64,000 bases of DNA from Spiribacter halobius (GTDB lineage Bacteria > Pseudomonadota > Gammaproteobacteria > Nitrococcales > Nitrococcaceae). How positions within the stretch are numbered: position 1 is the first letter of the stretch; every line of letters begins with the position of its first letter. The notes beneath the pieces are model-generated. The model was not told the origin of the DNA. It worked only from the letters and a program-made list of their open reading frames with translations, and ran no database searches. Shown here one piece after another: positions 1-64,000 of the stretch. The stretch is from the NCBI RefSeq assembly GCF_020883455.1, contig NZ_CP086615.1:1550001-1614000 (forward strand), read 5' to 3'. A program made the position numbers and the translations under genes.

Positions 1-571
1 TTTCCCGGTGCTGGGCCCCGATCTGGGCAAGGGAGGCCTGCAGCAGCTCGCGCAGGTTAGGATCGAAGCTGCGGGCATGCGCCGTTTCCAGGCGGTCGGC
101 GACGCTCTCCAGAGCGAGCAGGTGGTCGTCGCCGGCGCGCCACAGCTCGATCGCCTCGCGGAAGTAGGGGGCATCCGCGAAGTAGCGGTGCATCCAGACC
201 ATGCGGCGGACGTTGTCCGGGGCATTGGTGCCCTGCAGGAACTCGGCCCGTGCCCGCTCGATGTCCGGTGGCTCCGCCTCCAGGGCCATGCGTGCGCGCC
301 GGTCGCTCAGCGGGTGGACCAGGGCCTCCCGCGCCCGTGCGAGGTACTGCGGGTCGCCGTGCTCGGCGAACAGGTACAGAAAGAGCACCGCGTCCTTGCG
401 GGCGCGGGACCACTCGCTCTCGGCGAGGATGTAGGCGCGCGCACCCGCCTGAATCTCCAGCACCACCGCCGTCAGCAGCGCCGAGAGACCCGCCATGACA
501 ATGAGCGCACCGCAGCTCAGGGCAAGCAAGCGGTTCGAGCGCCGACGGCGCTGAAGGGGGACTGCGGTCAA
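1..571 (-). CDS. N-terminal part of a membrane sensor protein (truncated by window edge)
   Basis: The reading frame stays open from about 571 down to base 1, so only the N-terminal ~190 residues are visible. A basic stretch (QRRRRSNR) is followed by one hydrophobic segment (LLALSCGALIVMAGLSALL). After that comes a predicted periplasmic helical region with RAYILAESEWSRARKDAVLF and ALVHPLSDRRARMALE. I recall such input regions ahead of GGDEF or kinase domains, but the output domain lies outside the window. The start is taken as TTG at 571 because GGAG lies seven bases upstream; an internal ATG at about 495 is the alternative. The 3' end and function cannot be determined. Confidence 0.6.
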   Translation of the reverse strand, partial: MTAVPLQRRRRSNRLLALSCGALIVMAGLSALLTAVVLEIQAGARAYILAESEWSRARKDAVLFLYLFAEHGDPQYLARAREALVHPLSDRRARMALEAEPPDIERARAEFLQGTNAPDNVRRMVWMHRYFADAPYFREAIELWRAGDDHLLALESVADRLETAHARSFDPNLRELLQASLAQIGAQHRE

Positions 572-620
572 GAGCGCGCTCCGGATGGCCCTCTGATGCC
601 GTGTGGCGGCACCTGTTATG

Positions 621-653
621 TTCTCTGCGTCGGTTAACGGCCGACGCAGAGAA
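621..653. repeat. Perfect 13-bp inverted repeat with 7-nt loop
   Basis: TTCTCTGCGTCGG (621-633) is the exact reverse complement of 641-653, with the loop TTAACGG between them. It lies between the 3' end of the phosphodiesterase gene and the start of the truncated sensor gene, both on the minus strand. No T-run follows on either strand, so it is either a weak or factor-assisted terminator or an operator for the sensor gene. Confidence 0.6.
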
Positions 654-697
654 TGCTGAAGGGCCGCCGGGCCGCGGCGAAGGCGCCGCGTGCCCGC

Positions 698-1978
698 TCA
701 GGGCAGGTTCAGGCAGCTCGCGTAGTAGCTCACCGTCGCCGGCCAGTCCGAAAAGACCCCGCGCACCCCGACATCATGCGCCAGCACATCGAGGACGAGG
801 AAGCGGTCGCCGTCCCGGTCCACCACGCCATCCACGGTCTGGTGGTACCAGGCGCCGTCCTCCGTCAGCGGCGGCGAGCGCTCCAGGGTCCAGGTGATCA
901 GATCGAGCCCGGCGGCCCGGGCACGCTCGGCATACACCGAGGGCACCACCGGGCTGGCCGGATTGTCCGGGTCGGCGGTCAGCAGCATCCACAGCGGCGG
1001 CGCGAGGATGTTCACACCGGCCTCGGCCAGCGCCTCCATCCCGGGATCCCAGCTCGCGGGATCGGTGACGTCGAAGCCTTCGTCGCCATAGCGGCCGTCG
1101 AGGAACACCGCCTGTTCGCCGAAGTCCGGATGTTCCTCGATCCAGTAGCGCACGTCGGCGAGCGAGAACGACTGCGGGAAGACCTGCTCGGGCGGCACGC
1201 CGGCGGCCTCGTACTCGGCGATGAGCTTGCTGGCGTAGTCCTCCTGGGAGAAGCCGTTGAACGGCATGTCCACGGATGGGGCCTTGAGCTCCGGGGTCAT
1301 CTTCACGCCGAGCGCCTGGAACAGCGCAATGCTCTCGGCGTGGGTCATGAGCGTGCCGCGGCTCGCATAGAGGTCCGTGCGCCAGTCCGGCGTCGCATCC
1401 AGATAGGCCTCGATGCTGCGTGCCTCGGGGTTGTAGCCCTCCATGCGCCCCTCCAGCCGACGGAACTCGGCGAGGGTGATGTCGCTGGTGCAGCAGCGAA
1501 TCTCGTCGCCGTTGACGAGCTCACCGGTGTCCTCGTCGAAGGCGGGCGGCACGCTGCACTGGCGGGCGAGGTCGGTCTCGAGGATGTTGGTGGTGTAGTG
1601 CAGATCGCACTGTGAGTGACGGCAGACCAGTGCCTCGTCCTCGGTAAAGGTGACGTCGCACTCGAGGATCCCGGCACCCATGCGCGCGGCGGCGAGGTAG
1701 GACTCGCGGGTGTGCTCCGGGAACTGAAGCGCCGCGCCGCGATGACCGATGGAAAAGTCGCTCGCCCGGAATGGCCCGTCGGCGCACTGCTGCAGACGTG
1801 CCTTGAGGTTGCGCTCGCGCAGCGAGTCGGTATCCATGTCGTCCACCAGGAAATGCGGGCGTGGACCGACCTCGATCCGCTCCGGCGGCATGACCTCCGC
1901 GACGTCCTGCGCGAGTACAGCAAACGGGACCGCGGCGATGAGGATGGCCAGGATGATTGGGATCGTTCTTGCCGACAT
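698..1978 (-). CDS. Glycerophosphodiester phosphodiesterase, GlpQ-like, exported
   Basis: This 426-residue protein hydrolyses glycerophosphodiesters to glycerol-3-phosphate and an alcohol, presumably in the periplasm. An N-terminal signal peptide ([19 protein letters not shown], ending near VLAQ) precedes the GDPD TIM barrel. The catalytic His-Arg-Gly is seen in [14 protein letters not shown], and the metal-binding acids are in [21 protein letters not shown]. An aspartate- and cysteine-rich insertion follows, as in long periplasmic GlpQ types. The start at 1978 is chosen because it begins the signal peptide and has GGAG nine bases upstream. The frame stays open further upstream but would run into the divergent gene. 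Substrate range is inferred from the family. Confidence 0.88.
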
Positions 1979-2227
1979 GGCGTTGGTCTCCAGAGATGGG
2001 CCTGCACCGTTGCAGTCTGGCCCAGATCGATGACGGCGCCATGACCGCAGATGCCGCGAGGCGTTGGCTACGCTGCCCTCAAGGGCATTGCCATCGCCGC
2101 CGATAACGTCGACGGAGCAGACCTCGGCGGCCGGATCCGGTGGGTTGGCGCGTAAAAACGTGATTTCCGTCACACTGCGACGGACGAAGAGTCGCGGGCC
2201 TCTCGCCGCCGATCCGCGAAGCGACGT

Positions 2228-4843
2228 ATGGTCTTGCAGAGATCCATGGCCACGGAGCGGTTTGGGCCTGACGGTATGAAGGACTCCCAGCAAGGCTTGA
2301 AGCCCACGGCGGCCCCCCGGCGGCTGTCCTTCGAGGCGTTGCCGGTGCCGGCGCTGCATCTGGACCGCTACGGCGGCATTACCGGGGCGAACGCGTCGGC
2401 GTGCGAGGTGCTTGGGGAGGCCGCCGCGGGCAGGCCGCTGCTCGACTACCTCCGCCCCCGGCAGACCGAGGGCCGCCCCGCCACGATGGTGCTGGAAATG
2501 CTGCTGGCCGAGGCCAGTGCGGCGGGGCGCGCCCACCAGCAGTGTCTGCTCCAGCCGGCCGGCGCCACCCCCCGGTCCGCCCTGCTGCGCATCAGCCCCG
2601 ATGGCGACGGGGGCTATGTGGCGGTTCTCGACCCCTCTCCGGGCGAGGGCCTGGACACCGCCGAGCGCATGACCCTCGAGGCCATGGCGGCCGGACGGCC
2701 CATGGGGGATGTCATCAGCGGGGTGATCCAGCGCCTGGAGATGCTGATGCCCGGCTGCGCCTGCTCGGTGCTTTCCCTCGAGGACGACAGCCAGACGGTG
2801 CGCCACGTCGCCGGAGACAGTCTGCCGGCAGACTACCGCGAGGCCTTTAACGGCATGCGTATCGGCCCGCGCGTCGGCTCCTGCGGCACAGCGATGTGGC
2901 ACCAGGAGATGGTGATCACCGAGGACATCGAGAACGATGCGCGCTGGGCGCCCTTCCGGCCGCTGACGCGGTCGGCGGGACTCAGATCCTGCTGGTCGAT
3001 GCCGATCCTGGCCTCATCGGGCCAGGTGCTGGGCAGCCTCGCGGTCTACTGGCCCATGCCCGCTGTGCCGGATGAGCCGGCGGAGTGCCGCCTGCGGCGT
3101 TTCGCGCGCCTGCTCGGGTTTGCCATGGAGCGCGACCGCGACGCCCATCGCCTGCGCCAGAGCGAGGCGGTGTTCCGCAGCGCCTTCGAGCGGGCGGCCA
3201 TCGGCATGGCCCATCTGGCGCGGGACGGGCGGATACTCAAGGTCAATGGCCCGTTGTGCGAGCTGCTCGGTTATGGCGAGGGCGAGCTGCGGCGTCACCG
3301 CGTCCCCGAGCTCGTGCACCCTGACGAGCGTGCCCGGGTCGCCGAGGCGGGGCAGCGTATCGCCAGCGGCGAGCACGAGACGCTGCAGACCGAGCTGAGA
3401 CTGCTCCGCGCCGACGGCGAGACGGTCTGGGCGAGCGTCGCTGCCGCGCCGGTCTACTCGGGGAAGGATGAGGTGGAGCGGCTCGTGGCCGTGGTCTCCG
3501 ACATCAGCCGCTCCCGCGAGCTTGCCGATGAGCTCGCCTACCGCGCCACGCACGACTGGCTCACCGGGCTCTACAACCGCTTCGAGCTGGAGCGCCAGCT
3601 CGCCCAGTGGCTGGGGCGGCGGCCGGAGGCGCGCAGCAGCGCGGCCTTCATGCAGATCGATCTGGACCAGTTCCGGCTGGTCAACGACAGTGCCGGCCGG
3701 GCGGCCGGTGACGCCCTCCTGCGCCGGGCGGCGGAGCTGATTCGGGAGACCGTCGGCGAGCGTGCGGTGCTGGCACGGCTGGCCGGCGACGAGTACGCGA
3801 TGCTGCTGCCGGATACCTCGCCGGAGGAGGCCGTCGCCGCGGCTGAAGGATTGCGGCAGGCCATCGAGGCGGCAGGCTTCGAGTGGGAGGGGCGGCATTT
3901 CCGGATCAGTGCCAGTATCGGCTTCGTGCGTCTGCCGGAGCGTTCCCTGCGCAGTGTGGACGGCGTGCTGCAGGCGGGGGATACCGCCTGCGCCACCGCC
4001 AAGGAGGCCGGCCGCAACCGCGTGGCCGTCTGGGATCGCAAGGACGTCCGTATCGACCGCCGCCACGGGGATGCCCGCTGGGTGCCGCTGCTGATCGAGG
4101 CGCTCGAGAACGGCAGCTTCCGCCTGGAGGCCCAGCCTATCGTCCCGGTGGATACCTCGTCGCCGGAGCCGGCGCGCTACGAGCTGCTGGTGCGCATGGA
4201 GCAGGAAGGCGAGTGGGTGCCGCCCGGGCGCTTTCTGCCGGCGGCCGAGCGTTATGGCATCGCCCCTCAGATCGATCGCTGGGTGGTGGAGCAGGCGATC
4301 GCCTGGCTCGAGGCGCGGCCGTCGGCGCCGGTGCGGCTTGCCGTCAACCTCTCGGGGCTGTCCGTGACCCACCGCGAATTCCACCGGTTCGTGATGGCGG
4401 CGCTGGCGGACCATCCGCAGGCGGCGGCGAGGCTCTGCTTCGAGATTACCGAGACCGCGGCCATCGCCGACATCGACGAGGCGCGGGCGCTGATTGCGGA
4501 GCTGCGTCGCCTCGGCTGTGAGCTGGCCCTGGACGACTTCGGCTCGGGCCTGTCGAGCTTCGGCTACCTGCAGCATCTGCCCGTGGATCTGCTGAAGATC
4601 GACGGCAGCTTCGTCCGGGACATCGGCAGCGACCCCGTGAGCCGCGCCTTCGTGAAGGCCATCGCGGACATCGCGCGGGTCATGAACAAGCGCACGATCG
4701 CCGAATTCGTCGAGGACGGCGATGTCGTCGCGGTGCTCCGCGAGCTCGGCGTCGACTTCGCCCAGGGCTACTGGATCGGCAAACCTGCGCCCCTCGCCAC
4801 GCTCTGTCCGCCCGCCGTCCGCGGTCGCGCCGCGAGCTCCTGA
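2228..4843 (+). CDS. GAF-PAS-GGDEF-EAL cyclic-di-GMP signalling protein
   Basis: This is an 871-residue soluble protein with no membrane segment. The order is a PAS-like N-terminus (about 35-130), a GAF domain (about 145-300, with [18 protein letters not shown]), a PAS domain (about 310-430), GGDEF (about 440-610) and EAL (about 625-860). The cyclase signature reads AGDEY instead of GGDEF and there is no RxxD inhibitory site before it. The EAL side keeps the phosphodiesterase residues: [23 protein letters not shown] and LLKIDGSF, although the EAL motif itself is ELL. I infer a c-di-GMP phosphodiesterase with a weak, regulatory or residual cyclase domain. Starts at 2246 or 2276 are also possible; no ribosome site decides. 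Confidence 0.85.
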
Positions 4844-4952
4844 CCCGCCCCGTTGCCGACTGCCGCCGCCCGTTCCGGCCCCGCGTTGCGGCTGGCGAGG
4901 GGCGGCATTGCCTGTCATTCTTGCGTAACAACAACGCGACGAGGAGAGAGGC

Positions 4953-7022
4953 ATGCCGGCGTTTACTCGGCGGAGAGCATGCGGGCTGCTCGCGGGGCTG
5001 CTGGCGCTCGGGGGCGCGAGTGCACAGGATGAGACGGCCGAGGATGAGCCCGTGGTGGTGGATCCGATCACGGTGAGCGCGCCCCGTGTCGAGCGCGCCC
5101 TCCAGGAGACCCCGGCAGCGGTCACCGTGGTGGACGGCGAGACCTTCCGCGAGGGGCGGCAGCGCCTGGCGCTGGACGAGGCCCTGAACCGCGTCCCCGG
5201 CCTCTACTTCCAGAACCGCTACAACTTTGCCCAGAACCTGCGGCTCTCCACCCGGGGCTTCGGCGCCCGGGCGCCGTTCGGCATCCGGGGTATCCGCATC
5301 CGCGTGGACGGTTTCCCCGAGACGCTGCCGGACGGCCAGTCCCAGATCGACGCCGTCGACCTCGACTCCATCACCCGCGCGGAGGTGGTGCGCGGGCCCT
5401 CGTCGGTCCTCTACGGCAACGCCACCGGTGGTGTCATCGATCTCTCCACGGCCACCGGCCGCGAGGACCCCGGTACGAGTGTCACCGCCGAGGCGGGCAG
5501 CTACGATTTCTACAAGCTGGCGGCACGCCAGGGCGGCGTCAGCGGTCCCTGGGCCTACCATGTCAGCGCCTCGGCACTGGACTACGAGGGCTACCGCGAG
5601 CAGAGCGAGACCAGGAAGCGCCTCGGCAACTTCAGCGTCAGCCGGGAGCTCGGCGGCGACCGCCGCCTGCGCGCCGTGCTGACGGTGCTGGACAACCCGG
5701 AGTCGGAGGATCCCTCGGCGCTGACGCTGGAGGAGGTACGTGAGGACCGCCGGCAGGCGCGGGACATTGCCGTCACCCTGGATTCGGGTCAGGAGGTGGA
5801 GCAGCAGCGCCTCGGCCTGATCTACGAGGACGCTGACGCCGCCGGCGGGCAGCTCACCCTGCGCGGCTTCTACACACGCCGGGACTTCGAGCAGCAGTTG
5901 CCGTTTCCGGGTAACAGCCTGCTTGGCTTTGACCGCGACTTCTTTGGCGTCGGTGCGGAGTATGCCCGGAGTGCGAGCCTGTTCGGTCAGCCGTTCCGAT
6001 ATGTCACCGGTGTCGAGGTGGATCGGCAGATCGATGATCGTGACCGCTTCAGCGTGGACGGCACGGGCACGCAGACCGGCCGGACACAGGAGGAAGAGCA
6101 GCAGGCAACGGCGTCGGGCGCTTTCCTGCAGGGTGATCTGGATGTGACCGATCGCCTCACGGCCTCGCTCGGTGCGCGCGTCGACCGGGTTCGTTTCGAG
6201 GTCGATGACCGTTTCCTCGGTGATGGAAGAGACGATACGGGCAGCCGCACGTTCGAGGAGGTCAGCGGGAGCGCCGGGCTTCTGTACCGGCTGACCCCGG
6301 ATCACAGCCTTTATGCGACGGTCTCTACAGCCTTCGAGACCCCCACGTTCACCGAATTCGCGAAGCGTGACGGTACTGGCGGGCTGAGCGAGGAGATCGA
6401 TCCCCAGGAGGCCTTCAATCGCGAGATCGGCGCCCGCGGGTTCCTCGCGGATAGCGTCCGCTACGAGGTCGCGGTGTTCTCAGTCGCCGTCGATGACGAG
6501 CTGATCGTCGACGGCGATGTGGATGGCCGTGATTTTTATGAGAATGCCGGGGCTACCAGCCGGGACGGACTGGAAATCGGGCTTGAGTGGTTCGCGACCG
6601 ATGCCTTCACGGTGAACGCGGCGTATACCTATGGCCGCTACCGGTTCGATCGCTTCGTGGATGTGGACGGCAATGATTTCGCCGGCAACCGCATCCCGGG
6701 GCTGCCCAGGCATCAGCTCTACCTCGAGGGCCTGTGGGAAGGGTCGAATGGCTGGTACGCCGCGCTTGATGGCCAGATCGTCGGCCCGGTGTTCGCGGAC
6801 AATGCCAATGATGTCGAGGTGTCCGGTTACGGCGTCTGGAATCTGCGTGGCGGTCGTGAATGGGGGCTGTCGGGCGGTCGCCGGGTCGAGGTCTTTGGTG
6901 GCGTCAACAATCTGTTTGATAAGGAATACTTTGCGAACATCCGCGCCAACGCGTTCGGCGGGCGGTATTACGAGCCTGCGCCGGAGGCCAACGCCTATGT
7001 GGGTGCTACGTTGACGTTTTAG
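4953..7022 (+). CDS. TonB-dependent outer-membrane receptor
   Basis: This is a 689-residue receptor with a signal peptide (residues 1-24), a plug domain (about 35-150: TPAAVTVVDGETFREG, VPGLYFQNRYN, EVVRGPSSVLYGNATGGVI) and a 22-strand-type barrel. It ends in VGATLTF with the terminal phenylalanine required for Bam recognition. GAGGAGAG precedes the ATG at good spacing. The RGFGARAPFGIRGIRIRVDG plug and overall length match ferric-siderophore or iron-chelate receptors, but the ligand is not readable from sequence. No TonB or siderophore genes are adjacent, and I see no convincing Fur box in the 110 bases upstream. Confidence 0.88.
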   Translation: MPAFTRRRACGLLAGLLALGGASAQDETAEDEPVVVDPITVSAPRVERALQETPAAVTVVDGETFREGRQRLALDEALNRVPGLYFQNRYNFAQNLRLSTRGFGARAPFGIRGIRIRVDGFPETLPDGQSQIDAVDLDSITRAEVVRGPSSVLYGNATGGVIDLSTATGREDPGTSVTAEAGSYDFYKLAARQGGVSGPWAYHVSASALDYEGYREQSETRKRLGNFSVSRELGGDRRLRAVLTVLDNPESEDPSALTLEEVREDRRQARDIAVTLDSGQEVEQQRLGLIYEDADAAGGQLTLRGFYTRRDFEQQLPFPGNSLLGFDRDFFGVGAEYARSASLFGQPFRYVTGVEVDRQIDDRDRFSVDGTGTQTGRTQEEEQQATASGAFLQGDLDVTDRLTASLGARVDRVRFEVDDRFLGDGRDDTGSRTFEEVSGSAGLLYRLTPDHSLYATVSTAFETPTFTEFAKRDGTGGLSEEIDPQEAFNREIGARGFLADSVRYEVAVFSVAVDDELIVDGDVDGRDFYENAGATSRDGLEIGLEWFATDAFTVNAAYTYGRYRFDRFVDVDGNDFAGNRIPGLPRHQLYLEGLWEGSNGWYAALDGQIVGPVFADNANDVEVSGYGVWNLRGGREWGLSGGRRVEVFGGVNNLFDKEYFANIRANAFGGRYYEPAPEANAYVGATLTF

Positions 7023-7053
7023 CCCGCAGCCGTGAATCGGTGAGATATGCGGG

Positions 7054-7953
7054 CTAGGCACCGCCACCCTTGGCCAGCAGGGATCGCCAGCTGGCCAGCC
7101 GTTCCGGATGGATCTCGCCGCGGGCGAGGGCGGCGCGCACGGCGCAGCCCGGCTCGCGGTCATGGCGGCAGTCGCGGAACCGGCACTGCCCGGCGCGTTC
7201 GGTGATCTCCGGGAATCCACGCGTGATCGCTTCGGGCGGGAAGTGCTCGAGGCGCAGCGTGCGTACACCGGGGGAATCGATCAGGCAGCCACCGCCGGGC
7301 AGCGGATGCAGCGTCGTGGTGCTGGTGGTGTGCCGGCCCTGGCCGCTGGTTTCGGACAGGGTCCCGGTACGCACGTCGAGGTCTGGCACCAGGGCGCGGG
7401 CGAGCGATGATTTGCCCACCCCGGACTGCCCGACCAGGATCACCGTCTCCTCGGCGAGCGCCTGTCGCAGCTCCGCCAGCCCGGCGCCGGTGGCCGCGCT
7501 GCCGGTGAGGATGCGTTCTCCGAGAGCCTCGTAGGGCGCCAGGGCCGCCGTCACTCTCGCCCGCCCGGCCGTGTCCAGCTGGTCGGCCTTGTTGAGGAAG
7601 ATCAGCGCCGCCAGGGAGAGCGAGTGCGTCAGGACCAGGTAGCGGTCCAGCAGACGCGTATCGAGGCCCGGCGGGTCGGCGAGCACGACCACGAGCCGGG
7701 TGACGTTGGCCGCCAGTGGGCGCGGCCGCCCGCGGAAATCGCCGCGCTCGATGACGCTCACCCGCGGCTCGATGCGCTCGACCACGCCCTCGCCACCGCT
7801 CTCCCGCCACACCACGCGATCGCCGCACACCGGCCGCGCCGAGCGGCCGCCGCGGCGGCGCAGATGGCAGCGCAGCAGACGGCCGTCGGCCGCCTCGACG
7901 ATGCAGTCGCTGCCAAAGCTTGCCACGACCAGCCCGGCCTGTTCCCCGTTCAT
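7054..7953 (-). CDS. rsgA: Ribosome small-subunit-dependent GTPase A
   Basis: This circularly permuted GTPase (299 residues) checks late 30S subunit assembly. An N-terminal OB fold ([10 protein letters not shown]) is followed by permuted G motifs: G4 NKAD (about 120), G1 GQSGVGKSS (about 175), the hydrophobic switch GRHTTSTT, and G3 DSPGVR. The C-terminal zinc knuckle is [14 protein letters not shown]. Length and order are normal for the family. It converges on the TonB receptor with a ~30-base gap and diverges from orn, the usual rsgA/orn pairing in gammaproteobacteria. Confidence 0.97.
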
Positions 7954-8054
7954 TCCGCCATCGTCGCTTTCCGCGTCAGGCCGCCCCCGAGCGGGCGGCG
8001 GCGAGCATAGCCTCTGATAGACTGCGGGCTCAATCGGCCGGCCACGAGGGCAGC

Positions 8055-8615
8055 ATGCCTCACTCCCCGGAGAACCTGATCTGGATCGATCTGGAGATGA
8101 CGGGCCTCGACACGGACCGGGATCAGGTCATCGAGATCGCGACCATCGTCACCGATCGCGATCTGGCCGTGCTTGCCGAAGGGCCCGTGCTTGCGATTCG
8201 GCAGCCGGAGTCGGTCCTCGCCGGTATGGACGAGTGGAACCGCACCCAGCATGGCAACTCCGGGCTGATTGAGCGAGTACAGCGCAGCGACGTGGACGAG
8301 GCCGAGGCGGAGCGCCGCACCCTTGCCTTCCTTCGCCAGTGGGTGCCGCCAGGCGTCTCGCCCATGTGCGGCAACAGCATCTGTCAGGACCGGCGTTTTC
8401 TGCACCGCTGCATGCCGGAGCTCGAGCGCTATTTCCACTATCGCAACCTGGACGTCAGCACCTTGAAGGAGCTCGCGCGCCGCTGGGCGCCGGACCTACT
8501 CCAGGGCTTCAGCAAGAAAAGCTCCCACCTGGCCCTCGACGACATCCGCGACTCCATCGCCGAGCTGCGCCACTACCGCGAGCACTTCCTCCGGGTGAAC
8601 CGCGCCGACGATTGA
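8055..8615 (+). CDS. orn: Oligoribonuclease
   Basis: This is a 186-residue 3'-5' exoribonuclease that degrades 2-5-nt RNAs and pGpG, thereby finishing c-di-GMP turnover. DEDDh motifs are present: [10 protein letters not shown] (Asp, Glu), [13 protein letters not shown] (Asp), and [11 protein letters not shown] (His, Asp). The ATG at 8055 gives the family-typical start [18 protein letters not shown]; the frame is open further upstream but would overlap the divergent rsgA start. With several GGDEF/EAL proteins nearby its role in pGpG clearance is relevant. Confidence 0.97.
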
Positions 8616-8634
8616 TGGGGGTTAACGGGGACTG

Positions 8635-8789
8635 ACCGCAAAGGCGCAAAGGGCGCCAAGGCAGGGAGTTACTCTGCCTTGCAAGACCTCGATGGGGCCG
8701 GTGCTCGCTAGTGACCGCGGGGCAGACTCCCGAATTTTTCAGTCCCCGTCCCCTGGCGTCCGTCTTTGCGTCCTTTGCGCCTTCGCGGT
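8635..8789. repeat. Imperfect long hairpin of CAAAGG-type units between convergent genes
   Basis: The left arm at 8635-8661 (units GCAAAGGCGCAAAGG) pairs with the right arm at 8763-8789 with about four mismatches in 27. A second pairing is offset from it: GGGGACTGA near 8627-8635 with TCAGTCCCC at 8739-8747. The element fills the gap between the 3' ends of orn and the rhodanese gene and may act as a two-way terminator. It resembles the other unit-repeat hairpins at 56.6, 58.4 and 60.9 kb in design. Confidence 0.6.
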
Positions 8790-8792
8790 TTT

Positions 8793-9638
8793 CTAGACAT
8801 TCCCATGCACGCCGTCCCCCGTCTCCACCGGCAGGTTCGGGTCGTTGCCCCATTCGGACCAGGAGCCGGGGTAGCCGCGGACGCGGGGGTAGCCGAGGTA
8901 GCGCAGGACGAAGTAGGTGAGCGCCGAGCGGTGGTGGGTCTGGCAGTGGGCGATCACCTCCTTGTCCGGCGTCACCCCCGCGGCACGGAACAGCTCGCGC
9001 AGGGATTCCGGGGGCAGCAGGCGGAAGTCACCCTCGCGATCGAACTGCCGTGTCCACTCCACATTCACGGCACCGGGGATGTGCCCGCCGCGTGCCGCGC
9101 GGACGTCCTCGCCGCGGAACTCCGCCGCGGAGCGGGCATCGAGGATCACCGTGTTGGCATCGCCCAGATGGGCCTGCACGTACTCCCGGTCCGCCAGCGC
9201 CTCCGGATTCGCGAGATCGGCAGGGTAGTCGGCGGGCACGGGCGGATTGCTGCCGGTCTCCAGCGGTTGGTCGGCCGCGCGCCAGGCAGCGAGCCCCCCG
9301 TCCAGCAGCGAGTACTCGAAGTGGCCGAGGGCGTCCAGCGTCCAGAGCAGTCGGGCGGCCCGTCCGTTGCCCTCGTCGTCATAGGCGACCACATGGGTCT
9401 GCGGCGTGATGCCGACCCCGCCAAGCACCTTGGCGAGGGTCTCCGCGTCGGGCAGCAGGCCGCCCACGGGCGGCTCCTGGCGCAGCAGGGCCCGGTATTC
9501 CAGCTGCACCGCCCCGGGCACGTGCGCGGAGGCGAAGCGCTCGGCCGGTCCGACGTAGACCACCAGGATTCCGGGCTCGCGCAGGTGCTCGGCCAGGGCC
9601 TCGGGCGCGACCAGAAGGGGCAGTCGGCGTTCCGGCAT
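8793..9638 (-). CDS. Two-domain rhodanese (thiosulfate/3-mercaptopyruvate sulfurtransferase)
   Basis: The protein has 281 residues with an inactive N-terminal rhodanese repeat (about 5-125; VVYVGPAERFASAHVPGAV) and a catalytic C-terminal repeat (about 150-270). The active-site loop is HCQTHHRSA with the persulfide-forming cysteine. CRSG-like loops favour thiosulfate and CG(S/T)G loops favour mercaptopyruvate. CQTHHRS matches neither well, so the donor is left open. It is 54 bases downstream of glcF on the same strand and may be co-transcribed. No signal peptide is seen, so it is cytoplasmic. Confidence 0.9.
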   Translation of the reverse strand: MPERRLPLLVAPEALAEHLREPGILVVYVGPAERFASAHVPGAVQLEYRALLRQEPPVGGLLPDAETLAKVLGGVGITPQTHVVAYDDEGNGRAARLLWTLDALGHFEYSLLDGGLAAWRAADQPLETGSNPPVPADYPADLANPEALADREYVQAHLGDANTVILDARSAAEFRGEDVRAARGGHIPGAVNVEWTRQFDREGDFRLLPPESLRELFRAAGVTPDKEVIAHCQTHHRSALTYFVLRYLGYPRVRGYPGSWSEWGNDPNLPVETGDGVHGNV

Positions 9639-9692
9639 GGATGCTCTCTCCGTTTGGCGCGGCGGCCGTCAGGGGACGCCGCAGTCAGGGTT

Positions 9693-10919
9693 CTACGCCG
9701 CCTCCGCCTTCACCTTCACGAGCTCGAGCCAGTGCCGCACGGGCACCGTGGAGGCCTCGTTAAGATGGGTAAGGCAGCCGATATTGGCGGTGGCGATGAT
9801 CTCGGGGCCGCCGGCATTCAGATTCTCGAGCTTCTGGGCACGCAGCCGCTCGGCAAGCGCCGGCTGCAGCACCGAGTAGGTGCCCGCCGAGCCGCAGCAG
9901 ATGTGCGGATCGGCCACCGGGGTGAGCTCGAAGCCGATGCGCGCGAGCAGGGCATCCACCCGGCCGTTGAGGCCGAGGGCGTGCTGCAGGGTGCAGGGTG
10001 TCTGGAAGGCCACCCGGCGCGGCGCGTCGTCGGCCGGGGCGAGTCGGTCGGCATGCCGCTCCAGCAGCTCGATGGGGTCGACGGTCAGCTCGCTCACCTT
10101 CGCCGCCTTGTGGGCATAGTCAGGGTCGTCCGCGAGCAGGTGCCCGTAGTCCTTGACCTGGGCGCCGCAGCCGCTGGCATTGACCACGATGGCCTCGGCC
10201 CCGGCCTCGATATGCGGCCACCAGGCATCGATGTTGCGCCGCAGGTGCTCGCGCGCGGCATCCGGGGCGCCCAGGTGCTGGTCGATGGCGCCGCAGCAGG
10301 CCACCTCCTGGGTCCGCACCACGCCGAGCCCGAGGCCGTCCAGCACCCGCGCGGTCTGCGGGTTGATGGGCGGTTCCAGAGCCGGCTGCACGCACCCTTC
10401 CAGCATGAGCACGAAGCGCTCGTGCCGCGCGCTGTCCGGCCAGGTCGGAGCGGCGCGCCGCGGATGGATCTTCTTGCGCAGCCGACCCGGGACCAGCGGG
10501 CGCACCGTGCGGCCGAGGCCGAGCAGGGTTCCGAACAGCCGCCGCCGTGGCAGTACCCGCCGCAGGGCGATGCGCAGCCAGCGCTCGCTCGCCTTGCGCG
10601 GCACATGCCGCTCCACGATCTCCCGGCCGAGGTCCGCCAGGCGGCCGTACTCGACCCCGGAGGGGCACGTGGTCTCACAGGCGCGGCAGGTGAGGCAGCG
10701 GTCAAGGTGGAGCTGGATGCTCTCGCTGGGCTCGGCGCCCTCGAGCAGCTGCTTCACCTGATAGATGCGGCCCCGGGGGCTGTCCAGTTCGTCGCCGAGC
10801 AGGCGGTAGGTGGGGCAGTTGGCGAGACAGAAACCGCAGTGCGTGCACTTGCGCAGGATGGCGTCCGCCTCGCGGCCCTCGGGGGTGTCACGGATGAAGT
10901 CGGCGAGATTCGTCTGCAT
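9693..10919 (-). CDS. glcF: Glycolate oxidase iron-sulfur subunit
   Basis: This is a 408-residue electron-transfer subunit of the membrane-associated glycolate dehydrogenase (GlcDEF). Two 4Fe-4S motifs are seen, CTHCGFCLANCPTY (about 22-35) and CLTCRACETTCPSG (about 73-86), followed by two CCG-type heterodisulfide-reductase domains (VACCGAIDQHLG, ICCGSAGTYS). The start at 10919 has GAGGAG nine bases upstream and begins with QTNLADF; reading further upstream overlaps glcE unnecessarily. It is the third gene of glcDEF. Confidence 0.95.
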   Translation of the reverse strand: MQTNLADFIRDTPEGREADAILRKCTHCGFCLANCPTYRLLGDELDSPRGRIYQVKQLLEGAEPSESIQLHLDRCLTCRACETTCPSGVEYGRLADLGREIVERHVPRKASERWLRIALRRVLPRRRLFGTLLGLGRTVRPLVPGRLRKKIHPRRAAPTWPDSARHERFVLMLEGCVQPALEPPINPQTARVLDGLGLGVVRTQEVACCGAIDQHLGAPDAAREHLRRNIDAWWPHIEAGAEAIVVNASGCGAQVKDYGHLLADDPDYAHKAAKVSELTVDPIELLERHADRLAPADDAPRRVAFQTPCTLQHALGLNGRVDALLARIGFELTPVADPHICCGSAGTYSVLQPALAERLRAQKLENLNAGGPEIIATANIGCLTHLNEASTVPVRHWLELVKVKAEAA

Positions 10920-10932
10920 GGATCGCCGCTCC

Positions 10933-12003
10933 TCAGAGGTTCGGGTAAAGCCGGCCGGGGTTGAGCACACCGGCGGGGTCGAAGGCGCGCTTCAGCTCCC
11001 GATGCAGGCGCAGGGTTACGGCCTCCAGCGGATGGAAGACCTCACCACTGCGGTCGCCGCCGCGGAAGAGCGTGGCGTGGCCGCCAAGGCGCGCCGTCTC
11101 CCGGCGGATGCTCTCCGCATCGGCGGCGCTGCGGAGCCAGAGCTGCTTGCCGGCCCATTCGGAGAACAGGGCCCCGTCCAGCGCTGGCAGCGGTGCCCCG
11201 GGGGGCAGGGCGAGGCGCCAGAGGGGTGGCCCTTCGCTGGTGAAGAAGTCATGCGTGTGGTCGCGCACCGAGCGCCAGAAGCCGGGGGCATCGTCGATAC
11301 GCTCGCCACCCAGGGCGCGGGTGGCGTCCTCCACCGCGGAGCGGGCGCCGGAGAGGCGCACGTACAGCCGCTCGCCATCGTGGGCGGTGGCGCTGAGGGG
11401 CATGCCGCGGCGCAGCCAGTCCTCGCTGTGGCGGAAGACATCGCCCATGGGTGTTTCCAGAACGACCGTGTGGGCGGCGACAGGGCGCGGCAGCACCTTC
11501 AGCGATATCTCCAGGATCACGCCGAGGGTTCCGAGGGAGCCGGCCATCAGCCGGGAGACGTCATAGCCGGCGACGTTCTTCATCACTTCGCCGCCGAAGC
11601 GCATGATCTCGCCGCGGCCGTTGGCGACGCGGGTGCCGAGCATCATGTCCCGAACCGCCCCGGTGAACGGCCGCCGTGGGCCGGAGAGGCCGGCGGCCAC
11701 GGCGCCGCCCAGGGTGCCACCGCCACCGTAACGCGGCGGCTCGAAGGCGAGCATCTGCCCCTCGGCGTCCAGCGCCGTCTCGATCTCGGCGAGGGGCGTA
11801 CCGCCGCGTGCGGTCAGGACCAGCTCGGTGGGATCGTAGTTGACGATGCCCCGATGGCCGGTGACGTCCAGCGCTTCGCCCTGCGGGGCACGGCCGTAGA
11901 AGGCCTTGGAGCCGCTGCCGGTGATGGCGAGCGGCGTGCCCGCCTCGCTGGCCGCAGCGATGCGCTCGGCGATCGACTGGCTGCGGTCGCTGACCCGGGC
12001 CAT
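10933..12003 (-). CDS. glcE: Glycolate oxidase FAD-binding subunit
   Basis: This 356-residue subunit of glycolate oxidase carries a PCMH-type FAD-binding fold. Visible signatures are LAITGSGSKAFYGR, LEPP-like LAFEPPRYGGGGTLGGAVAAGLSGPRR (about 100-125) and VMKNVAGYDVSRLMAGS. The ATG at 12003 overlaps the glcD stop as TGATG, so translation is coupled. The frame extends upstream to 12180 inside glcD but without a plausible signal there. Confidence 0.94.
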   Translation of the reverse strand: MARVSDRSQSIAERIAAASEAGTPLAITGSGSKAFYGRAPQGEALDVTGHRGIVNYDPTELVLTARGGTPLAEIETALDAEGQMLAFEPPRYGGGGTLGGAVAAGLSGPRRPFTGAVRDMMLGTRVANGRGEIMRFGGEVMKNVAGYDVSRLMAGSLGTLGVILEISLKVLPRPVAAHTVVLETPMGDVFRHSEDWLRRGMPLSATAHDGERLYVRLSGARSAVEDATRALGGERIDDAPGFWRSVRDHTHDFFTSEGPPLWRLALPPGAPLPALDGALFSEWAGKQLWLRSAADAESIRRETARLGGHATLFRGGDRSGEVFHPLEAVTLRLHRELKRAFDPAGVLNPGRLYPNL

Positions 12004-13502
12004 CACAGGCGCTCCAGCTCCGGATGCGGCAGCTCGCCCTTGTGCACATGGAGCTTGCCGAACTCGGCGCAGCGGTTGAGCGTGGGGATCGCCTTGCCCG
12101 GGTTGAGCAGGCCCTGCGGGTCGAAGGCCCGCTTCACGGCGTGGAACTGCTCGATCTCGGCGCTGGCGAACTGCACGCACATCTCGTTGATCTTCTCCAT
12201 GCCGACGCCGTGCTCGCCGGTCACGGTGCCACCGACCTCGACGCAGAGCTGGAGGATGGCGCTGCCCACCGCCTCCGCCGCCTCGAGCTGGCCGGGCTGG
12301 TTGGCGTCGAAGAGGATCAGCGGGTGCAGGTTGCCGTCGCCGGCGTGGAAAACGTTGATGGTCTGCAGCCCGTGGGCCTCGGAGATCTCGGAGATGCGCT
12401 GCAGCACGGTGGCGAGATGCTTGCGCGGGATGGTCCCGTCCATGCAGTAGTAGTCCGGCGCAAGCCGTCCGGCCGCGGGGAAGGCGGCCTTGCGCCCGGC
12501 CCAGAAACGCGCCTTCTCGGCATCGTCGGCCGCCACCTGGATGGCGGTAGCACCGTGCTCGCGCATCACCGCCTCCACCGCCTCCCGCTGGTCCGCCACT
12601 TCCGCGGCGCTGCCGTCCAGCTCGCAGATGAGGATGGCGCCGGCCTCGATGTCATAGCCCGCGTGCACGAAGTCCTCGGCGGCCCGGGTGGCGGGCCCGT
12701 CCATCATCTCCAGGCCGCCCGGAATGATGCCCGCGGCGATGATCGCCGCCACGGCGCGGCCGCCGTCCTCGACGCGGTCGAAGGAGGCCATGAGCACGTC
12801 CTTGGTGAGCGGGTTGGGCAGCAGCTGCACGGTGATGTCGACGATGACGCCGAGCATCCCCTCGGAGCCGTGGAACAGCGCCAGCAGGTCGTAGCCGGGG
12901 CTGTCCGGGGCCTCCGAGCCGATGGTGACGAGATCGCCGTCCACGGTCACCACGGTGAGCTCGACGACATTGTGCACGGTGAGCCCGTACTTCAGGCAGT
13001 GCACGCCCCCCGCGTTCTCGCCGACATTGCCGCCGATGGAGCAGGCGATCTGCGAGGAGGGATCGGGGGCGTAGTAGAGGCCATGGGGTGCTGCCGCCTC
13101 GGTGATCGCGAGATTCCGCACGCCGGGCTCCACCCGCGCGAGCCGGCGCTCGGCGTCGATGTGCTTGACCCGGTTGAAGCGGGCCAGCGACAGCAGCACG
13201 CCCTGCGGGTGCGGCAGCGAGCCACCGGACAGGCTGGTGCCGGAGCCGCGCGCCACCACGGGCACGTTCAGCTCCGAGCAGATGGCCATGACCTCCTGCA
13301 CCTGGGCGATGGTGTCCGGAATGGCGACCAGCAATGGCAGCTGCTTGTAGGCCGCCAGCCCGTCGCATTCGTAGGGCCGGCGCGCATCCTCGTCGACCAC
13401 CAGCCCCTCCGCGGGCAGTACCCGGGCGAGGCGCTCGATCAGCCGGTCGGCATCGACCTGAAAGCGGGTGTCCTCAGGGCGGAACAGGGCATGCGCGCTC
13501 AT
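12003..13502 (-). CDS. glcD: Glycolate oxidase catalytic subunit
   Basis: This is a 499-residue FAD-dependent 2-hydroxy-acid dehydrogenase that oxidises glycolate to glyoxylate. The PCMH FAD domain spans about 45-225 (VARGSGTSLSGGSLPH, SIGGNVGENAGGVHCLKYG). The C-terminal FAD-linked oxidase domain carries FHAGDGNLHPLILFD and TGEHGVGMEK, with the catalytic/metal histidines. The ATG at 13502 lies seven bases after GGAGG; an overlapping GTG one codon earlier is possible. It is the first gene of the glcD-glcE-glcF operon. No glcC-like regulator is adjacent. Confidence 0.96.
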   Translation of the reverse strand: MSAHALFRPEDTRFQVDADRLIERLARVLPAEGLVVDEDARRPYECDGLAAYKQLPLLVAIPDTIAQVQEVMAICSELNVPVVARGSGTSLSGGSLPHPQGVLLSLARFNRVKHIDAERRLARVEPGVRNLAITEAAAPHGLYYAPDPSSQIACSIGGNVGENAGGVHCLKYGLTVHNVVELTVVTVDGDLVTIGSEAPDSPGYDLLALFHGSEGMLGVIVDITVQLLPNPLTKDVLMASFDRVEDGGRAVAAIIAAGIIPGGLEMMDGPATRAAEDFVHAGYDIEAGAILICELDGSAAEVADQREAVEAVMREHGATAIQVAADDAEKARFWAGRKAAFPAAGRLAPDYYCMDGTIPRKHLATVLQRISEISEAHGLQTINVFHAGDGNLHPLILFDANQPGQLEAAEAVGSAILQLCVEVGGTVTGEHGVGMEKINEMCVQFASAEIEQFHAVKRAFDPQGLLNPGKAIPTLNRCAEFGKLHVHKGELPHPELERL

Positions 13503-13636
13503 CACGGACCCTCCGTGAAATTGGTCTGACCACGCAGGGTAGCAAAAATGGAAGGGGGGCGGGGAAGGGAGAAGCCATTCCCAAAGTCACGCGTTATCCC
13601 GGGGGCCCGGTTCTTGCCGCGGACGCCCGGAGGCCG

Positions 13637-13664
13637 GTAGGAGCGCCGCCCCCGCCGCGAATCC
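13637..13664. repeat. REP-like palindromic motif, copy 1
   Basis: GTAGGAGCGCCGCCCCCGCC followed by GCGAATCC reproduces, in reverse complement, the motifs at 40904-40931 and 55071-55097. It lies downstream of ppsA between two same-strand genes. The GTAGGAGCG...CGCGAA design resembles the REP elements of pseudomonads. Confidence 0.55.
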
Positions 13665-13718
13665 GGCAGGCGGGGGAGATCAGGCGCAAGGGGGTGCCTA
13701 CCACGGGGTTTGTCGGGA

Positions 13719-16100
13719 CTAACCCTCGGCCTCCTCGCCGGCGAGGAAAAGCCATGTCTCCACCACGCTGTCGGGGTTGAGGGAGACGCTGTCGATGCCT
13801 TCCTCCATCAGCCAGCGGGCGAGGTCGGGGTGGTCCGACGGGCCCTGGCCGCAGATGCCGACGTACTTGCCGGCGCGCCGGGCGGCCTGGATGGCCATGT
13901 GCAGCAGGGCCTTCACCGCCGGGTCGCGCTCCTCGAAGAGATGCGCCACCAGCCCTGAATCGCGGTCGAGGCCGAGGGTGAGCTGGGTGAGGTCGTTGGA
14001 GCCGATGGAGTAGCCGTCGAAGATCTCCAGGAACTGCTCGGCGAGCACCGCGTTGGAGGGCAGCTCGCACATCATGATGACCTTCAGCCCGTTCTCGCCC
14101 TTGCGCAGTCCATTGGCGGCGAGCTGCTCCACCACCTGGCGGCCCTCGTCCACGGTACGCACGAACGGGATCATCACCCAGACGTTGGTGAAGCCCATCT
14201 CCTCGCGCACCTTGCGCAGCGCCCGGCACTCCAGCTCGAAGCAGGCGCGGAACTCGTCGGAGAGATAGCGCGAGGCGCCGCGGAAGCCGAGCATCGGGTT
14301 CTCCTCGTCCGGCTCGAACGGGGTGCCGCCGATGAGGTTTGCGTACTCGTTGGACTTGAAGTCGGACATGCGCACGATCACGGGCTTGTCCGCGAAGGCC
14401 GCGGCGAGGGTGGAGATGCCCTCGGCGAGCTTGTCCACGTAGAAGCTCACCGGGTCGTCATAGCCGGCGATCTGGCTGCGGATCACCGCCTGGGTGTTCG
14501 CCGGCTGCCGGTCGAACTCGAGCAGCGCCCGCGGGTGGATGCCGATCATCCGGTTGATGATGAACTCGAGCCGCGCGAGCCCAACGCCGGCGTTGGGCAG
14601 ATGGGCGAAGTCGAAGGCGCGGTCCGGGTTGCCCACGTTCATCATGATCTTGAACGGCAGCTCGGGCATGTCGCCGAGGCTGATCTCGCGGACCTCGAAG
14701 TCCTGCATGCCGTCGTAGATGTAGCCGGTGTCGCCCTCGGCGCAGGAGACCGTGACCTTGCGCCCGTCGGCGATGCGCTGGGTGCCGTCGCCGGTGCCGA
14801 CCACCGCCGGAATGCCCAGCTCGCGGGCGATGATCGCTGCGTGGCAGGTGCGCCCGCCCCGGTTGGTGACGATGGCGGCGGCCCGCTTCATGATCGGCTC
14901 CCAGTCGGGGTCGGTCATGTCGGTGACCAGCACGTCGCCGGCCTGGACCTGGTGCATGTCGCCGATGTCGGCCACCACGCGGGCGCGGCCCGCGCCGATG
15001 CGCTGGCCGATGGCGCGGCCCTCGGCGAGCACCGCGCCGCGGTCCTTCAGGTGGTAGCGCTGCAGGGTCTGGCTGCCGTCCTGGCTCTTCACCGTCTCCG
15101 GGCGGGCCTGCAGGATGTAGAGCCGCCCGCTCTCGCCGTCCTTGCCCCACTCGATGTCCATGGGACGGCCGTAGTGGCGCTCGATGATCAGCGCCTGGCG
15201 GGCGAGGCTCTCCACCTCGGCATCGGTGAGCGAGAAGCGCTGGCGCTCCGCCTCGCTGGTCTCCACTACGTCCACCGTGCGCCCGGGAGCCGGGTCGCTG
15301 GCGTAGATCATCTTGATCGCCTTCTCACCCAGGGTCCGGCGCAGCACCGCGGGCCGCCCCGCCTCCAGGGTCGGCTTGTGGACGTAGAACTCGTCGGGGT
15401 TCACCGAGCCCTGCACCACGGTCTCGCCGAGGCCGTAGGAGGCGGTGAGGAACACCACGTCCCGGAAGCCGGACTCGGTGTCCATGGTGAACATCACCCC
15501 CGAGGCGCCGGTGTCCGAGCGCACCATCTCCTGGATCCCGGCGGAGAGCGCCACCTGCTCGTGGGCGAAACCGCGGTGCACGCGGTAGGAGATGGCCCGG
15601 TCGTTGAACAGCGATGCGAAGACATCGCGGATCGAGTGCAGGACGTTGTCCAGGCCGCAGACGTTGAGGAAGGTCTCCTGCTGGCCGGCGAAGGAGGCGT
15701 CCGGCAGGTCCTCGGCGGTGGCCGAGGAGCGCACGGCCACGGCGAGATCCTGCTTGCCGGCGCGCTGCTCGAGCTGGCGCCAGGCCTCGACGATGGCCTT
15801 CTCCAGCGGCGCGGGGAAGGGGGTGTCGATGATCATGCGGCGGATGCGCGCGCCGGTCTCGGCGAGCTTCTCGACGTCGTCGACGTCCAGGCCCTCGAGC
15901 TCGGCGTTGATGCGCTCACGCAGGCCGCTGCCCTCGAGGAACTCCCAGTAGGCTGCCGCCGTGGTGGCGAAGCCGCCGGGTACCTGAACGCCGGCACTGG
16001 CAAGATGGCTGATCATCTCGCCGAGGGAGGCATTCTTGCCGCCGACCTGCTCCACGTCGCCCATGCCGAGCGACTCGAACCACACCACGTAATCGGTCAA
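13719..16100 (-). CDS. ppsA: Phosphoenolpyruvate synthase
   Basis: This 793-residue enzyme converts pyruvate + ATP to PEP + AMP + Pi for gluconeogenesis. The N-terminal ATP-grasp domain begins [20 protein letters not shown]. The swivelling phosphohistidine domain has [19 protein letters not shown] (His near 420). The C-terminal PEP-binding barrel ends with [11 protein letters not shown], containing the catalytic cysteine. The start is a TTG at 16100, preceded by GGAGACAGGAAA; no in-frame ATG gives the conserved N-terminus. It diverges from ppsR, which controls its activity. Confidence 0.96.
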
Positions 16101-16209
16101 TTTCCTGTCTCCCGTTTCACCAGACCGTCGCGCCGGTACACTGCTCCGAGTGCCGACGTACTCATCGAGGATCGGTCAGCCCGGTCCCGATCCCTGCAGC
16201 GGGTGAGCG

Positions 16210-17031
16210 ATGCCAGCCAGACGCACCGTGTTCTTCATCTCCGACCGCACCGGCATCACCGCCGAAACCCTGGGCCACAGCCTGCTGACCCAGTTCAGTA
16301 TCGAGTTCGACCAGGTGACGCTGCCGTTCACCGACAGCATCGAGCGGGTCGACGCCGCCATGCGGCGCATCGAGGCCGCCGGCGAGGCCACCGGGTTCCG
16401 GCCGGTGGTGTTCAGCACCATCATCGATGCCGAGATCCGCAACCGGCTGCGCCGGGTCAACGCCGTGGTGTTTGACTTCTTCGACACCTTCATCGCCCCG
16501 CTGGAGGAGGAGCTGGGCCTGCGCTCGAGCCACACCATCGGCCGCAGCCACGGCATGACCGATGCCCGGGCCTACAACGTGCGCATCGACGCCATGAACT
16601 ACGCCCTCTCCCACGACGACGGCGCCGTGACCCGGCAGTACGATGAGGCGGATGTCCTGCTGGTGGGGGTCTCCCGCTGCGGCAAGACACCGACCTGCAT
16701 CTATCTTGCCCTGCAGTACGGCATCTATGCCGGCAACTACCCGCTCGCCGAGGAGGATCTGATGAGCGGGCGCCTGCCTGCGGTGCTGCGCCCCCATCGC
16801 CGGCATCTCTACGCCCTCACCATCCGGCCCGAGCGGCTGTCGCAGATCCGTGCCGAGCGGCGCCCGAACAGCCGCTACGCCTCGCTGCGGCAGTGTCAGT
16901 ACGAAGTCGCCCGCGCCGAGGGGCTGTTCGCTCAGGAAAAGCTCCCGGTCTCGGACACCACCACCATGTCCATCGAGGAGATCGCGACGACGATCATCCA
17001 CACCTGTCAACTGCCGCGGCGACTTTATTAG
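16210..17031 (+). CDS. ppsR: PEP synthase regulatory protein (kinase/pyrophosphorylase)
   Basis: This is a 273-residue DUF299 protein that reversibly phosphorylates a threonine of PpsA using ADP and removes it with Pi. The N-terminus RTVFFISDRTGITAETLG and the P-loop GVSRCGKTPTCIYLALQYG (about 152-170) are diagnostic. It is divergent from ppsA with a 109-base spacer, the usual arrangement. Length is normal. Confidence 0.96.
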   Translation: MPARRTVFFISDRTGITAETLGHSLLTQFSIEFDQVTLPFTDSIERVDAAMRRIEAAGEATGFRPVVFSTIIDAEIRNRLRRVNAVVFDFFDTFIAPLEEELGLRSSHTIGRSHGMTDARAYNVRIDAMNYALSHDDGAVTRQYDEADVLLVGVSRCGKTPTCIYLALQYGIYAGNYPLAEEDLMSGRLPAVLRPHRRHLYALTIRPERLSQIRAERRPNSRYASLRQCQYEVARAEGLFAQEKLPVSDTTTMSIEEIATTIIHTCQLPRRLY

Positions 17032-17103
17032 AAAGGGCCTCCGTTTTCCACAAGCGGGATGCGGTTCCCGGAGCCGGCAAAACCCTGTGCTATGCTCGGG
17101 CGC

Positions 17104-17607
17104 ATGATGCTCGCGACCCCCCACAATCCGCTCGAGAGCCAGGCCGGGCGCAGCTTTGCGGCGCTGATGGAGCTCTACGAGAACAACTACATCTTCCTGC
17201 GCCGGCTGATCCCGGATGTGGATCGCAACGCGGACCGGGTGGTATCGAGCATCGACGGCTCGCCGGACCTCCACCTGGAGGTGACCGAGCGCTGCGCCTA
17301 CACCACCAACGTGATTCTCACGCACCGCTTCGACCGCGCGCAGATGCCGGAGGTGCTGCCGGACCTGCGGGTGCGCATCTATCACGATGCCCGGGTGGCG
17401 GAAGTGCTCCCGGAGTCGAGCCCCCAGGGCTTTGGCGGCTCGCGCCCCCACGCGCTGCCCGAGCGGGGCACGCTGGCCTGGCGCTGGGAGGTGAACCGCT
17501 TCCTCAACCGCTGGCTGCGCTACTGCCTCGGTGAGGGCCACGCCTTCCCGCCGGAGGTCGACGGTACCCCCGCGCCGAGGCCAGAGGCCCGTCGCTGGGC
17601 GGTGTGA
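17104..17607 (+). CDS. DUF1249 family protein (YqiB-like)
   Basis: This is a conserved gammaproteobacterial protein of about 167 residues and unknown function. Family signatures are the N-terminal FAALMELYENNYIFLRRLIPD, the central VTERCAYTTNVILTHRF, and the C-terminal VNRFLNRWLRYCLGEGHAF. Starts at 17059, 17092 and 17107 are in frame; 17104 (ATGATG) is chosen for family length but no ribosome site decides. In enterobacteria this family lies near nudF and cpdA; here it follows ppsR and neither neighbour is present. Confidence 0.8.
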   Translation: MMLATPHNPLESQAGRSFAALMELYENNYIFLRRLIPDVDRNADRVVSSIDGSPDLHLEVTERCAYTTNVILTHRFDRAQMPEVLPDLRVRIYHDARVAEVLPESSPQGFGGSRPHALPERGTLAWRWEVNRFLNRWLRYCLGEGHAFPPEVDGTPAPRPEARRWAV

Positions 17608-17707
17608 GCCGTGCCGGCTTTCGGTGCTTTTGGCGTGTTTGGGGCGCTGGAGCCGGTTGCAAGAGGCCCGGCCGTCTTTAAGAAGGCCTCCGCACGGTGC
17701 GCGGGCG

Positions 17708-17817
17708 CGGCCCTGTGCGGCGTTCCCTCACGGGACACGCCGTGAATACTTCCCTGTAGGCTCGAAGGCGGCATCCCTGCCGCCTACGGTCCCGTGAGGG
17801 AACCCCGCACAGGGCCG
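17708..17817. repeat. 110-bp element with 29-bp near-perfect inverted arms
   Basis: The arms at 17708-17736 and 17789-17817 are reverse complements with one mismatch in 29. Inside is a second hairpin, AGGCGGCA-TCCC-TGCCGCCT (17766-17785). The core CGTGAATACTTCCCTGTAGG followed by a GGCGGCATCC hairpin resembles dispersed palindromic repeats I recall from halophilic and marine gammaproteobacteria. It occupies the ~440-base gap between the DUF1249 gene and the IscR-like gene. I see no gene in the rest of that gap. Confidence 0.75.
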
Positions 17818-17971
17818 TTCAGGCCTCGGAGCTGAATTTCGGTCTTCTGAAGAGCGGGCTGAGCTGACCGCCCCTGGCCATGCCTGAGGCACCCCGAGCC
17901 CCGATCTGGTGGGGTGGCCGCTGCCTGAGCGGTGCGGAGGGCCGACCGTCGCGCCCGGCTCATTGCGACCC

Positions 17972-18016
17972 GTTTCGGATCGGAACGGAAACGCCAGAGA
18001 ATTTGTGACGTCAAAT
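17972..18016. promoter_or_regulatory. Possible operator dyads upstream of the IscR-like gene
   Basis: GTTTC at 17972-17976 is mirrored by GAAAC at 17988-17992. Just downstream, ATTTG-TGACGTCA-AAT (18001-18016) contains the palindrome TGACGTCA. Both lie within 80 bases of the IscR-like start codon, where an autoregulatory site would be expected. Neither matches a known IscR consensus well enough to name. Confidence 0.3.
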
Positions 18017-18047
18017 GGGGCGGACGCCAAGCGAGGTCAGAACCGGG

Positions 18048-18485
18048 ATGAAGCTCTCCACAAAAGGCCGCTACGCCGTCACCGCGATGATGGACCTGGC
18101 CCTGCATGAGGGGCGGGGGCCGGTGACGCTGGCGGAGATCTCCCAGGGGCAGGGGATTTCGCTGTCCTATCTGGAGCAGCTGTTCGCCCAGCTCCGGCGG
18201 CAGCGGCTGGTGCGGGGGGTGCGCGGCCCCGGAGGCGGGTACCGGCTGGCACGGCCCGCCGGGGATATCACCGTGGCCGACATCATTCTGGCGGTGGATG
18301 AATCCGTGGATGCCGGTCTCTGCGGTGCGCGGGACGATGGCCGCGACGCCGAGCGCTGCCTCACCCACGATCTCTGGAGCGAGCTCTCCGGCCAGATCCA
18401 GGAATTCCTCGACGGCATCACCCTGGAGACACTGGCGCAGCGCCCCGAGATCGGCGGGCTCGCGCGGTCGCCGGCCCGGTCTTAG
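18048..18485 (+). CDS. Rrf2-family transcriptional regulator, IscR-like, lacking one cluster cysteine
   Basis: This is a 145-residue winged-helix regulator. The N-terminal KLSTKGRYAVTAMMDLALH, recognition region ISLSYLEQLFAQLRRQRLV and wing GVRGPGGGYRLARP match IscR closely. Known IscR ligands are three cysteines spaced by six plus a histidine. Here CGARDDGRDAERCLTH keeps the first and third cysteines and the histidine, but the middle cysteine is Gly. The 2Fe-2S cluster may therefore be absent, altered or ligated differently. No isc genes follow: the next gene is convergent and overlaps the 3' end by 68 bases. Confidence 0.85.
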   Translation: MKLSTKGRYAVTAMMDLALHEGRGPVTLAEISQGQGISLSYLEQLFAQLRRQRLVRGVRGPGGGYRLARPAGDITVADIILAVDESVDAGLCGARDDGRDAERCLTHDLWSELSGQIQEFLDGITLETLAQRPEIGGLARSPARS

Positions 18486-20496
18486 CCCGACGCCGCGGCC
18501 GGAAGCGGCGCACCGCCGCGGCGAGGGCGTTGACCCGGTCACCCGCCTGCCCCGGCCCGTAGCGTAGCGCCAGGTACTGTGCCCCGATCCGGCGGACCTG
18601 GTCGGCGAGGTCCGGGCGGGCCGCGGCCACGCGCTCGACGTAGTCCTGGGGCCCCTCGCTCGGCACCCGCGGCAGCCCGATCCGGGCGAGCCGGCGCTGG
18701 AACCGCCACCATGCCCGTGCCACCGGCTCCCCGGGGGCGCGCCGGGTACCCAGGAGCGTCAGCGCCGCCGCAGTGGCCATGAGGGTCACCAGGGCCAGCG
18801 CAAGGACGAGGGCCATGCGGGTGGGGGCGCCGAGGCCGAAGCGTGACATCAGATCCTGCTGCAGATTCGCGTTGTAGCCGAGCACCCACTGATCCCAGCG
18901 CGCGTCGAGCCGGTCCAGCCACAGGCCCAGCCGGCGCTGCCAGCCGAACCCCTGCCGCGCCATGGCCGGGACGTCCTCCTCGCCGGCGAGGGCCGCGCCG
19001 AGCCCGGATTCCACCCGGGTCGGCGCCACCGCGCCCGTGGGGTCGACGCGGGTCCAGCCGGCGCCGTCGAGCCAGACCTCGGTCCATGCATGGGCGTCGG
19101 ACTGGCGCACCACCATGTATTCCCCGTCCACCATTTCGCCGCCGAGGTAGCCCGCCACCACCCGGGTCGGGATGCCGGCCGCCCGCATGAGGACGGTGAA
19201 GGCGCCCGCATAGTGCTCGCAGAACCCGCGCCGGCTCTCGAACAGGAACTCGTCCACGGTATCGCCGGTAAGGAGCGGGGGCTGCAGGGTGTAGTGGAAG
19301 GGCTGCTCGCGGAAGTGCGCCAGCGCCCGCTGCACCACGGCGCGGTCGTCGTCGCCGGCGGCGGCGCGCCATTCCCGCGCCAGCGCACGGGCCTGCGGAT
19401 GGACGTCCACCGGCAGCGCGGTGTAGCCGCGACGGTCACCGGCGGAGAGGCGCTCGCCAAGTTGGTGGCGGGTATGGGACCGCAGCCGGTAGCGCTGCAG
19501 CTCGCGGACCGGCTCGTCGGCAAGGAGCTCCAGCGCGGGGGTGACGCTGCCGCGCGCCGGCACCCGGGTGGGCGCGTCCAGGGCGAACAGCCAGCGGCGG
19601 TTGTGCGGCTCCAGGGTGATCTCGTAGCTGACGGGCTCCCCGGCCACCGACAGCGCCGGCGTGCCGCCCGGGAGGTTGAGCCGCTGCCAGCTGCGGCCGT
19701 CATAGCCCGCCAGCACCAGCCCCCGCCAGTAGCGCTCGCGGTGAACGGGGGGCTCGCCGTCGAAGCGCACGCGAAAGGCCACCTCGTCCGAGCGGCTCAG
19801 CTGGCTCACGGCGCCGGGGGTCATGGTGTCGTCGAGGCCCGTGCGGGCGGCGTAGGCGTCGTCCGGCATCTGCCAGAGCGGGCCCGGCAGCCGCGGAAAC
19901 AGCACGAACAGGACCAGCATGATGGGCAGCGCCTGGGCCAGCAGGCTCGCCGCAGTGCGCAGGTGCCGGCGCTCCAGCGGGCTGCCGGTGGCGCGGTTGA
20001 TGCCGATGAGCACCGTGGTCGCCACCAGCACCACCGCCAGCATGTAGGCGGCCATGGCAGCGGACTGGCTGTAAAGGAACTGCGTGACCACCAGGAAGTA
20101 CGCCAGGTAGAGCGCGATCACGAGATCGCGCCGCCGCGCGGTCTCGAGCAGCTTCAGGCCGGCCATCAGGGCGAGCAGGGCGACGCCGGCATCGAGGCCG
20201 ATGAGGGTGCCGTAGTGCGCATAAACACCGAGTGCCCCCGCCACCGTGGCGGCGATGCGGAGCAGGCGCGGGGGCAGGGCGCCGCGGCGCTGCGCGAGAT
20301 GCAGGCGCCAGGCCCCGGCGAGGACGATGGCCGCGGTCAGCCAGAGCGGCAGGCGTGTCACATGGGGCAGCAGGACCAGGGCGAGCACCGCGAGCACGGC
20401 GCCCACCGTGGCCGCGCCGGGCAGGGCCTCCGGTCCGCGCCATGCCGGGAGGCGGCGGTCCGTGCGGCGCCGGGCGGGACGACGGAGCTTAGGCAT
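18418..20496 (-). CDS. DUF3488/transglutaminase-like membrane protein (TgpA-like)
   Basis: The 692-residue protein has about six N-terminal membrane helices (residues 25-185: ATVGAVLAVLALVLLPHV, LLALMAGLKLLE, LVIALYLAYFLVV). A periplasmic transglutaminase-like domain (about 340-510) follows with the Cys-His-Asp triad in SRRGFCEHYAGAFTVLMRAA, QSDAHAWTEVWL and RVDPTGAVAP. One more helix near 565 (MALVLALALVTLMATAAAL) precedes a DUF4129-like tail. In Pseudomonas the relative TgpA is essential. It overlaps the DUF58 gene by eight bases, forming a MoxR-DUF58-TgpA operon. The 3' end overlaps the convergent IscR-like gene. Confidence 0.9.
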   Translation of the reverse strand: MPKLRRPARRRTDRRLPAWRGPEALPGAATVGAVLAVLALVLLPHVTRLPLWLTAAIVLAGAWRLHLAQRRGALPPRLLRIAATVAGALGVYAHYGTLIGLDAGVALLALMAGLKLLETARRRDLVIALYLAYFLVVTQFLYSQSAAMAAYMLAVVLVATTVLIGINRATGSPLERRHLRTAASLLAQALPIMLVLFVLFPRLPGPLWQMPDDAYAARTGLDDTMTPGAVSQLSRSDEVAFRVRFDGEPPVHRERYWRGLVLAGYDGRSWQRLNLPGGTPALSVAGEPVSYEITLEPHNRRWLFALDAPTRVPARGSVTPALELLADEPVRELQRYRLRSHTRHQLGERLSAGDRRGYTALPVDVHPQARALAREWRAAAGDDDRAVVQRALAHFREQPFHYTLQPPLLTGDTVDEFLFESRRGFCEHYAGAFTVLMRAAGIPTRVVAGYLGGEMVDGEYMVVRQSDAHAWTEVWLDGAGWTRVDPTGAVAPTRVESGLGAALAGEEDVPAMARQGFGWQRRLGLWLDRLDARWDQWVLGYNANLQQDLMSRFGLGAPTRMALVLALALVTLMATAAALTLLGTRRAPGEPVARAWWRFQRRLARIGLPRVPSEGPQDYVERVAAARPDLADQVRRIGAQYLALRYGPGQAGDRVNALAAAVRRFRPRRRAKTGPATARARRSRGAAPVSPG

Positions 20497-21427
20497 GACC
20501 CGGGAACTCCGCCAGCGCCGCCAGGCAGCGGGCCCGATGGGCCGCGCCCGAGCTCGGCCCGAGCCGCAGACCCGGCAGCTCGAGCTCGTAGACCCGGCCC
20601 TCGGCATCGGCGTCCAGGACCCAGCGGCAGAGCCGCGAGAGCCTGGCCTCGGTGTCGCTGAGCTCGGTGTCCGCCCAGCGCAGCAGCAGGCGCGCGGGAG
20701 CCTCGCCCTGGAAGACCTTCACCGGCAGCTCCTGGCTGCGGGCCGCCGCCTTCCAGGCGACGCGCCGCAGCGGGTCTCCGGGGCGGTAGCGGCGCAGCCC
20801 GGCGAAGTCGTCATCGCCACTGCCGCCGGCGCGCCCGCGGCTGGCGCCGGCGCGCCCCGGTGGTGGCGGGACCTCGCCGGCTTCCGGGCGCGGATAGACC
20901 AGGCAGCTCACCGCCGGGCGCAGCCAGGTCCAGACCCGGAAAAGCCCCGTCGGATAGCGGCTCGCCAGGGCCAGCCGCCCGGGGCTGAGGCGGCCCCGAC
21001 GGCGGGCCGGGCAGCGAAGCTCCAGCGCTGCCTCGCCTCGGGTGGCAACGTCCACCGGGCTGGCCTCGACGGATTCGCCCTCGGCCTCGACGGCCAGGCG
21101 CGTGCGCCGGGCGGGGTTGTCGAGATGCACCGGGAATACCGCCATCTCGCCCGCGAACACCGGCGCACCCGGGGAAAAGGCGACCTCGAGCCCGAGCAGG
21201 TTGGCAAAGGCATGGTGCATGGCCGCGACGAACAGGCCGGCCATGAGAAAGGCGAGCAGGAAGGCGAGGCTGTTGCTGTAGTTGACCGCGCCGAGCCACA
21301 TCACCACTACCATCGCGGCGAACAGCAGCCCGTGGCGCGTGGGCAGGATGTACAGCCGCCGGTAGCGCAGCCGCAGGCGTGTGCCGCGCTGTTCGAAGCG
21401 CTCGGCGAACCAGGCCGGCCAGCGCAT
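20489..21427 (-). CDS. DUF58 domain protein
   Basis: This is a 312-residue protein with two adjacent N-terminal membrane helices (about 33-75: GLLFAAMVVVMWLGAVNYSN, LAFLLAFLMAGLFVAAMHHA). A cytoplasmic DUF58 region follows with the hallmark GDDDFAGLRRYRPGDPLRRV (about 205-224), then WKAAARSQELPVKVF. It is usually the middle partner of a MoxR ATPase and a transglutaminase-like protein, as here, and acts in cell-envelope biogenesis or protein maturation. Its ATG overlaps the MoxR stop (TGATG). Confidence 0.9.
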   Translation of the reverse strand: MRWPAWFAERFEQRGTRLRLRYRRLYILPTRHGLLFAAMVVVMWLGAVNYSNSLAFLLAFLMAGLFVAAMHHAFANLLGLEVAFSPGAPVFAGEMAVFPVHLDNPARRTRLAVEAEGESVEASPVDVATRGEAALELRCPARRRGRLSPGRLALASRYPTGLFRVWTWLRPAVSCLVYPRPEAGEVPPPPGRAGASRGRAGGSGDDDFAGLRRYRPGDPLRRVAWKAAARSQELPVKVFQGEAPARLLLRWADTELSDTEARLSRLCRWVLDADAEGRVYELELPGLRLGPSSGAAHRARCLAALAEFPGHA

Positions 21428-22341
21428 CAGGGCACCGCCACCTCGTCCAGCAGCGCGGCGGCATGGCCGTGTTCGACGCCCGCATGCTCGCCCGCGGTGC
21501 CCAGCCGGTGGCCCGCCACCGCCGGGAAGACCGTCTGCACGTCCTCCGGCAACACCCCGCGGTGCCCCTCGAGGAGTGCCCAGGCCTGGGCGGCGCGGAG
21601 CAGGGCGAGGCCGGCCCGTGGCGACAGGCCGTGGCCGCTGCCGGCGCTCCGCCGGCTCTGGGCGAGCAGCGCCTGCACGTAGTCGATCAGCGCCGGCGCG
21701 GCATGCACCTCGGGCACCTGGCGCTGCAGGGCGCGCAGCTCGTCGGGGGTGATCACCGGGTCGAGGCCGGCGATCAGGCTGCGACGGTCGCGCCCGAGCA
21801 GCAGGGCGCGCTCGGCGCTGGCATCCGGATAGCCCAGTGAGAGCCGCATGAGAAAGCGGTCCAGCTGCGACTCCGGCAGCGGGAAGGTGCCTACCTGCGT
21901 GCCGGGATTCTGGGTGGCGATGACGAAGAACGGATCGGGGAGGGCGCGGGTATGGCCGTCCACGGTGACCTGGCGCTCCTCCATGGCCTCGAGCAGTGCG
22001 CTCTGGGTCTTGGGCGTGGCACGGTTGACCTCGTCGGCGAGGACCACCTGGGCGAAGACCGGGCCGGCATGGAAGCTGAAGCCGCCGCTGTCGCGGTCGT
22101 AGATGGTGGCGCCGAGGATGTCCGCCGGCAGCAGGTCGCTGGTGAACTGCACACGCTGGAAGTCGAGCCCGAGGAGGCGGGCGAGCAGATGCGCCAGGGT
22201 CGTCTTGCCCACGCCCGGTACGTCCTCGATGAGCAGATGGCCACCGGCGAGCAGGCAGGTCAGGGCGAGCCGCAACTGCCGCCGCTTGCCGAGGATGACG
22301 TTCTCGGCCGCCTCGAGCACGCGTTCCGTGGTGGTGGTCAT
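21427..22341 (-). CDS. MoxR-type AAA+ ATPase
   Basis: This is a 304-residue chaperone-like ATPase. Walker A is GVGKTTLAHLLA (about 45), Walker B is VVLADEVNRATPKTQSALLEAMEE, sensor 1 is FFVIATQNP and the arginine-finger region is LDRFLMRL. The C-terminal lid contains GLSPRAGLALLRAAQAWAL. The start at 22341 gives the family-normal N-terminus TTTTERVLEAAENVILGKRRQ; the frame is open further upstream but would enter the preceding gene. It heads the operon with DUF58 and TgpA-like genes. Confidence 0.93.
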   Translation of the reverse strand: MTTTTERVLEAAENVILGKRRQLRLALTCLLAGGHLLIEDVPGVGKTTLAHLLARLLGLDFQRVQFTSDLLPADILGATIYDRDSGGFSFHAGPVFAQVVLADEVNRATPKTQSALLEAMEERQVTVDGHTRALPDPFFVIATQNPGTQVGTFPLPESQLDRFLMRLSLGYPDASAERALLLGRDRRSLIAGLDPVITPDELRALQRQVPEVHAAPALIDYVQALLAQSRRSAGSGHGLSPRAGLALLRAAQAWALLEGHRGVLPEDVQTVFPAVAGHRLGTAGEHAGVEHGHAAALLDEVAVP

Positions 22342-22450
22342 GCCCCGTCCCCCTGTCAGTGGCCGGGGCAGTCTAGCGCGGCGGCACGGTGCGCCGCGTG
22401 GAACGGCGCACGAAAATGCGGACCAGCGGGGGCAGGTCGTCGACGACTTG

Positions 22451-23230
22451 TTAGGCCACCGCGCGCCGGGGGCTGAGGGCGTCCGGTTCCCCGAGGAAGT
22501 GCCGGACATGGCGCCGGGAGAGGGTGGCCGTGGCCAGCACCACCAGCACGTCGGCGACGTTGAAGTCCGGATCGAAGCAGGGCTCGCCGCCGATGCGGGC
22601 GCCGAGGGCCAGGTAGCCGCGCAGCAGCGGGGGCAGGCGTGGCGCGGCGACGGCGCTCGGGGCGGGCGGCGCCGGCAGGGCCAGGCGTGGCACGGCACGC
22701 TCGTCGGGGCCGGTCATATGCCGCTCGCGCAGGCGCTGCATGATCAGGTGCGCATCGTGTCCGCCGTCGCTCATGTCCACGCTCGCGCAGCCGATAAGGT
22801 AATCGTAGCGATGGGCCATGATGTGGTGGCCAAGGCCGCTCCACAGGGCCGCCAGGCCCGAGCCATTGCGGTAGGCGGGGTGCACGCAGGTGCGCCCGAG
22901 CTCCAGGGTGCGGCCTGGCAGGCGGGCCAGGGGGCCAAGCTCGAACTCGGAGGCTGAGTAGAAGCCGGCGCTGGCCCGGGCGATATCCCCGTCCAGCAGG
23001 CGGGCGCAGGCGGCGGCCTCCCCGGTGTCACGGTCCCAGACCAGCAGGTGGTCGCAGAGCTCGTCGAAGCGGTCGCCCTCGCGCTGGGGCGCCGGGCCAT
23101 GGACCCGCGCGCCCAGCTCGCCGGCAAACACCCGGTAGCGCAGGCGCTGGGCAACGTCGCGGGCCGCAAGATCGCGGCCGATGGTGACCGCAAGGCGCGA
23201 GTGCTGACGCGGAGTGCAGGTGGCGGGCAT
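22451..23230 (-). CDS. GNAT N-acyltransferase, OlsB/hemolysin-like
   Basis: The protein has 259 residues. The acyl-homoserine-lactone-synthase-like GNAT fold shows LRYRVFAGELGARVHG, FDELCDHLLVWD, GFYSASEFELGPL, LELGRTCVHPAYRNG and YLIGCASVDM, all characteristic of OlsB. OlsB attaches a 3-hydroxyacyl chain to ornithine, the first step of ornithine lipid synthesis. The second-step acyltransferase OlsA is not in view, so the acceptor is inferred. The start at 23230 has GGGAGG five bases upstream. It is separated from moxR by about 110 bases. Confidence 0.8.
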   Translation of the reverse strand: MPATCTPRQHSRLAVTIGRDLAARDVAQRLRYRVFAGELGARVHGPAPQREGDRFDELCDHLLVWDRDTGEAAACARLLDGDIARASAGFYSASEFELGPLARLPGRTLELGRTCVHPAYRNGSGLAALWSGLGHHIMAHRYDYLIGCASVDMSDGGHDAHLIMQRLRERHMTGPDERAVPRLALPAPPAPSAVAAPRLPPLLRGYLALGARIGGEPCFDPDFNVADVLVVLATATLSRRHVRHFLGEPDALSPRRAVA

Positions 23231-23405
23231 CGTAGCCTCCCGGGCAATGGATCGACGGACGGTTGCAGCGTAGTGCGACGGCATGTCGGGCCTGTGGCAG
23301 TGCCATGACGGGCTTCTGACAGCCGCCTGCGTGGCTGCCACTGCCGGTGGCAAATGGAGTAGGCTCCGCAGCGGCGGAAGACCACTTAACGGGGCACGGC
23401 TTTCG

Positions 23406-24905
23406 ATGGACGCCAAACTGGAAGAGCGACTGAAGTTCGCCACCCAGCTACCGACGCTCTCGGGGATCGCCCTGCAGATCATCGACCTCGCGCGGGATCC
23501 GGATCTGGACATGGGACGCCTGGCAAGCGTGCTCTCCCGCGATCCGGCGCTCACCGCGAAGGTCCTTCGGGTCGCCAATTCCCCCCTCTACGGCCAGCGC
23601 CGGCGCACCAGCAACCTGCGCCAGGCGCTGATGGTGCTGGGCTTGAACGCGACGGTTACCCTGGCGCTGAGCTTCTCCCTCTCCGCCTGCCTGCAGGAAA
23701 AGGGCAGCAAGCGGCTGGACCTGGACGCCATCTGGCGGCGGGCGCTGCTGAGCGCGCTGGCGGCGCGGCTCCTTGGCGAGCACAAGGGCCTGCATTCCAG
23801 CGAGGAGCTGTTTCTGGCCGGGCTGCTCCAGGACGTGGGGATCTTCGCCCTCGAGGCCGCGGATCCCGACCGCTACCCGGCCGCCGTCAGCGGCCAGGCC
23901 AGCCACGAAATCCTGGTGCAGGCCGAGCGGGATGCCTTCGGCACCGATCACAGCGAGGCGGGCGCCTGGCTCATGCGGCACTGGGGGCTGCCCGAGTACC
24001 TGCCGCTTGCCACCATGGAGAGTCACGAGCTGCGCACGGCCAGCGTGCCGCAGGATCTGGTCCCGTTCATGGCCTGCGTGGCGGTATCCGGCCCGGTGGC
24101 GGACGTCTACCTCGCCGAGGACACGAAGACCGCCACCGCCTGCGCGGCGGGGGCCGCCGAGGCGTGGCTGGACCTGGATCAGGAGGCGCTCGGCGACGTG
24201 CTCGACCGGCTGCGGGAGTCCCTGCCGGAGATCGAGTCCCTGTTCGAGACCCAGATCGTCTCCTCCCGGGATGCGGCGGCGATGACCGATCAGGCCCGGG
24301 AGCTGCTGGCGGCCCGCAACCTGCAGCTGCTGCAGAGGGTGAGCGAGGAGCGCCAGCAGACCCAGGAGCTCCGGCGCCTCAGCCAGCGCCTCCAGGAGAC
24401 CGCCCGCCGCGATGCGCTGACCGGCCTCTACAACCGCGGCCATTTCGACCAGTGTCTGGAGCAGGACTACCAGGAGGCGACCGAGCAGGGCTGGCCGCTG
24501 ACCCTGGCCTTCCTCGACTTCGACGATTTCAAGGCGGTCAACGACCGCTACGGCCACCAGGGCGGGGATACGATCCTGCGCAACGTGACCGCCGAGATGG
24601 TGCGCCAGCTGCGGGCCGACGATCTGCTGGCACGCTATGGCGGCGAGGAATTCACGCTGCTGCTCAGGGGCACCGGGCACCAGGAGGCCTGGGCGGTGGT
24701 GGAGCGGCTGCGATCGGCGGTGGAGGGGATGACCCACGAGCTCGACGACGGGCAGCAGGCGCAGGTGACCATCTCCGCTGGCATCGCCTCACACATGGAT
24801 GCCGGGCACTATGTCGAGAGCGCGGAGACGCTGGTGCGCCAGGCGGACCGGGCCCTCTACCTGGCCAAGCGCCTCGGCCGCAACCGCATCGAAGCGGCCG
24901 AGTAG
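23406..24905 (+). CDS. HDOD-GGDEF protein (diguanylate cyclase)
   Basis: The protein has 499 residues. The N-terminal HDOD domain (about 8-205) has LPTLSGIALQIIDLARDPDLD, LTAKVLRVANSPLYG and FLAGLLQDVGIFAL. A coiled coil (about 300-330, LQLLQRVSEERQQTQELRR) leads into GGDEF (about 335-495). The active site is ARYGGEEFTLLL. RADD five residues upstream is an RxxD inhibitory site, so an active, feedback-inhibited cyclase is expected. DALTGLYNRGHF and FLDFDDFKAVND are also intact. The start at 23406 follows directly on the HDOD consensus; upstream in-frame codons lack support. Confidence 0.9.
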   Translation: MDAKLEERLKFATQLPTLSGIALQIIDLARDPDLDMGRLASVLSRDPALTAKVLRVANSPLYGQRRRTSNLRQALMVLGLNATVTLALSFSLSACLQEKGSKRLDLDAIWRRALLSALAARLLGEHKGLHSSEELFLAGLLQDVGIFALEAADPDRYPAAVSGQASHEILVQAERDAFGTDHSEAGAWLMRHWGLPEYLPLATMESHELRTASVPQDLVPFMACVAVSGPVADVYLAEDTKTATACAAGAAEAWLDLDQEALGDVLDRLRESLPEIESLFETQIVSSRDAAAMTDQARELLAARNLQLLQRVSEERQQTQELRRLSQRLQETARRDALTGLYNRGHFDQCLEQDYQEATEQGWPLTLAFLDFDDFKAVNDRYGHQGGDTILRNVTAEMVRQLRADDLLARYGGEEFTLLLRGTGHQEAWAVVERLRSAVEGMTHELDDGQQAQVTISAGIASHMDAGHYVESAETLVRQADRALYLAKRLGRNRIEAAE

Positions 24906-24998
24906 AGAGGGACGGGCGCGCCATTGTAGCGGCTCGGGAGCAGCCCGGGCCGCCGCGACGCGGCGACCCGGGCGGGCGGGTGGTGGGGTCAGGCTGAT

Positions 24999-26039
24999 TC
25001 AGCCCTCGCCGCCCTCGCCGCCTTCGCCGCCTTCGCCGCCTTCGCCACCTTCGCCACCTTCGCCACCTTCGCCACCTTCGCCACCTTCACCACCTTCGGC
25101 GGCGGCCATACCGCCCATGGAGAGGGTGGCCAGCTCGATCCGGCTGGCAGCGCCGTAGAGGGCCGAGGGAGCGGTGTCGAGCCGCTGCGGGGGCACCAGC
25201 GATGGCCAGGCGGGCCGGATGGCCTCCAGCTGGGCGGCGATCTCCGCGGCCACCTCCGGATCGCCCCCGCTCTCCCGGAAGGCCTCGAGGCGGTCCTCGG
25301 CGACCTGCACGAAGCCGAGCGCATCCTGGTACTCGTGGGCGTTCTCCAGCGAGCCGCCGTCGCCCACGGCGATGTCGTACTCTTCCGCGGCGGTGTTGAC
25401 GAGGCCAAGGATGATCTCGGCGTGCTCCCGGGGGCTGGAGGTGCCGGCGGCAGCCTCGGCTTCGCCAATGGCCGTCAGCAGGCGTTCGTAGGCCGCCTCC
25501 ACCTCCGCAACCGGCGCCCGCTCGGTGACCCGGTCGGCAAGGGTGGAGAGCTCATCGGCGAAGCCCTCGCTGCCGCGCGCCTCGAAGGCGCTCATCAGCC
25601 CGCTGTAGAGCTCGTCGCCGGGGTGCTTCATGTGCGTCTCGGCGGCCGCATGCTCGCCTTCGCGGTAGAGCTCGACACCCACTTGCAGATGCCCGCGGAC
25701 CAGGCCGAGCTGGGTGAGGTAGGCGGCGTCGCTGGTCAGCGCTGCGGCAGCGCCGGCGGCCTCGCCACCTTCGCCACCTTCGCCGCCTTCACCACCTTCA
25801 CCGCCTTCGCCACCTTCACCGCCTTCGCCACCTTCACCGGCCTCGCCGCCTTCACCGGCCTCGCCGCCTTCACCGGCTTCACCCGCCTCACCGGCTTCCC
25901 CGGCCTGAGCGATCCAGGCCTGCGGGTCCTCCGGGACGACCGGCTGCTTACCGCTCTCGGCGACGGCGGCGCCGTGCAGCGCGGTACCGCCGGCGAGCAC
26001 GGCCCCCAGGCTGAGCCAGAGCTTGGTACGGTTCTCCAT
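24999..26039 (-). CDS. Exported protein with N- and C-terminal Gly-Glu (GGE) repeat tracts, unknown function
   Basis: The protein has 346 residues. A signal peptide (residues 1-28; LWLSLGAVLAGGTALHGAAV) is followed by about 16 AGE/GGE triplets (about 44-93). A helical middle region of ~210 residues contains LTQLGLVRGHLQVGVELY, ETHMKHPGDELYSGL and NAHEYQDALGFVQ. A C-terminal tract of about 11 GGE triplets runs to the stop. AGGAGG lies six bases before the ATG. The conserved-looking His/Glu/Tyr clusters suggest metal binding, and the glutamate tracts would be highly anionic; both are inference. I recall similar proteins in marine gammaproteobacteria but no assigned function. It is divergent from a PKHD hydroxylase gene (gap 90 bases). 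Confidence 0.85.
   Translation of the reverse strand: MENRTKLWLSLGAVLAGGTALHGAAVAESGKQPVVPEDPQAWIAQAGEAGEAGEAGEGGEAGEGGEAGEGGEGGEGGEGGEGGEGGEGGEGGEAAGAAAALTSDAAYLTQLGLVRGHLQVGVELYREGEHAAAETHMKHPGDELYSGLMSAFEARGSEGFADELSTLADRVTERAPVAEVEAAYERLLTAIGEAEAAAGTSSPREHAEIILGLVNTAAEEYDIAVGDGGSLENAHEYQDALGFVQVAEDRLEAFRESGGDPEVAAEIAAQLEAIRPAWPSLVPPQRLDTAPSALYGAASRIELATLSMGGMAAAEGGEGGEGGEGGEGGEGGEGGEGGEGGEGGEG
25002..25100 (-). repeat. 9-nt tandem repeat encoding C-terminal GGE tract
   Basis: About eleven 9-nt units of the type GGCGAAGGT/GGCGAAGGC on the minus strand encode Gly-Gly-Glu repeats up to the stop codon. Adjacent units are nearly identical at the DNA level, so slippage could change copy number in multiples of three residues without a frameshift. 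Confidence 0.85.
25758..25907 (-). repeat. 9-nt tandem repeat encoding N-terminal AGE/GGE tract
   Basis: About sixteen 9-nt units encode Ala/Gly-Gly-Glu triplets just after the signal peptide. AGE units dominate the signal-peptide-proximal end and GGE units the inner end, so the array has begun to diverge from one side. Confidence 0.85.
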
Positions 26040-26102
26040 CGGTAACCTCCTGCTTGCGGTTCGGCATTGTTCGAGTCGCTCCCGAAAGCTAGCATCAACG
26101 CA

Positions 26103-26118
26103 AATCATTCACAATCAT
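26103..26118. promoter_or_regulatory. Candidate Fur-type operator between the GGE-repeat gene and the PKHD gene
   Basis: Two AATCAT hexamers (26103-26108 and 26113-26118) separated by TTCA sit in the A/T-rich divergent spacer, immediately before the PKHD ribosome site. They loosely resemble the hexamer arrays bound by Fur. PiuC-type genes are commonly iron-repressed, which makes the position plausible; the match itself is weak. Confidence 0.3.
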
Positions 26119-26129
26119 GGAGCCATGTC

Positions 26130-26804
26130 ATGCTGCTGCAGATTCCGGGTGTGATCCCGCCGGATACCGTCCAGGCGTTCCGTGAGCTGGCTGACCGCGA
26201 TGATCTCTTCGTCGACGGCCGCAAGACCGCCGGCTGGCGCGCCAAGGGACTGAAAAAGAACCTCCAGGGGGGTGACAGCCAGCTGGTCAAGGGGGTACTG
26301 CGCAAGGCCGAGCAGGCGGTGCTGGGGCATTCGGTGGTGCAGGCTGCGGCGCGGCCGCGCAGCGTGGTGCGCATGCTGTTCAGCCGATACGACGGCGGCA
26401 TGACCTACGGCAATCACGTGGATGACGCCCTCATGGGCGGCCAGCGTACGGACGTGTCCTTCACGCTTTTCGTGAGCGCGCCGGAGAGCTATGAGGGCGG
26501 CGAGCTGGTGATCGACGATACCGCCGGCGAGCGCGCCATCAAGCTCGACGCCGGTGGTCTCGTGATCTACCCCTCCACCTCCCTGCACCGGGTGGAGCCG
26601 GTCACGGCCGGCCGGCGCGTGGTGGTGGTGGGCTGGCTGCGCAGCTACATCCGCGACCCCGGGCAGCGCGAGCTGCTATTCGACCTGGATCGCGCCGCCC
26701 ACGCCCTGCGCCCGGACGGCGAGGGGGGCGTGGACGCCGACACGGCGCTCGACATGGTGCTCAAGGCGCGCAGCAACCTCCTGCGCCGCTGGGCGGAGGA
26801 CTGA
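26130..26804 (+). CDS. PKHD-type Fe(II)/2-oxoglutarate hydroxylase (PiuC/YbiX family)
   Basis: This 224-residue dioxygenase family is linked to iron uptake. Iron ligands are His and Asp in YGNHVDDALM (about 97-106) and the distal His in STSLHRVEPV (about 155). The 2-oxoglutarate arginine lies in AGRRVVVVGWLRS. Other family marks are MLFSRYDGGMTYGNH and SPESYEGGELVI-like APESYEGGELVID. GGAG is seven bases before the ATG at 26130. In many genomes it accompanies a TonB siderophore receptor; here its neighbour is the divergent GGE-repeat exported protein, with the nearest TonB receptor ~19 kb away. Confidence 0.92.
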   Translation: MLLQIPGVIPPDTVQAFRELADRDDLFVDGRKTAGWRAKGLKKNLQGGDSQLVKGVLRKAEQAVLGHSVVQAAARPRSVVRMLFSRYDGGMTYGNHVDDALMGGQRTDVSFTLFVSAPESYEGGELVIDDTAGERAIKLDAGGLVIYPSTSLHRVEPVTAGRRVVVVGWLRSYIRDPGQRELLFDLDRAAHALRPDGEGGVDADTALDMVLKARSNLLRRWAED

Positions 26805-26857
26805 CGGCTCGGCAGCACCACCCGCTATCCTTGAGGCGGGCTGCCGGGTGAGCGGGA

Positions 26858-27547
26858 ATGTGCGGACGCTTCGATCTCTCCCGCAGCGCCGAGGAGGTGC
26901 TGCAGACCTTTCGCGCCCTGGGCGAGGTGCCCTGGGGCGAGCGCTACAACATCGCGCCCGGTCAGGACATCGCCTGCGTGATCGTCGACGTGGGCGGCGA
27001 GCGCCGGCTGGTAGCGGCGCACTGGGGCTTCCGGCCGCGCTTCGCCGCGGGACGTGAGGGCGCGCCGGCGCCGATCAATGCCCGCGCGGAAAAGGTCGCG
27101 GAGTCGGGCTACTTCCGCGACGCCTTCGCCCGCCGCCGCGCCCTGGTGCCGGCGGACGGCTGGTACGAATGGCGGCCGGAGGCCGGGGGCAAGCGTCCCT
27201 ACCGGTTCCGGCACCGGGCCGGATCGGTGCTCGGGCTGGCGGCCATCTGGACGCCGGCGGACGACGTCGCCAGCGGGCGCCGGCTCGCCATCATCACCGA
27301 GCCGGCCCGCGGTGTGGCCAGGGAGGTCCATCCGCGCATGCCGGTGGTGCTCGACCCCGCGTGCTGGGCGGCATGGCTCGATCCCGCGCGCCAGGACCGG
27401 GAAGCCATCCGCTCCGCCGTGCAGGCGCTGCCGGCGGCGGCGCTGGAGGCCTATCCCGTCAGTCGCCGCGTCGGCAACCCGCGCAATGACGATCCCGGGC
27501 TCGTCGCGGCCGAGGGCGAGGCGCTTGCACCGGGCGACGACGCCTGA
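26858..27547 (+). CDS. SRAP domain protein (HMCES/YedK family)
   Basis: This is a 229-residue abasic-site shield that forms a thiazolidine crosslink to AP sites in single-stranded DNA. The catalytic Cys2 is exposed after Met removal (MCGRFDLS). NARAEKVAESGYFRDAF, the glutamate region ADGWYEWRPE and the histidine in VHPRMPVVLD are all intact. Length is normal. It follows the PKHD gene by 54 bases, with no functional link evident. Confidence 0.94.
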   Translation: MCGRFDLSRSAEEVLQTFRALGEVPWGERYNIAPGQDIACVIVDVGGERRLVAAHWGFRPRFAAGREGAPAPINARAEKVAESGYFRDAFARRRALVPADGWYEWRPEAGGKRPYRFRHRAGSVLGLAAIWTPADDVASGRRLAIITEPARGVAREVHPRMPVVLDPACWAAWLDPARQDREAIRSAVQALPAAALEAYPVSRRVGNPRNDDPGLVAAEGEALAPGDDA

Positions 27548-27551
27548 GACC

Positions 27552-28601
27552 TCACTCGTGGGGAATCGGCTCGTCGGTGAGGATGTGCCGCAGGCCCGCG
27601 CACTCCACCAGCGGATCCTCGCAGTTGACGACGATCTGCGAGCGGGCCAGCACGTAGGCGCGCCCGGTGATGTTGTTCTCCACCACGGTGTGCCGGCCTT
27701 CCTGGCGAATGCCGGTGAGCGTGCCGGTGAAGGCGGTCTCCCGTAGCGAGACGGTCTCCAGGCGGTCCCCCGGCTGGATGGTGCCCTCATGGTGCATCAG
27801 CGCGAGCCGGGCCGAGGTGCCCGTGCCCGTGGTGCTGCGGCAGATCACCCCGGGATGGACGTAGGTGGCCGAGCGCGAGCGGTAGAAATGCTCGGCCACG
27901 TGCTCCACCGGGCCCATGAAGTGGAGGAAGGGTAGCGGGCCGACGTCGCCCAGTGTGTAGTGGGAGAAGCCGCCCTCGGCGCGGATGGCCTCGACGATGG
28001 CGTGGGCGCAGGCGGCAAGCCGCGACTCCTCCTCGCGGCTCAGCACGAAGCCGAACTGCGCCGACTCCACCAGCGCGTAGAAGCCCCCGCTGTAGGCGAC
28101 GCTGTAGGTCACCTCGCCGAGACTCGGCACGTGGATGGTGGTGCGGTAGGTGTCGATGTAGCTCGGCAGCCCCTCGCAGGTAACCGCCTCCACCACGCCG
28201 TTGCGCACCCGCGCCGTGACCTGCACCCGGCCGGCGGGCGCCTCCAGGGTGAACGACTGGTCGCCCTCGCGCTTCGGCACCAGGCCGCTCTCGAGCAGGG
28301 CCGTGGCGGTGCACAGCGTGTTGGACCCGGAATAGATCGGGTAGCCCATCACCTCCATGATGATGTAGCCGTGGTCCGCTGCCGGGTCGGTGGCCGGGAC
28401 GATCAGGTCCACCGACATCTCCGGGATGCCGTAGGGCTCGAACAGCAGCAGCTTGCGCAGGCCGTCGGCGTCGTCGCGCAGGTATTCCATCTGCTGGCGG
28501 ACGCTCTCTCCGGGCAGGGCGCGGATGCCGCCGGTGACGATCCGGCTGACGTCGCCGCCGGCGTGGGTATCCATCACCTGCAGGGTAAGGGGGTGGCTCA
28601 C
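27552..28601 (-). CDS. Proline racemase/hydroxyproline epimerase family protein with Ser/Thr at the catalytic positions
   Basis: The protein has 349 residues. The family frame is clear: MDTHAGGDVSRIVTGGI, IPEMSVDLIVPATDP and TGTGTSARLALMHHEG. Family members use two opposed catalytic residues: Cys/Cys or Ser/Cys in racemases and epimerases, and Cys/Thr in trans-3-hydroxyproline dehydratases. Here the first position is Ser (YSGSNTLCTATALLES) and the second is Thr (CRSTTGTGTSA). The product is therefore uncertain. The GTG start overlaps the upstream MDR gene's stop as GTGA, showing translational coupling and probably a shared pathway. Confidence 0.85.
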   Translation of the reverse strand: MSHPLTLQVMDTHAGGDVSRIVTGGIRALPGESVRQQMEYLRDDADGLRKLLLFEPYGIPEMSVDLIVPATDPAADHGYIIMEVMGYPIYSGSNTLCTATALLESGLVPKREGDQSFTLEAPAGRVQVTARVRNGVVEAVTCEGLPSYIDTYRTTIHVPSLGEVTYSVAYSGGFYALVESAQFGFVLSREEESRLAACAHAIVEAIRAEGGFSHYTLGDVGPLPFLHFMGPVEHVAEHFYRSRSATYVHPGVICRSTTGTGTSARLALMHHEGTIQPGDRLETVSLRETAFTGTLTGIRQEGRHTVVENNITGRAYVLARSQIVVNCEDPLVECAGLRHILTDEPIPHE

Positions 28602-29761
28602 GACTGGCCCTCCAGTGCGAACCGGGCGCCGTGGGCGTCCCACTCCGAGTCCGGCACGATGACGATCTTGCCGAGATAGTCGCTGCCGCGATGGACGAAG
28701 TAGTCCTCGGCCTCGCGCAGGTGGGAGAGCCGGAAGGCGGCGTGCAGCACGGGCCTGAGCTGCCCGCCACGGATCCACGCCACCAGCTGCTCGGCCTCCT
28801 CGCGGGTGCCATGGGAGACGCCGAAGATCCGCACCTGGTAGAGATAGATCCGCGTCCACATGATCTCGCTGACATTGCCCGCGCTGGCGCCGGCGATGCT
28901 GAGGCGCGGGTAGGTCCGGCGCGCGCGCATGTCGAAGATCATCGTGTCGATGAAATGGTCGGTGAGCTCGCCGCCGGCGAGATCCATGACCGCGTCGATG
29001 GGCCGGTCGCCGGTGGCCGCGCGCACGCGCTCGACGAAGGTACTCATGTCGGAGCGGTCCAGTACGGCCTCGGCGCCGAGCTCGAGCAGCGCCTGGGCCT
29101 TGCCGGGCTGGCTCACGGCATAGGGAATCGCCCCGATGGCACGGCAGAGCTGGATCAGTGCGGTGCCGACGCCGCCGCTGGCGCCGGTCACCAGCACCCG
29201 CTCGCCAGCCTGGACGCCGGCGGCGGTCAGCATGTGGTAGCCGGTCTGGTAGGAGCACATGCCGAGGGAGGCGAGCTCCGCATCGGCGAGCTCCGGGTTG
29301 TCCACGCGATGGAACTGATCCGAGGGTACCGCGATGTACTCGGCAAAGCCGCCGTCGGCGCCGTGCCCGTAGTAGTCCGGGGTCAGGTTGATGTCCCGCC
29401 GGGCGTCCGCGTAGAGATTGAAATCGAGCAGCCCGCGCTCGCCGATTCGCCCGCTATCGACGCCTTCGCCCGCGGCCACCACCCGACCGACCACGTCCGC
29501 GCCCTGGATGCGCGGGAAGGTCAGCGTCGGCGCGCCGCCCATGGCGAAGGACGTCACTTCGCCGCGCTCCCGGGTGGGGTAGAGCCCCTCGCGGGCCTTG
29601 CGGTCGGTGTTGTTCTTGGCCGTGGCCGTCACCTTGACCAGGACCTGGCCCGGGCCGGGGTGCGGCACGGGGACGTCCTCGCGATAGACCAGGCTGTCGG
29701 TGCCGCCATGGCCGGTCAGCAGCATGGCCGCCATGGTGGTGGGAATGTTGTCGGCGCTCAC
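28598..29761 (-). CDS. MDR-superfamily zinc-type alcohol dehydrogenase/quinone oxidoreductase
   Basis: The protein has 387 residues. The GroES-like domain (about 10-150) has VPVPHPGPGQVLVKVTATAKNN and the Rossmann domain (about 175-320) has VTGASGGVGTALIQLCRAIG, an NADP(H)-binding pattern. Typical catalytic zinc cysteine/histidine ligands are not evident (ATAKNNTDRKAREG), suggesting a zinc-independent quinone-reductase-like enzyme. The start is GTG at 29761 with GGAG eight bases upstream. It is coupled to the proline-racemase-family gene by a 4-base overlap, so the pair may act on the same carbonyl or hydroxy-amino-acid metabolite. Confidence 0.85.
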   Translation of the reverse strand: MSADNIPTTMAAMLLTGHGGTDSLVYREDVPVPHPGPGQVLVKVTATAKNNTDRKAREGLYPTRERGEVTSFAMGGAPTLTFPRIQGADVVGRVVAAGEGVDSGRIGERGLLDFNLYADARRDINLTPDYYGHGADGGFAEYIAVPSDQFHRVDNPELADAELASLGMCSYQTGYHMLTAAGVQAGERVLVTGASGGVGTALIQLCRAIGAIPYAVSQPGKAQALLELGAEAVLDRSDMSTFVERVRAATGDRPIDAVMDLAGGELTDHFIDTMIFDMRARRTYPRLSIAGASAGNVSEIMWTRIYLYQVRIFGVSHGTREEAEQLVAWIRGGQLRPVLHAAFRLSHLREAEDYFVHRGSDYLGKIVIVPDSEWDAHGARFALEGQS

Positions 29762-29852
29762 GGCGCAGTCTCCTTCGGATCGGTGGACAAACCCCCGAAT
29801 ATGGGCCCTCGGCGAGGGTCGGGGAAAGGGGTGGGGCGATGGGCGGGGCGGG

Positions 29853-32705
29853 TCACCATGGCGCCGTTCCGGCGTCTCCGCCCGGCGGCCGGTACACCCG
29901 GTAGCCGCCCCGGCCCGTGTGCTTGGCCTGATACATCGCCTGATCGGCCTGGTGGATCAGCGTTTCACCATCCACCGGCTCCGGCTGTGGGTAGAAGCTC
30001 ACGCCAGCGCTGGCGGTAACGCGCAGGGAGAGCCCATCCACGGCCAGCGGCTCGGCCAGCGCCGCCAGCAGGCGCTCCAGGGATTCCAGCGCGGCCGCCT
30101 GGTCGGCCAGGTTGCCCAGGAGCACCACGAACTCGTCCCCGCCGACGCGGGCGGCGGTGTCGGTTTCCCGCAGGTTGCGCCGCATGACGTCCGCGAGCTC
30201 CCGCAGCAGGGCATCGCCGGTGGCATGGCCGTAGGTGTCATTCACCGGCTTGAAGCCGTTCAGGTCGAGGTACACCACCGCCACCAGACTGCCCTGGCGC
30301 CGCGCCAGGGCGCGCTCCCGCTCCAGCCGATCCGCGAGCAGGGCCCGGTTCGGGAGCCCCGTGAGGCTGTCGTAGTGGGCGATGTGGTGCAGATGCCGCT
30401 CGGTCTCCTTGAACGCGGTCACGTCGCGGATGTAGCCGTGCCAGAGCACGCTGCCGTCGGCCATGCGCTCGGGGTCGGCATGGCCCTCGAGCCAGAGCGT
30501 TCGCCCATCGGGCAGCAACGCGCGGTACTGCTCGTTCCAGGGCATGACCTGCTCGAACGAGGCCTGAATGCCGGCGGCCACGCGCTCGCGATCCTCGGGG
30601 TGGATCAGCTCGAAGGCGCGGGACGGCTCCTCGATAATGTCCCGGGGCGTGAGGCCGTAGAGCTCCCGCACGCCCTCGCTGACGTAGGGAAACGCGAAGC
30701 GCCCGTCGGGCCACTGCCGATACTGGTAGACCACGCCTGGCACCTTGGCCACCATCTGCTGCAGCCGCGCCAGCAGCTCGTCCACCTGCAGCTGGGCCTC
30801 CTTGCGGGCGGTGATCTCCAGATGCGTGCCGAAGATCCACTGCGGGCGGCCGTCGTCGGTGCGGCTGATCAGCCGGCCGCGATCCAGGATCCACACCCAG
30901 TGGCCATCGCGGTGGCGCATGCGGACCTCGCTCTCGTAGGCATCGGTCTCGCCGGCGAAGTGGCGCTGCAGCGCGTCCTCGCTGCGAGCAAGGTCCTCCG
31001 GGTGCGTATGGCGGATCCAGGTGTCGATGCTGATCGGGGCGAGCTCTTCCAGGGTGTAGCCGATGATGGAGGCCCAGCGCTCGTTCAGGCGCACCTCGCC
31101 GGTCTGCACGTTCCACTCCCAGGTGCCCGCGCCGGTGCCCCAGATGATGTTGGCGAAGCGCTCGCGCTCCTGCCTCAGCTCATCCTCGAAGGCCTTGCGC
31201 TGGGTAACGTCCGTCTCGATGGCGATGAACCCCTCAAGGGCGCCGCGCTCGTTGTGCAGTGGGCTGCAGTTGATGTGTACCCAGTAGCTGGCGCCGTCGC
31301 GACGATAGTTGACCAGCTCGGCCTCGAAGCCTCGCCCCTCTGCCACGGCCGCGGCCATGCGGGCGCCGGTGTTCCGATCGGAGTCGGAGCCGCACAGCAC
31401 CTCGCCCGGCTTGCGGCCAAGCATCGCCTCGAGCGGATAGCCGGTAAGCCGCGTGAAGCCGTCGTTCACCCACTCGGTGCGCCCCAGCGGATCGGTGATG
31501 ATCACGCCATTGGTACTGTTGCTGGCCACCCGGGACAGGCGGGCGATGGGCTGCGTGAGCAGCCGGCTGAGGGGGCGGGCCAGCAGCGTGGCGAGGGCGA
31601 ATACACCGGCAAGCATGCCGAACAGGCGGATGCCCTCGCGTTGCACCCGTTGCACGACTGCGGCCGCGGCCTGCTCGGACACCACGCTGTTCGCCGGTCC
31701 GTTGCCCCGAACCGGAACGGTCGCGCGGTAGCGTCCCGCTTTCCAGCGTTGCATGGGGTTGGTCACGCCCACGGGGGCCCAGTGGAGAAGCCCGGGTACC
31801 GTCCCCCGCGCCGCAACCGGCATTCGTGCGAGCTCCATCACCGGACCGTCAGCAGCGAGCACGCGCCCCTCGCCGTCGAGCACGGCGAGGCCGATGTCCG
31901 GCCGCAGTCGTGCCTCGGCAAGCAGGCGTAGCCACTCTTTCTCTCCGGCGACCTCCCGGGTGGCCACGTGTGCTGCCACCTCCTGTGCCCGGTCCCGGAG
32001 GCGTGCCGCGAGGGCCGTCTCTTCCTGGGAGCGGATGCGGGAACCCTGGTAGAGGGTGGGCAGCGAGGCCGCGGCGAGCGTCAGCAGCACGAGCACGTGG
32101 AACAGTACGGCCTGCAGCTGCGTCGGCCCCATGAACCGTCGGACGTGCGGACGCCGCCAGAGCTCCACGGCCAGCAGCGACAGACCCGCCAGCAGGGCGT
32201 TGAAGAGCCCGTTCAGGGGCTGCTTCAGCGCCAGCAGCGTGGTGGCATCCCATGGCATGCCAAGCAGACCGCGATAGCAGACCAGGACCAGCGGCACGCC
32301 CACCGCAATCCAGAAGACCAGATCCGACATCAGCACGCTGTGCCAGCCGCGGCGGTAGAGCAGTGTCACCACGCCCGCCTCGGCGAGTAGCGAGAGGAGA
32401 GCATAGGGATGTCCCCAGAGGGGCAGGGTGGCAAGCCCGCCGGCCAGGGCCACCACGAGCGCGCCGGCGCCGACCACGGGCACTGCCAGCATGACGGCAA
32501 CGGACCCGAACAGGAACTCCACCCCGAAGAAAACCGGGATGCGGATGGCCATGCCCGCGGCCGAGAGCAGGCAAAGGCCGAGTGTGATCAATACCCGGCT
32601 GCCCCACCCGGCCGGCAGCAGGCGACTTGCGCCAACCGTCACGTCTTGACCGTTCTGCTTATCCGCCCTGCCCCTGACCACAAGCTTACGCCGTGAGCCG
32701 CGCAT
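29853..32705 (-). CDS. Membrane-anchored multi-PAS diguanylate cyclase
   Basis: The protein has 950 residues. Five to six N-terminal membrane helices (about 35-215; LLSAAGMAIRIPVFFGVEFL, VMLAVPVVGAGALVVALAGG) are followed by a periplasmic or extracytoplasmic stretch and another helix (about 355-380). Three PAS/PAC units (about 395-515, 520-640, 650-765) and GGDEF (about 775-940) complete it. The active site is ARVGGDEFVVLL, and RETD five residues before it is an intact RxxD feedback site. YDSLTGLPNRALLADRL and YLDLNGFKPVND are normal. An active, membrane-sensing cyclase is inferred. Its start codon lies inside the degenerate ssrA-flank repeat, so it was probably the original downstream neighbour of ssrA. 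Confidence 0.88.
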   Translation of the reverse strand: MRGSRRKLVVRGRADKQNGQDVTVGASRLLPAGWGSRVLITLGLCLLSAAGMAIRIPVFFGVEFLFGSVAVMLAVPVVGAGALVVALAGGLATLPLWGHPYALLSLLAEAGVVTLLYRRGWHSVLMSDLVFWIAVGVPLVLVCYRGLLGMPWDATTLLALKQPLNGLFNALLAGLSLLAVELWRRPHVRRFMGPTQLQAVLFHVLVLLTLAAASLPTLYQGSRIRSQEETALAARLRDRAQEVAAHVATREVAGEKEWLRLLAEARLRPDIGLAVLDGEGRVLAADGPVMELARMPVAARGTVPGLLHWAPVGVTNPMQRWKAGRYRATVPVRGNGPANSVVSEQAAAAVVQRVQREGIRLFGMLAGVFALATLLARPLSRLLTQPIARLSRVASNSTNGVIITDPLGRTEWVNDGFTRLTGYPLEAMLGRKPGEVLCGSDSDRNTGARMAAAVAEGRGFEAELVNYRRDGASYWVHINCSPLHNERGALEGFIAIETDVTQRKAFEDELRQERERFANIIWGTGAGTWEWNVQTGEVRLNERWASIIGYTLEELAPISIDTWIRHTHPEDLARSEDALQRHFAGETDAYESEVRMRHRDGHWVWILDRGRLISRTDDGRPQWIFGTHLEITARKEAQLQVDELLARLQQMVAKVPGVVYQYRQWPDGRFAFPYVSEGVRELYGLTPRDIIEEPSRAFELIHPEDRERVAAGIQASFEQVMPWNEQYRALLPDGRTLWLEGHADPERMADGSVLWHGYIRDVTAFKETERHLHHIAHYDSLTGLPNRALLADRLERERALARRQGSLVAVVYLDLNGFKPVNDTYGHATGDALLRELADVMRRNLRETDTAARVGGDEFVVLLGNLADQAAALESLERLLAALAEPLAVDGLSLRVTASAGVSFYPQPEPVDGETLIHQADQAMYQAKHTGRGGYRVYRPPGGDAGTAPW

Positions 32706-32791
32706 CGCCAGCCCGACGCAACAGCAGCAGCGCGCTCAGTAAAAGAAGACCCGGCGCGAGGCCGGGCCCGGGTAGAGGGTGGAGGCGGCGG
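32690..32791. repeat. Displaced copy of ssrA 3' end, terminator and flank (direct repeat copy A)
   Basis: This stretch is about 85% identical to 36718-36818 (about 14 differences in 102). It contains the equivalent of the ssrA terminator (GACCCGGC...GCCGGGCC, 32748-32768) and the last ~15 nt of ssrA (GGTGGAGGCGGCGG), where the match stops. An A/T-rich tract (AAATTTTTGAATCAAAAGG) follows immediately. It looks like the far boundary of DNA inserted at the ssrA 3' end. Confidence 0.8.
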
Positions 32792-32874
32792 CAAGCACAT
32801 AAATTTTTGAATCAAAAGGTTCTGGTGCTAAACGCTAGAAATGCCCCGTCAACCGACCCCCCCCGCATCCCGAA

Positions 32875-33540
32875 TCACTGACTGGCCGTCGAACCATCAT
32901 GCGTGAGCAGATCGACGACCTGCTGGTCCGTGAGCTGGGAGAAATCGCGGTAGAAAGAACCGATTGCGTGGAAGGGATATGGCGTATGAAGGCAGACGAT
33001 TTCATCGACCTCATGCGCGAGCGACTGCAACGTGTCCTCCGGGGCCACGGGCACCGCAAGAACGAGCCGCGCCGGCCTGCTTCGGCGCAGCGCGCGCACG
33101 GCCGCGCGGACCGTCGCCCCGGTGGCGATGCCGTCATCGACGAGGATGGCGGTAGTGCCGGTGGTCGCGACGCGGTCACGGCCCTGCAGGTACCGGTCGC
33201 GGCGGCGCTCGATCTCGGCCAGTTCGCGCTCCTGGAGGCGGCTGAACGCCTCTTCGCTGACGCCGGCCATGCGCCAGACATCCGTGTTGACGATCACCTC
33301 CGGGTGCTCGCCATCGACCACGGCCGCCAGCGCCAGTTCGGGCTGGTACGGGACACCGATCTTGCGGACCAGCACGAGATCCAGCGGGGCGGCGAGGGCG
33401 CGCGCGATCTCGGCGGCGACCGGTACGCCACCGCGCGGCAACGCGAGGACGACCGGATCGACGTAGTCACGCGTGGCCAGTTCACGGGCCAGTTGGCGGC
33501 CCGCCTCGACGCGGTCGGTGAAGATCCATCCTCTGTCCAT
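32875..33540 (-). CDS. Phosphoribosyltransferase family protein
   Basis: The protein has 221 residues. The PRPP-binding loop is ILVDDGIATGATVRAAVRAL (about 128-147), with an N-terminal VLALPRGGVPVAAEIARAL and LVLVRKIGVPYQPELALAAV. This is the type of orphan phosphoribosyltransferase often encoded with dienelactone hydrolase or PRPP synthase genes; the base substrate is unknown. It lies in the ssrA-bounded segment with a PRPP-synthetase-like gene, so a shared PRPP role is plausible. It is divergent from the kinase gene at 33694. Confidence 0.85.
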   Translation of the reverse strand: MDRGWIFTDRVEAGRQLARELATRDYVDPVVLALPRGGVPVAAEIARALAAPLDLVLVRKIGVPYQPELALAAVVDGEHPEVIVNTDVWRMAGVSEEAFSRLQERELAEIERRRDRYLQGRDRVATTGTTAILVDDGIATGATVRAAVRALRRSRPARLVLAVPVAPEDTLQSLAHEVDEIVCLHTPYPFHAIGSFYRDFSQLTDQQVVDLLTHDGSTASQ

Positions 33541-33693
33541 GGAAACACCCTTTTCAGTCCGGCAACGGCCGGCGACAGCAAACGCCTGCTGATGCGGGCC
33601 CCGGCAGACGCATGAATACTTTTCACGGCCTCCCGCGCCATGCCCTTAGCATAGGCGTCATCCGAACCAGGCGACCCCGAGTCCCGAATCCTG

Positions 33694-34758
33694 ATGAGCA
33701 CGGACGAGCGCAAACCTTCGAGTACGATTCCGACCGCGGAGCGGGTGGCTTTTCTGCGCGATCCGAATTCGTATCCAGGCGACGTGCGCCACGTGGAGAC
33801 GCGCGAAACGCGGATGTCCTGGGTGTTTCTGACCAGGGAGCGCGTCTACAAGCTGAAAAAACCCATCCGTGATCGCTGGCTCGACCTCACCACCCCCGAG
33901 GCCCGCGAGCGCAACGCCCGCGAGGAGGTGCGGCTCAATCGCCGGCTCGCGCCGGACGTCTATATCGGAACGGCGCGACTGACCGTCGGGGCCGGCGGCG
34001 AGCTGGCCATCGACGGCGCCGGCGAGTCGATCGACTGGCTGGTGGTCATGCGGCGCCTGCCCGACGAACGGATGCTCGACCGGCTCATCATCGAGAACCG
34101 GGTCCATCCCGAAGAAATCGAAACCCTGGCGAGCCGCCTGATGGCCTTTTATCGCGATTGCGCGCCCGCAGCACTCACGGTGGATGAGCACCTCGCGCTG
34201 TTCCGGGAGCAGCAGCGACTCAACCGCGACGTCCTGGCGCACCCCCGCGTCGCACCCGAGCTCGACCGGGCGGCCGCAGCCCTCGACACGATGGACCGGT
34301 TTCTCACCGATGAGACGGATCTGCTCGCGACGAGAGTGCATGGCGGACATATCGTCGAAGGGCACGGCGACCTGCGCGCGGAACACGTCTGCCTTGAGCC
34401 GACGCCGGTGGTCATCGACTGCCTGGAGTTCAACCGTGCGCTGCGGCTGGTCGATCCCTTCGATGAAATCACCGACCTCGCGCTGGAGTGCCGACGCCTC
34501 GGTGCGCACTGGATCGGTACCCTGTTGCTGGATCGCTGTGTGGCCGCGCTCGGCGAGCGGCCACCCGGGCGGCTGCTGGACTTCTACACCGTCATGCGCG
34601 CCTGCCTGCGGGCACGCCTGGCCATCCGCCATCTGCTCGAGCCCGATCCGCGGACGCCCGAACGGTGGCTGCCGCTCGCCCGCGAATATCTCGCGGTCGC
34701 CGATACCGCGTGTCTCAGGCTGCGGGCCCCTCGAGCAGATCGACCAGCGACCCGTTGA
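33694..34758 (+). CDS. COG2187-type aminoglycoside-phosphotransferase-fold kinase
   Basis: The protein has 354 residues with a protein-kinase-like fold. RVYKLKKPIRDRWLDLTTPEAR carries the candidate ATP lysine, and the catalytic loop is VEGHGDLRAEHVCL with the metal-binding VIDCLEFNRALR. The C-terminal LALECRRLGAHWIG is also typical. I know the family chiefly as one half of larger proteins fused to a P-loop kinase; that second half is absent and the frame ends cleanly at 34758, overlapping the convergent PRPP-synthetase-like gene by 44 bases. The substrate is unknown, and antibiotic resistance should not be inferred. Confidence 0.8.
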   Translation: MSTDERKPSSTIPTAERVAFLRDPNSYPGDVRHVETRETRMSWVFLTRERVYKLKKPIRDRWLDLTTPEARERNAREEVRLNRRLAPDVYIGTARLTVGAGGELAIDGAGESIDWLVVMRRLPDERMLDRLIIENRVHPEEIETLASRLMAFYRDCAPAALTVDEHLALFREQQRLNRDVLAHPRVAPELDRAAAALDTMDRFLTDETDLLATRVHGGHIVEGHGDLRAEHVCLEPTPVVIDCLEFNRALRLVDPFDEITDLALECRRLGAHWIGTLLLDRCVAALGERPPGRLLDFYTVMRACLRARLAIRHLLEPDPRTPERWLPLAREYLAVADTACLRLRAPRADRPATR

Positions 34759-35695
34759 CGTGGCAACGGCGGATCGCCTCCGCGAACAAGGGGGCACTGC
34801 TGACGATCTCGACACGGCGGGAGACCGGTCCATCGGGCAGGCGAAACGGCGGCACCGTATCCGTCACCATGAGTCCGTCGATGCGGCGATCGGCGACGAC
34901 GGACGCGGCGTCACCCGTGAACAGCCCGTGCGCCGCCAGCCCCCGCACGCTCACGGCACCCTGGTCGCGACAAGCCACGGCGGCGCGCAGCATCGTGTGT
35001 CCGGTGCTGATCAGGTCATCCACGATCAGTACATGCGCCCCGCTGACATCGCCGATCAGCAGGTCGCCGGTGACCCGGCCGGCGCTGCGTCGCTTGTCCA
35101 TGAAAGCGAACCCGCACGCCCGCCCGCAGATGGCCTCCAGCATCTCCAGAAAGAGCCGGGCACGCTTGACACCGCCGGGATCCGGCGAGACCACGACGAC
35201 CGGTTCATCGCCGAGTCGCTCGGCCAGCTGGCGCGCGAACAGCCGGCGCGTATCAAGCGCATGGGCGCGACAGCGGAATGCGTTCTGGAATGCCGCCAGG
35301 TTGTGCACGTCCAGCGCCATTACCGCGTCGACGCCCATGGCCTCGATGAGCTGGGCCATGTAACGGGTGGTCACCGGATCGCGGGGTTTGGTCTGGCGAT
35401 CCTTGCGGGCATAGGCGAGGTACGGCATGACCGCCGTCACCCGCGCCGCGCCACCCTCCACGACGGCGCCCAGGAAGAACAGCAGGCGGCAGAGCCGGTC
35501 ATGCACACTCTGCGCCGAATCGGAATACAGGCTCTCGATTACGTAGACGTCCTCGCCGCGGACGCCGACCATCGGGCGCGCCTTGTGCTCGCCGTCCTCG
35601 AACCGGCGTTCCTCATGCTCGGCCAGCGGCACGCCGAGCACCGCCGCGATGTGTTCGCCGAGACCGTGGCGCGAATCGAGTGCGAAAAGCTGCAT
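34715..35695 (-). CDS. Ribose-phosphate pyrophosphokinase-like protein
   Basis: The protein has 326 residues and makes PRPP from ribose-5-phosphate and ATP if functional. Family marks are the N-terminal QLFALDSRHGLGEHIAAVLG, RFEDGEHKARP in place of FxDGE, MPYLAYARKDRQTKPRDPVT, MALDVHNLAAFQNAF, VVSPDPGGVKRA and the PRPP loop VLIVDDLISTGHTMLRAA. It differs from the housekeeping Prs type (DLHADQIQGFF region), so it is probably a second, accessory enzyme. An in-frame ATG at 35737 would add 14 residues. It shares the segment with a phosphoribosyltransferase. Confidence 0.85.
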   Translation of the reverse strand: MQLFALDSRHGLGEHIAAVLGVPLAEHEERRFEDGEHKARPMVGVRGEDVYVIESLYSDSAQSVHDRLCRLLFFLGAVVEGGAARVTAVMPYLAYARKDRQTKPRDPVTTRYMAQLIEAMGVDAVMALDVHNLAAFQNAFRCRAHALDTRRLFARQLAERLGDEPVVVVSPDPGGVKRARLFLEMLEAICGRACGFAFMDKRRSAGRVTGDLLIGDVSGAHVLIVDDLISTGHTMLRAAVACRDQGAVSVRGLAAHGLFTGDAASVVADRRIDGLMVTDTVPPFRLPDGPVSRRVEIVSSAPLFAEAIRRCHVNGSLVDLLEGPAA

Positions 35696-35759
35696 GCCGG
35701 GAGTATAGGTCCACTCGGGGAGATTGCGGTCAGGCATCGACACGCCCGCAGTCCACGGT

Positions 35760-36005
35760 TCACGTACCCTGACCGGCGCTTTGCACCGGGTCATCGAATC
35801 TCCGGACGAACCCGCGATCCAGCCTGCGCTTGAGCCACGGCGCGGCGCGCCCGATGAGCCAGAAGCGGCCAGACAGCAGCAGCCCAGAGGGATCGCCGAG
35901 ATCGAGAACCGATAACCAGCGGCGCTGAGGCCGGGCGCGAAGTGTTGAAGCGCGATTACCAGACCCACGCGCGGATCGCGCGCGCGAGCGCGACACCGGT
36001 TTGGT
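35760..36005 (-). pseudogene. C-terminal remnant resembling a FAD/NAD(P)-dependent oxidoreductase
   Basis: A minus-strand fragment of about 70 codons reads RARPQRRWLSVLDLGDPSG, then SGRFWLIGRAAPWLKRRLDR and GFVRRF. That resembles the tail of pyridine-nucleotide oxidoreductases (PQRRxLSLLxxGD...GRxxWxxKDWIDRRFV). No N-terminal two thirds exist and no start codon has a ribosome site. It fills the 35.7-36.1 kb gap, where I see nothing else. Confidence 0.35.
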
Positions 36006-36084
36006 GCTCGACGGCGGCGATCCCGCGGAACTGGGACAGATGAACCGGGACAGCAGAGACAACCTCGACCGAAGCTATACTTCC

Positions 36085-36711
36085 ATGGAAACAATTGAAT
36101 CTTGCGCTCGGGTACCCGAAAACATGCGCGAACTGCCAAAGGGTTTCCGCGCGGCGACCCCGGACGACGCCGCTGCCATGGCCGAACTGGTGAACATGGC
36201 GGGCGAGGGCATGCCGCTGTACCTGTGGAGCCGCATGGCCGAGCCAGGCCAGGATCCGTGGGAGGTGGGGCGGCAGCGTGCCCGGCGCGAGACCGGTGCC
36301 TTTTCCTGGCGCAATACCGTGCTGCGCGAGGTCGACGGCCGCGTCGCCGCCTCGCTGGTGGGCTACCCGCTGCCGGATGCGCCCGAGTCCACGGACTACT
36401 CGGAGCTCCCGCCGATGTTCGTGCCCCTGCAGCAGCTCGAGGACCTAGCGCCGCGCACCTGGTACGTCAACGTGCTGGCGACCTACCCGGAATTCCGCCG
36501 CCAGGGACACGCCACGGCGCTGCTGGACATCGCGGCCCGGCTCGGCCGCGATGCCGACCGCGACGGTCTGAGCATCATCGTCGCCGATTCCAACACGGCC
36601 GCACGCCGCCTGTATGAGCAGGCCGGATTCCGCGAACGCGCCGCCCGCCCCATGGTCAAGGAAGACTGGGACGGTGCCGGGGACAACTGGGTGCTCCTGG
36701 TCCGCCAGTAG
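36085..36711 (+). CDS. GNAT-family N-acetyltransferase
   Basis: This is a protein of about 208 residues. The acetyl-CoA-binding motif A is VNVLATYPEFRRQGHATALLDIAAR (positions about 130-154, R/Q-x-x-G-x-A seen in RRQGHA) and motif B is SNTAARRLYEQAGF. The N-terminal FRAATPDDAAAMAELVNMAGEGMPLY matches small-molecule or peptide acetyltransferases. Starts at 36040 or 36124 are equally possible; there is no clear ribosome site. It is the last gene of the ssrA-bounded segment and its stop is seven bases from repeat copy B. Confidence 0.8.
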   Translation: METIESCARVPENMRELPKGFRAATPDDAAAMAELVNMAGEGMPLYLWSRMAEPGQDPWEVGRQRARRETGAFSWRNTVLREVDGRVAASLVGYPLPDAPESTDYSELPPMFVPLQQLEDLAPRTWYVNVLATYPEFRRQGHATALLDIAARLGRDADRDGLSIIVADSNTAARRLYEQAGFRERAARPMVKEDWDGAGDNWVLLVRQ

Positions 36712-36717
36712 TGATAG

Positions 36718-36818
36718 GCCGTGGGCTGCACATGGCCAGCCCGACGCAGCGGCAGCAGCGCACTCAATGAAAAAGACCCGGCGCGAGGCCGGGTCCGGAT
36801 AGATGGTGGAGGCGGCGG
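36718..36818. repeat. Direct repeat copy B at the ssrA 3' end
   Basis: This is the intact partner of 32690-32791. It includes the 3' 15 nt of ssrA, its terminator, and a flank corresponding to the start-codon region of the downstream diguanylate cyclase gene (GGCCATGTGC here, GGCGATGCGC in copy A). The similarity extends ~85 bases beyond ssrA, longer than a simple attachment core. Confidence 0.8.
36770..36795 (-). terminator. Rho-independent terminator of ssrA
   Basis: On the minus strand GACCCGGC-CTCGC-GCCGGGTC forms an 8-bp GC stem followed directly by TTTTT (36774-36770). It lies eight bases after the tmRNA 3' end. Confidence 0.9.
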
Positions 36819-37159
36819 GAATCGAACCCGCGTCCGCAGGACCTCCGCCTCAGGGTCTACATGCTTAGATCCGTCTTTGTTTTTAACCAACTCCCTCCCG
36901 ACGGACAGGGAGTGGAGTCGGCGAGCCCGTTAGGTTTCGCCTCACGGAGCCGGGCAATCCGTGGGGCTAGCCTGTGTGATATGCCCGCTCAACTCCGCCC
37001 ACAGGCGAGCGGGAGCGAGCGGCTCACGGCTGTTTAGGCCGCGAGGGCGTAGTTGTCGTCGTTGGCAACTATCTTTTGTGCCACGTGTTTTACGAGGTGA
37101 GTGACGTCCTCGGCATGCACCTGAGGTTTCGCGACCTGCGTCGAAGCCATGTCGCCCCC
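36804..37159 (-). ncRNA. ssrA: Transfer-messenger RNA
   Basis: This is a one-piece tmRNA of 356 nt. The 5' end GGGGGCGACATGGCTTCGAC (37159 downward) pairs with the 3' end, which closes with a T-arm (GGTTCGATTCCCGCCGCC) and an encoded CCA at 36804. The tag reading frame (37066-37034) is GCC AAC GAC GAC AAC TAC GCC CTC GCG GCC TAA, giving ANDDNYALAA. With the tRNA-borne alanine the full tag is AANDDNYALAA. It rescues stalled ribosomes together with SmpB, encoded just upstream on the same strand. Confidence 0.97.
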
Positions 37160-37212
37160 GGTAGCTGAACCGACAGTATAGGCGCTGTAGCGTTCCGCTG
37201 CGAGGGGCTAGC

Positions 37213-37713
37213 TCAGACCGTGTGCTTCAGCAGCCGGGCCTTCTCGCGCTGCCAGTCCTGGTCCTTCTTGGCGGCGCGTTTGTCGTGCTGCTTCTTGCCC
37301 TTGGCGAGGCCGATGGTGAGCTTGGCGTTGCCCCGCTTCCAGTGCAGGTCAAGGGGCACCACCGTGTAGCCCTTCTGCTCGGTGGCGCCGATCAGCCGGG
37401 CCAGTTCGTGACGGTGCAGCAGGAGCTTGCGGGTGCGGGTGGGGTCCGGGCTGACGTGGGTGGAGGCCGTCGGCAGCGGCGGGATGCTGCAGCCGATGAG
37501 CCACGCCTCGCCGTTCTTGACCAGCACGTAGGCCTCAGTGAGATTCACTCGCCCGGCGCGCAGGCTCTTCACCTCCCAGCCGTGCAGGGCGATGCCCGCC
37601 TCGAGCCGATCCTCGATGAAGAACTCGTGCCGGGCCTTGCGGTTGACGGCGATGCTCGCGCCGCCGGTGCCGTTGCCCTTCTGCTTGCCTGCTTTCTTGC
37701 TCACCGCGCGCAT
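37213..37713 (-). CDS. smpB: SsrA-binding protein
   Basis: This is a 166-residue partner of tmRNA in trans-translation. Family motifs are [39 protein letters not shown] and [15 protein letters not shown], plus a basic C-terminal tail ([20 protein letters not shown]). The ATG at 37713 gives an N-terminus [11 protein letters not shown]; the GTG at 37704, starting at SKKAGK, matches homologues equally well. It is immediately upstream of ssrA. Confidence 0.96.
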
Positions 37714-37809
37714 TCTAGCGACGGCCGGAGGCCCCGCCAATGACGGTGCGCTTGCGGGCGCGACAAGCGCCCCTGACAATCGGGGCCCATTCCACAGTGG
37801 AGGGCGTGC

Positions 37810-39198
37810 GTGATCGGGCAGCCGGGCTCCGGCCGTGCCCAGTGGTCCAGCGGTTTCGTGTTCCTCCTCGCGCTGGTGGGCACCACCGTCGGTCTGGGCA
37901 ACATCTGGCGCTTCCCCTACCTGGCCGGGCAGCACGGTGGTGGCGCGTTTCTGCTGCTGTACGCCTTCTGCGTGCTGGTGGTGGCGCTGCCGCTGATGGT
38001 CGCGGAGCTCGCCATCGGCCGGCATGGCCGGCGCGGTCCGTACGGCAGCATCCGACGGCTGGTGACGGCGGAGGCGCGGCCGGCGTCGTGGCGTGCCCTC
38101 GGTCTTGCCGCGGTGATCGGGGGCCTGCTGCTGCTCTCCGGCTACAGCGTGGTGGGGGGCTGGTCGCTGGCCTACGTCTTCCGCAGCGCCTCCGGGGTGT
38201 TCGACGGGGTCGATGCGCTGCAGGCGGCGGAGGTGTTCCGCGCGCTCACCGCGGACCCGGAGCGGCTGCTCGCCTGGCACACGGTGTTCATGGCCGTGAC
38301 GGTGGTGGTGGTGGGGCGCGGTCTGCGGGACGGTGTCGAGGCCGCGATACGCTGGTTCGTCCCCGCGCTGACGCTGACTCTGGTGGGGCTGGTCGCCTTC
38401 GCCTGGGGCCGCCCCGGGTTCGAGCAGGCCTGGGCGTTTCTGTTCCGGCCGGATTTCTCGCAGGTGGGTCCGGAGGCGCTGCTGGCGGCTCTCGGGCATG
38501 CCTTCTTTTCCCTCAGCATCGGCATGGGCGCCCTGATGGCCTTCGGCGCCTATGCCTCGGCCGGACAGGCGCTGATTCCCACGGCGCTGGCGGTGGTGGT
38601 GCTGGATACGCTGCTGGCGGTGCTCGCCGGGCTTGCGGTGTTCCCGCTGGTGTTCGAGGCGGGCCTGCCGCCGGAGTCCGGCCCGGGGCTGCTGTTCCAG
38701 AGTCTGCCGCTCGCCTTCGGCAGCCTGCCCGGCGGGCGTTATCTCGCCACGCTGTTCTTCGCCATGCTGGCGCTGGCGGCCTGGACCTCGGCCTTCGCCA
38801 TGCTGGAGCCAGCGGTGGCCAGTCTGGCGGAGCGCCCGCGCATGGATCGCGCCCAGGCCGGGAGCATCGCCGGCCTGCTGGCCTGGGCCCTGGGGCTGGT
38901 GCCGCTGCTCTCGTTCAACGTCCTCGCGGACAACGGTCTCGCGACGGGGCAGGGCGGTCTGTTCGAGCTCTACAACCTGGTCACCACCGGCGTGCTGCTG
39001 CCGGCGGTGGGCCTGGCGACGGCGCTGTTCGCCGGCTGGGTGGTGCGTGCGGATACCTGGCGCCTGGAGCTTCGCAGCCCCGCGCTCTACCCCGTGTGGC
39101 TGCTTCTGATAAGGTTCGTCACGCCCGTGGCCATGGCGCTGGTGTTCCTCCAGGCCTCGGGACTCCTGGGACCCCTGGCCGACTGGAAGAGCCTATGA
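37810..39198 (+). CDS. Sodium-dependent transporter, NSS (SNF) family
   Basis: The 462-residue inner-membrane symporter has about 11-12 helices. TM1 has the LeuT-type unwound sodium/substrate motif [19 protein letters not shown], followed by [38 protein letters not shown]-like TM6 is present as [19 protein letters not shown]. The substrate is an amino acid or related amine by family; the identity cannot be read. The start is GTG at 37810 after GGAGGG. The stop overlaps the ratA ATG (ATGA), making an operon with ratA and rnfH. Confidence 0.9.
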
Positions 39199-39632
39199 CG
39201 ACGGTGGCGCGCTCCGCGCTGGTGCCCTATTCCGCCGAGGATATGTTTCGCCTGGTGGACGATGTCGCCTCCTACGAGCAGTTCCTGCCCTGGGTGAAGC
39301 GCAGCCGCGAGCTCCACCGGGACGCGGACACGGTGCGTGCCGAGCTGCTGTTCTCGAAAGGCGGGTTCGAGAAGTCCTTCACCACCCAGAACCGCATCCA
39401 GTACGGCAAGATGATCGATATTCGGCTGGTGGAGGGGCCTTTCCGGCATCTGGACGGCTACTGGCGATTCCAGTCCCTGGCCGACGACGCGTGCAAGGTC
39501 TCTCTGGATCTGGAGTTCGAGTTCTCGAACCGGCTGCTGGCGATGGCCTTTGGCCGGGTGTTCACCCAGGTGGCGGGGACTCTGGTGGATTCGTTCGTAC
39601 GCCGGGCCCATGAGCTCTATGGCCGGCAGTGA
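39195..39632 (+). CDS. ratA: RatA/Coq10-type START domain protein
   Basis: This is a 145-residue polyketide-cyclase/START-fold protein. Conserved stretches are LVPYSAEDMFRLVDDVASYEQF-type (SALVPYSAEDMFRLVDDV), FLPWVKRSREL, LEFEFSNRLLAMAFGRVF and VDSFVRRAHELYG. E. coli RatA was reported to block 70S assembly when overproduced; homologues bind ubiquinone. It overlaps the transporter stop by four bases and the rnfH start by about 20. It usually lies next to smpB/bamE as here. Confidence 0.92.
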   Translation: MTTVARSALVPYSAEDMFRLVDDVASYEQFLPWVKRSRELHRDADTVRAELLFSKGGFEKSFTTQNRIQYGKMIDIRLVEGPFRHLDGYWRFQSLADDACKVSLDLEFEFSNRLLAMAFGRVFTQVAGTLVDSFVRRAHELYGRQ

Positions 39633-39927
39633 GGCCACCGCCTACCTGAGCGTCGAGGTGGCCTATGCGCGGCCCGAGCGCCAGGAGATTGTGGCGGTGC
39701 AGGTGCCGGCAGGCACCACCGTGGCCGGCGCCATCGACGCCTCGGGCATCCGCGAGCGCTTCCCGGAGATCGACCTGGGGGCGCAGCCGGTGGGCATATA
39801 CGGGCACGTGGTCGAGCTCACCACCCGGGTGAGGGATCGTGACCGGATCGAGATCTACCGCCCCCTGCAGGCGGACCCCAAGGCACAGCGCCGGGAGCGG
39901 GCCCGCCGCCAGCGCCGCCGGCGCTGA
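39610..39927 (+). CDS. RnfH family protein
   Basis: This is a ~105-residue ubiquitin-fold protein (UPF0125, also called RatB). Family signatures are VEVAYARPERQEIVAVQV, GTTVAGAIDASGI and VGIYGHVVELTTRVRDRDRI, ending EIYRPLQADPK with a basic tail. Starts at 39610 (MSSM) or 39619 both overlap ratA. Its function is unsettled; it is not part of an rnf operon here. Confidence 0.92.
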   Translation: MSSMAGSEATAYLSVEVAYARPERQEIVAVQVPAGTTVAGAIDASGIRERFPEIDLGAQPVGIYGHVVELTTRVRDRDRIEIYRPLQADPKAQRRERARRQRRRR

Positions 39928-39942
39928 CCGCCGCGCCGGCCG

Positions 39943-40338
39943 TCAGCCGTCCGCCGGTATGCCCGCGCGCAGCGGGCTGTCCGCGGCGACGAAATCCCCC
40001 CGGGCGCCGACCAGCGCCTCATCCTCGAAGTACAGCGTGAGCCGGCGCGAGACCGGTTCCAGCTCGTCATCGCTGCGCGGAACCACCCGCTGCACGTAAT
40101 CCCACCGCTCGTCGGCGAACGGATGCTGCAGGGTCGGCGAGCCGAGCAGGAAACGCACCTGCCGCGGCGACATGCCGCGCTCGAGCTGGGTCACCGCTTC
40201 CTCCGTGATCACCGTGCCCTGGCGGATATGGGGCTTGTACACGATGGGCAGGCTGTCGACCAAGCTCGCACAGGCGGTCAGGGCCAGCAGTGAGATGCAT
40301 ACTGGAAGCGTTCTAATGAGAGTGTATACTGGAATCAT
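39943..40338 (-). CDS. bamE: Outer-membrane assembly lipoprotein BamE
   Basis: This is a 131-residue lipoprotein subunit of the BAM complex. The signal peptide ends in the lipobox LLALTAC (Cys about 23). The SmpA/OmlA fold shows YKPHIRQGTVITEEAVTQL, GMSPRQVRFLLGSP and WDYVQRV. It is convergent with rnfH and divergent from fur with 44 bases between start codons, the conserved bamE-fur pairing. A GTG three codons upstream is an alternative start. Confidence 0.95.
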   Translation of the reverse strand: MIPVYTLIRTLPVCISLLALTACASLVDSLPIVYKPHIRQGTVITEEAVTQLERGMSPRQVRFLLGSPTLQHPFADERWDYVQRVVPRSDDELEPVSRRLTLYFEDEALVGARGDFVAADSPLRAGIPADG

Positions 40339-40342
40339 TCTG
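40299..40342. promoter_or_regulatory. Direct repeat ATACTGGAAnnnTTCT in the bamE-fur control region
   Basis: ATACTGGAA-GCG-TTCTA (40299-40315) and ATACTGGAA-TCA-TTCTG (40326-40342) are spaced 27 bases apart, straddling the bamE start and lying just before fur. TATACT (40325-40330) could serve as a -10 for fur. The GGAAnnnTTC core is itself dyad-like. A regulator site is possible; it is not a recognisable Fur box. Confidence 0.4.
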
Positions 40343-40382
40343 AACACGGGCGGGGCTCAAGAGGCCATCAGGAGGTAGCGGG

Positions 40383-40847
40383 ATGGTAACCCAGGTAGCG
40401 CGCAGTGGGCACGAGGGCATCAGCAGCAGTGCGGAAACGCGGGACCTGCGCAAGGCGGGTCTGAAGGTCACCCTGCCGCGGGTGAAGATCCTGCAGATCC
40501 TCGAGGCCAATCGCGACGGGCATCTCTCGGCAGAGGATGTCTATCGCGGGCTCATGGACGCCGGGGAGGACATAGGCCTTGCCACGGTCTATCGAGTCCT
40601 CACCCAGTTCGAGGCGGCCGGGATCGTCGTCCGCCACAACTTCGAGGGCAACCGGGCGGTCTTCGAGCTCAACCTCGGCGACCACCACGATCACATGGTC
40701 TGCATCGGCTGCGGTCGCATCCAGGAATTCAAGGATCGCACCATCGAGAACCGCCAGCGGCAGGTGGCCGCGGAGACCGGCTTCGAGCTCACCGACCACT
40801 CGCTGATCCTCTACGGCCGCTGCCGCGAGTGCCAGGCCGCGCACTGA
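40383..40847 (+). CDS. fur: Ferric uptake regulator
   Basis: This is a 154-residue Fe(II)-dependent repressor. The winged helix has LKVTLPRVKILQILEANRDG and HLSAEDVYRGLMDAGEDIGL then ATVYRVL. The regulatory-site histidines and acids are in GDHHDHMVC. The structural zinc pairs are CIGC and CREC. AGGAGG lies eight bases upstream. The N-terminal ~20 residues (TQVARSGHEGISSSAETRDL) are longer than in E. coli Fur. Confidence 0.97.
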   Translation: MVTQVARSGHEGISSSAETRDLRKAGLKVTLPRVKILQILEANRDGHLSAEDVYRGLMDAGEDIGLATVYRVLTQFEAAGIVVRHNFEGNRAVFELNLGDHHDHMVCIGCGRIQEFKDRTIENRQRQVAAETGFELTDHSLILYGRCRECQAAH

Positions 40848-40903
40848 GTCGCCTGCGGGGCGGCAGCGGCCGGGGCAAGCCACCCCGCGCCGAGCCAGCC
40901 AGG

Positions 40904-40931
40904 GGATTCGCGGCGGGGGCGTCGCTCCTAC
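40904..40931. repeat. REP-like palindromic motif, copy 2
   Basis: GGATTCGCGGCGGGGG followed by CGTCGCTCCTAC is the reverse-complement form of copy 1 with few differences. It lies between convergent fur and recN, overlapping the recN stop by four bases. Confidence 0.55.
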
Positions 40932-42595
40932 CCCGCCCGCTCCAGCATCTCGCGGGCGTGGTTCAGGGTGTTCTCGGTGATTTCCACGCCGCCGAGCATG
41001 CGCGCGAGCTCCTGGGTGCGGGCATCGCCCTCCAGCCGGCGGACCCCGGTGCGGGTACGCCCCTCCGTGACCCGCTTCTCCACCTGCAGCTGATGATGCG
41101 CCTGCGCGGCGACCTGGGGCAGGTGCGTGATGCACAGCACCTGATGCTGGCGGCCGAGCTCGCGCAGCTTCCGCCCCACGACCTCCGCCACGCCGCCACC
41201 GATGCCGGCGTCCGCCTCGTCGAAGACCAGGCTCGGGATGCGGCCGATATGCGCAGTGGCCACCTCCAGCGCCAGCCCGATACGGGAGAGCTCGCCGCCG
41301 GAGGCCACCTTGCTGAGGGGGCCGGGGCGCTGGTCGGGATTGGTGCGGATCTCGAAGCGGACGTCGTCGAGGCCATGGCTGGTGGGGCGGGCGTCCGGGT
41401 CGTGGGCGACGCGGACCAGGAGCTCGCCACCGGGCATGCCCAGCTCGCGCATCAGTGAGCCCACCTCGCCGGCGAGGCGGTCCGCCGCCGCCCGACGGCT
41501 CTCGCTGAGGCTCGCGGCGGCCTCGCGGTAGGCCTCGGCGGTGGCCTCCCGGCGGGCGTGGAGCTCCGCGAGACGGCTCTCCGCATTCTCGAGATCTTCC
41601 AGCTCCCGGCGCAGGGCCTCACGGCGCTCGGGAAGCGCCTCCGGCTCCACCCGATGCTTGCGGGCTAGGTCGGTGAGCTCGCCAAGCCGGCTCTCGACCC
41701 AGGCCAGGCGCTCCGGGTCCATCTCCATATGGTCGGCGAACTGGCGCAGGCCCTGGCAGCCCTCCTGGAGCTGCACCTGGGCGCTGGTGAAGAGATCGTG
41801 CGCCTCCTGCAGCGCCGGGTCTGCATCCAGCAGCGGTTCCAGCCGTCGCTGGGCGGCACCGAGCAGCCCCTGGGCGGAGGGTTCCTCGTCGTAGAGCTCG
41901 GCCAGAGTCGCCTGGCAGGCGGCGAGGATGTCGCCGGCGGCGGCGAGTCGGCGCTGCTCCTGCTCGAGCTCCCGGATGCCGTCGGCATCGAGACCCAGGG
42001 CGTCCAGCTCCTCGACCTGATAACGCAGCAGCTCCAGCCGGTCCTGGTAGTCGCCCTGGCCGCCCTCGAGCTGGCGAATCTCGTCGCCGATGCGGCGCCA
42101 CTCCGCGTGCAGCTCGCGCACCCGGGCGAGGGCACCGTCGTGGCCGGCGAAGGCGTCGAGGGTTGCACGCTGAACCTCGGTGCGCATCAGTGACTGGTGG
42201 GCGTGCTGGCCGTGTACCTCGATCAGCCGTGCACCAAGCTCGTCCAGCTGCTGCAGCGGCACCGGCCGGCCGTTGATCCAGGACTGGGAGCGGCCGCCGC
42301 GCTGGATCACGCGGCGCAGGACGCACTCGTCCTCGGCGTCCAGTGCCTGCTCGGCGAGCCAGTCGCGGGCGCCGGGGTTGGCGGAAACGTCGAAGCTGAC
42401 GTGGATCTCACTGCGCTGGGCGTGCTCCGGCACGGCGCCGGTGTCGGCGCGATCCCCCAGGCAGAGGCCGAGGGCGTCCAGGAGGATGGACTTGCCGGCG
42501 CCGGTTTCGCCGGTGAGCACGGTCATGCCCGGCGCGAGCTCGAGCTCCACCTCGTCGATGATGGCGAAGTCGCGGATGTGGATGTGGCGCAGCAT
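40928..42595 (-). CDS. recN: DNA repair protein RecN
   Basis: This is a 555-residue SMC-like ATPase in double-strand-break repair. Walker A is GETGAGKSILLDALG (about 30-44); a long coiled-coil middle (about 160-370) is broken at a hinge. The ABC signature is KVASGGELSRIGLALEVA and Walker B is SLVFDEADAGIGGGVAEVVG. The start at 42595 gives the invariant N-terminus LRHIHIRDFAIIDEVELEL. It follows nadK by 35 bases on the same strand; I see no LexA box in that gap. Confidence 0.96.
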   Translation of the reverse strand: MLRHIHIRDFAIIDEVELELAPGMTVLTGETGAGKSILLDALGLCLGDRADTGAVPEHAQRSEIHVSFDVSANPGARDWLAEQALDAEDECVLRRVIQRGGRSQSWINGRPVPLQQLDELGARLIEVHGQHAHQSLMRTEVQRATLDAFAGHDGALARVRELHAEWRRIGDEIRQLEGGQGDYQDRLELLRYQVEELDALGLDADGIRELEQEQRRLAAAGDILAACQATLAELYDEEPSAQGLLGAAQRRLEPLLDADPALQEAHDLFTSAQVQLQEGCQGLRQFADHMEMDPERLAWVESRLGELTDLARKHRVEPEALPERREALRRELEDLENAESRLAELHARREATAEAYREAAASLSESRRAAADRLAGEVGSLMRELGMPGGELLVRVAHDPDARPTSHGLDDVRFEIRTNPDQRPGPLSKVASGGELSRIGLALEVATAHIGRIPSLVFDEADAGIGGGVAEVVGRKLRELGRQHQVLCITHLPQVAAQAHHQLQVEKRVTEGRTRTGVRRLEGDARTQELARMLGGVEITENTLNHAREMLERAG

Positions 42596-42630
42596 GGCGA
42601 TCTCCCTGTCGCGTTCGCCGCCCGGCGCGC

Positions 42631-43509
42631 TCAGGGCGGCGTCGCGTCCCCCCAGCGCAGCTTGGCGCGGAGGATGTCGAAATACCGGTAGCGCGGCGGG
42701 TGGACCAGGTGCACCCGTGCCTGGCGGCGGGTCACCACGATACGCCCCCCGTTGACGAGGCCGAGGTCTTCCTGGCTATCGCAGCTTACCCGGATCTGCT
42801 GGATGGAGTCGCTGTTCACCACCACCTCCACGGTGCTGGCGGCGCTGATCACCAGGGGGCGGTTACTCAGTGTGTGCGGGCAGATGGGCACCAGCGCCAC
42901 GGCCTCGAGGTCGGGGTGGACCACCGGGCCGCCGCCGGACATGGCGTAGGCCGTCGAGCCGGTGGGCGTGCAGATGATGAGCCCGTCGGAGCGGTGTCGG
43001 TTGCAGAGCTCGCCGTCGATCCAGGTCTCGAACTCGACCATGCGGGCGGTGTTCCACTTGTGCAGAACCACTTCGTTCAGCGCCATGCCTTCGCTGATCA
43101 CCTGGTCGCCGCGACAGATCCGGGCGCTGAGCAGGAGCCGGTCGTCGGCGATATAGTCGCCGTCGAGGACGGCGTCGATCTCGTCCAGCCGCCCGGGCGA
43201 GACGTCCACCAGGAACCCGAGCCGGCCGCGGTTGATGCCGAGCAGGGGGATGTCGTGATCCGCCACCAGGCGCGCGGCCCGCAGCAGGGTGCCGTCGCCG
43301 CCGACGGCGATCAGCAGGTCCACCCCGTGCAGCAGGGCATCGCGACCGATGCGCGGGGTGTCCCCGTGGCGGTCCACGCTCACCGAGTCGGCATCCAGCA
43401 GCACGCGGCGGTTGCTTGCCTGCAGATGGGCGATCAGCCGGTCGATGGTCTCGCTGACGTCCGGATCGCTCGGTTTGCCGGTAATGGCGATGGTCTGGAA
43501 GGGCTGCAT
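42631..43509 (-). CDS. nadK: NAD kinase
   Basis: The 292-residue enzyme phosphorylates NAD to NADP. The GGDG motif is in LIAVGGDGTLLRAARLV, and GMALNEVVLHK supplies the NE motif. TPTGSTAYAMSGGGPVVHP and PHTLSNRPLVI are also diagnostic. The ATG at 43509 is two bases from the 266-bp palindromic element, whose terminal repeat supplies the AGGA ribosome site. nadK and recN form an operon. Confidence 0.96.
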   Translation of the reverse strand: MQPFQTIAITGKPSDPDVSETIDRLIAHLQASNRRVLLDADSVSVDRHGDTPRIGRDALLHGVDLLIAVGGDGTLLRAARLVADHDIPLLGINRGRLGFLVDVSPGRLDEIDAVLDGDYIADDRLLLSARICRGDQVISEGMALNEVVLHKWNTARMVEFETWIDGELCNRHRSDGLIICTPTGSTAYAMSGGGPVVHPDLEAVALVPICPHTLSNRPLVISAASTVEVVVNSDSIQQIRVSCDSQEDLGLVNGGRIVVTRRQARVHLVHPPRYRYFDILRAKLRWGDATPP

Positions 43510-43511
43510 GC

Positions 43512-43777
43512 ACTCATCCTAGCGAAAGTATTGTCAGGTCTCAGCGGGCCTGTGCGCCGCGGCGGCAAGGCGCGAGGCGCGCAGTGTAGCCGAGCTACAT
43601 AAGCGGCGAGCAACGCAGTCCGCCGCGGCGCACAGGCCCGCCCTGCGGGAGCCCCGGAGCGGGCCGGCGGCGGCGTTGCGCTCGCTTGACGTGGAATCAC
43701 CACGCGGGCGCTCCCGCGCCTTGCCGCCGGCCCGCTCCGGGGCTCTGAGACCTGACAATACTTTCGCTAGGATGAGT
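43512..43777. repeat. 266-bp MITE-like composite palindrome between nadK and hrcA
   Basis: Terminal inverted repeats of 33 bp (43512-43544 and 43745-43777) are perfectly complementary. Inside are two self-complementary blocks. The first (43544-43641) has perfect 22-bp arms and an inner TGTAGC-CGA-GCTACA hairpin (43585-43599). The second (43650-43744) has perfect 22-bp arms and an inner CGTGG-AATCA-CCACG hairpin (43690-43704). The blocks are diverged inverted copies of one another: both read GGCGGCAAGGCGCG...AAGCG...AACGC in opposite directions. No open frame of note and no obvious target duplication are seen. Confidence 0.9.
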
Positions 43778-43850
43778 AAGGTCCCGCCGCGATGTGCGGC
43801 AACGGTAGCACTTCGCCGGTGGGGGGCCAATCGGCCCCGCGGGCGCCAAA

Positions 43851-43879
43851 TTGACAGCCCCCGGGGGCATTGATAGCGT
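43851..43879 (+). promoter_or_regulatory. Sigma70-like promoter of the hrcA operon
   Basis: TTGACA (43851-43856) is followed after 17 bases by TAGCGT (43874-43879). It lies directly upstream of the CIRCE operator, so a bound HrcA would block the promoter start region. Confidence 0.6.
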
Positions 43880-43883
43880 CAAT

Positions 43884-43910
43884 CTGGCACTCCCGGCCGG
43901 CGAGTGCCAA
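43884..43910. promoter_or_regulatory. CIRCE operator (HrcA binding site)
   Basis: CTGGCACTC-N9-GAGTGCCAA matches the CIRCE consensus TTAGCACTC-N9-GAGTGCTAA at nearly all positions, with the GCACTC/GAGTGC cores exact. It lies 52 bases before hrcA and implies autoregulated heat-shock control of hrcA-grpE-dnaK. Confidence 0.92.
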
Positions 43911-43961
43911 TCCTGCTCGCAGTCACTGGCGCCACCGGGAGGCGCATATAGCGGAGTGGCC

Positions 43962-45020
43962 ATGGCCCGGAGAAGCGGAGACCCGGTATTGAGCGAACGC
44001 GCTCAGCGCCTGCTGAAGGCGCTGGTACACCGCTATATCCGGGACGGCCAGCCGGTGGGCTCCCGGGTGCTGACCCGCGAGTCCGGCCTGGACCTGAGCC
44101 CCGCTACCGTGCGCAACGTCATGGCCGATCTGGAGGAGGCCGGGTATATCCGGGCCCCGCACACCTCGGCCGGGCGCGTACCCACGGACCGGGGCTATCG
44201 CTTCTTCGTGGATTCCCTGCTCACCGCGAAGCCCCTGCAAGGGCCGGACGTGGAGCGGCTGAGCATTCGCCTCGACGGCGAGGGCGACACCGAGCATCTC
44301 CTCGACTCCGCCTCCAACCTGCTCTCGGGGCTCACCCGGCTGGCCGGCGTGGTCACCCTGCCCAAGCACGGCTTCGGGGCGATCCGCCATCTGGAGTTTC
44401 TGCCGCTCTCGGAGCGGCGGATCCTGGCGATCCTGGTACTGAACGATCACGAGGTGCAGAACCGCGTGATCCACGCCGATCGCGACTACAGCGCCGCCGA
44501 GCTGCAGCAGGTATCCAACTATCTCAGCGCGGAGTTCGCCGGCAAGAGCGTGAGCGAGGTGCGGCGGGCGCTGCTGGAGGCCATGCGGGCCGATCAGCAG
44601 GACATGAACCGGCTGATGAGCGCGGCCATCGCCGTCGCCCGGCAGCTGTTCGAGGAGGAGGACGCCGAGGGCGGGGAGGATTTCGTGCTCGCCGGCGAGA
44701 CCAACCTCATGACCTTCGCCGAGCTCTCCAGCGTGGACAAGCTGAAGGAGCTGTTCGAGGCCTTCAGCCGCAAGCGCGACATCCTCCACCTCCTGGACCG
44801 CTGCCTGGCCGCCGAGGGCATCCAGATCTTCATCGGCGAGGAGTCCGGCTACGAGGCCTTCGACGGGATGAGCCTGGTCACCTCCACCTACCGCAGCGAT
44901 GACGAAGTGCTCGGCGTGCTCGGTGTCATCGGGCCGACGCGAATGGACTATGACCGGGTCATCCCCATCGTCGACGTCACCGCCCGATTGCTCGGCCATG
45001 CCTTGAAACCCGGGCATTGA
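43962..45020 (+). CDS. hrcA: Heat-inducible transcription repressor HrcA
   Basis: This is a 352-residue repressor of class I heat-shock genes. The winged helix is seen in LSERAQRLLKALVHRYIRDG, SPATVRNVMADLEEAGYIRA and PHTSAGRVPTDRGYRFFVD. The GAF-like domain ends VIGPTRMDYDRVIPIVD. The start at 43962 has GGAG six bases upstream; an in-frame TTG at 43851 lies in the promoter and is discounted. Confidence 0.96.
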   Translation: MARRSGDPVLSERAQRLLKALVHRYIRDGQPVGSRVLTRESGLDLSPATVRNVMADLEEAGYIRAPHTSAGRVPTDRGYRFFVDSLLTAKPLQGPDVERLSIRLDGEGDTEHLLDSASNLLSGLTRLAGVVTLPKHGFGAIRHLEFLPLSERRILAILVLNDHEVQNRVIHADRDYSAAELQQVSNYLSAEFAGKSVSEVRRALLEAMRADQQDMNRLMSAAIAVARQLFEEEDAEGGEDFVLAGETNLMTFAELSSVDKLKELFEAFSRKRDILHLLDRCLAAEGIQIFIGEESGYEAFDGMSLVTSTYRSDDEVLGVLGVIGPTRMDYDRVIPIVDVTARLLGHALKPGH

Positions 45021-45109
45021 CCCCAAACATCGCCTCGCGAAGGCGACGGACCTGTCCGTCGTCGCGGGTAATTACGTTCACGCAGTCGACGACGCTGGCG
45101 GAGAGACAG

Positions 45110-45763
45110 ATGGCAGAGGAAGAACGCAAGGACCGGCCCGCCACCGGGGAGCCGGCGCCGGAGCAGGCGCCCTCCGAGGCGGCCGACACCGAGCCAGGGC
45201 CCGACGCCGCGGCCGAGTCCCCGGCGAAGGGCGAGACCCAGCCGGAGGCGGAGCCCGACCTGCGGGAGGCGCTGGAAGCCGCGGAGGCGCGGGCCGAGGA
45301 GAACTGGAACCAGTTCCTGCGGGCACGGGCCGAGATGGAGAACATGCGCCGGCGTGCGGCGCGCGATGTGGAGCAGGCGCGCCAGCAGTCGCTGGAGAAG
45401 CTCGCCGGCGAGCTGCTGGCGGTGAAGGACAGCCTCGAGATGGGCGTCGATGCCGCCAACGAGGAGAGCGCCGACGTCGCCAAGCTCCGGGAGGGCTCGG
45501 AGCTCACCCTGCGCATGTTCAACCAGGCGCTGGAGAAGTTCGGCATCGAGGAGCTCAACCCGAAGGGCGAGCGCTTCGACCCGGAGCGGCACGAGGCCAT
45601 GGCCGCGCAGGAGTCCACGGAATACGAGCCGAACACGGTGGTGCACGTGGTGCAGAAGGGCTATCGCCTGGGCGAGCGGCTGCTGCGCCCGGCGATGGTG
45701 ATCGTCGCCAAGGGCGGCAGCGGCAGCGGCCAGAGTGGCGGCAACGTGGACGAGCAGGCTTGA
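45110..45763 (+). CDS. grpE: Nucleotide exchange factor GrpE
   Basis: This is a 217-residue DnaK cochaperone. A disordered acidic N-terminus (EEERKDRPATGEPAPEQAP) is followed by the dimeric coiled coil (about 55-110, with NWNQFLRARAEMENMRRRAA). The C-terminal wing is FGIEELNPKGERFDPERHEA, ending VVHVVQKGYRLGERLLRPA. It lies 89 bases after hrcA and 99 before dnaK. Confidence 0.96.
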   Translation: MAEEERKDRPATGEPAPEQAPSEAADTEPGPDAAAESPAKGETQPEAEPDLREALEAAEARAEENWNQFLRARAEMENMRRRAARDVEQARQQSLEKLAGELLAVKDSLEMGVDAANEESADVAKLREGSELTLRMFNQALEKFGIEELNPKGERFDPERHEAMAAQESTEYEPNTVVHVVQKGYRLGERLLRPAMVIVAKGGSGSGQSGGNVDEQA

Positions 45764-45862
45764 AATCCCGGCCCGCCACCTAAATCACACGGCGGGAACG
45801 GTAATGAATTCACGACGCCCCGGCGCGGGGCGGCTCGGAACAGATAAATAGGGAGTGCACAG

Positions 45863-47809
<1,947 letters not shown>

Positions 47810-47816
47810 GCGTCAC

Positions 47817-47837
47817 GGCGGCGCCGCTGGCGCCGCC
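47817..47837. terminator. GC hairpin after dnaK, possible attenuating or processing site
   Basis: GGCGGCGCC-GCT-GGCGCCGCC is a perfect 9-bp stem starting eight bases after the dnaK stop. No T-run follows, so it is unlikely to be a full intrinsic terminator. It may reduce read-through into dnaJ or stabilise the dnaK mRNA. Confidence 0.4.
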
Positions 47838-47977
47838 CGCCCGCGAGCGAGGCGCAGCGCGCCCGGCGGGTCCTGCGGGACCCATCGGCGCGGCCTGCGC
47901 CTTTCGCGTTCCGGTAGCGAGCACACGGGCCCGTCCGCGCGGCGGGTAGGCACGGCGAACAGTACAGAACGGGCACC

Positions 47978-49120
47978 ATGGCGAAGCGCGACTATTACGA
48001 GATCCTGGGCGTGGCCCCGAACGCCTCGGAGGGAGACCTGAAGAAGGCCTATCGGCGGCTGGCAATGAAGTACCACCCGGATCGCAACCCCGGGGACGCC
48101 GATGCCGAAACCCGCTTCAAGGAGGCCAAGGAGGCTTACGAGGTCCTGAGTGACCCGCAGAAGCGTGCCGCCTACGACCAGTTCGGCCACGCCGGCGTGG
48201 ATCCATCCGCCGGGGGTGCGGGCGGATTCGGTGGCGCAGCGGGCGGTGCCAGCTTCGCGGACATCTTCTCCGACGTCTTCGGCGATATCTTCGGGGGTGG
48301 TGGCGGCCGCGGCGGCAGCCGCGTCTTCCGGGGCGCCGATCTGCGCACGACGCTGGAGATCTCGCTGGAGGAGGCCGTCCAGGGCACGGAAAAGGATCTC
48401 GAGATCCCGACCATGGTCGACTGCGAGGCCTGTGACGGCAGCGGCGCGGCGCCGGGCAGCCAGCCGCAGACCTGCCCCACCTGCCACGGCCACGGCGACG
48501 TCCGCGTGCAGCAGGGTTTCTTCTCCATCCAGCAGACCTGTCCGCGCTGCCGCGGCAGCGGGACGGTGATCAGCGACCCCTGCACGCGCTGCGGCGGCAA
48601 CGGCAAGGTCCGCGACCGCAAGCACCTGAGCGTACGGGTGCCGGCCGGCGTGGATACCGGCGACCGCATCCGCCTCGCCGGCGAGGGCGAGGCTGGCGAG
48701 AACGGCGGCCCGCCGGGGGATCTCTACGTCCAGATCGCGGTGCGCGAGCATCCGATCTTCAAGCGCGACGGGGCGGATCTGCGCTGCGAGATCCCCGTGA
48801 GCTTCCCGACAGCCGCCCTCGGCGGAGATCTGGAGGTGCCGACGCTGGACGGGCGGGTGAACCTGCGCGTGCCGCCGGGCACGCAGTCGGGCAAGATCTT
48901 CCGCATTCGCGGCAAGGGCGTGACGCCGGTGCGTGGCGGCGCGCCCGGGGATCTGCTCTGCCGGGTGAACGTGGAGACGCCGGTGAACCTCACCGCCCGC
49001 CAGAAGGAGCTGCTGGAGGAGCTGGCCGATACCCTGGAGCGGGGCGGCGAGCATCACAATCCACGCGGCAGCTCGTGGCTCGACTCGGTGAAGTCCTTTT
49101 TCGAGAACATGAAATTCTGA
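47978..49120 (+). CDS. dnaJ: Chaperone DnaJ
   Basis: The protein has 380 residues. The J domain (1-70) has the HPD motif in [12 protein letters not shown] Gly/Phe-rich linker (about 75-115) is followed by the zinc domain with four CxxCxGxG repeats ([32 protein letters not shown]). The C-terminal substrate domains follow. It lies 168 bases after dnaK and 16 before dapB. Confidence 0.98.
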
Positions 49121-49136
49121 ACGCGGAGGCGCGCAC

Positions 49137-49943
49137 ATGACCCGCATCGGGATTCTCGGCGCCGGCGGACGCATGGGTCGGGAGCTTATCCAGGCCGTTG
49201 CCGCGCGGCCGGGGGCGGAGCTCGCCGCGGCCGTGGTGCGCCCGGGCAGCGCCATGCTGGGGCGCGACGCCGGCGAGCTGGCCGGCACGGGCACGCTCGG
49301 CGTGACTCTCGGTGACGATCCGGCGGCGGCCGCAGCGGCGAGCGACGTCCTGATCGACTTCACGCTGCCGGCCGCCTTCGACACCAACCTCGCGGCGGCC
49401 CGGGCGGCCAGGGTGCCGATCACCGTGGGCACCACCGGGCTGGATGGCCGGCAGCTGGGGGCGCTGGAGACCGCGGCCCGGGAGATCCCGGTGGTGTTTG
49501 CGCCCAACTACAGCAGCGGCGTCACCCTGGCGTGCCGGCTGGCGGCGCTGGCCGCCCGCGCGCTTGGCGACGAGTTCGACGTGGAGATCATCGAGGCCCA
49601 CCATCGGCACAAGGTGGACGCACCGTCCGGAACGGCCCGTCGCCTCGGCGAGGTGGTCGCCGGCGCGCTCGGTCGCGACCTGGACGCGGTGGCCTGCTAT
49701 GGCCGGGAGGGGCACACGGGCGCGCGCGACGCGCAGACCATCGGCTTCCAGAGCATCCGCGGCGGCGACATCGTCGGCGAGCATACTGTCCTCTTTGCCG
49801 GCGAGGGCGAGCGTATCGAGATCACGCATCGGGCCTCCAGTCGCCGCACCTTCGCCGGCGGTGCGGTCCGGGCCGCCTGCTGGCTGGTGGCGCAGCCCCC
49901 CGGGCGCTACGGCATGGAGGAGGTTCTGGGTCTCACCGATTAG
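49137..49943 (+). CDS. dapB: 4-hydroxy-tetrahydrodipicolinate reductase
   Basis: The 268-residue NAD(P)H enzyme of lysine/diaminopimelate synthesis has the dinucleotide motif [34 protein letters not shown] and [18 protein letters not shown] follow, and the catalytic/substrate motif is [20 protein letters not shown]. Length is normal. It sits 16 bases after dnaJ; the dnaJ-dapB order (often followed by carA) is common in gammaproteobacteria, but carA does not follow here. Confidence 0.97.
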
Positions 49944-50185
49944 CCTGCCTTAGGAGTCTGCGCCGTAGAAGTCTTCCGAGCGAGGCGGTCCCACTGCGAG
50001 GCGATTTGGCCGCTCGTGGGCGTTCGGGATTCATAACGAGAACTGCGCCGCAGCAAGAACACCTGATAACCAGGCACAACCCTTGATCAGCTCACTCACA
50101 AATCGAGGGCGACAGGGGTTATACAGGTTGTTACACTTGACACTAATGAAGTTTTCGGATCTTGCCATTCACACCTTAGGAGACG

Positions 50186-50380
50186 ATGACCATGCAGCTG
50201 AATGCTGACCAACCCGAACCTGCGTCAGGCTATTACCTCGGCACGGAACGCGCTGATCGCGCCGTCGAATATACGCTGAGCGCCGCCCACGGCTGGGAAT
50301 TCCTGCTCGACAACCACCTCGAGGCGGAAGAAGAGCAGCGCCAGGCGGTCCGCCACAGCGTGGTCCTCGGCGAGAACTGA
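50186..50380 (+). CDS. Small protein of unknown function (64 residues)
   Basis: The sequence contains SGYYLGTERADRAVEYTLSA, HGWEFLLDNHLEAEEEQRQA and VRHSVVLGEN. It is acidic, probably helical and cytoplasmic, with no signal peptide or membrane segment. AGGAG precedes two in-frame ATGs (50186 and 50192). A strong intrinsic terminator begins 27 bases after the stop and a 242-base non-coding leader precedes it, so it looks like an independent transcript. I do not recognise the family. Confidence 0.75.
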   Translation: MTMQLNADQPEPASGYYLGTERADRAVEYTLSAAHGWEFLLDNHLEAEEEQRQAVRHSVVLGEN

Positions 50381-50406
50381 TCGCGCCGGCATCGCCGGCG
50401 ACACAC

Positions 50407-50438
50407 ACCCCGCAGGGCTTGCCCTGTGGGGTTTTTTT
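50407..50438 (+). terminator. Strong rho-independent terminator after the small protein gene
   Basis: ACCCCGCAGGG-CTTG-CCCTGTGGGGT forms an 11-bp stem (one G-U pair) and is followed by seven T residues (50432-50438). Confidence 0.92.
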
Positions 50439-50463
50439 GGTTTGACGACAACGGGAGTCCGGC

Positions 50464-51234
50464 ATGCCGGAGCTTGGCTGGGCGCCGGAACTGCTGCTGC
50501 TCATGCTGCTGGTCGGAGTGGCCGCGGGCTGGCTCGACAGCATCGCCGGCGGCGGCGGTCTCATCGCGCTCCCGGCGCTGCTCCTCACCGGCGTAGGGCC
50601 CCTGGAAGCGCTCGGCACCAACAAGCTCCAGAGCTGTGTGGGCGCCGGGGTGGCCGCTACCAACTACACCCGCCGCGGCTGGGTGGATCTGCACTGGGCG
50701 CGATGGCTCATCGTCGCCTCCTTCACGGGCGCGGCCGCCGGCACCTGGCTTGTACAACGGGTGGACACCCGCTTCATCGAGTGGGTGCTGCCGGCGCTGC
50801 TCGGCGGTGTCGCGCTCTATTTTCTGCTCTCGCCACGCCTCGGCGACCTCGAGAGCCGCCCGCGGCTTGGGCGGTTCGGCTACGGCCTGACGGCGGCTCC
50901 CGGTATCGGCTTCTACGACGGCTTCTTCGGACCCGGCACGGGCTCGTTCTTCACCGCCAGCGCCGTGGCGCTGCTCGGGGCCAGTGCCACCCGCGCGGTG
51001 GCGCTGACCAAGCTGCTCAACTTCGCCAGCAACGTGGCGGCACTTACCCTGTTCCTCGCCGGGGGGCACGTGGTCTGGGCCCTAGGGCTGGCGATGCTTG
51101 CAGGGCAGGCCATCGGCGCGTGGCTCGGCTCGAGCCTCGCCATCCGTCACGGCGTCGGGCTGATCCGGCCCCTGGTGGTGCTGGTAAGCGTCACCCTTAT
51201 GCTGCGACTCCTCTGGCAGCAGTGGGGCGGGTGA
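50464..51234 (+). CDS. TSUP-family transporter (TauE/SafE type)
   Basis: The 256-residue inner-membrane protein has about seven to eight helices and the TSUP signature repeats: GWLDSIAGGGGLIALPALLL (about 22-41), GTNKLQS, and in the second half GFYDGFFGPGTGSFFTASAV then KLLNFASN. Members export sulfite, sulfonates or related organosulfur anions; the substrate is not assignable here. Its ATG is 26 bases after the terminator. Confidence 0.92.
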   Translation: MPELGWAPELLLLMLLVGVAAGWLDSIAGGGGLIALPALLLTGVGPLEALGTNKLQSCVGAGVAATNYTRRGWVDLHWARWLIVASFTGAAAGTWLVQRVDTRFIEWVLPALLGGVALYFLLSPRLGDLESRPRLGRFGYGLTAAPGIGFYDGFFGPGTGSFFTASAVALLGASATRAVALTKLLNFASNVAALTLFLAGGHVVWALGLAMLAGQAIGAWLGSSLAIRHGVGLIRPLVVLVSVTLMLRLLWQQWGG

Positions 51235-51289
51235 ACGCCCCACCGGCTTCGTGGTCCAGTGAGCGGGACAGCCAGGGTGCGGGGGAGCG

Positions 51290-52279
51290 ATGCGGATAGC
51301 GATCATCGGTGCCGGTGTCGCCGGGCTGGCCGCGGCGCAGCGGCTGCGGACGGCAGGACTCGCCCCTGTCGTGCTCGACAAGGGCCGTGGCCCGGGCGGC
51401 CGTACCGTGTCCAAGCGCACGCCGCTCGGTGCCGTGGACCTCGGCGCCCAGTATTTCACGGCGCGTCACCCGGCGTTCCGGGAAGCAGTGGCGCGCTGGC
51501 AGCGCGACGGCGTGGTCGCCGAGTGGCCGGTGGCGCCCCGCGTGCTGCCGGAGGGCCGGGTCGCCGCTGGCGGGCCACGGTATCTGGCCTGCCCGCGCAT
51601 GTCCATGCTCGCGCGCCATCTGGCCGAGGGCCTGGATCTGCGGCTGGCGGTGCGTGTGGCGGGGCTGCGATCGGGCGCCGCGGGCTGGACCCTGGAGACC
51701 GACACCCAGGGTGTCCTCGGCCCCTTCGACCGCGTGCTCGTCACCGCCCCGGCCCCGCAGACCCGAGAGCTGCTCGAGGGCGTCGCCCCGGCGCTGGCCG
51801 AGGCCGCGGCCCGGGCTGGCATGGCGCCGTGCTGGTCGCTGGCAGTGGCGCTGGAGACCCCATTGCCTGCGCTGCCGGATGCGGCCTTCGTGAACGCCGG
51901 CTCTCTCGGCTGGATCGCCCGCAGCGGCAGCCGCCCCGGACGCATGCATGAGGCCGAATGCTGGGCGCTGCATGGCTCGCCCGCCTGGAGCGCCGGGATG
52001 CTGGAGGCGGACGGGGAGACTGTTACGAACGCGCTCCTCGATGCGCTCGCCACCCTGGCCGGTGAACGCCCGCGCTGCCTGGCGGCGGTGCCCCATCGCT
52101 GGCGCTACGCCCGCGCTACCGCGCCGCTGGAGTGGCCGGCGGGTTATGTTGCCGACGGGGCGCTCCTGGTGGCCGGCGACTGGGTTGCCGATGGCCGCGT
52201 GGAAGGCGCCTGGCTGAGCGGCGGGGCTGCGGCCGACGCCCTCCTCGAGGGCGCCGGCCTCGCGTCAGCTCGGGGCTGA
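51290..52279 (+). CDS. FAD-dependent amine oxidase-like oxidoreductase (renalase-type)
   Basis: The protein has 329 residues. The N-terminal dinucleotide fold is RIAIIGAGVAGLAAAQRLR, followed by LDKGRGPGGRTVSKRTPLG and DLGAQYFTARHPAFREAV, the pattern of bacterial renalase-like NAD(P)/FAD proteins. The C-terminal FAD motif is LLVAGDWVADGRVEGAWLSG. The substrate is unknown; bacterial renalases oxidise misreduced dihydro-NAD(P). It overlaps the convergent EamA gene by 15 bases. Confidence 0.87.
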   Translation: MRIAIIGAGVAGLAAAQRLRTAGLAPVVLDKGRGPGGRTVSKRTPLGAVDLGAQYFTARHPAFREAVARWQRDGVVAEWPVAPRVLPEGRVAAGGPRYLACPRMSMLARHLAEGLDLRLAVRVAGLRSGAAGWTLETDTQGVLGPFDRVLVTAPAPQTRELLEGVAPALAEAAARAGMAPCWSLAVALETPLPALPDAAFVNAGSLGWIARSGSRPGRMHEAECWALHGSPAWSAGMLEADGETVTNALLDALATLAGERPRCLAAVPHRWRYARATAPLEWPAGYVADGALLVAGDWVADGRVEGAWLSGGAAADALLEGAGLASARG

Positions 52280-53188
52280 GGGCCGGCCGGGCACGGTGAT
52301 CAGGTAGACCGCGCCGGTCAGCAGCAGCGCTCCGAGCAGACCGAATGGCCCCAGGGCCTCGCCGAGCAGCGCCCAGGCGAGCAGGGCGGCGCCGAGCGGC
52401 TCCAGCAGCACGAGAATGCTCGACGCCGTGGCCGTGGTATGGCGAAGGCCATGGAAGAAGCACAGATAGCCGAGGGTCGTGGGCACGAGGGCGATGTACA
52501 GCATCACCGGGACTGCGAGGGCGGCACCGTCCGCCACGGCACCCGGATCGGTGGCGAGTGCGAGCGGCAGCAGCGCCAGTGCCCCGGCGCCAAAGCCGAA
52601 GCCGGCGGTCTGCATGGGATGCACCCGGGCGGCGGCGTAGCGGCCGATGAGGGTGAAGGCGGCGTAGACGAGGGCAGCGCCCATGGCGGCCGCCAGCCCG
52701 AGCCAGAGCCCGTCCCCCAGCGCCAGGGCCTGGGGTGAGACCACGAGCATGGCAGTGCCCAGGATCGCCGTGGGCAGAGCGACGAGCACTCTGGGTGTCA
52801 GCCGCTCGCCCAGCAGCAGGGCGGCGAGCAGGGCCACCAGGATCGGTGCGAGGCAGAGCGTGACCAGGGTGGCCAGCCCGGCGCCGATCAGCTTGACGCC
52901 GGCGAGGTAGCCGCCCTGAAACCCGGCCTGGGCCAGGCCGAGGGCGATCATCCAGCGGCCGGTGCCTGCCGGCAGGCGGAAGAAGCCCCGGCCCATGGCC
53001 GCCATGCCGATGCCGATGAAGGCCGGCGCGGCGAGGGCGAGCCGGGCGAAGGCCACGGCGAAGGGCGAGACGTCGGTGTGGTCGAAGAGCACGCGGGAGA
53101 CCACGCCGGTGGTGCTCCAGAGCGCAGCGGCAAAGGCGATGAGTGCGGTGCCGCGCACCGCGGCAGGGAGCTGGTCAAAGGCCATCAT
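52265..53188 (-). CDS. EamA/DMT-family permease
   Basis: This is a 307-residue inner-membrane protein with ten predicted helices as two EamA repeats (about 12-145 and 158-300). Examples are TALIAFAAALWSTTGVVSRV and LATLVTLCLAPILVALLAAL in the first, and SILVLLEPLGAALLAWALLG in the second. The family exports metabolites; the cargo is not readable. The 385-base upstream region separates it from the ParA gene. Confidence 0.9.
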   Translation of the reverse strand: MMAFDQLPAAVRGTALIAFAAALWSTTGVVSRVLFDHTDVSPFAVAFARLALAAPAFIGIGMAAMGRGFFRLPAGTGRWMIALGLAQAGFQGGYLAGVKLIGAGLATLVTLCLAPILVALLAALLLGERLTPRVLVALPTAILGTAMLVVSPQALALGDGLWLGLAAAMGAALVYAAFTLIGRYAAARVHPMQTAGFGFGAGALALLPLALATDPGAVADGAALAVPVMLYIALVPTTLGYLCFFHGLRHTTATASSILVLLEPLGAALLAWALLGEALGPFGLLGALLLTGAVYLITVPGRPSAPS

Positions 53189-53573
53189 GACAGTGATTCC
53201 GTGTCCGTTGAGCGATTCGGTTCAACGGCCGGACACGGCCAGACTGCGGCCCGGAGGGCCGCTACGTGGAAAGCCGGTCCCGGCCCGGGTCAGGCCCGGG
53301 ACGGGGGCGGGGTGCTGCCCGCGTGGCGCAGGGATCGATGGCGTTGCATGGCGCGGAGCATACTGTCCGCGCCCAGTCGCGGCAAGATGCAGATTCTGTG
53401 GACGGGTTCTTCGTAAAGTGGGAGCCCTGTCACGGCATTACGCGTCATTCCCAGTATCATTCTAGGCGTATTCGCGAGGTGCGAATGCGATAGTCTCTCT
53501 CCTCCTGTGAGTCGATATTTGCCGGCCCTCCCCCGGGCCGGCTCCTCTTTCCGGTGCCGCCCCTTGTCCGCGC
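53189..53573. other. Non-coding 385-base gap with small hairpins
   Basis: I see no credible gene. ATTCGC-GAGGT-GCGAAT (near 53470-53486) is a short hairpin. GCCGGCCC-TCCCCC-GGGCCGGC (53521-53542) is an 8-bp stem followed by TCCTCTTTCC on the plus strand; a terminator for the ParA gene would have to read the other way. Promoters for the EamA gene should lie at its left side. Confidence 0.5.
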
Positions 53574-54257
53574 TCACAGTGGCCGCGGTGTCGGACTCAA
53601 TCCGGAGCGCCCCTCCTCCAGCCAGCGGTACACCCGCCGCCAGTGGTGACGTTCCCGGGCGGCGCGGCTGTCGTTGAGCTCGTGGATGCCGCAGCCCTGG
53701 TCCGTGGCGTGGACATAGCCCTGGGAGTCGCGTAGCTGCGCCACCACCGGGATGTCCAGGCTGCCGAGGAAGCGCGTCAGGGCCTGGAAGGCCCGGGTAT
53801 TGGCGCGCACCCGGTTGGAGATGATCCCCACCTGAACGCGGTCGCCGCGCACCTTGCCGATGAGGAAAAGATCGCGGACGAAGTCCGCCGCCGCAGAGGT
53901 ATCGATGGGAGAGGGCAGCACCGGGATGAGGATCGCGTCCACCTGGCGGACGTGATCGAGGAAATCCTGCCGGTCGATGCTTGCCGGGGTGTCCACCACG
54001 ATGCGGTCCGTCTCCGGCGGCACGCGGAGCTGCCAGCTGCGGGTCATGGTCAGCGGAGTGCGCTCGTAGGCGGTCACGCCATGAATCGGGGCGGCGTTGC
54101 CGTTGCGCAGCTTCAGCCAGTGGCTGCTGGAGTGCTGGGCGTCATAGTCGAAGAGCGCGGTGACATGGCCCTGCCGAGCGTAGTAGCTGGCAAGATTCGT
54201 GGCGATGGTGGTCTTGCCACAACCGCCCTTGGTGTTCATCACCACGATCCGACGCAT
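53574..54257 (-). CDS. ParA/MinD-family ATPase, orphan
   Basis: The protein has 227 residues. The deviant Walker A box is NTKGGCGKTTIATNLASYYA (about 8-27), switch I is FDYDAQHSSSHWL, and the Walker B-like segment is DRIVVDTPASIDRQDFLDHV. No parB or plasmid genes flank it. Orphan ParA proteins position chromosomes, chemotaxis arrays, carboxysomes or other cargo; the cargo is not indicated here. The C-terminal 40 residues (GIHELNDSRAARERHHWRRV) are basic. Confidence 0.88.
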   Translation of the reverse strand: MRRIVVMNTKGGCGKTTIATNLASYYARQGHVTALFDYDAQHSSSHWLKLRNGNAAPIHGVTAYERTPLTMTRSWQLRVPPETDRIVVDTPASIDRQDFLDHVRQVDAILIPVLPSPIDTSAAADFVRDLFLIGKVRGDRVQVGIISNRVRANTRAFQALTRFLGSLDIPVVAQLRDSQGYVHATDQGCGIHELNDSRAARERHHWRRVYRWLEEGRSGLSPTPRPL

Positions 54258-54320
54258 TCGGCTTCTTGCCCGCCTCGATTGCCCCTGCCGGCGTCAGTCT
54301 ACGGCATCGGGCGCTGACCT

Positions 54321-55025
54321 TCAGGCCGCGGGGCGCGTCAGCGTGACGTCGAGCTCGGCAACGCCCTCGAGCTGCCCATGCAGATGATCGCCGACACCGA
54401 CTGCCGCGACGCCGGCTGGCGTGCCGGTGAAGATCAGGTCCCCCGCGGCCAGGCTGACCAGCGCCGAGAGCCTGGCGATGATCTGGGGCACCTTCCAGCT
54501 CATCTGCGCGAGATCGCCGTCCTGGCGCACCTGGCCGTTCACCGTCAGCTGGATACGCCCCCGCTCGGGGTGGCCGATCTCTGCCGCGGGTACCAGCTCG
54601 CTGCAGGGCGCGGCGCCGTCGAAGGCCTTGGCGAGCGCCCACGGGCGCCCGAGGCGCTTGGCCTCTGCCTGCAGGTCCCGCCGGGTAAAGTCGATGCCGA
54701 GGGCATAGCCGTACACCCGCTCCAGCGCTGCTTCCGCGGGGATGTCGCGGCCACCGTCGCCGAGGGCGACCACCATCTCCAGCTCATGGTGCAGATCGGC
54801 CGTCGCCGGGGGATAGGGGACATCGCCGCCACCGGGCACCAGGTCGCCGGGATTCTTCTGAAAGAAGAAGGGCGGCTCCCGGGTCGGGTCCTGGCCCATC
54901 TCCACCGCATGGTCGGCGTAGTTGCGGGCGACACAGTAGATGCGGCGCACCGGGAAACGCGCCGTCGTACCGCGCACGGGCAGGGCAGGGCGCGCCGGCG
55001 CCGGGGTAACGTATTCATTGGACAT
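54321..55025 (-). CDS. Fumarylacetoacetate hydrolase family protein
   Basis: The protein has 234 residues. The FAH fold begins at [20 protein letters not shown], with metal-binding acids in [18 protein letters not shown] and [38 protein letters not shown] and [13 protein letters not shown] complete the pattern of YcgM-type acylpyruvase/isomerase enzymes. A fumarylpyruvate or acylpyruvate hydrolase, or oxaloacetate decarboxylase, is likely. No aromatic-degradation genes are adjacent. No clear ribosome site precedes the ATG at 55025. Confidence 0.87.
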
Positions 55026-55070
55026 TCGGGAAGAATAACCGCAAAGGCGGGGAGTGCGCCAAGGCCGGGA

Positions 55071-55097
55071 GATTCGCGGCGGGGGTGCCGCTCCCAC
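55071..55097. repeat. REP-like palindromic motif, copy 3
   Basis: GATTCGCGGCGGGGG followed by TGCCGCTCCCAC is the third copy of the motif at 13.6 and 40.9 kb. It lies between imuB and the FAH gene, preceded by CAAAGGCGG...CGCCAAGG (55043-55064), which resembles the left arm of the 8.6-kb hairpin. Confidence 0.55.
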
Positions 55098-55139
55098 AGG
55101 CCTCGCCCAGGCACCGCGATGGGGCTGACCTGTCGTCGC

Positions 55140-56570
55140 TCAGGCGAACAGGCCGTGGAGGTACCAGCCGCGGTGGGCGCGGCGGTCGCGGTAGATCCAG
55201 AGGCGCTCGCCCTCGGGGTTGTGGGCGACGTAGTAGTCGCGGGCGGTGTCGGTGCCGTCCCACCAGCCGGACTCGATGCGCTCCGGGCCGTGCTCCAGCA
55301 CCAGCGGACCGCGCCAGCGGGGGAGGCCGCCGGCGGTGCTCAGGGGCTCGGGCTGCGGCAGCAGCCACAGCGGCCGCTCCCCGGCGGTGGGTGCAGCGGC
55401 GCCGGCGCCGGGGCGGGCATAGCGCCAGGCCCGCTCCGGCCGGTGCTCCTCGTGGACAGCGAGCCCGCGCACCGTGCGTTCCCCGAGCCGGGCCGCCAGC
55501 GTCTCCACCAGCTGCTCCCAGCCTGCATCCGCCGGACCGCCGCGGTCACCGTCGAGCAGGTTGCCGGTCTCGGCGGCGAGGGCTTCCAGCGTGCCCGCGG
55601 CAAGCTCGATGGCAATGACCCCGGCGGGCAGCCGGACGCGCTCGAGCTGCTCGTCCAGCAGGGCGAGCAGGCGTGTGGCCTCCCGGGCCGGGGCCAGCAG
55701 GCCCACGGTCACCGGCGTTGCCGCCTGGTGCAGGTGCTCCAGCGTTACCCGGCAGGTTCGCACGCCGGCCCCCAGGCCCTGCAGGTAGCCGCAGAGCTCC
55801 TCGATGAGCTGGCTGAAGCCGGGGCGCAGCTGAGCGGCATGCGCCACCTCGGCGGTGAGCTCCAGGCGGCTGCGGAAGCGTGGTGGCGGCTGCCAGTCCC
55901 GCCGCGGGTCCGGCTGCTCGCCATAGGCACGGGCGAGCTGGCGCAGCAGCCCGGGGCCGAGGCGCCGGGCGATGCCGGCCCGGGGCAGCCGGTACAGCTC
56001 GCCCAGGGTCTCCACGCCTAGCCCCCGCAGGGCATCCTGCTGGCGCGCCTCCAGCGCCAGGGTCTCTACCGGCAGCCCGTCCAGGCGACCGGCCAGTTCA
56101 CCGGTCTCCAGCACCGGCGTGGTCTCGCCGGCCCGGGCGAGTAGCCAGGCCGCTGTGGGGGTGGGGGCGATGCCCGTCTGCAGCCGGTGGCCGAGCCGGG
56201 CGGCGCCATCCCGAACCCGACCCATGAGCCGCTCCAGCCCACCGAAGTAGCGCAGGCTGCCGCCGATCTCGAGCAGAACCGCCGCGGGCGGCTGCAGGCT
56301 GACCCGGGGCGTGAACCGCAGCGACCAGGCGGCGAGCTGCTTCAGCGCCCGGGCCTCGCTGTCCCGGCGGCGCTCGCGATGGTGCAGCTCGGGCAGCAGC
56401 GCGCCCGCAGCGGCAAGGCTCATGCCCGGGAGCACGCCACCGGAGCGCGCGGCGGCGTTGACCGCAAGCACCTCGCGCCCCTCGGCCACGGCAAACGGCA
56501 GCGCCGCATCCGCGGCCCGGGTAAAGACCGTGAGCGGCAGCTCGGGTAGATACAGGCAGAGCCAGAGCAT
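55140..56570 (-). CDS. imuB: Y-family polymerase homologue ImuB
   Basis: This 476-residue catalytically degenerate DinB relative acts as hub of the SOS mutasome (beta clamp, ImuA, DnaE2). The N-terminus is LWLCLYLPELPLTVFTRAAD in place of the polymerase metal-site motif, and LLEIGGSLRYFGGLERLM replaces the second acidic site. The helix-hairpin-helix is LRGLGVETLGELYRLPRAGI. It ends RDRRAHRGWYLHGLFA, typical of the family. It follows imuA after a 178-base gap holding an inverted repeat. No dnaE2 lies next to it. Confidence 0.92.
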   Translation of the reverse strand: MLWLCLYLPELPLTVFTRAADAALPFAVAEGREVLAVNAAARSGGVLPGMSLAAAGALLPELHHRERRRDSEARALKQLAAWSLRFTPRVSLQPPAAVLLEIGGSLRYFGGLERLMGRVRDGAARLGHRLQTGIAPTPTAAWLLARAGETTPVLETGELAGRLDGLPVETLALEARQQDALRGLGVETLGELYRLPRAGIARRLGPGLLRQLARAYGEQPDPRRDWQPPPRFRSRLELTAEVAHAAQLRPGFSQLIEELCGYLQGLGAGVRTCRVTLEHLHQAATPVTVGLLAPAREATRLLALLDEQLERVRLPAGVIAIELAAGTLEALAAETGNLLDGDRGGPADAGWEQLVETLAARLGERTVRGLAVHEEHRPERAWRYARPGAGAAAPTAGERPLWLLPQPEPLSTAGGLPRWRGPLVLEHGPERIESGWWDGTDTARDYYVAHNPEGERLWIYRDRRAHRGWYLHGLFA

Positions 56571-56623
56571 GGGGGGTGGCGTTGCTGTTGGCGCTCAGAG
56601 CTCCGGACAGGTCCGGGGATTCA

Positions 56624-56707
56624 ACACAACGACACAAAGGACACAAAGATTCACAAAGAAAATCAGATTCTTCGTTGTGTAACTTTGTGTTCTTTGTGTC
56701 GTTGTGT
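56624..56707. repeat. 25-bp inverted repeat of ACACAAAG units inside the imuA-imuB gap
   Basis: The arm at 56624-56648 and the arm at 56683-56707 are reverse complements with one mismatch in 25. Each is made of short ACACAAAG-like units, and a related unit (TTCACAAAGAA) sits in the loop. The transcript of the imu operon would fold into a long A/U-rich hairpin here. Confidence 0.8.
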
Positions 56708-56748
56708 TTCTTCCTTGGCCTGCTTCTCGGCCAGCGTCCCCACAGGGC

Positions 56749-57687
56749 CTAACGCAGGCGTTTCCAGAGGCGGGTGAGGCGGCCATCGCCTTCTGCCGGC
56801 AACAGGGTGGCCTGGGGGCGGCTGCCGGGGCGTGGGGGTGTGGGCAGGGGGAGGTCCATCTGCCCGGGGCGCTCCGGTGTGCCGTTGCGGGGCAGGGGGA
56901 TGACCGGCGCCCGGGGGCGCAGGCCCGGAGCGTGGCCCGCCGCCGAACGGCCGCGGGCGCCCGGGTGATGTGCGGTGGTCTCTGTGGGACGTGGCAGCGG
57001 CGTGACCGGTGTGCGCGGGGCGGATGTCCCGGGATCCGGGGCCGCCGTCGGGGCGAGTGGCCCGGGATACAGGGTCAGCTGCTGGCGGCGGCCGCCGCGG
57101 CACTTGATCAGCTCGAGCTCGAGCTTGCCTTCCCTGGCCGGCGTCAGGTGCAGGCGCAGGGCGGCGGGCGAGCTCTCGGCCGCCGCGCTGGCCGGGCGGA
57201 ACAGCAGCCCGAGGCTGTCCCCCGCCTCGGCGGCGAGCTGCAGGCGGCGGAGACTGCGGTCGTCGCAGCGGCGCGGCCAGGCGAGGACGGCGGCGCAGGT
57301 GCCGGCGCGCAGCGCCTGCTCCACGGACCACAGGGCGTCGCGGTGGCCAGGGGGGTGCACCAGCAGCAGCCGGGAAAGGTCGATGCCCTGGGCCGCGAGG
57401 GCTGGCGCGTAGGGCAGGTAGGGGGGCGCAATCAGCGCGATCCAGCGGCCCTCGCGAGAGAGGCGCGCCAGCGCCGGCATCAGCAGGCGCAGCTCGCCGA
57501 TGCCCTGACGTTCGTGCAGGATCTCGGTGAGCGCGCCGGCGGGCAGGCCGCCGCCGGGCAGGGCAGTGTCGAGCTCCGGAAAGCCGCTGGGGATGTGGCG
57601 ACCGCCGGAGAGGGGCGTGCTGACACGCTGCTCACCGGCCCGCCAGATACCCGGCTGGGCGAGAAGCTGATCCAGGGCGTTCTCCAT
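56749..57687 (-). CDS. imuA: Translesion synthesis accessory protein ImuA
   Basis: This is a 312-residue RecA/SulA-like protein. Conserved parts are LLAQPGIWRAGEQ, IPSGFPELDTALPGGGLPAG (about 32-51), LTEILHERQGIGELRLLMPA and LAAEAGDSLGLLFRPASAA; the C-terminal third is Pro/Arg-rich. GAGG precedes the ATG at 57687. It starts 30 bases after lexA and is expected to be SOS-induced with it. Confidence 0.9.
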   Translation of the reverse strand: MENALDQLLAQPGIWRAGEQRVSTPLSGGRHIPSGFPELDTALPGGGLPAGALTEILHERQGIGELRLLMPALARLSREGRWIALIAPPYLPYAPALAAQGIDLSRLLLVHPPGHRDALWSVEQALRAGTCAAVLAWPRRCDDRSLRRLQLAAEAGDSLGLLFRPASAAAESSPAALRLHLTPAREGKLELELIKCRGGRRQQLTLYPGPLAPTAAPDPGTSAPRTPVTPLPRPTETTAHHPGARGRSAAGHAPGLRPRAPVIPLPRNGTPERPGQMDLPLPTPPRPGSRPQATLLPAEGDGRLTRLWKRLR

Positions 57688-57717
57688 GGCTGACCTCGAT
57701 ACGTCAGGGAGGTGCGC

Positions 57718-58344
57718 CTACAGCCCGGAGCGGATAACGCCCACTCCGATGCCCTCGATCTCGAGGGGTTCCTGCCGCAGGTCGACCTCGATGGGCCGGA
57801 AGTCGGCGTTCTCCGGCAGCAGGCGGACGAGATGGCCCTCACGCGAGAAGCGCTTGACCGTGACCTCGTCCTGCAGCCGGGCGACGACGATCTGGCCTTC
57901 CCTGGCCTCGTGGGTGCGGTGCACCGCGAGCAGGTCACCGTCGAGAATCCCCGCGTCCTGCATGCTCTGGCCGCGCACCTTCAGCAGGTAGTCGGCCGGA
58001 GGCGAGAACATCGAGGCGGTGACCTGGCAGTAGTGGTCCACATGGGCTTCGGCGAGCAGCGGGCTGCCGGCGGCGACGCGGCCGATCACGGGCAGGCCGC
58101 TCACCCCCTCCGCGGCTGGCTCTGCGGGGGGGTCCAGCAGCAGGCGGATGCCGCGGGAGGCGCCGCGCTGCAGACTGATCACGCCCTTGCGGGCAAGGGC
58201 GCGCAGATGCTGCTCGGCCGCGTTGGAGGAGCGGAAACCGAGCTCGCGGGCGATCTCGCTGCGGGTCGGCGGATAGCCGGTCTCGCGCAGGAAGCGCCGG
58301 ATGAGCTCGAGAATCTCCTGCTGTCGGGCTGTCAGTTCCTGCAT
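57718..58344 (-). CDS. lexA: SOS repressor LexA
   Basis: The protein has 208 residues. The N-terminal winged helix ([37 protein letters not shown]) is joined to a self-cleaving S24 domain. The cleavage bond is Ala-Gly in [14 protein letters not shown]. The catalytic Ser is in [15 protein letters not shown] and the catalytic Lys in EVTVKRF. GGAGG lies directly upstream of the ATG. It heads lexA-imuA-imuB. Confidence 0.97.
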
Positions 58345-58384
58345 GTTTCCTCCGCAGGCCATCGCAACGGCGATGGGCCAGTGA

Positions 58385-58400
58385 CTGTTAATTTATACAG
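58385..58400. promoter_or_regulatory. LexA (SOS) box
   Basis: CTGTTAATTTATACAG is an exact CTGT-N8-ACAG site, 40 bases upstream of the lexA start. It implies LexA autoregulation and SOS control of imuA and imuB. It is the only clear SOS box I see in the window. Confidence 0.93.
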
Positions 58401-58425
58401 TGCTGTATGGATGTGCAAGGGCGGT

Positions 58426-58543
58426 GAGTTGCAAGTGGCAAGTTTCAAGTTGCAAGCGAGAGGCGGCCGGGGCTCCGGCTCAGATCGCTGCCACAGGCCA
58501 CTCCCCTTCCGGCTTGTCACTTGCAACTTGCCACTTGCAACTC
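58426..58543. repeat. 31-bp mirrored-arm element of CAAGT units between lexA and relA
   Basis: The left arm (58426-58456) starts GAGTTGCAAGTGGCAAG and the right arm (58513-58543) is its reverse complement with three mismatches in 31. Extra TTGCCACTTGCAACT units continue to 58563. It has the same arm length, GAGTT start and unit spacing as the element at 60871-60963. Confidence 0.8.
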
Positions 58544-58634
58544 GTGGCTTGCCACTTGCAACTCCGGACGACTCACGAACCCGGCAAAGCCTAGTAGAAT
58601 CCGCGCGGATTCCGGGTCGTGAAATGGACGCGCG

Positions 58635-60845
58635 ATGGTACATGTGACCGGCGAGCTCGAGGACGTCAGCGAGCAGCAGCTCGACTTCGATGCCTGGACC
58701 GCCCGCCTGCCCCTGAAGCTGGAGCCCGAGGAGCGCGCGCGTCTGGCCCGTGCCTGGGAGACGGCGGAGCGTGTCTACGGCGACACCCGCCGTGAGGCAG
58801 GGGATACCTGCTTCGGCCATGCCCTGTCCGTCGCCAGCGTGCTGGCGGCACTGCGCCTCGACACGGACACGCTGATCGCCGGCCTGCTGCACGATCTGCC
58901 CTGGCACGAGGGCCCGGATAGCGAACAGCTCGCCCGCGAGTTCGGCGAGGACGTGTCGGTGCTGGTGGACGGCTGTGCGCGGATGGGCGTGGTGAGCGAG
59001 CTGCATGCCCGACCTGCCGGCGGCGAAAGCGGCGAGCGCGCCGAGGCGCTGCGCAAGATGCTGCTCGCCATGGCGCGGGATATCCGCGTGGTGTTCCTGG
59101 TGCTCGCCGAGCGCCTCCACGACATGCGTGTGCTCAAGCACCGCCCGCCGGAAGTCCAGCAGCGCATGGCGCGGGAGACCATGGATCTCTATGCGCCGCT
59201 GGCGAACCGGCTCGGCATCTGGCAGCTGAAGTGGGAGATGGAGGATCTCTGCTTCCGCTTTCTCGACCCCGTCACGTACAAGCGCATCGCCCGTCTGCTG
59301 GCCGAGAAGCGCGTGGACCGCGAGCGCTACATCGCCGAGATGCAGGAGCGGCTAGAGAGCGCGCTGAGGGAGGCCGGGATCGAGGCCGAGGTCACGGGGC
59401 GGCCCAAGCATATCTACAGCATCTGGCGAAAGATGCAGCGCAAGGGCCTGGGATTTCACGAGCTTTTCGATATCCGGGCGTTTCGCGTGCTGGTGGACAC
59501 CGTGCCCCAGTGCTACGCCGCCCTGGGTGTGGTGCACAGCCTCTGGCAGCCGATCCCCCGTGAGTTCGACGACTACATCGCCAGCCCCAAGGAGAACCAC
59601 TACCGCTCGCTGCACACGGCGGTGGTGGGGCCGTCGGGGCGTACCGTCGAGGTGCAGATCCGCACCCGCGAGATGCACCAGCAGGCGGAGCTCGGCATCG
59701 CCGCGCACTGGCGCTACAAGGAAGGCCGCGGCCAGGACCCGGCCTTCGACGCCAAGGTCGCCTGGCTGCGGCGCCTGCTGGAGGCCGGCACGGACGAGAA
59801 CGCGGAGGAGGACATCCTCGACCGCTTCAAGGCCGAGGTGTTCGAGGACCGGGTCTACGTCATCACCCCGCAGGGTGACGTCGTCGACCTCCCGCGGGGC
59901 GCGACGCCGCTGGACTTCGCGTATCACGTGCACAGCGAGGTCGGCCACCGCTGCCGCGGCGCCAAGATCAACGGGCGCATCGTGCCGCTCACCCAGCCGC
60001 TGCAGAACGGCGATCAGGTGGAGATCCTCACCGCCCGCATCGGCCATCCGAGCCGCGACTGGCTCAATCCGGGGCTGGGTTACCTCGTCACCCCGCGGGC
60101 CCGGGCCAAGGTTCGTGCCTGGTTCCGGCAGCAGGACCACGACAAGAACGTCGCCGAGGGGCGTGCGATCCTGGAGCGGGAGCTGCACCGCCTGGGGCTC
60201 GCGGAGGTCAACCTGGAGCGCCTCGCGGCGCGCTCACGCTTCCCGCGCCTGGAGGAATTCCTGGCCGCCATCGGCCGGGGCGACGTCACCGGTGGCCAGA
60301 TCGCCGGCCTGCTGAGCGACCAACTGCTGCCTGCGCAGGAGTCCGCCGAGGACATGCTCACCCGCCGGCGCGGTGCCGGCGAGGAGCGGGGTGGTGAGGA
60401 CGACGTCACCGTCTACGGCGTCGGCAACCTGCTCACGCGCATGGCCCGCTGCTGCCAGCCGGCACCGGGGGACGACATCGTCGGCTTCATCACCCGCGGC
60501 GAGGGGGTCAGCATCCACCGGCGCGACTGCGCCAACGTCCAGCGGCTGGAGGAGAAAGCTCCGGAGCGGCTCATCGAGGTCAGCTGGAGCCGTCGCACCG
60601 AGCGGCACTACCCGGTGGACGTGCTGGTGGAGGCCTATGACCGCCAGGGCCTGATCAAGGACATCTCCGCCCTGCTCAGCAACGAGCACATCAACGTCAC
60701 CGCGGTGAACACCCGCACCGACCCGGACGACCAGCAGGCCCGCATGACCCTCACCCTCAACGTCGCCGACGTCGGCCAGCTGAGCCGGGTGATGGAGCGC
60801 ATCGCGGGGCTGCGCAATGTGCGCGACGTGCGCCGCGTCGGCTGA
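58635..60845 (+). CDS. relA: GTP pyrophosphokinase RelA
   Basis: The 736-residue stringent-response enzyme makes (p)ppGpp on stalled ribosomes. A pseudo-hydrolase region (about 45-200) retains LLHDLPWHEG, whereas active SpoT proteins have HDxxED. The synthetase (about 245-370) has GRPKHIYSIWRKMQRKG, FDIRAFRVLVD, FDDYIASPKENHYRSLHTAV and EVQIRTREMHQQAELGIAAH. TGS (about 405-465) has VYVITPQGDVVDLPRGATPL. A zinc-finger/helical region and C-terminal ACT domain (about 655-735) follow. Synthetase-only activity is inferred. Confidence 0.95.
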   Translation: MVHVTGELEDVSEQQLDFDAWTARLPLKLEPEERARLARAWETAERVYGDTRREAGDTCFGHALSVASVLAALRLDTDTLIAGLLHDLPWHEGPDSEQLAREFGEDVSVLVDGCARMGVVSELHARPAGGESGERAEALRKMLLAMARDIRVVFLVLAERLHDMRVLKHRPPEVQQRMARETMDLYAPLANRLGIWQLKWEMEDLCFRFLDPVTYKRIARLLAEKRVDRERYIAEMQERLESALREAGIEAEVTGRPKHIYSIWRKMQRKGLGFHELFDIRAFRVLVDTVPQCYAALGVVHSLWQPIPREFDDYIASPKENHYRSLHTAVVGPSGRTVEVQIRTREMHQQAELGIAAHWRYKEGRGQDPAFDAKVAWLRRLLEAGTDENAEEDILDRFKAEVFEDRVYVITPQGDVVDLPRGATPLDFAYHVHSEVGHRCRGAKINGRIVPLTQPLQNGDQVEILTARIGHPSRDWLNPGLGYLVTPRARAKVRAWFRQQDHDKNVAEGRAILERELHRLGLAEVNLERLAARSRFPRLEEFLAAIGRGDVTGGQIAGLLSDQLLPAQESAEDMLTRRRGAGEERGGEDDVTVYGVGNLLTRMARCCQPAPGDDIVGFITRGEGVSIHRRDCANVQRLEEKAPERLIEVSWSRRTERHYPVDVLVEAYDRQGLIKDISALLSNEHINVTAVNTRTDPDDQQARMTLTLNVADVGQLSRVMERIAGLRNVRDVRRVG

Positions 60846-60870
60846 TGCCGACGCGGCGCACGTCCGGCGC

Positions 60871-60963
60871 GAGTTCAAAGTGCGAAGTTCAAAGTTCAAA
60901 GGGTGAAAAAGCCGTGCCCTCGCGGAGGGATACTTTGAACTTTGAACGTGTAACTTTGAACTC
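60871..60963. repeat. 31-bp mirrored-arm element of CAAAGT units after relA
   Basis: The left arm (60871-60901) starts GAGTTCAAAGTGCGAAG and the right arm (60933-60963) is its reverse complement with four mismatches in 31. It parallels the lexA-relA element base for base in layout but with a different unit, so relA is bracketed by two related hairpins. Confidence 0.8.
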
Positions 60964-61546
60964 AACGTGCTCCGGGCCGCGTCGCGGCCCGGAGCACGTT
61001 GCAGAAGAGCGCCCCCTGCTCGATGGCATCGTCCAGCGCGACGTGGGTGTGGGGCAGGTCATCGAACCAGTCGCGGGGCAGGGTGTGCTTGACGGTGCGC
61101 CGGTACTCGCGGCCGAGCACCGCCATGGCGTAGGTCTTGATGTCGATGGCGCTGAAGCCGAACGGGTTCTCGCCGGTGAAGCGCAGCAGGTACCAGGCGA
61201 TGAACATGAAATCGAAGGACGCCGGGTAGCCGACGAAGACCGGGCGGCCGGGCAGCCTGCGCAGCCAGTCCCGATAGCGGGGCATGGCCTGCTCCGGTGC
61301 CTCCGGATCCTGCCGGCAGGCGATCCACGCCTCGCCCTGGGTCTGCCACCAGGCGGCGGTGTCGGGATGGGCGGCGGCCCCTGGAAGGCAGCGCAGGTTC
61401 GCGCTGAAGGTATCGATGAGGGTCTTGTCGCGATCGTACACCGCCGAGCCGAAGGACAGCATGCTGTGGAGCCCCGGGGCCGGGCCGTCGGCCTCGATGT
61501 CGGTGGAGACGTAGAGCTCTCGTGCCATCGCGGGTTCGCCACTCAC
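60962..61546 (-). CDS. DEDD-family 3'-5' exonuclease
   Basis: The protein has 194 residues. Metal-binding motifs are [12 protein letters not shown] (Asp and Glu), [10 protein letters not shown] (Asp) and [10 protein letters not shown] (His, Asp), giving DEDDh. It resembles the RNase T/exonuclease fold but lacks further domains, so whether the substrate is DNA or RNA is open. The GTG start at 61546 overlaps the upstream dehydrogenase stop as GTGA; an ATG at 61528 also fits. Its 3' end lies within the 18-bp hairpin. Confidence 0.85.
60963..61001. terminator. Perfect 18-bp GC hairpin at the relA/exonuclease convergent ends
   Basis: The arm at 60963-60980 and the arm at 60984-61001 are exact complements with a 3-nt loop GTC. 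The hairpin covers the last ~13 codons of the convergent exonuclease gene (ending RAATRPGAR). It probably serves as a transcription end or mRNA-protecting structure for both genes. Confidence 0.7.
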
Positions 61547-62604
61547 CGCGCGCCGGCGCGGAAGCGCTCCTCGGCCAGCCGGTCCGCGACGGTGCCCGTC
61601 GGCAGCCCTTCCGCGTCGGCACGCCGGAAGATGATGTCCAGCGTGCGGGGAATCCGCTCGATGTGCCGGCGCACACTCGCCGCGTCGTAGTCCCCCAGAT
61701 GCTCGAAGGCGACGTCGATGATGCCGCCGGCGTTGATGGCGTAGTCCGGTGCGTAGAGGATGCCGCGCCGGCGCAGGGCTTCGTCCTCCGCCGGGCTGTC
61801 CAGCTGGTTGTTCGCCGCGCCGGCCACCACGGCCACCCTGAGGGCTGCCACGGTGGACGCGTTCAGCACGCCCCCGAGGGCGCAGGGGGCGAGGACGTCG
61901 GCCGGCTCGGTGGCGATGTCCTCCGGGGCCACCGGGCGGGCGTCGAGCTCGCGCACGGCCCGCGCGACGCGCTCGCCATCGATGTCGCTTACCTGCAGCC
62001 TGGCACCGGCGGCGCGAAGCTGCTCGGCGAGGCGCCAGCCCACGGCGCCGAGGCCCTGGACGCTCACCGTGAGCCCTTCCAGGCCGCGCCCCAGACGGTG
62101 CGCCACGGCCACCTGCAGTCCGAGGAAGACGCCGTACGCGGTGGCCGGGGACGGATCGCCGCTGGCAATGCCCCCATCGAGACCGCGCCGTTCCCGGATA
62201 CCTGTGACATGGGGTGTTTCCTGCGCCACGGTGCGCAGGTCGGCGACCGTGGTGCCGGAGTCTTCGGCGGTGACGTAGCGCCCGCCGAGGCTGTCGATCA
62301 GCCGCCCCAGCGCCGCCAGCAGAGCGGGGGTCTTGTCCCGTCCCGGGTTCGCCATGACCACGGCCTTGCCGCCTCCCACCGGCAGCTCGGCGAGGGCGGA
62401 TTTGTAGGTCATGCCCCGGGAGAGGCGGAGGACGTCCCGCAGCGCAGCCGCCTCGCCGGCATAGGGGAACACCCGGCAGCCGCCCATCGCCGGCCCGCGG
62501 TGGGTGTTATGGATGGCGATGATGGCGCGCAGCCCCGCCGCCGTATCGCTGCCGAAGACCACCTGCTCGTGGCCGTCGAAATCCGGATGGCCGAAGATCT
62601 CCAT
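61543..62604 (-). CDS. Glu/Leu/Phe/Val dehydrogenase, leucine-dehydrogenase-like
   Basis: The 353-residue NAD-dependent amino-acid dehydrogenase has [20 protein letters not shown] and the catalytic Lys region [20 protein letters not shown]. The dinucleotide motif is [17 protein letters not shown]. Deamination of branched-chain amino acids is likely by family length (about 350-365). The start at 62604 matches leucine dehydrogenases; the frame is open upstream to 62694. It is coupled to the exonuclease gene by a 4-base overlap. Confidence 0.9.
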
Positions 62605-62687
62605 GGCGTCGCCCTGCCGCGGGATGGTGCGGCGTACCATGCCATAATCCCGGCCGCATGCGCTGCGGAACCAGGGAGGGCAGGCGA

Positions 62688-64000
62688 GTGACACGGCGCT
62701 TCGGCGGATGCGGGCTAGTGCTGGCGCTGCTTCCGGCCGTGGCGGCGGCGGATTGCGGCGAGCCCGCGACCCCGCTCGCCGCGGTGCGGGGCGCGGGTGA
62801 GGCGCCGCTGCCCCCAGGGCGGATGGTGACGGTGGAGGCGACGGTCACCGGCAGCTTCCCGGGTGGCGACGGGCTCGACGGGTTCTACGTGGAGTCTGCC
62901 ACCGAGCCCCGGGCCGGGGTGTTCGTCTACGCGCCGGAGGTGGACGCCGACGCCGCTCCCCGCAGCGCCGAGCGCTGGCGCATCCGGGCGCGTACCGGGC
63001 GCTACCGCGGGCGCATCCAGCTGGAGTCGGCCGAGGCACTGCAGCGCTGCGGCACCGCCAGCCTGGAGCCCGCGCCTCTGCGCCTGCCGGCCGCCGCAGG
63101 CGAGCTGGCCGGCCACAGTGACCGGCTGGTGCGCCTCGAGGGCGCGCTCGTGGTCACCGATGCCTGGGACCTGGCCCGTTACGGCAGCCTGGCCCTTGCC
63201 AGTCCGCAGCGGCGCATGCACCCGGCCAACGGCACGGCGGGGGGCGAGCCGGCCGGCGTGATCCTGGACGACGGCAGCTACCGGCGCGGCCCCGAGCCGA
63301 TCCCCCACCTCGATGCCGAGGGGACCCGCCGCCTCGGCAGCCGGGTCGAGTCGGCCGTCGGTGTGCTGACCCGGGCCTTCGGCGCCTGGCGGCTGCACCC
63401 GGTGCAGCCGGTACGCTTCCGCGATGACAATCCGCGCCGCCTGGCGCCGGTGCGCGAGCCGGGCGCGCTGCGGGCGGTGAACTTCAACCTGCGCAACTAC
63501 TTCCTCGACCGCGCCGGCCGCGGGCCCGACACCCCGTCGGGTTTCGAGCGCCAGCGCCGGCGGCTCGCGGCCAGCCTCGAGGCCCTCGACGCCGACGTCC
63601 TCGCCCTGCACGAGATCGAGAACCGCCCCGCGGTGGTGCGGGACCTGCTGCGCCTGGTCAATGCGGGCCGGGACGAGGCCCGGCGCTACGCCGCCGCCGC
63701 GGCGGCCATGGACCGCCGTGGCGTCATCCGCAGCGCGCTGCTCTACCGGCCGGCGCGCCTCACGCTCGAGTCCGTTCGTCTGGATGCTGCGCGGGTCCAC
63801 GACCGGCCTCCGGTGATCGCCGATTTCCGTGACCCGGACGGCCAGCGGCTGCGCGTCGCCGCGGCACACTTCAAATCCCGTGGCGGCTGTCCGCAGGCGG
63901 GCGACGTGGACCGGGGCGAGGGCTGCTGGGCGCAGCGGCGCCGGGCACAGGCCGACGCCCTCGCCGATGCCCTGGCGGCGGACGGTCCGGCGCCGGTGCT
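62688..64000 (+). CDS. Exported endonuclease/exonuclease/phosphatase-family nuclease (3' truncated by window)
   Basis: The visible part is about 437 residues. A signal peptide (TRRFGGCGLVLALLPAVAAA) is followed by an OB-fold-like region (about 40-230) and an EEP nuclease domain from about 255: AVNFNLRNYFLDRAGRG, LEALDADVLALHEIENRPAV and VAAAHFKSRGG. This matches ExeM/NucH-type extracellular nucleases. The start is GTG at 62688 with GGGAGGG seven bases upstream; an ATG at 62659 is less well placed. It is divergent from the leucine-dehydrogenase-like gene. The C-terminus lies beyond the window. Confidence 0.88.
   Translation, partial: MTRRFGGCGLVLALLPAVAAADCGEPATPLAAVRGAGEAPLPPGRMVTVEATVTGSFPGGDGLDGFYVESATEPRAGVFVYAPEVDADAAPRSAERWRIRARTGRYRGRIQLESAEALQRCGTASLEPAPLRLPAAAGELAGHSDRLVRLEGALVVTDAWDLARYGSLALASPQRRMHPANGTAGGEPAGVILDDGSYRRGPEPIPHLDAEGTRRLGSRVESAVGVLTRAFGAWRLHPVQPVRFRDDNPRRLAPVREPGALRAVNFNLRNYFLDRAGRGPDTPSGFERQRRRLAASLEALDADVLALHEIENRPAVVRDLLRLVNAGRDEARRYAAAAAAMDRRGVIRSALLYRPARLTLESVRLDAARVHDRPPVIADFRDPDGQRLRVAAAHFKSRGGCPQAGDVDRGEGCWAQRRRAQADALADALAADGPAPV

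Follow-up and report, generated by a model that had tools for sequence, protein, structure and literature searches.

The nadK-hrcA locus and the structure of the element

The window (the whole stretch of DNA analyzed, 64,000 nucleotides from Spiribacter halobius) contains, between two divergent genes, a palindromic sequence of 266 bp (Table 1). These genes and the conserved repeat near them are named nadK, hrcA and CIRCE here, which we take to be the appropriate names for this region. The CIRCE-like repeat lies inside the mechanically delimited open frame that holds hrcA, so the true start of hrcA is later.

An earlier note, made from the sequence of this DNA alone, described the 266-bp sequence as a MITE-like element with perfect 33-bp terminal inverted repeats that enclose two blocks, diverged inverted copies of one another, each with a perfect 22-bp stem and a small inner hairpin, and as devoid of coding capacity. 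All of this description could be reproduced except for one stem length: the stems of both blocks are perfect, and that of block B is 23 bp long. The inner hairpins are TGTAG..CTACA (43585-43599) and CGTGG..CCACG (43690-43704), the alignment of the element with itself in inverted orientation is at 73%, and the open frames within it are short and incidental, with no transposase of its own. An additional, third small hairpin is located between the blocks. Folded as DNA, the element reaches -139 kcal/mol compared to -70.1 +/- 4.0 kcal/mol in 200 shuffled sequences (z -17.35); the structure is real and far exceeds what chance produces. By the convention used for IS630 elements, the outermost A/T of the terminal repeat is one half of the flanking TA. 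Under this convention, the element proper extends from approximately 43513 to 43776 (approximately 264 bp), with CA at the left border and TA at the right border, the left CA presumably being a mutated TA.

Table 1. Features of the nadK-hrcA locus, in coordinates of the window
Feature	Position	Strand	Remark
nadK (NAD kinase), host gene	42631..43509	-	start codon 2 bp from the left border of the 33-bp repeat
Left flanking dinucleotide, presumed target-site TA	43511..43512	.	CA at this site, although the majority of copies have TA
Left terminal inverted repeat, 33 bp	43512..43544	+	IS885-type end TACTAA..(7 bp)..AAGTATTGTCA
AGGA in left repeat, candidate Shine-Dalgarno sequence for nadK	43517..43520	-	7 nt before ATG; predicted
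Block A	43544..43641	+	22-bp stem 43544-43565/43620-43641 around CAAGGCGCG..GTAG..CTAC..GCAACGC
Mini hairpin CCCtgcGGG, between blocks	43641..43649	+	comparable spacers in other copies, by eye
Block B, inverted relative to block A	43649..43745	-	23-bp stem 43649-43671/43723-43745 around CAAGGCGCG..GTGG..CCAC..GCAACGC
Right terminal inverted repeat, 33 bp	43745..43777	-	sequence
Right flanking TA	43777..43778	.	sequence
ORF holding hrcA, divergent neighbor	43851..45020	+	CIRCE-like GCACTC-N9-GAGTGC at 43887-43907 inside the ORF

Dispersed copies and their distribution

Copies that have matching ends and lie at distinct sites, which the earlier note had named as the mark of a mobile family, were found in the genome of origin. 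This genome (G000; 4.17 Mb in one contig) holds five further near-full copies elsewhere (93-97% identity), along with a variant of the element in which block A is replaced by another hairpin, and the inner end pattern, when up to 3 mismatches are allowed, matches it 34 times (the reversed-pattern control, 0 times). Using a sequence model of the end, we detected matches in 16 of the 54 genomes of the order at E<=0.01 and, at E<=3e-4, in 4 of a sample of 369 genomes from the class, the genome of origin being included in both counts and all the other genomes searched belonging to different genera. Two of the four class-level genomes are from outside the order; in one of these two, G207, an intact one-block copy of 178 bp is present. 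Genome G046 contains many 140-bp copies (L142-L151 and L282-L285), often at contig ends, that combine the ends of the family with a different cargo (GGCCGCAGGGATGCGGCC..).

A blastn search with the whole element gave no match in phages or plasmids, and exact end patterns gave 0 matches in the genome-contig and viral-contig collections; one version of the pattern used for each contig collection demanded a C that is missing from many relatives, so the zero matches for that version carry little weight. A search for empty sites corresponding to the G046 copies in 16 contigs of G048 yielded two short matches only, neither usable. Of 20 non-autonomous elements, 13 have the dinucleotide TA at both borders, as do all five IS (CA/TA at nadK); these counts are biased upward because the scan motif itself included TA.

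Several ends stand alone. As judged by eye, the solo 35-bp ends L064, L075, L085, L086, L087 and L092 run as far as the inner border, which reads CTCAG or differs from it by one base, with no cargo beyond; plain decay of a MITE does not predict solo ends with precisely this boundary. At four solo ends of G000 (L064, L075, L087 and L092), the inner CTGAGAC provides the TGA stop codon of the adjoining open frame; at L074 and L086, it is the outer edge, not the inner CTGAGAC, that provides the stop. At L022, L083 and L091, also in G000, a similar end or stem surrounds a REP-like hairpin (GGGAGCGGTCTCCGACCGCGA type), which replaces the usual core.

The ends resemble those of IS885-group IS630 transposons

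Comparison of the 34-nt end consensus with 72,556 plasmid records gave two matches, both in Cupriavidus necator H16 (90.3% identity, E 0.07). This match alone is weak, and its weight rests on its position: in the opened H16 record, it stops 16 bases before the gene for the IS630-like transposase of IS885, a protein that carries a DDE_3 domain, and a second end lies beyond that gene. We then inspected eight IS630 elements, IS885 and seven others, scoring their ends on 21 conserved positions with the 7-bp spacing. In four of the eight, both ends score 18-20 of 21 with the same spacing; among the other four, the ends of one score 18 and 10, and the scores of the remaining three, 13-15, are at the chance level (at most 15 in 300 random windows). 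In the order, an end scoring 17-19 is located directly beside the transposase match at 6 of 14 loci (in G007, G048 and G050), the best end score at the remaining eight being 16 or less. The left end of the Azotobacter IS differs from two G000 copies at 1 of 26 positions.

Because the ends match those of IS885-group IS630 transposons, including the spacing and, in most copies, the flanking TA, we classify the element as an IS630-type MITE, an assignment for which the case is strong. The MITE-like reading of the earlier note gains support from the dispersed copies and is supplemented here with the IS630/IS885 family and with a core that is common to MITEs with unrelated ends. An IS885-like transposase is encoded in 6 of the 54 genomes of the order (G002, G007, G021, G040, G048 and G050), and the sequence model of the end found no match at E<=0.01 in these six. 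None was detected in G000 at E<=1e-10, so the present copies are probably relics or are awaiting re-entry of the IS. By analogy with RUP and IS630-Spn1, for which the same is presumed, the element may have been mobilized in trans by a transposase of the IS630 family.

The two arms change together

The earlier note had guessed at compensating change or recent gene conversion in the stems, and this guess is borne out by doubly changed pairs, by mirroring within elements and by mirrored changes in the G046 copies. In the gap-free alignment of six copies, 10 of 86 base pairs are changed on both sides, as in none of 500 shuffles, and 99.2% of the cells pair; of the 516 cells, 4 are unpaired and 3 are changed on one side only. 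Sliding the pairing partners by 1-3 columns leaves 0-2 doubly changed pairs, a comparison in which the true pairing has an advantage over the slid versions because the reference structure comes from one of the six copies. The 7-bp middle of the end behaves in the same manner: among 20 non-autonomous elements from six genomes (of 21 tried, G046_C47 was excluded, since no right end could be located for it at the end of the contig), identity is 0.907 within elements compared to 0.471 between elements, a level reached in 0 of 5000 re-pairings. For the ten G000 elements alone, the respective values are 0.871 and 0.660 (1 of 5000 re-pairings), and for five autonomous IS of the eight inspected, 0.629 and 0.686 (4532 of 5000). 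Given that the middle differs between the two ends of these five IS, end recognition does not explain the agreement of the arms in the MITEs, which points to copying from arm to arm or to selection for the hairpin.

Six of the G046 copies were compared and bear on the choice between the two. One mirrored change of both arms is common to L282, L284 and L285. In L284, and likewise in L285, there is one more mirrored change that is absent from the other five copies; one-sided differences also occur, in L144, L283 and L284. That the arms of the same MITE are held complementary by selection for a paired hairpin, in RNA processing or in DNA transposition, and not by template switching, is a tentative alternative that we regard as clearly the lesser of the two: it accounts for the pairing of nearly all cells and for the ten doubly changed pairs, but mirrored changes confined to single G046 copies arise more easily through one copying event, and we know of no need for a hairpin on the part of IS630 DDE transposases. 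The five IS, in which the arms are 1.1 kb apart and do not covary, fit template switching and hairpin selection alike. Template switching at inverted repeats is described as a way to homogenize arms and to maintain stems (PMC8794818; PMC8604942; PMC7202029). The element offers a natural test of the survival of long perfect palindromes.

The two-hairpin cargo is common to elements with unrelated ends

Exact matches to the core CAAGGCGCG-N24..54-GCAACGC number 23 in G000 (0 in the control), ten of them in the IS630-type family and 13 in composites with other ends. Five of these 13 bear GGAAGCGCTGATCAATTC ends, and four of the five have identical 4-bp flanks (CTAG in three, TTAA in one), the fifth being flanked by CCAG and CTAC. 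Target duplication by IS5-type elements follows the YTAR rule, and the family with GGAAGCGCTGATCAATTC ends shows the features of IS5-type MITEs, namely, a YTAR 4-bp duplication and IS5-type ends. In all three plasmid records that were opened, GGAAGCGCTGATCAATTC ends are located approximately 120-140 bp from IS5-type transposase genes (one of these labeled 'IS4 family protein'), with CTAG at both borders. The 30-nt query with the IS5-type end returned short, weak matches in 24 plasmid records (E 0.1 to 2), many of them likely due to chance, and a 36-nt query returned no match in plasmids. The other eight composites comprise a third family, with TAGCCCGCATATCTCACCGATTC ends, of which five tested copies with both ends are 449-451 bp long, and the remaining three, some truncated, were assigned by eye; its ends gave one chance-level match in plasmids and none in phages.

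The inner part of the element and that of the IS5-type family are 75.9% identical over 83 bp (44.6 bits; the best of 500 dinucleotide shuffles reached 33.7). We further classified by eye the ends that enclose 20 cargo-matching loci in relatives: five loci are within IS630-like ends, one (L046 in G045) is within IS5-type-like ends, one (L047 in G007) is within another inverted repeat, and two are within the block stem only; for the other 11, no enclosing inverted repeat was found. Judging by sequence, the presence of the same passenger inside MITEs with IS5-type ends makes it an exchangeable module. The occurrence of one palindromic module in MITEs of different transposase families bears on the origin of the internal sequences of bacterial MITEs. 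It is conceivable, albeit doubtful, that the cargo is a selfish palindromic passenger that colonizes MITEs of the IS630 type, of the IS5 type and of at least one more type via insertion or recombination at the hairpin center, its arms being kept by template switching during replication; if so, the cargo would be a parasite of MITEs that lacks both a transposase and ends of its own.

Two further observations concern the third family. Six of its composites in G000 (L206-L209, L220 and L221) include a degenerate element of the IS5-type family in which the IS5-type end sequence is lost but the arms still pair at 31 or all 32 of the 32 positions. In the window itself, a 37-bp palindrome, TAGCCCGCA..TGCGGGCTA (7020-7056), is apparently a minimal form of this family; its first three bases, TAG, read as the stop of the gene before it, which has, by eye, a TonB-receptor-like ending.

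Proposed origin of the element and its position at nadK

Taken as a whole, we consider it highly probable that the element is a non-autonomous MITE of the IS630 superfamily with IS885-type ends and an exchangeable cargo, the arms of which are kept complementary by arm-to-arm copying. The ends would be what an IS885-type DDE transposase recognizes, with the outer part TACTAA(C/T)C and the inner part AAGTATTGTCAG separated by 7 bp. At some earlier time, another source in the same cell would have provided this transposase, which would cleave at both ends and insert the element at a TA. The passenger between the ends consists of the two diverged inverted hairpin blocks and the mini hairpin. As a single long palindrome, the element would keep its arms complementary by copying from one to the other, most likely when replication switches template at the hairpin, which would give rise to the observed mirroring of mutations in both arms. 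At the present site, the element inserted 2 bp from the start codon of nadK, on its upstream side, where it now probably supplies the ribosome-binding AGGA. A NadK match was found in 44 of 59 genomes, the genome of origin included, and the alignments in the other 43 start between residues 1 and 4 (exactly at residue 1 in 21 of them); thus, the nadK start is probably correct, and the native leader has probably been replaced by the element.

A different origin, in which a RAYT (Y1 tyrosine) transposase would move a REPIN-like element in the form of a single-stranded hairpin that requires covarying arms, appears very improbable. Its appeal lies in the hairpin architecture, the mirrored arms, the solo half-elements that resemble REP singlets and three Y1_Tnp matches in G000. 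However, a search of the 54 genomes returned 30 Y1_Tnp loci, and at the 12 inspected, which covered two of the three G000 matches, the end motif is absent beside Y1_Tnp and only scattered 9-10-bp partial core-like matches are seen; G003, with 8 end matches, has no Y1_Tnp match; and the ends of the element fit an IS630 DDE element instead. Mobilization by RAYT was therefore rejected for lack of linkage at these 12 loci.

We examined the nadK loci of the genome of origin and of 29 relatives (30 of the 44 with a NadK match), up to 1500 bp upstream, counting as an end match any sequence within 4 mismatches. An exact CIRCE-like repeat is present upstream of nadK in 26 of the 29 relatives, which makes this region comparable across genomes. 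A fixed regulatory or structural RNA or DNA element of the nadK-hrcA region, as would be indicated by a unique sequence conserved upstream of nadK in relatives and as might be suggested by the compensated stems, the position between divergent genes and the probable nadK ribosome-binding site, is barely credible and is refuted as the primary explanation by the five copies at other sites and by an end match at nadK in 0 of the 29 relatives, with no credible Rfam family (best E 0.5) and no match to a sigma-70-type promoter or terminator at the nadK site (a weak test). A later regulatory role of the MITE at the nadK site alone is possible.

Relationship to known systems

In a limited search of the open-access literature, we found no publication that apparently describes this element or a cargo common to IS630-type and IS5-type elements. 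Among the closest counterparts are IS885 and ISAzo32, two of the four inspected IS630 elements in which both ends match; these carry, as in the present element, TACTAA, a spacer and AAGTA(T/A)TGTCA with the same spacing, and the flanks of the IS are TA. These IS are 1104 bp long, encode a transposase and have unlike 7-bp middles, whereas the middles of the MITEs are mirrored. RUP of Streptococcus pneumoniae is a 107-bp MITE of IS630-Spn1 with 9-bp repeats and TA sites, its transposase presumably acting in trans (PMC2229807). Compared by description, the present element resembles RUP as a short non-coding repeat with IS630-like ends, a presumed TA target and a presumed trans-acting transposase, and differs from it in its size (approximately 264 bp), its 33-bp perfect repeats and a cargo common to other MITE families. 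Correia/NEMIS and ERIC, also non-autonomous repeats with stem-loops, are TA-ended and approximately 100-200 bp long; a cargo across end types is not mentioned for them in the description that we compared (PMC2229807). REPINs or BIMEs with RAYT are described as hairpin-forming inverted doublets along with singlets (PMC3116915), but the ends of the present element are of the IS630 type, not GTAG REPs, and linkage to RAYT is absent at the 12 loci inspected. The element is thus a new family of a known kind, the IS630-type MITEs, and two of its properties go beyond the usual description of a MITE: the concerted change of its arms, which is independent of end recognition, and a cargo that it has in common with MITEs of other transposase families.
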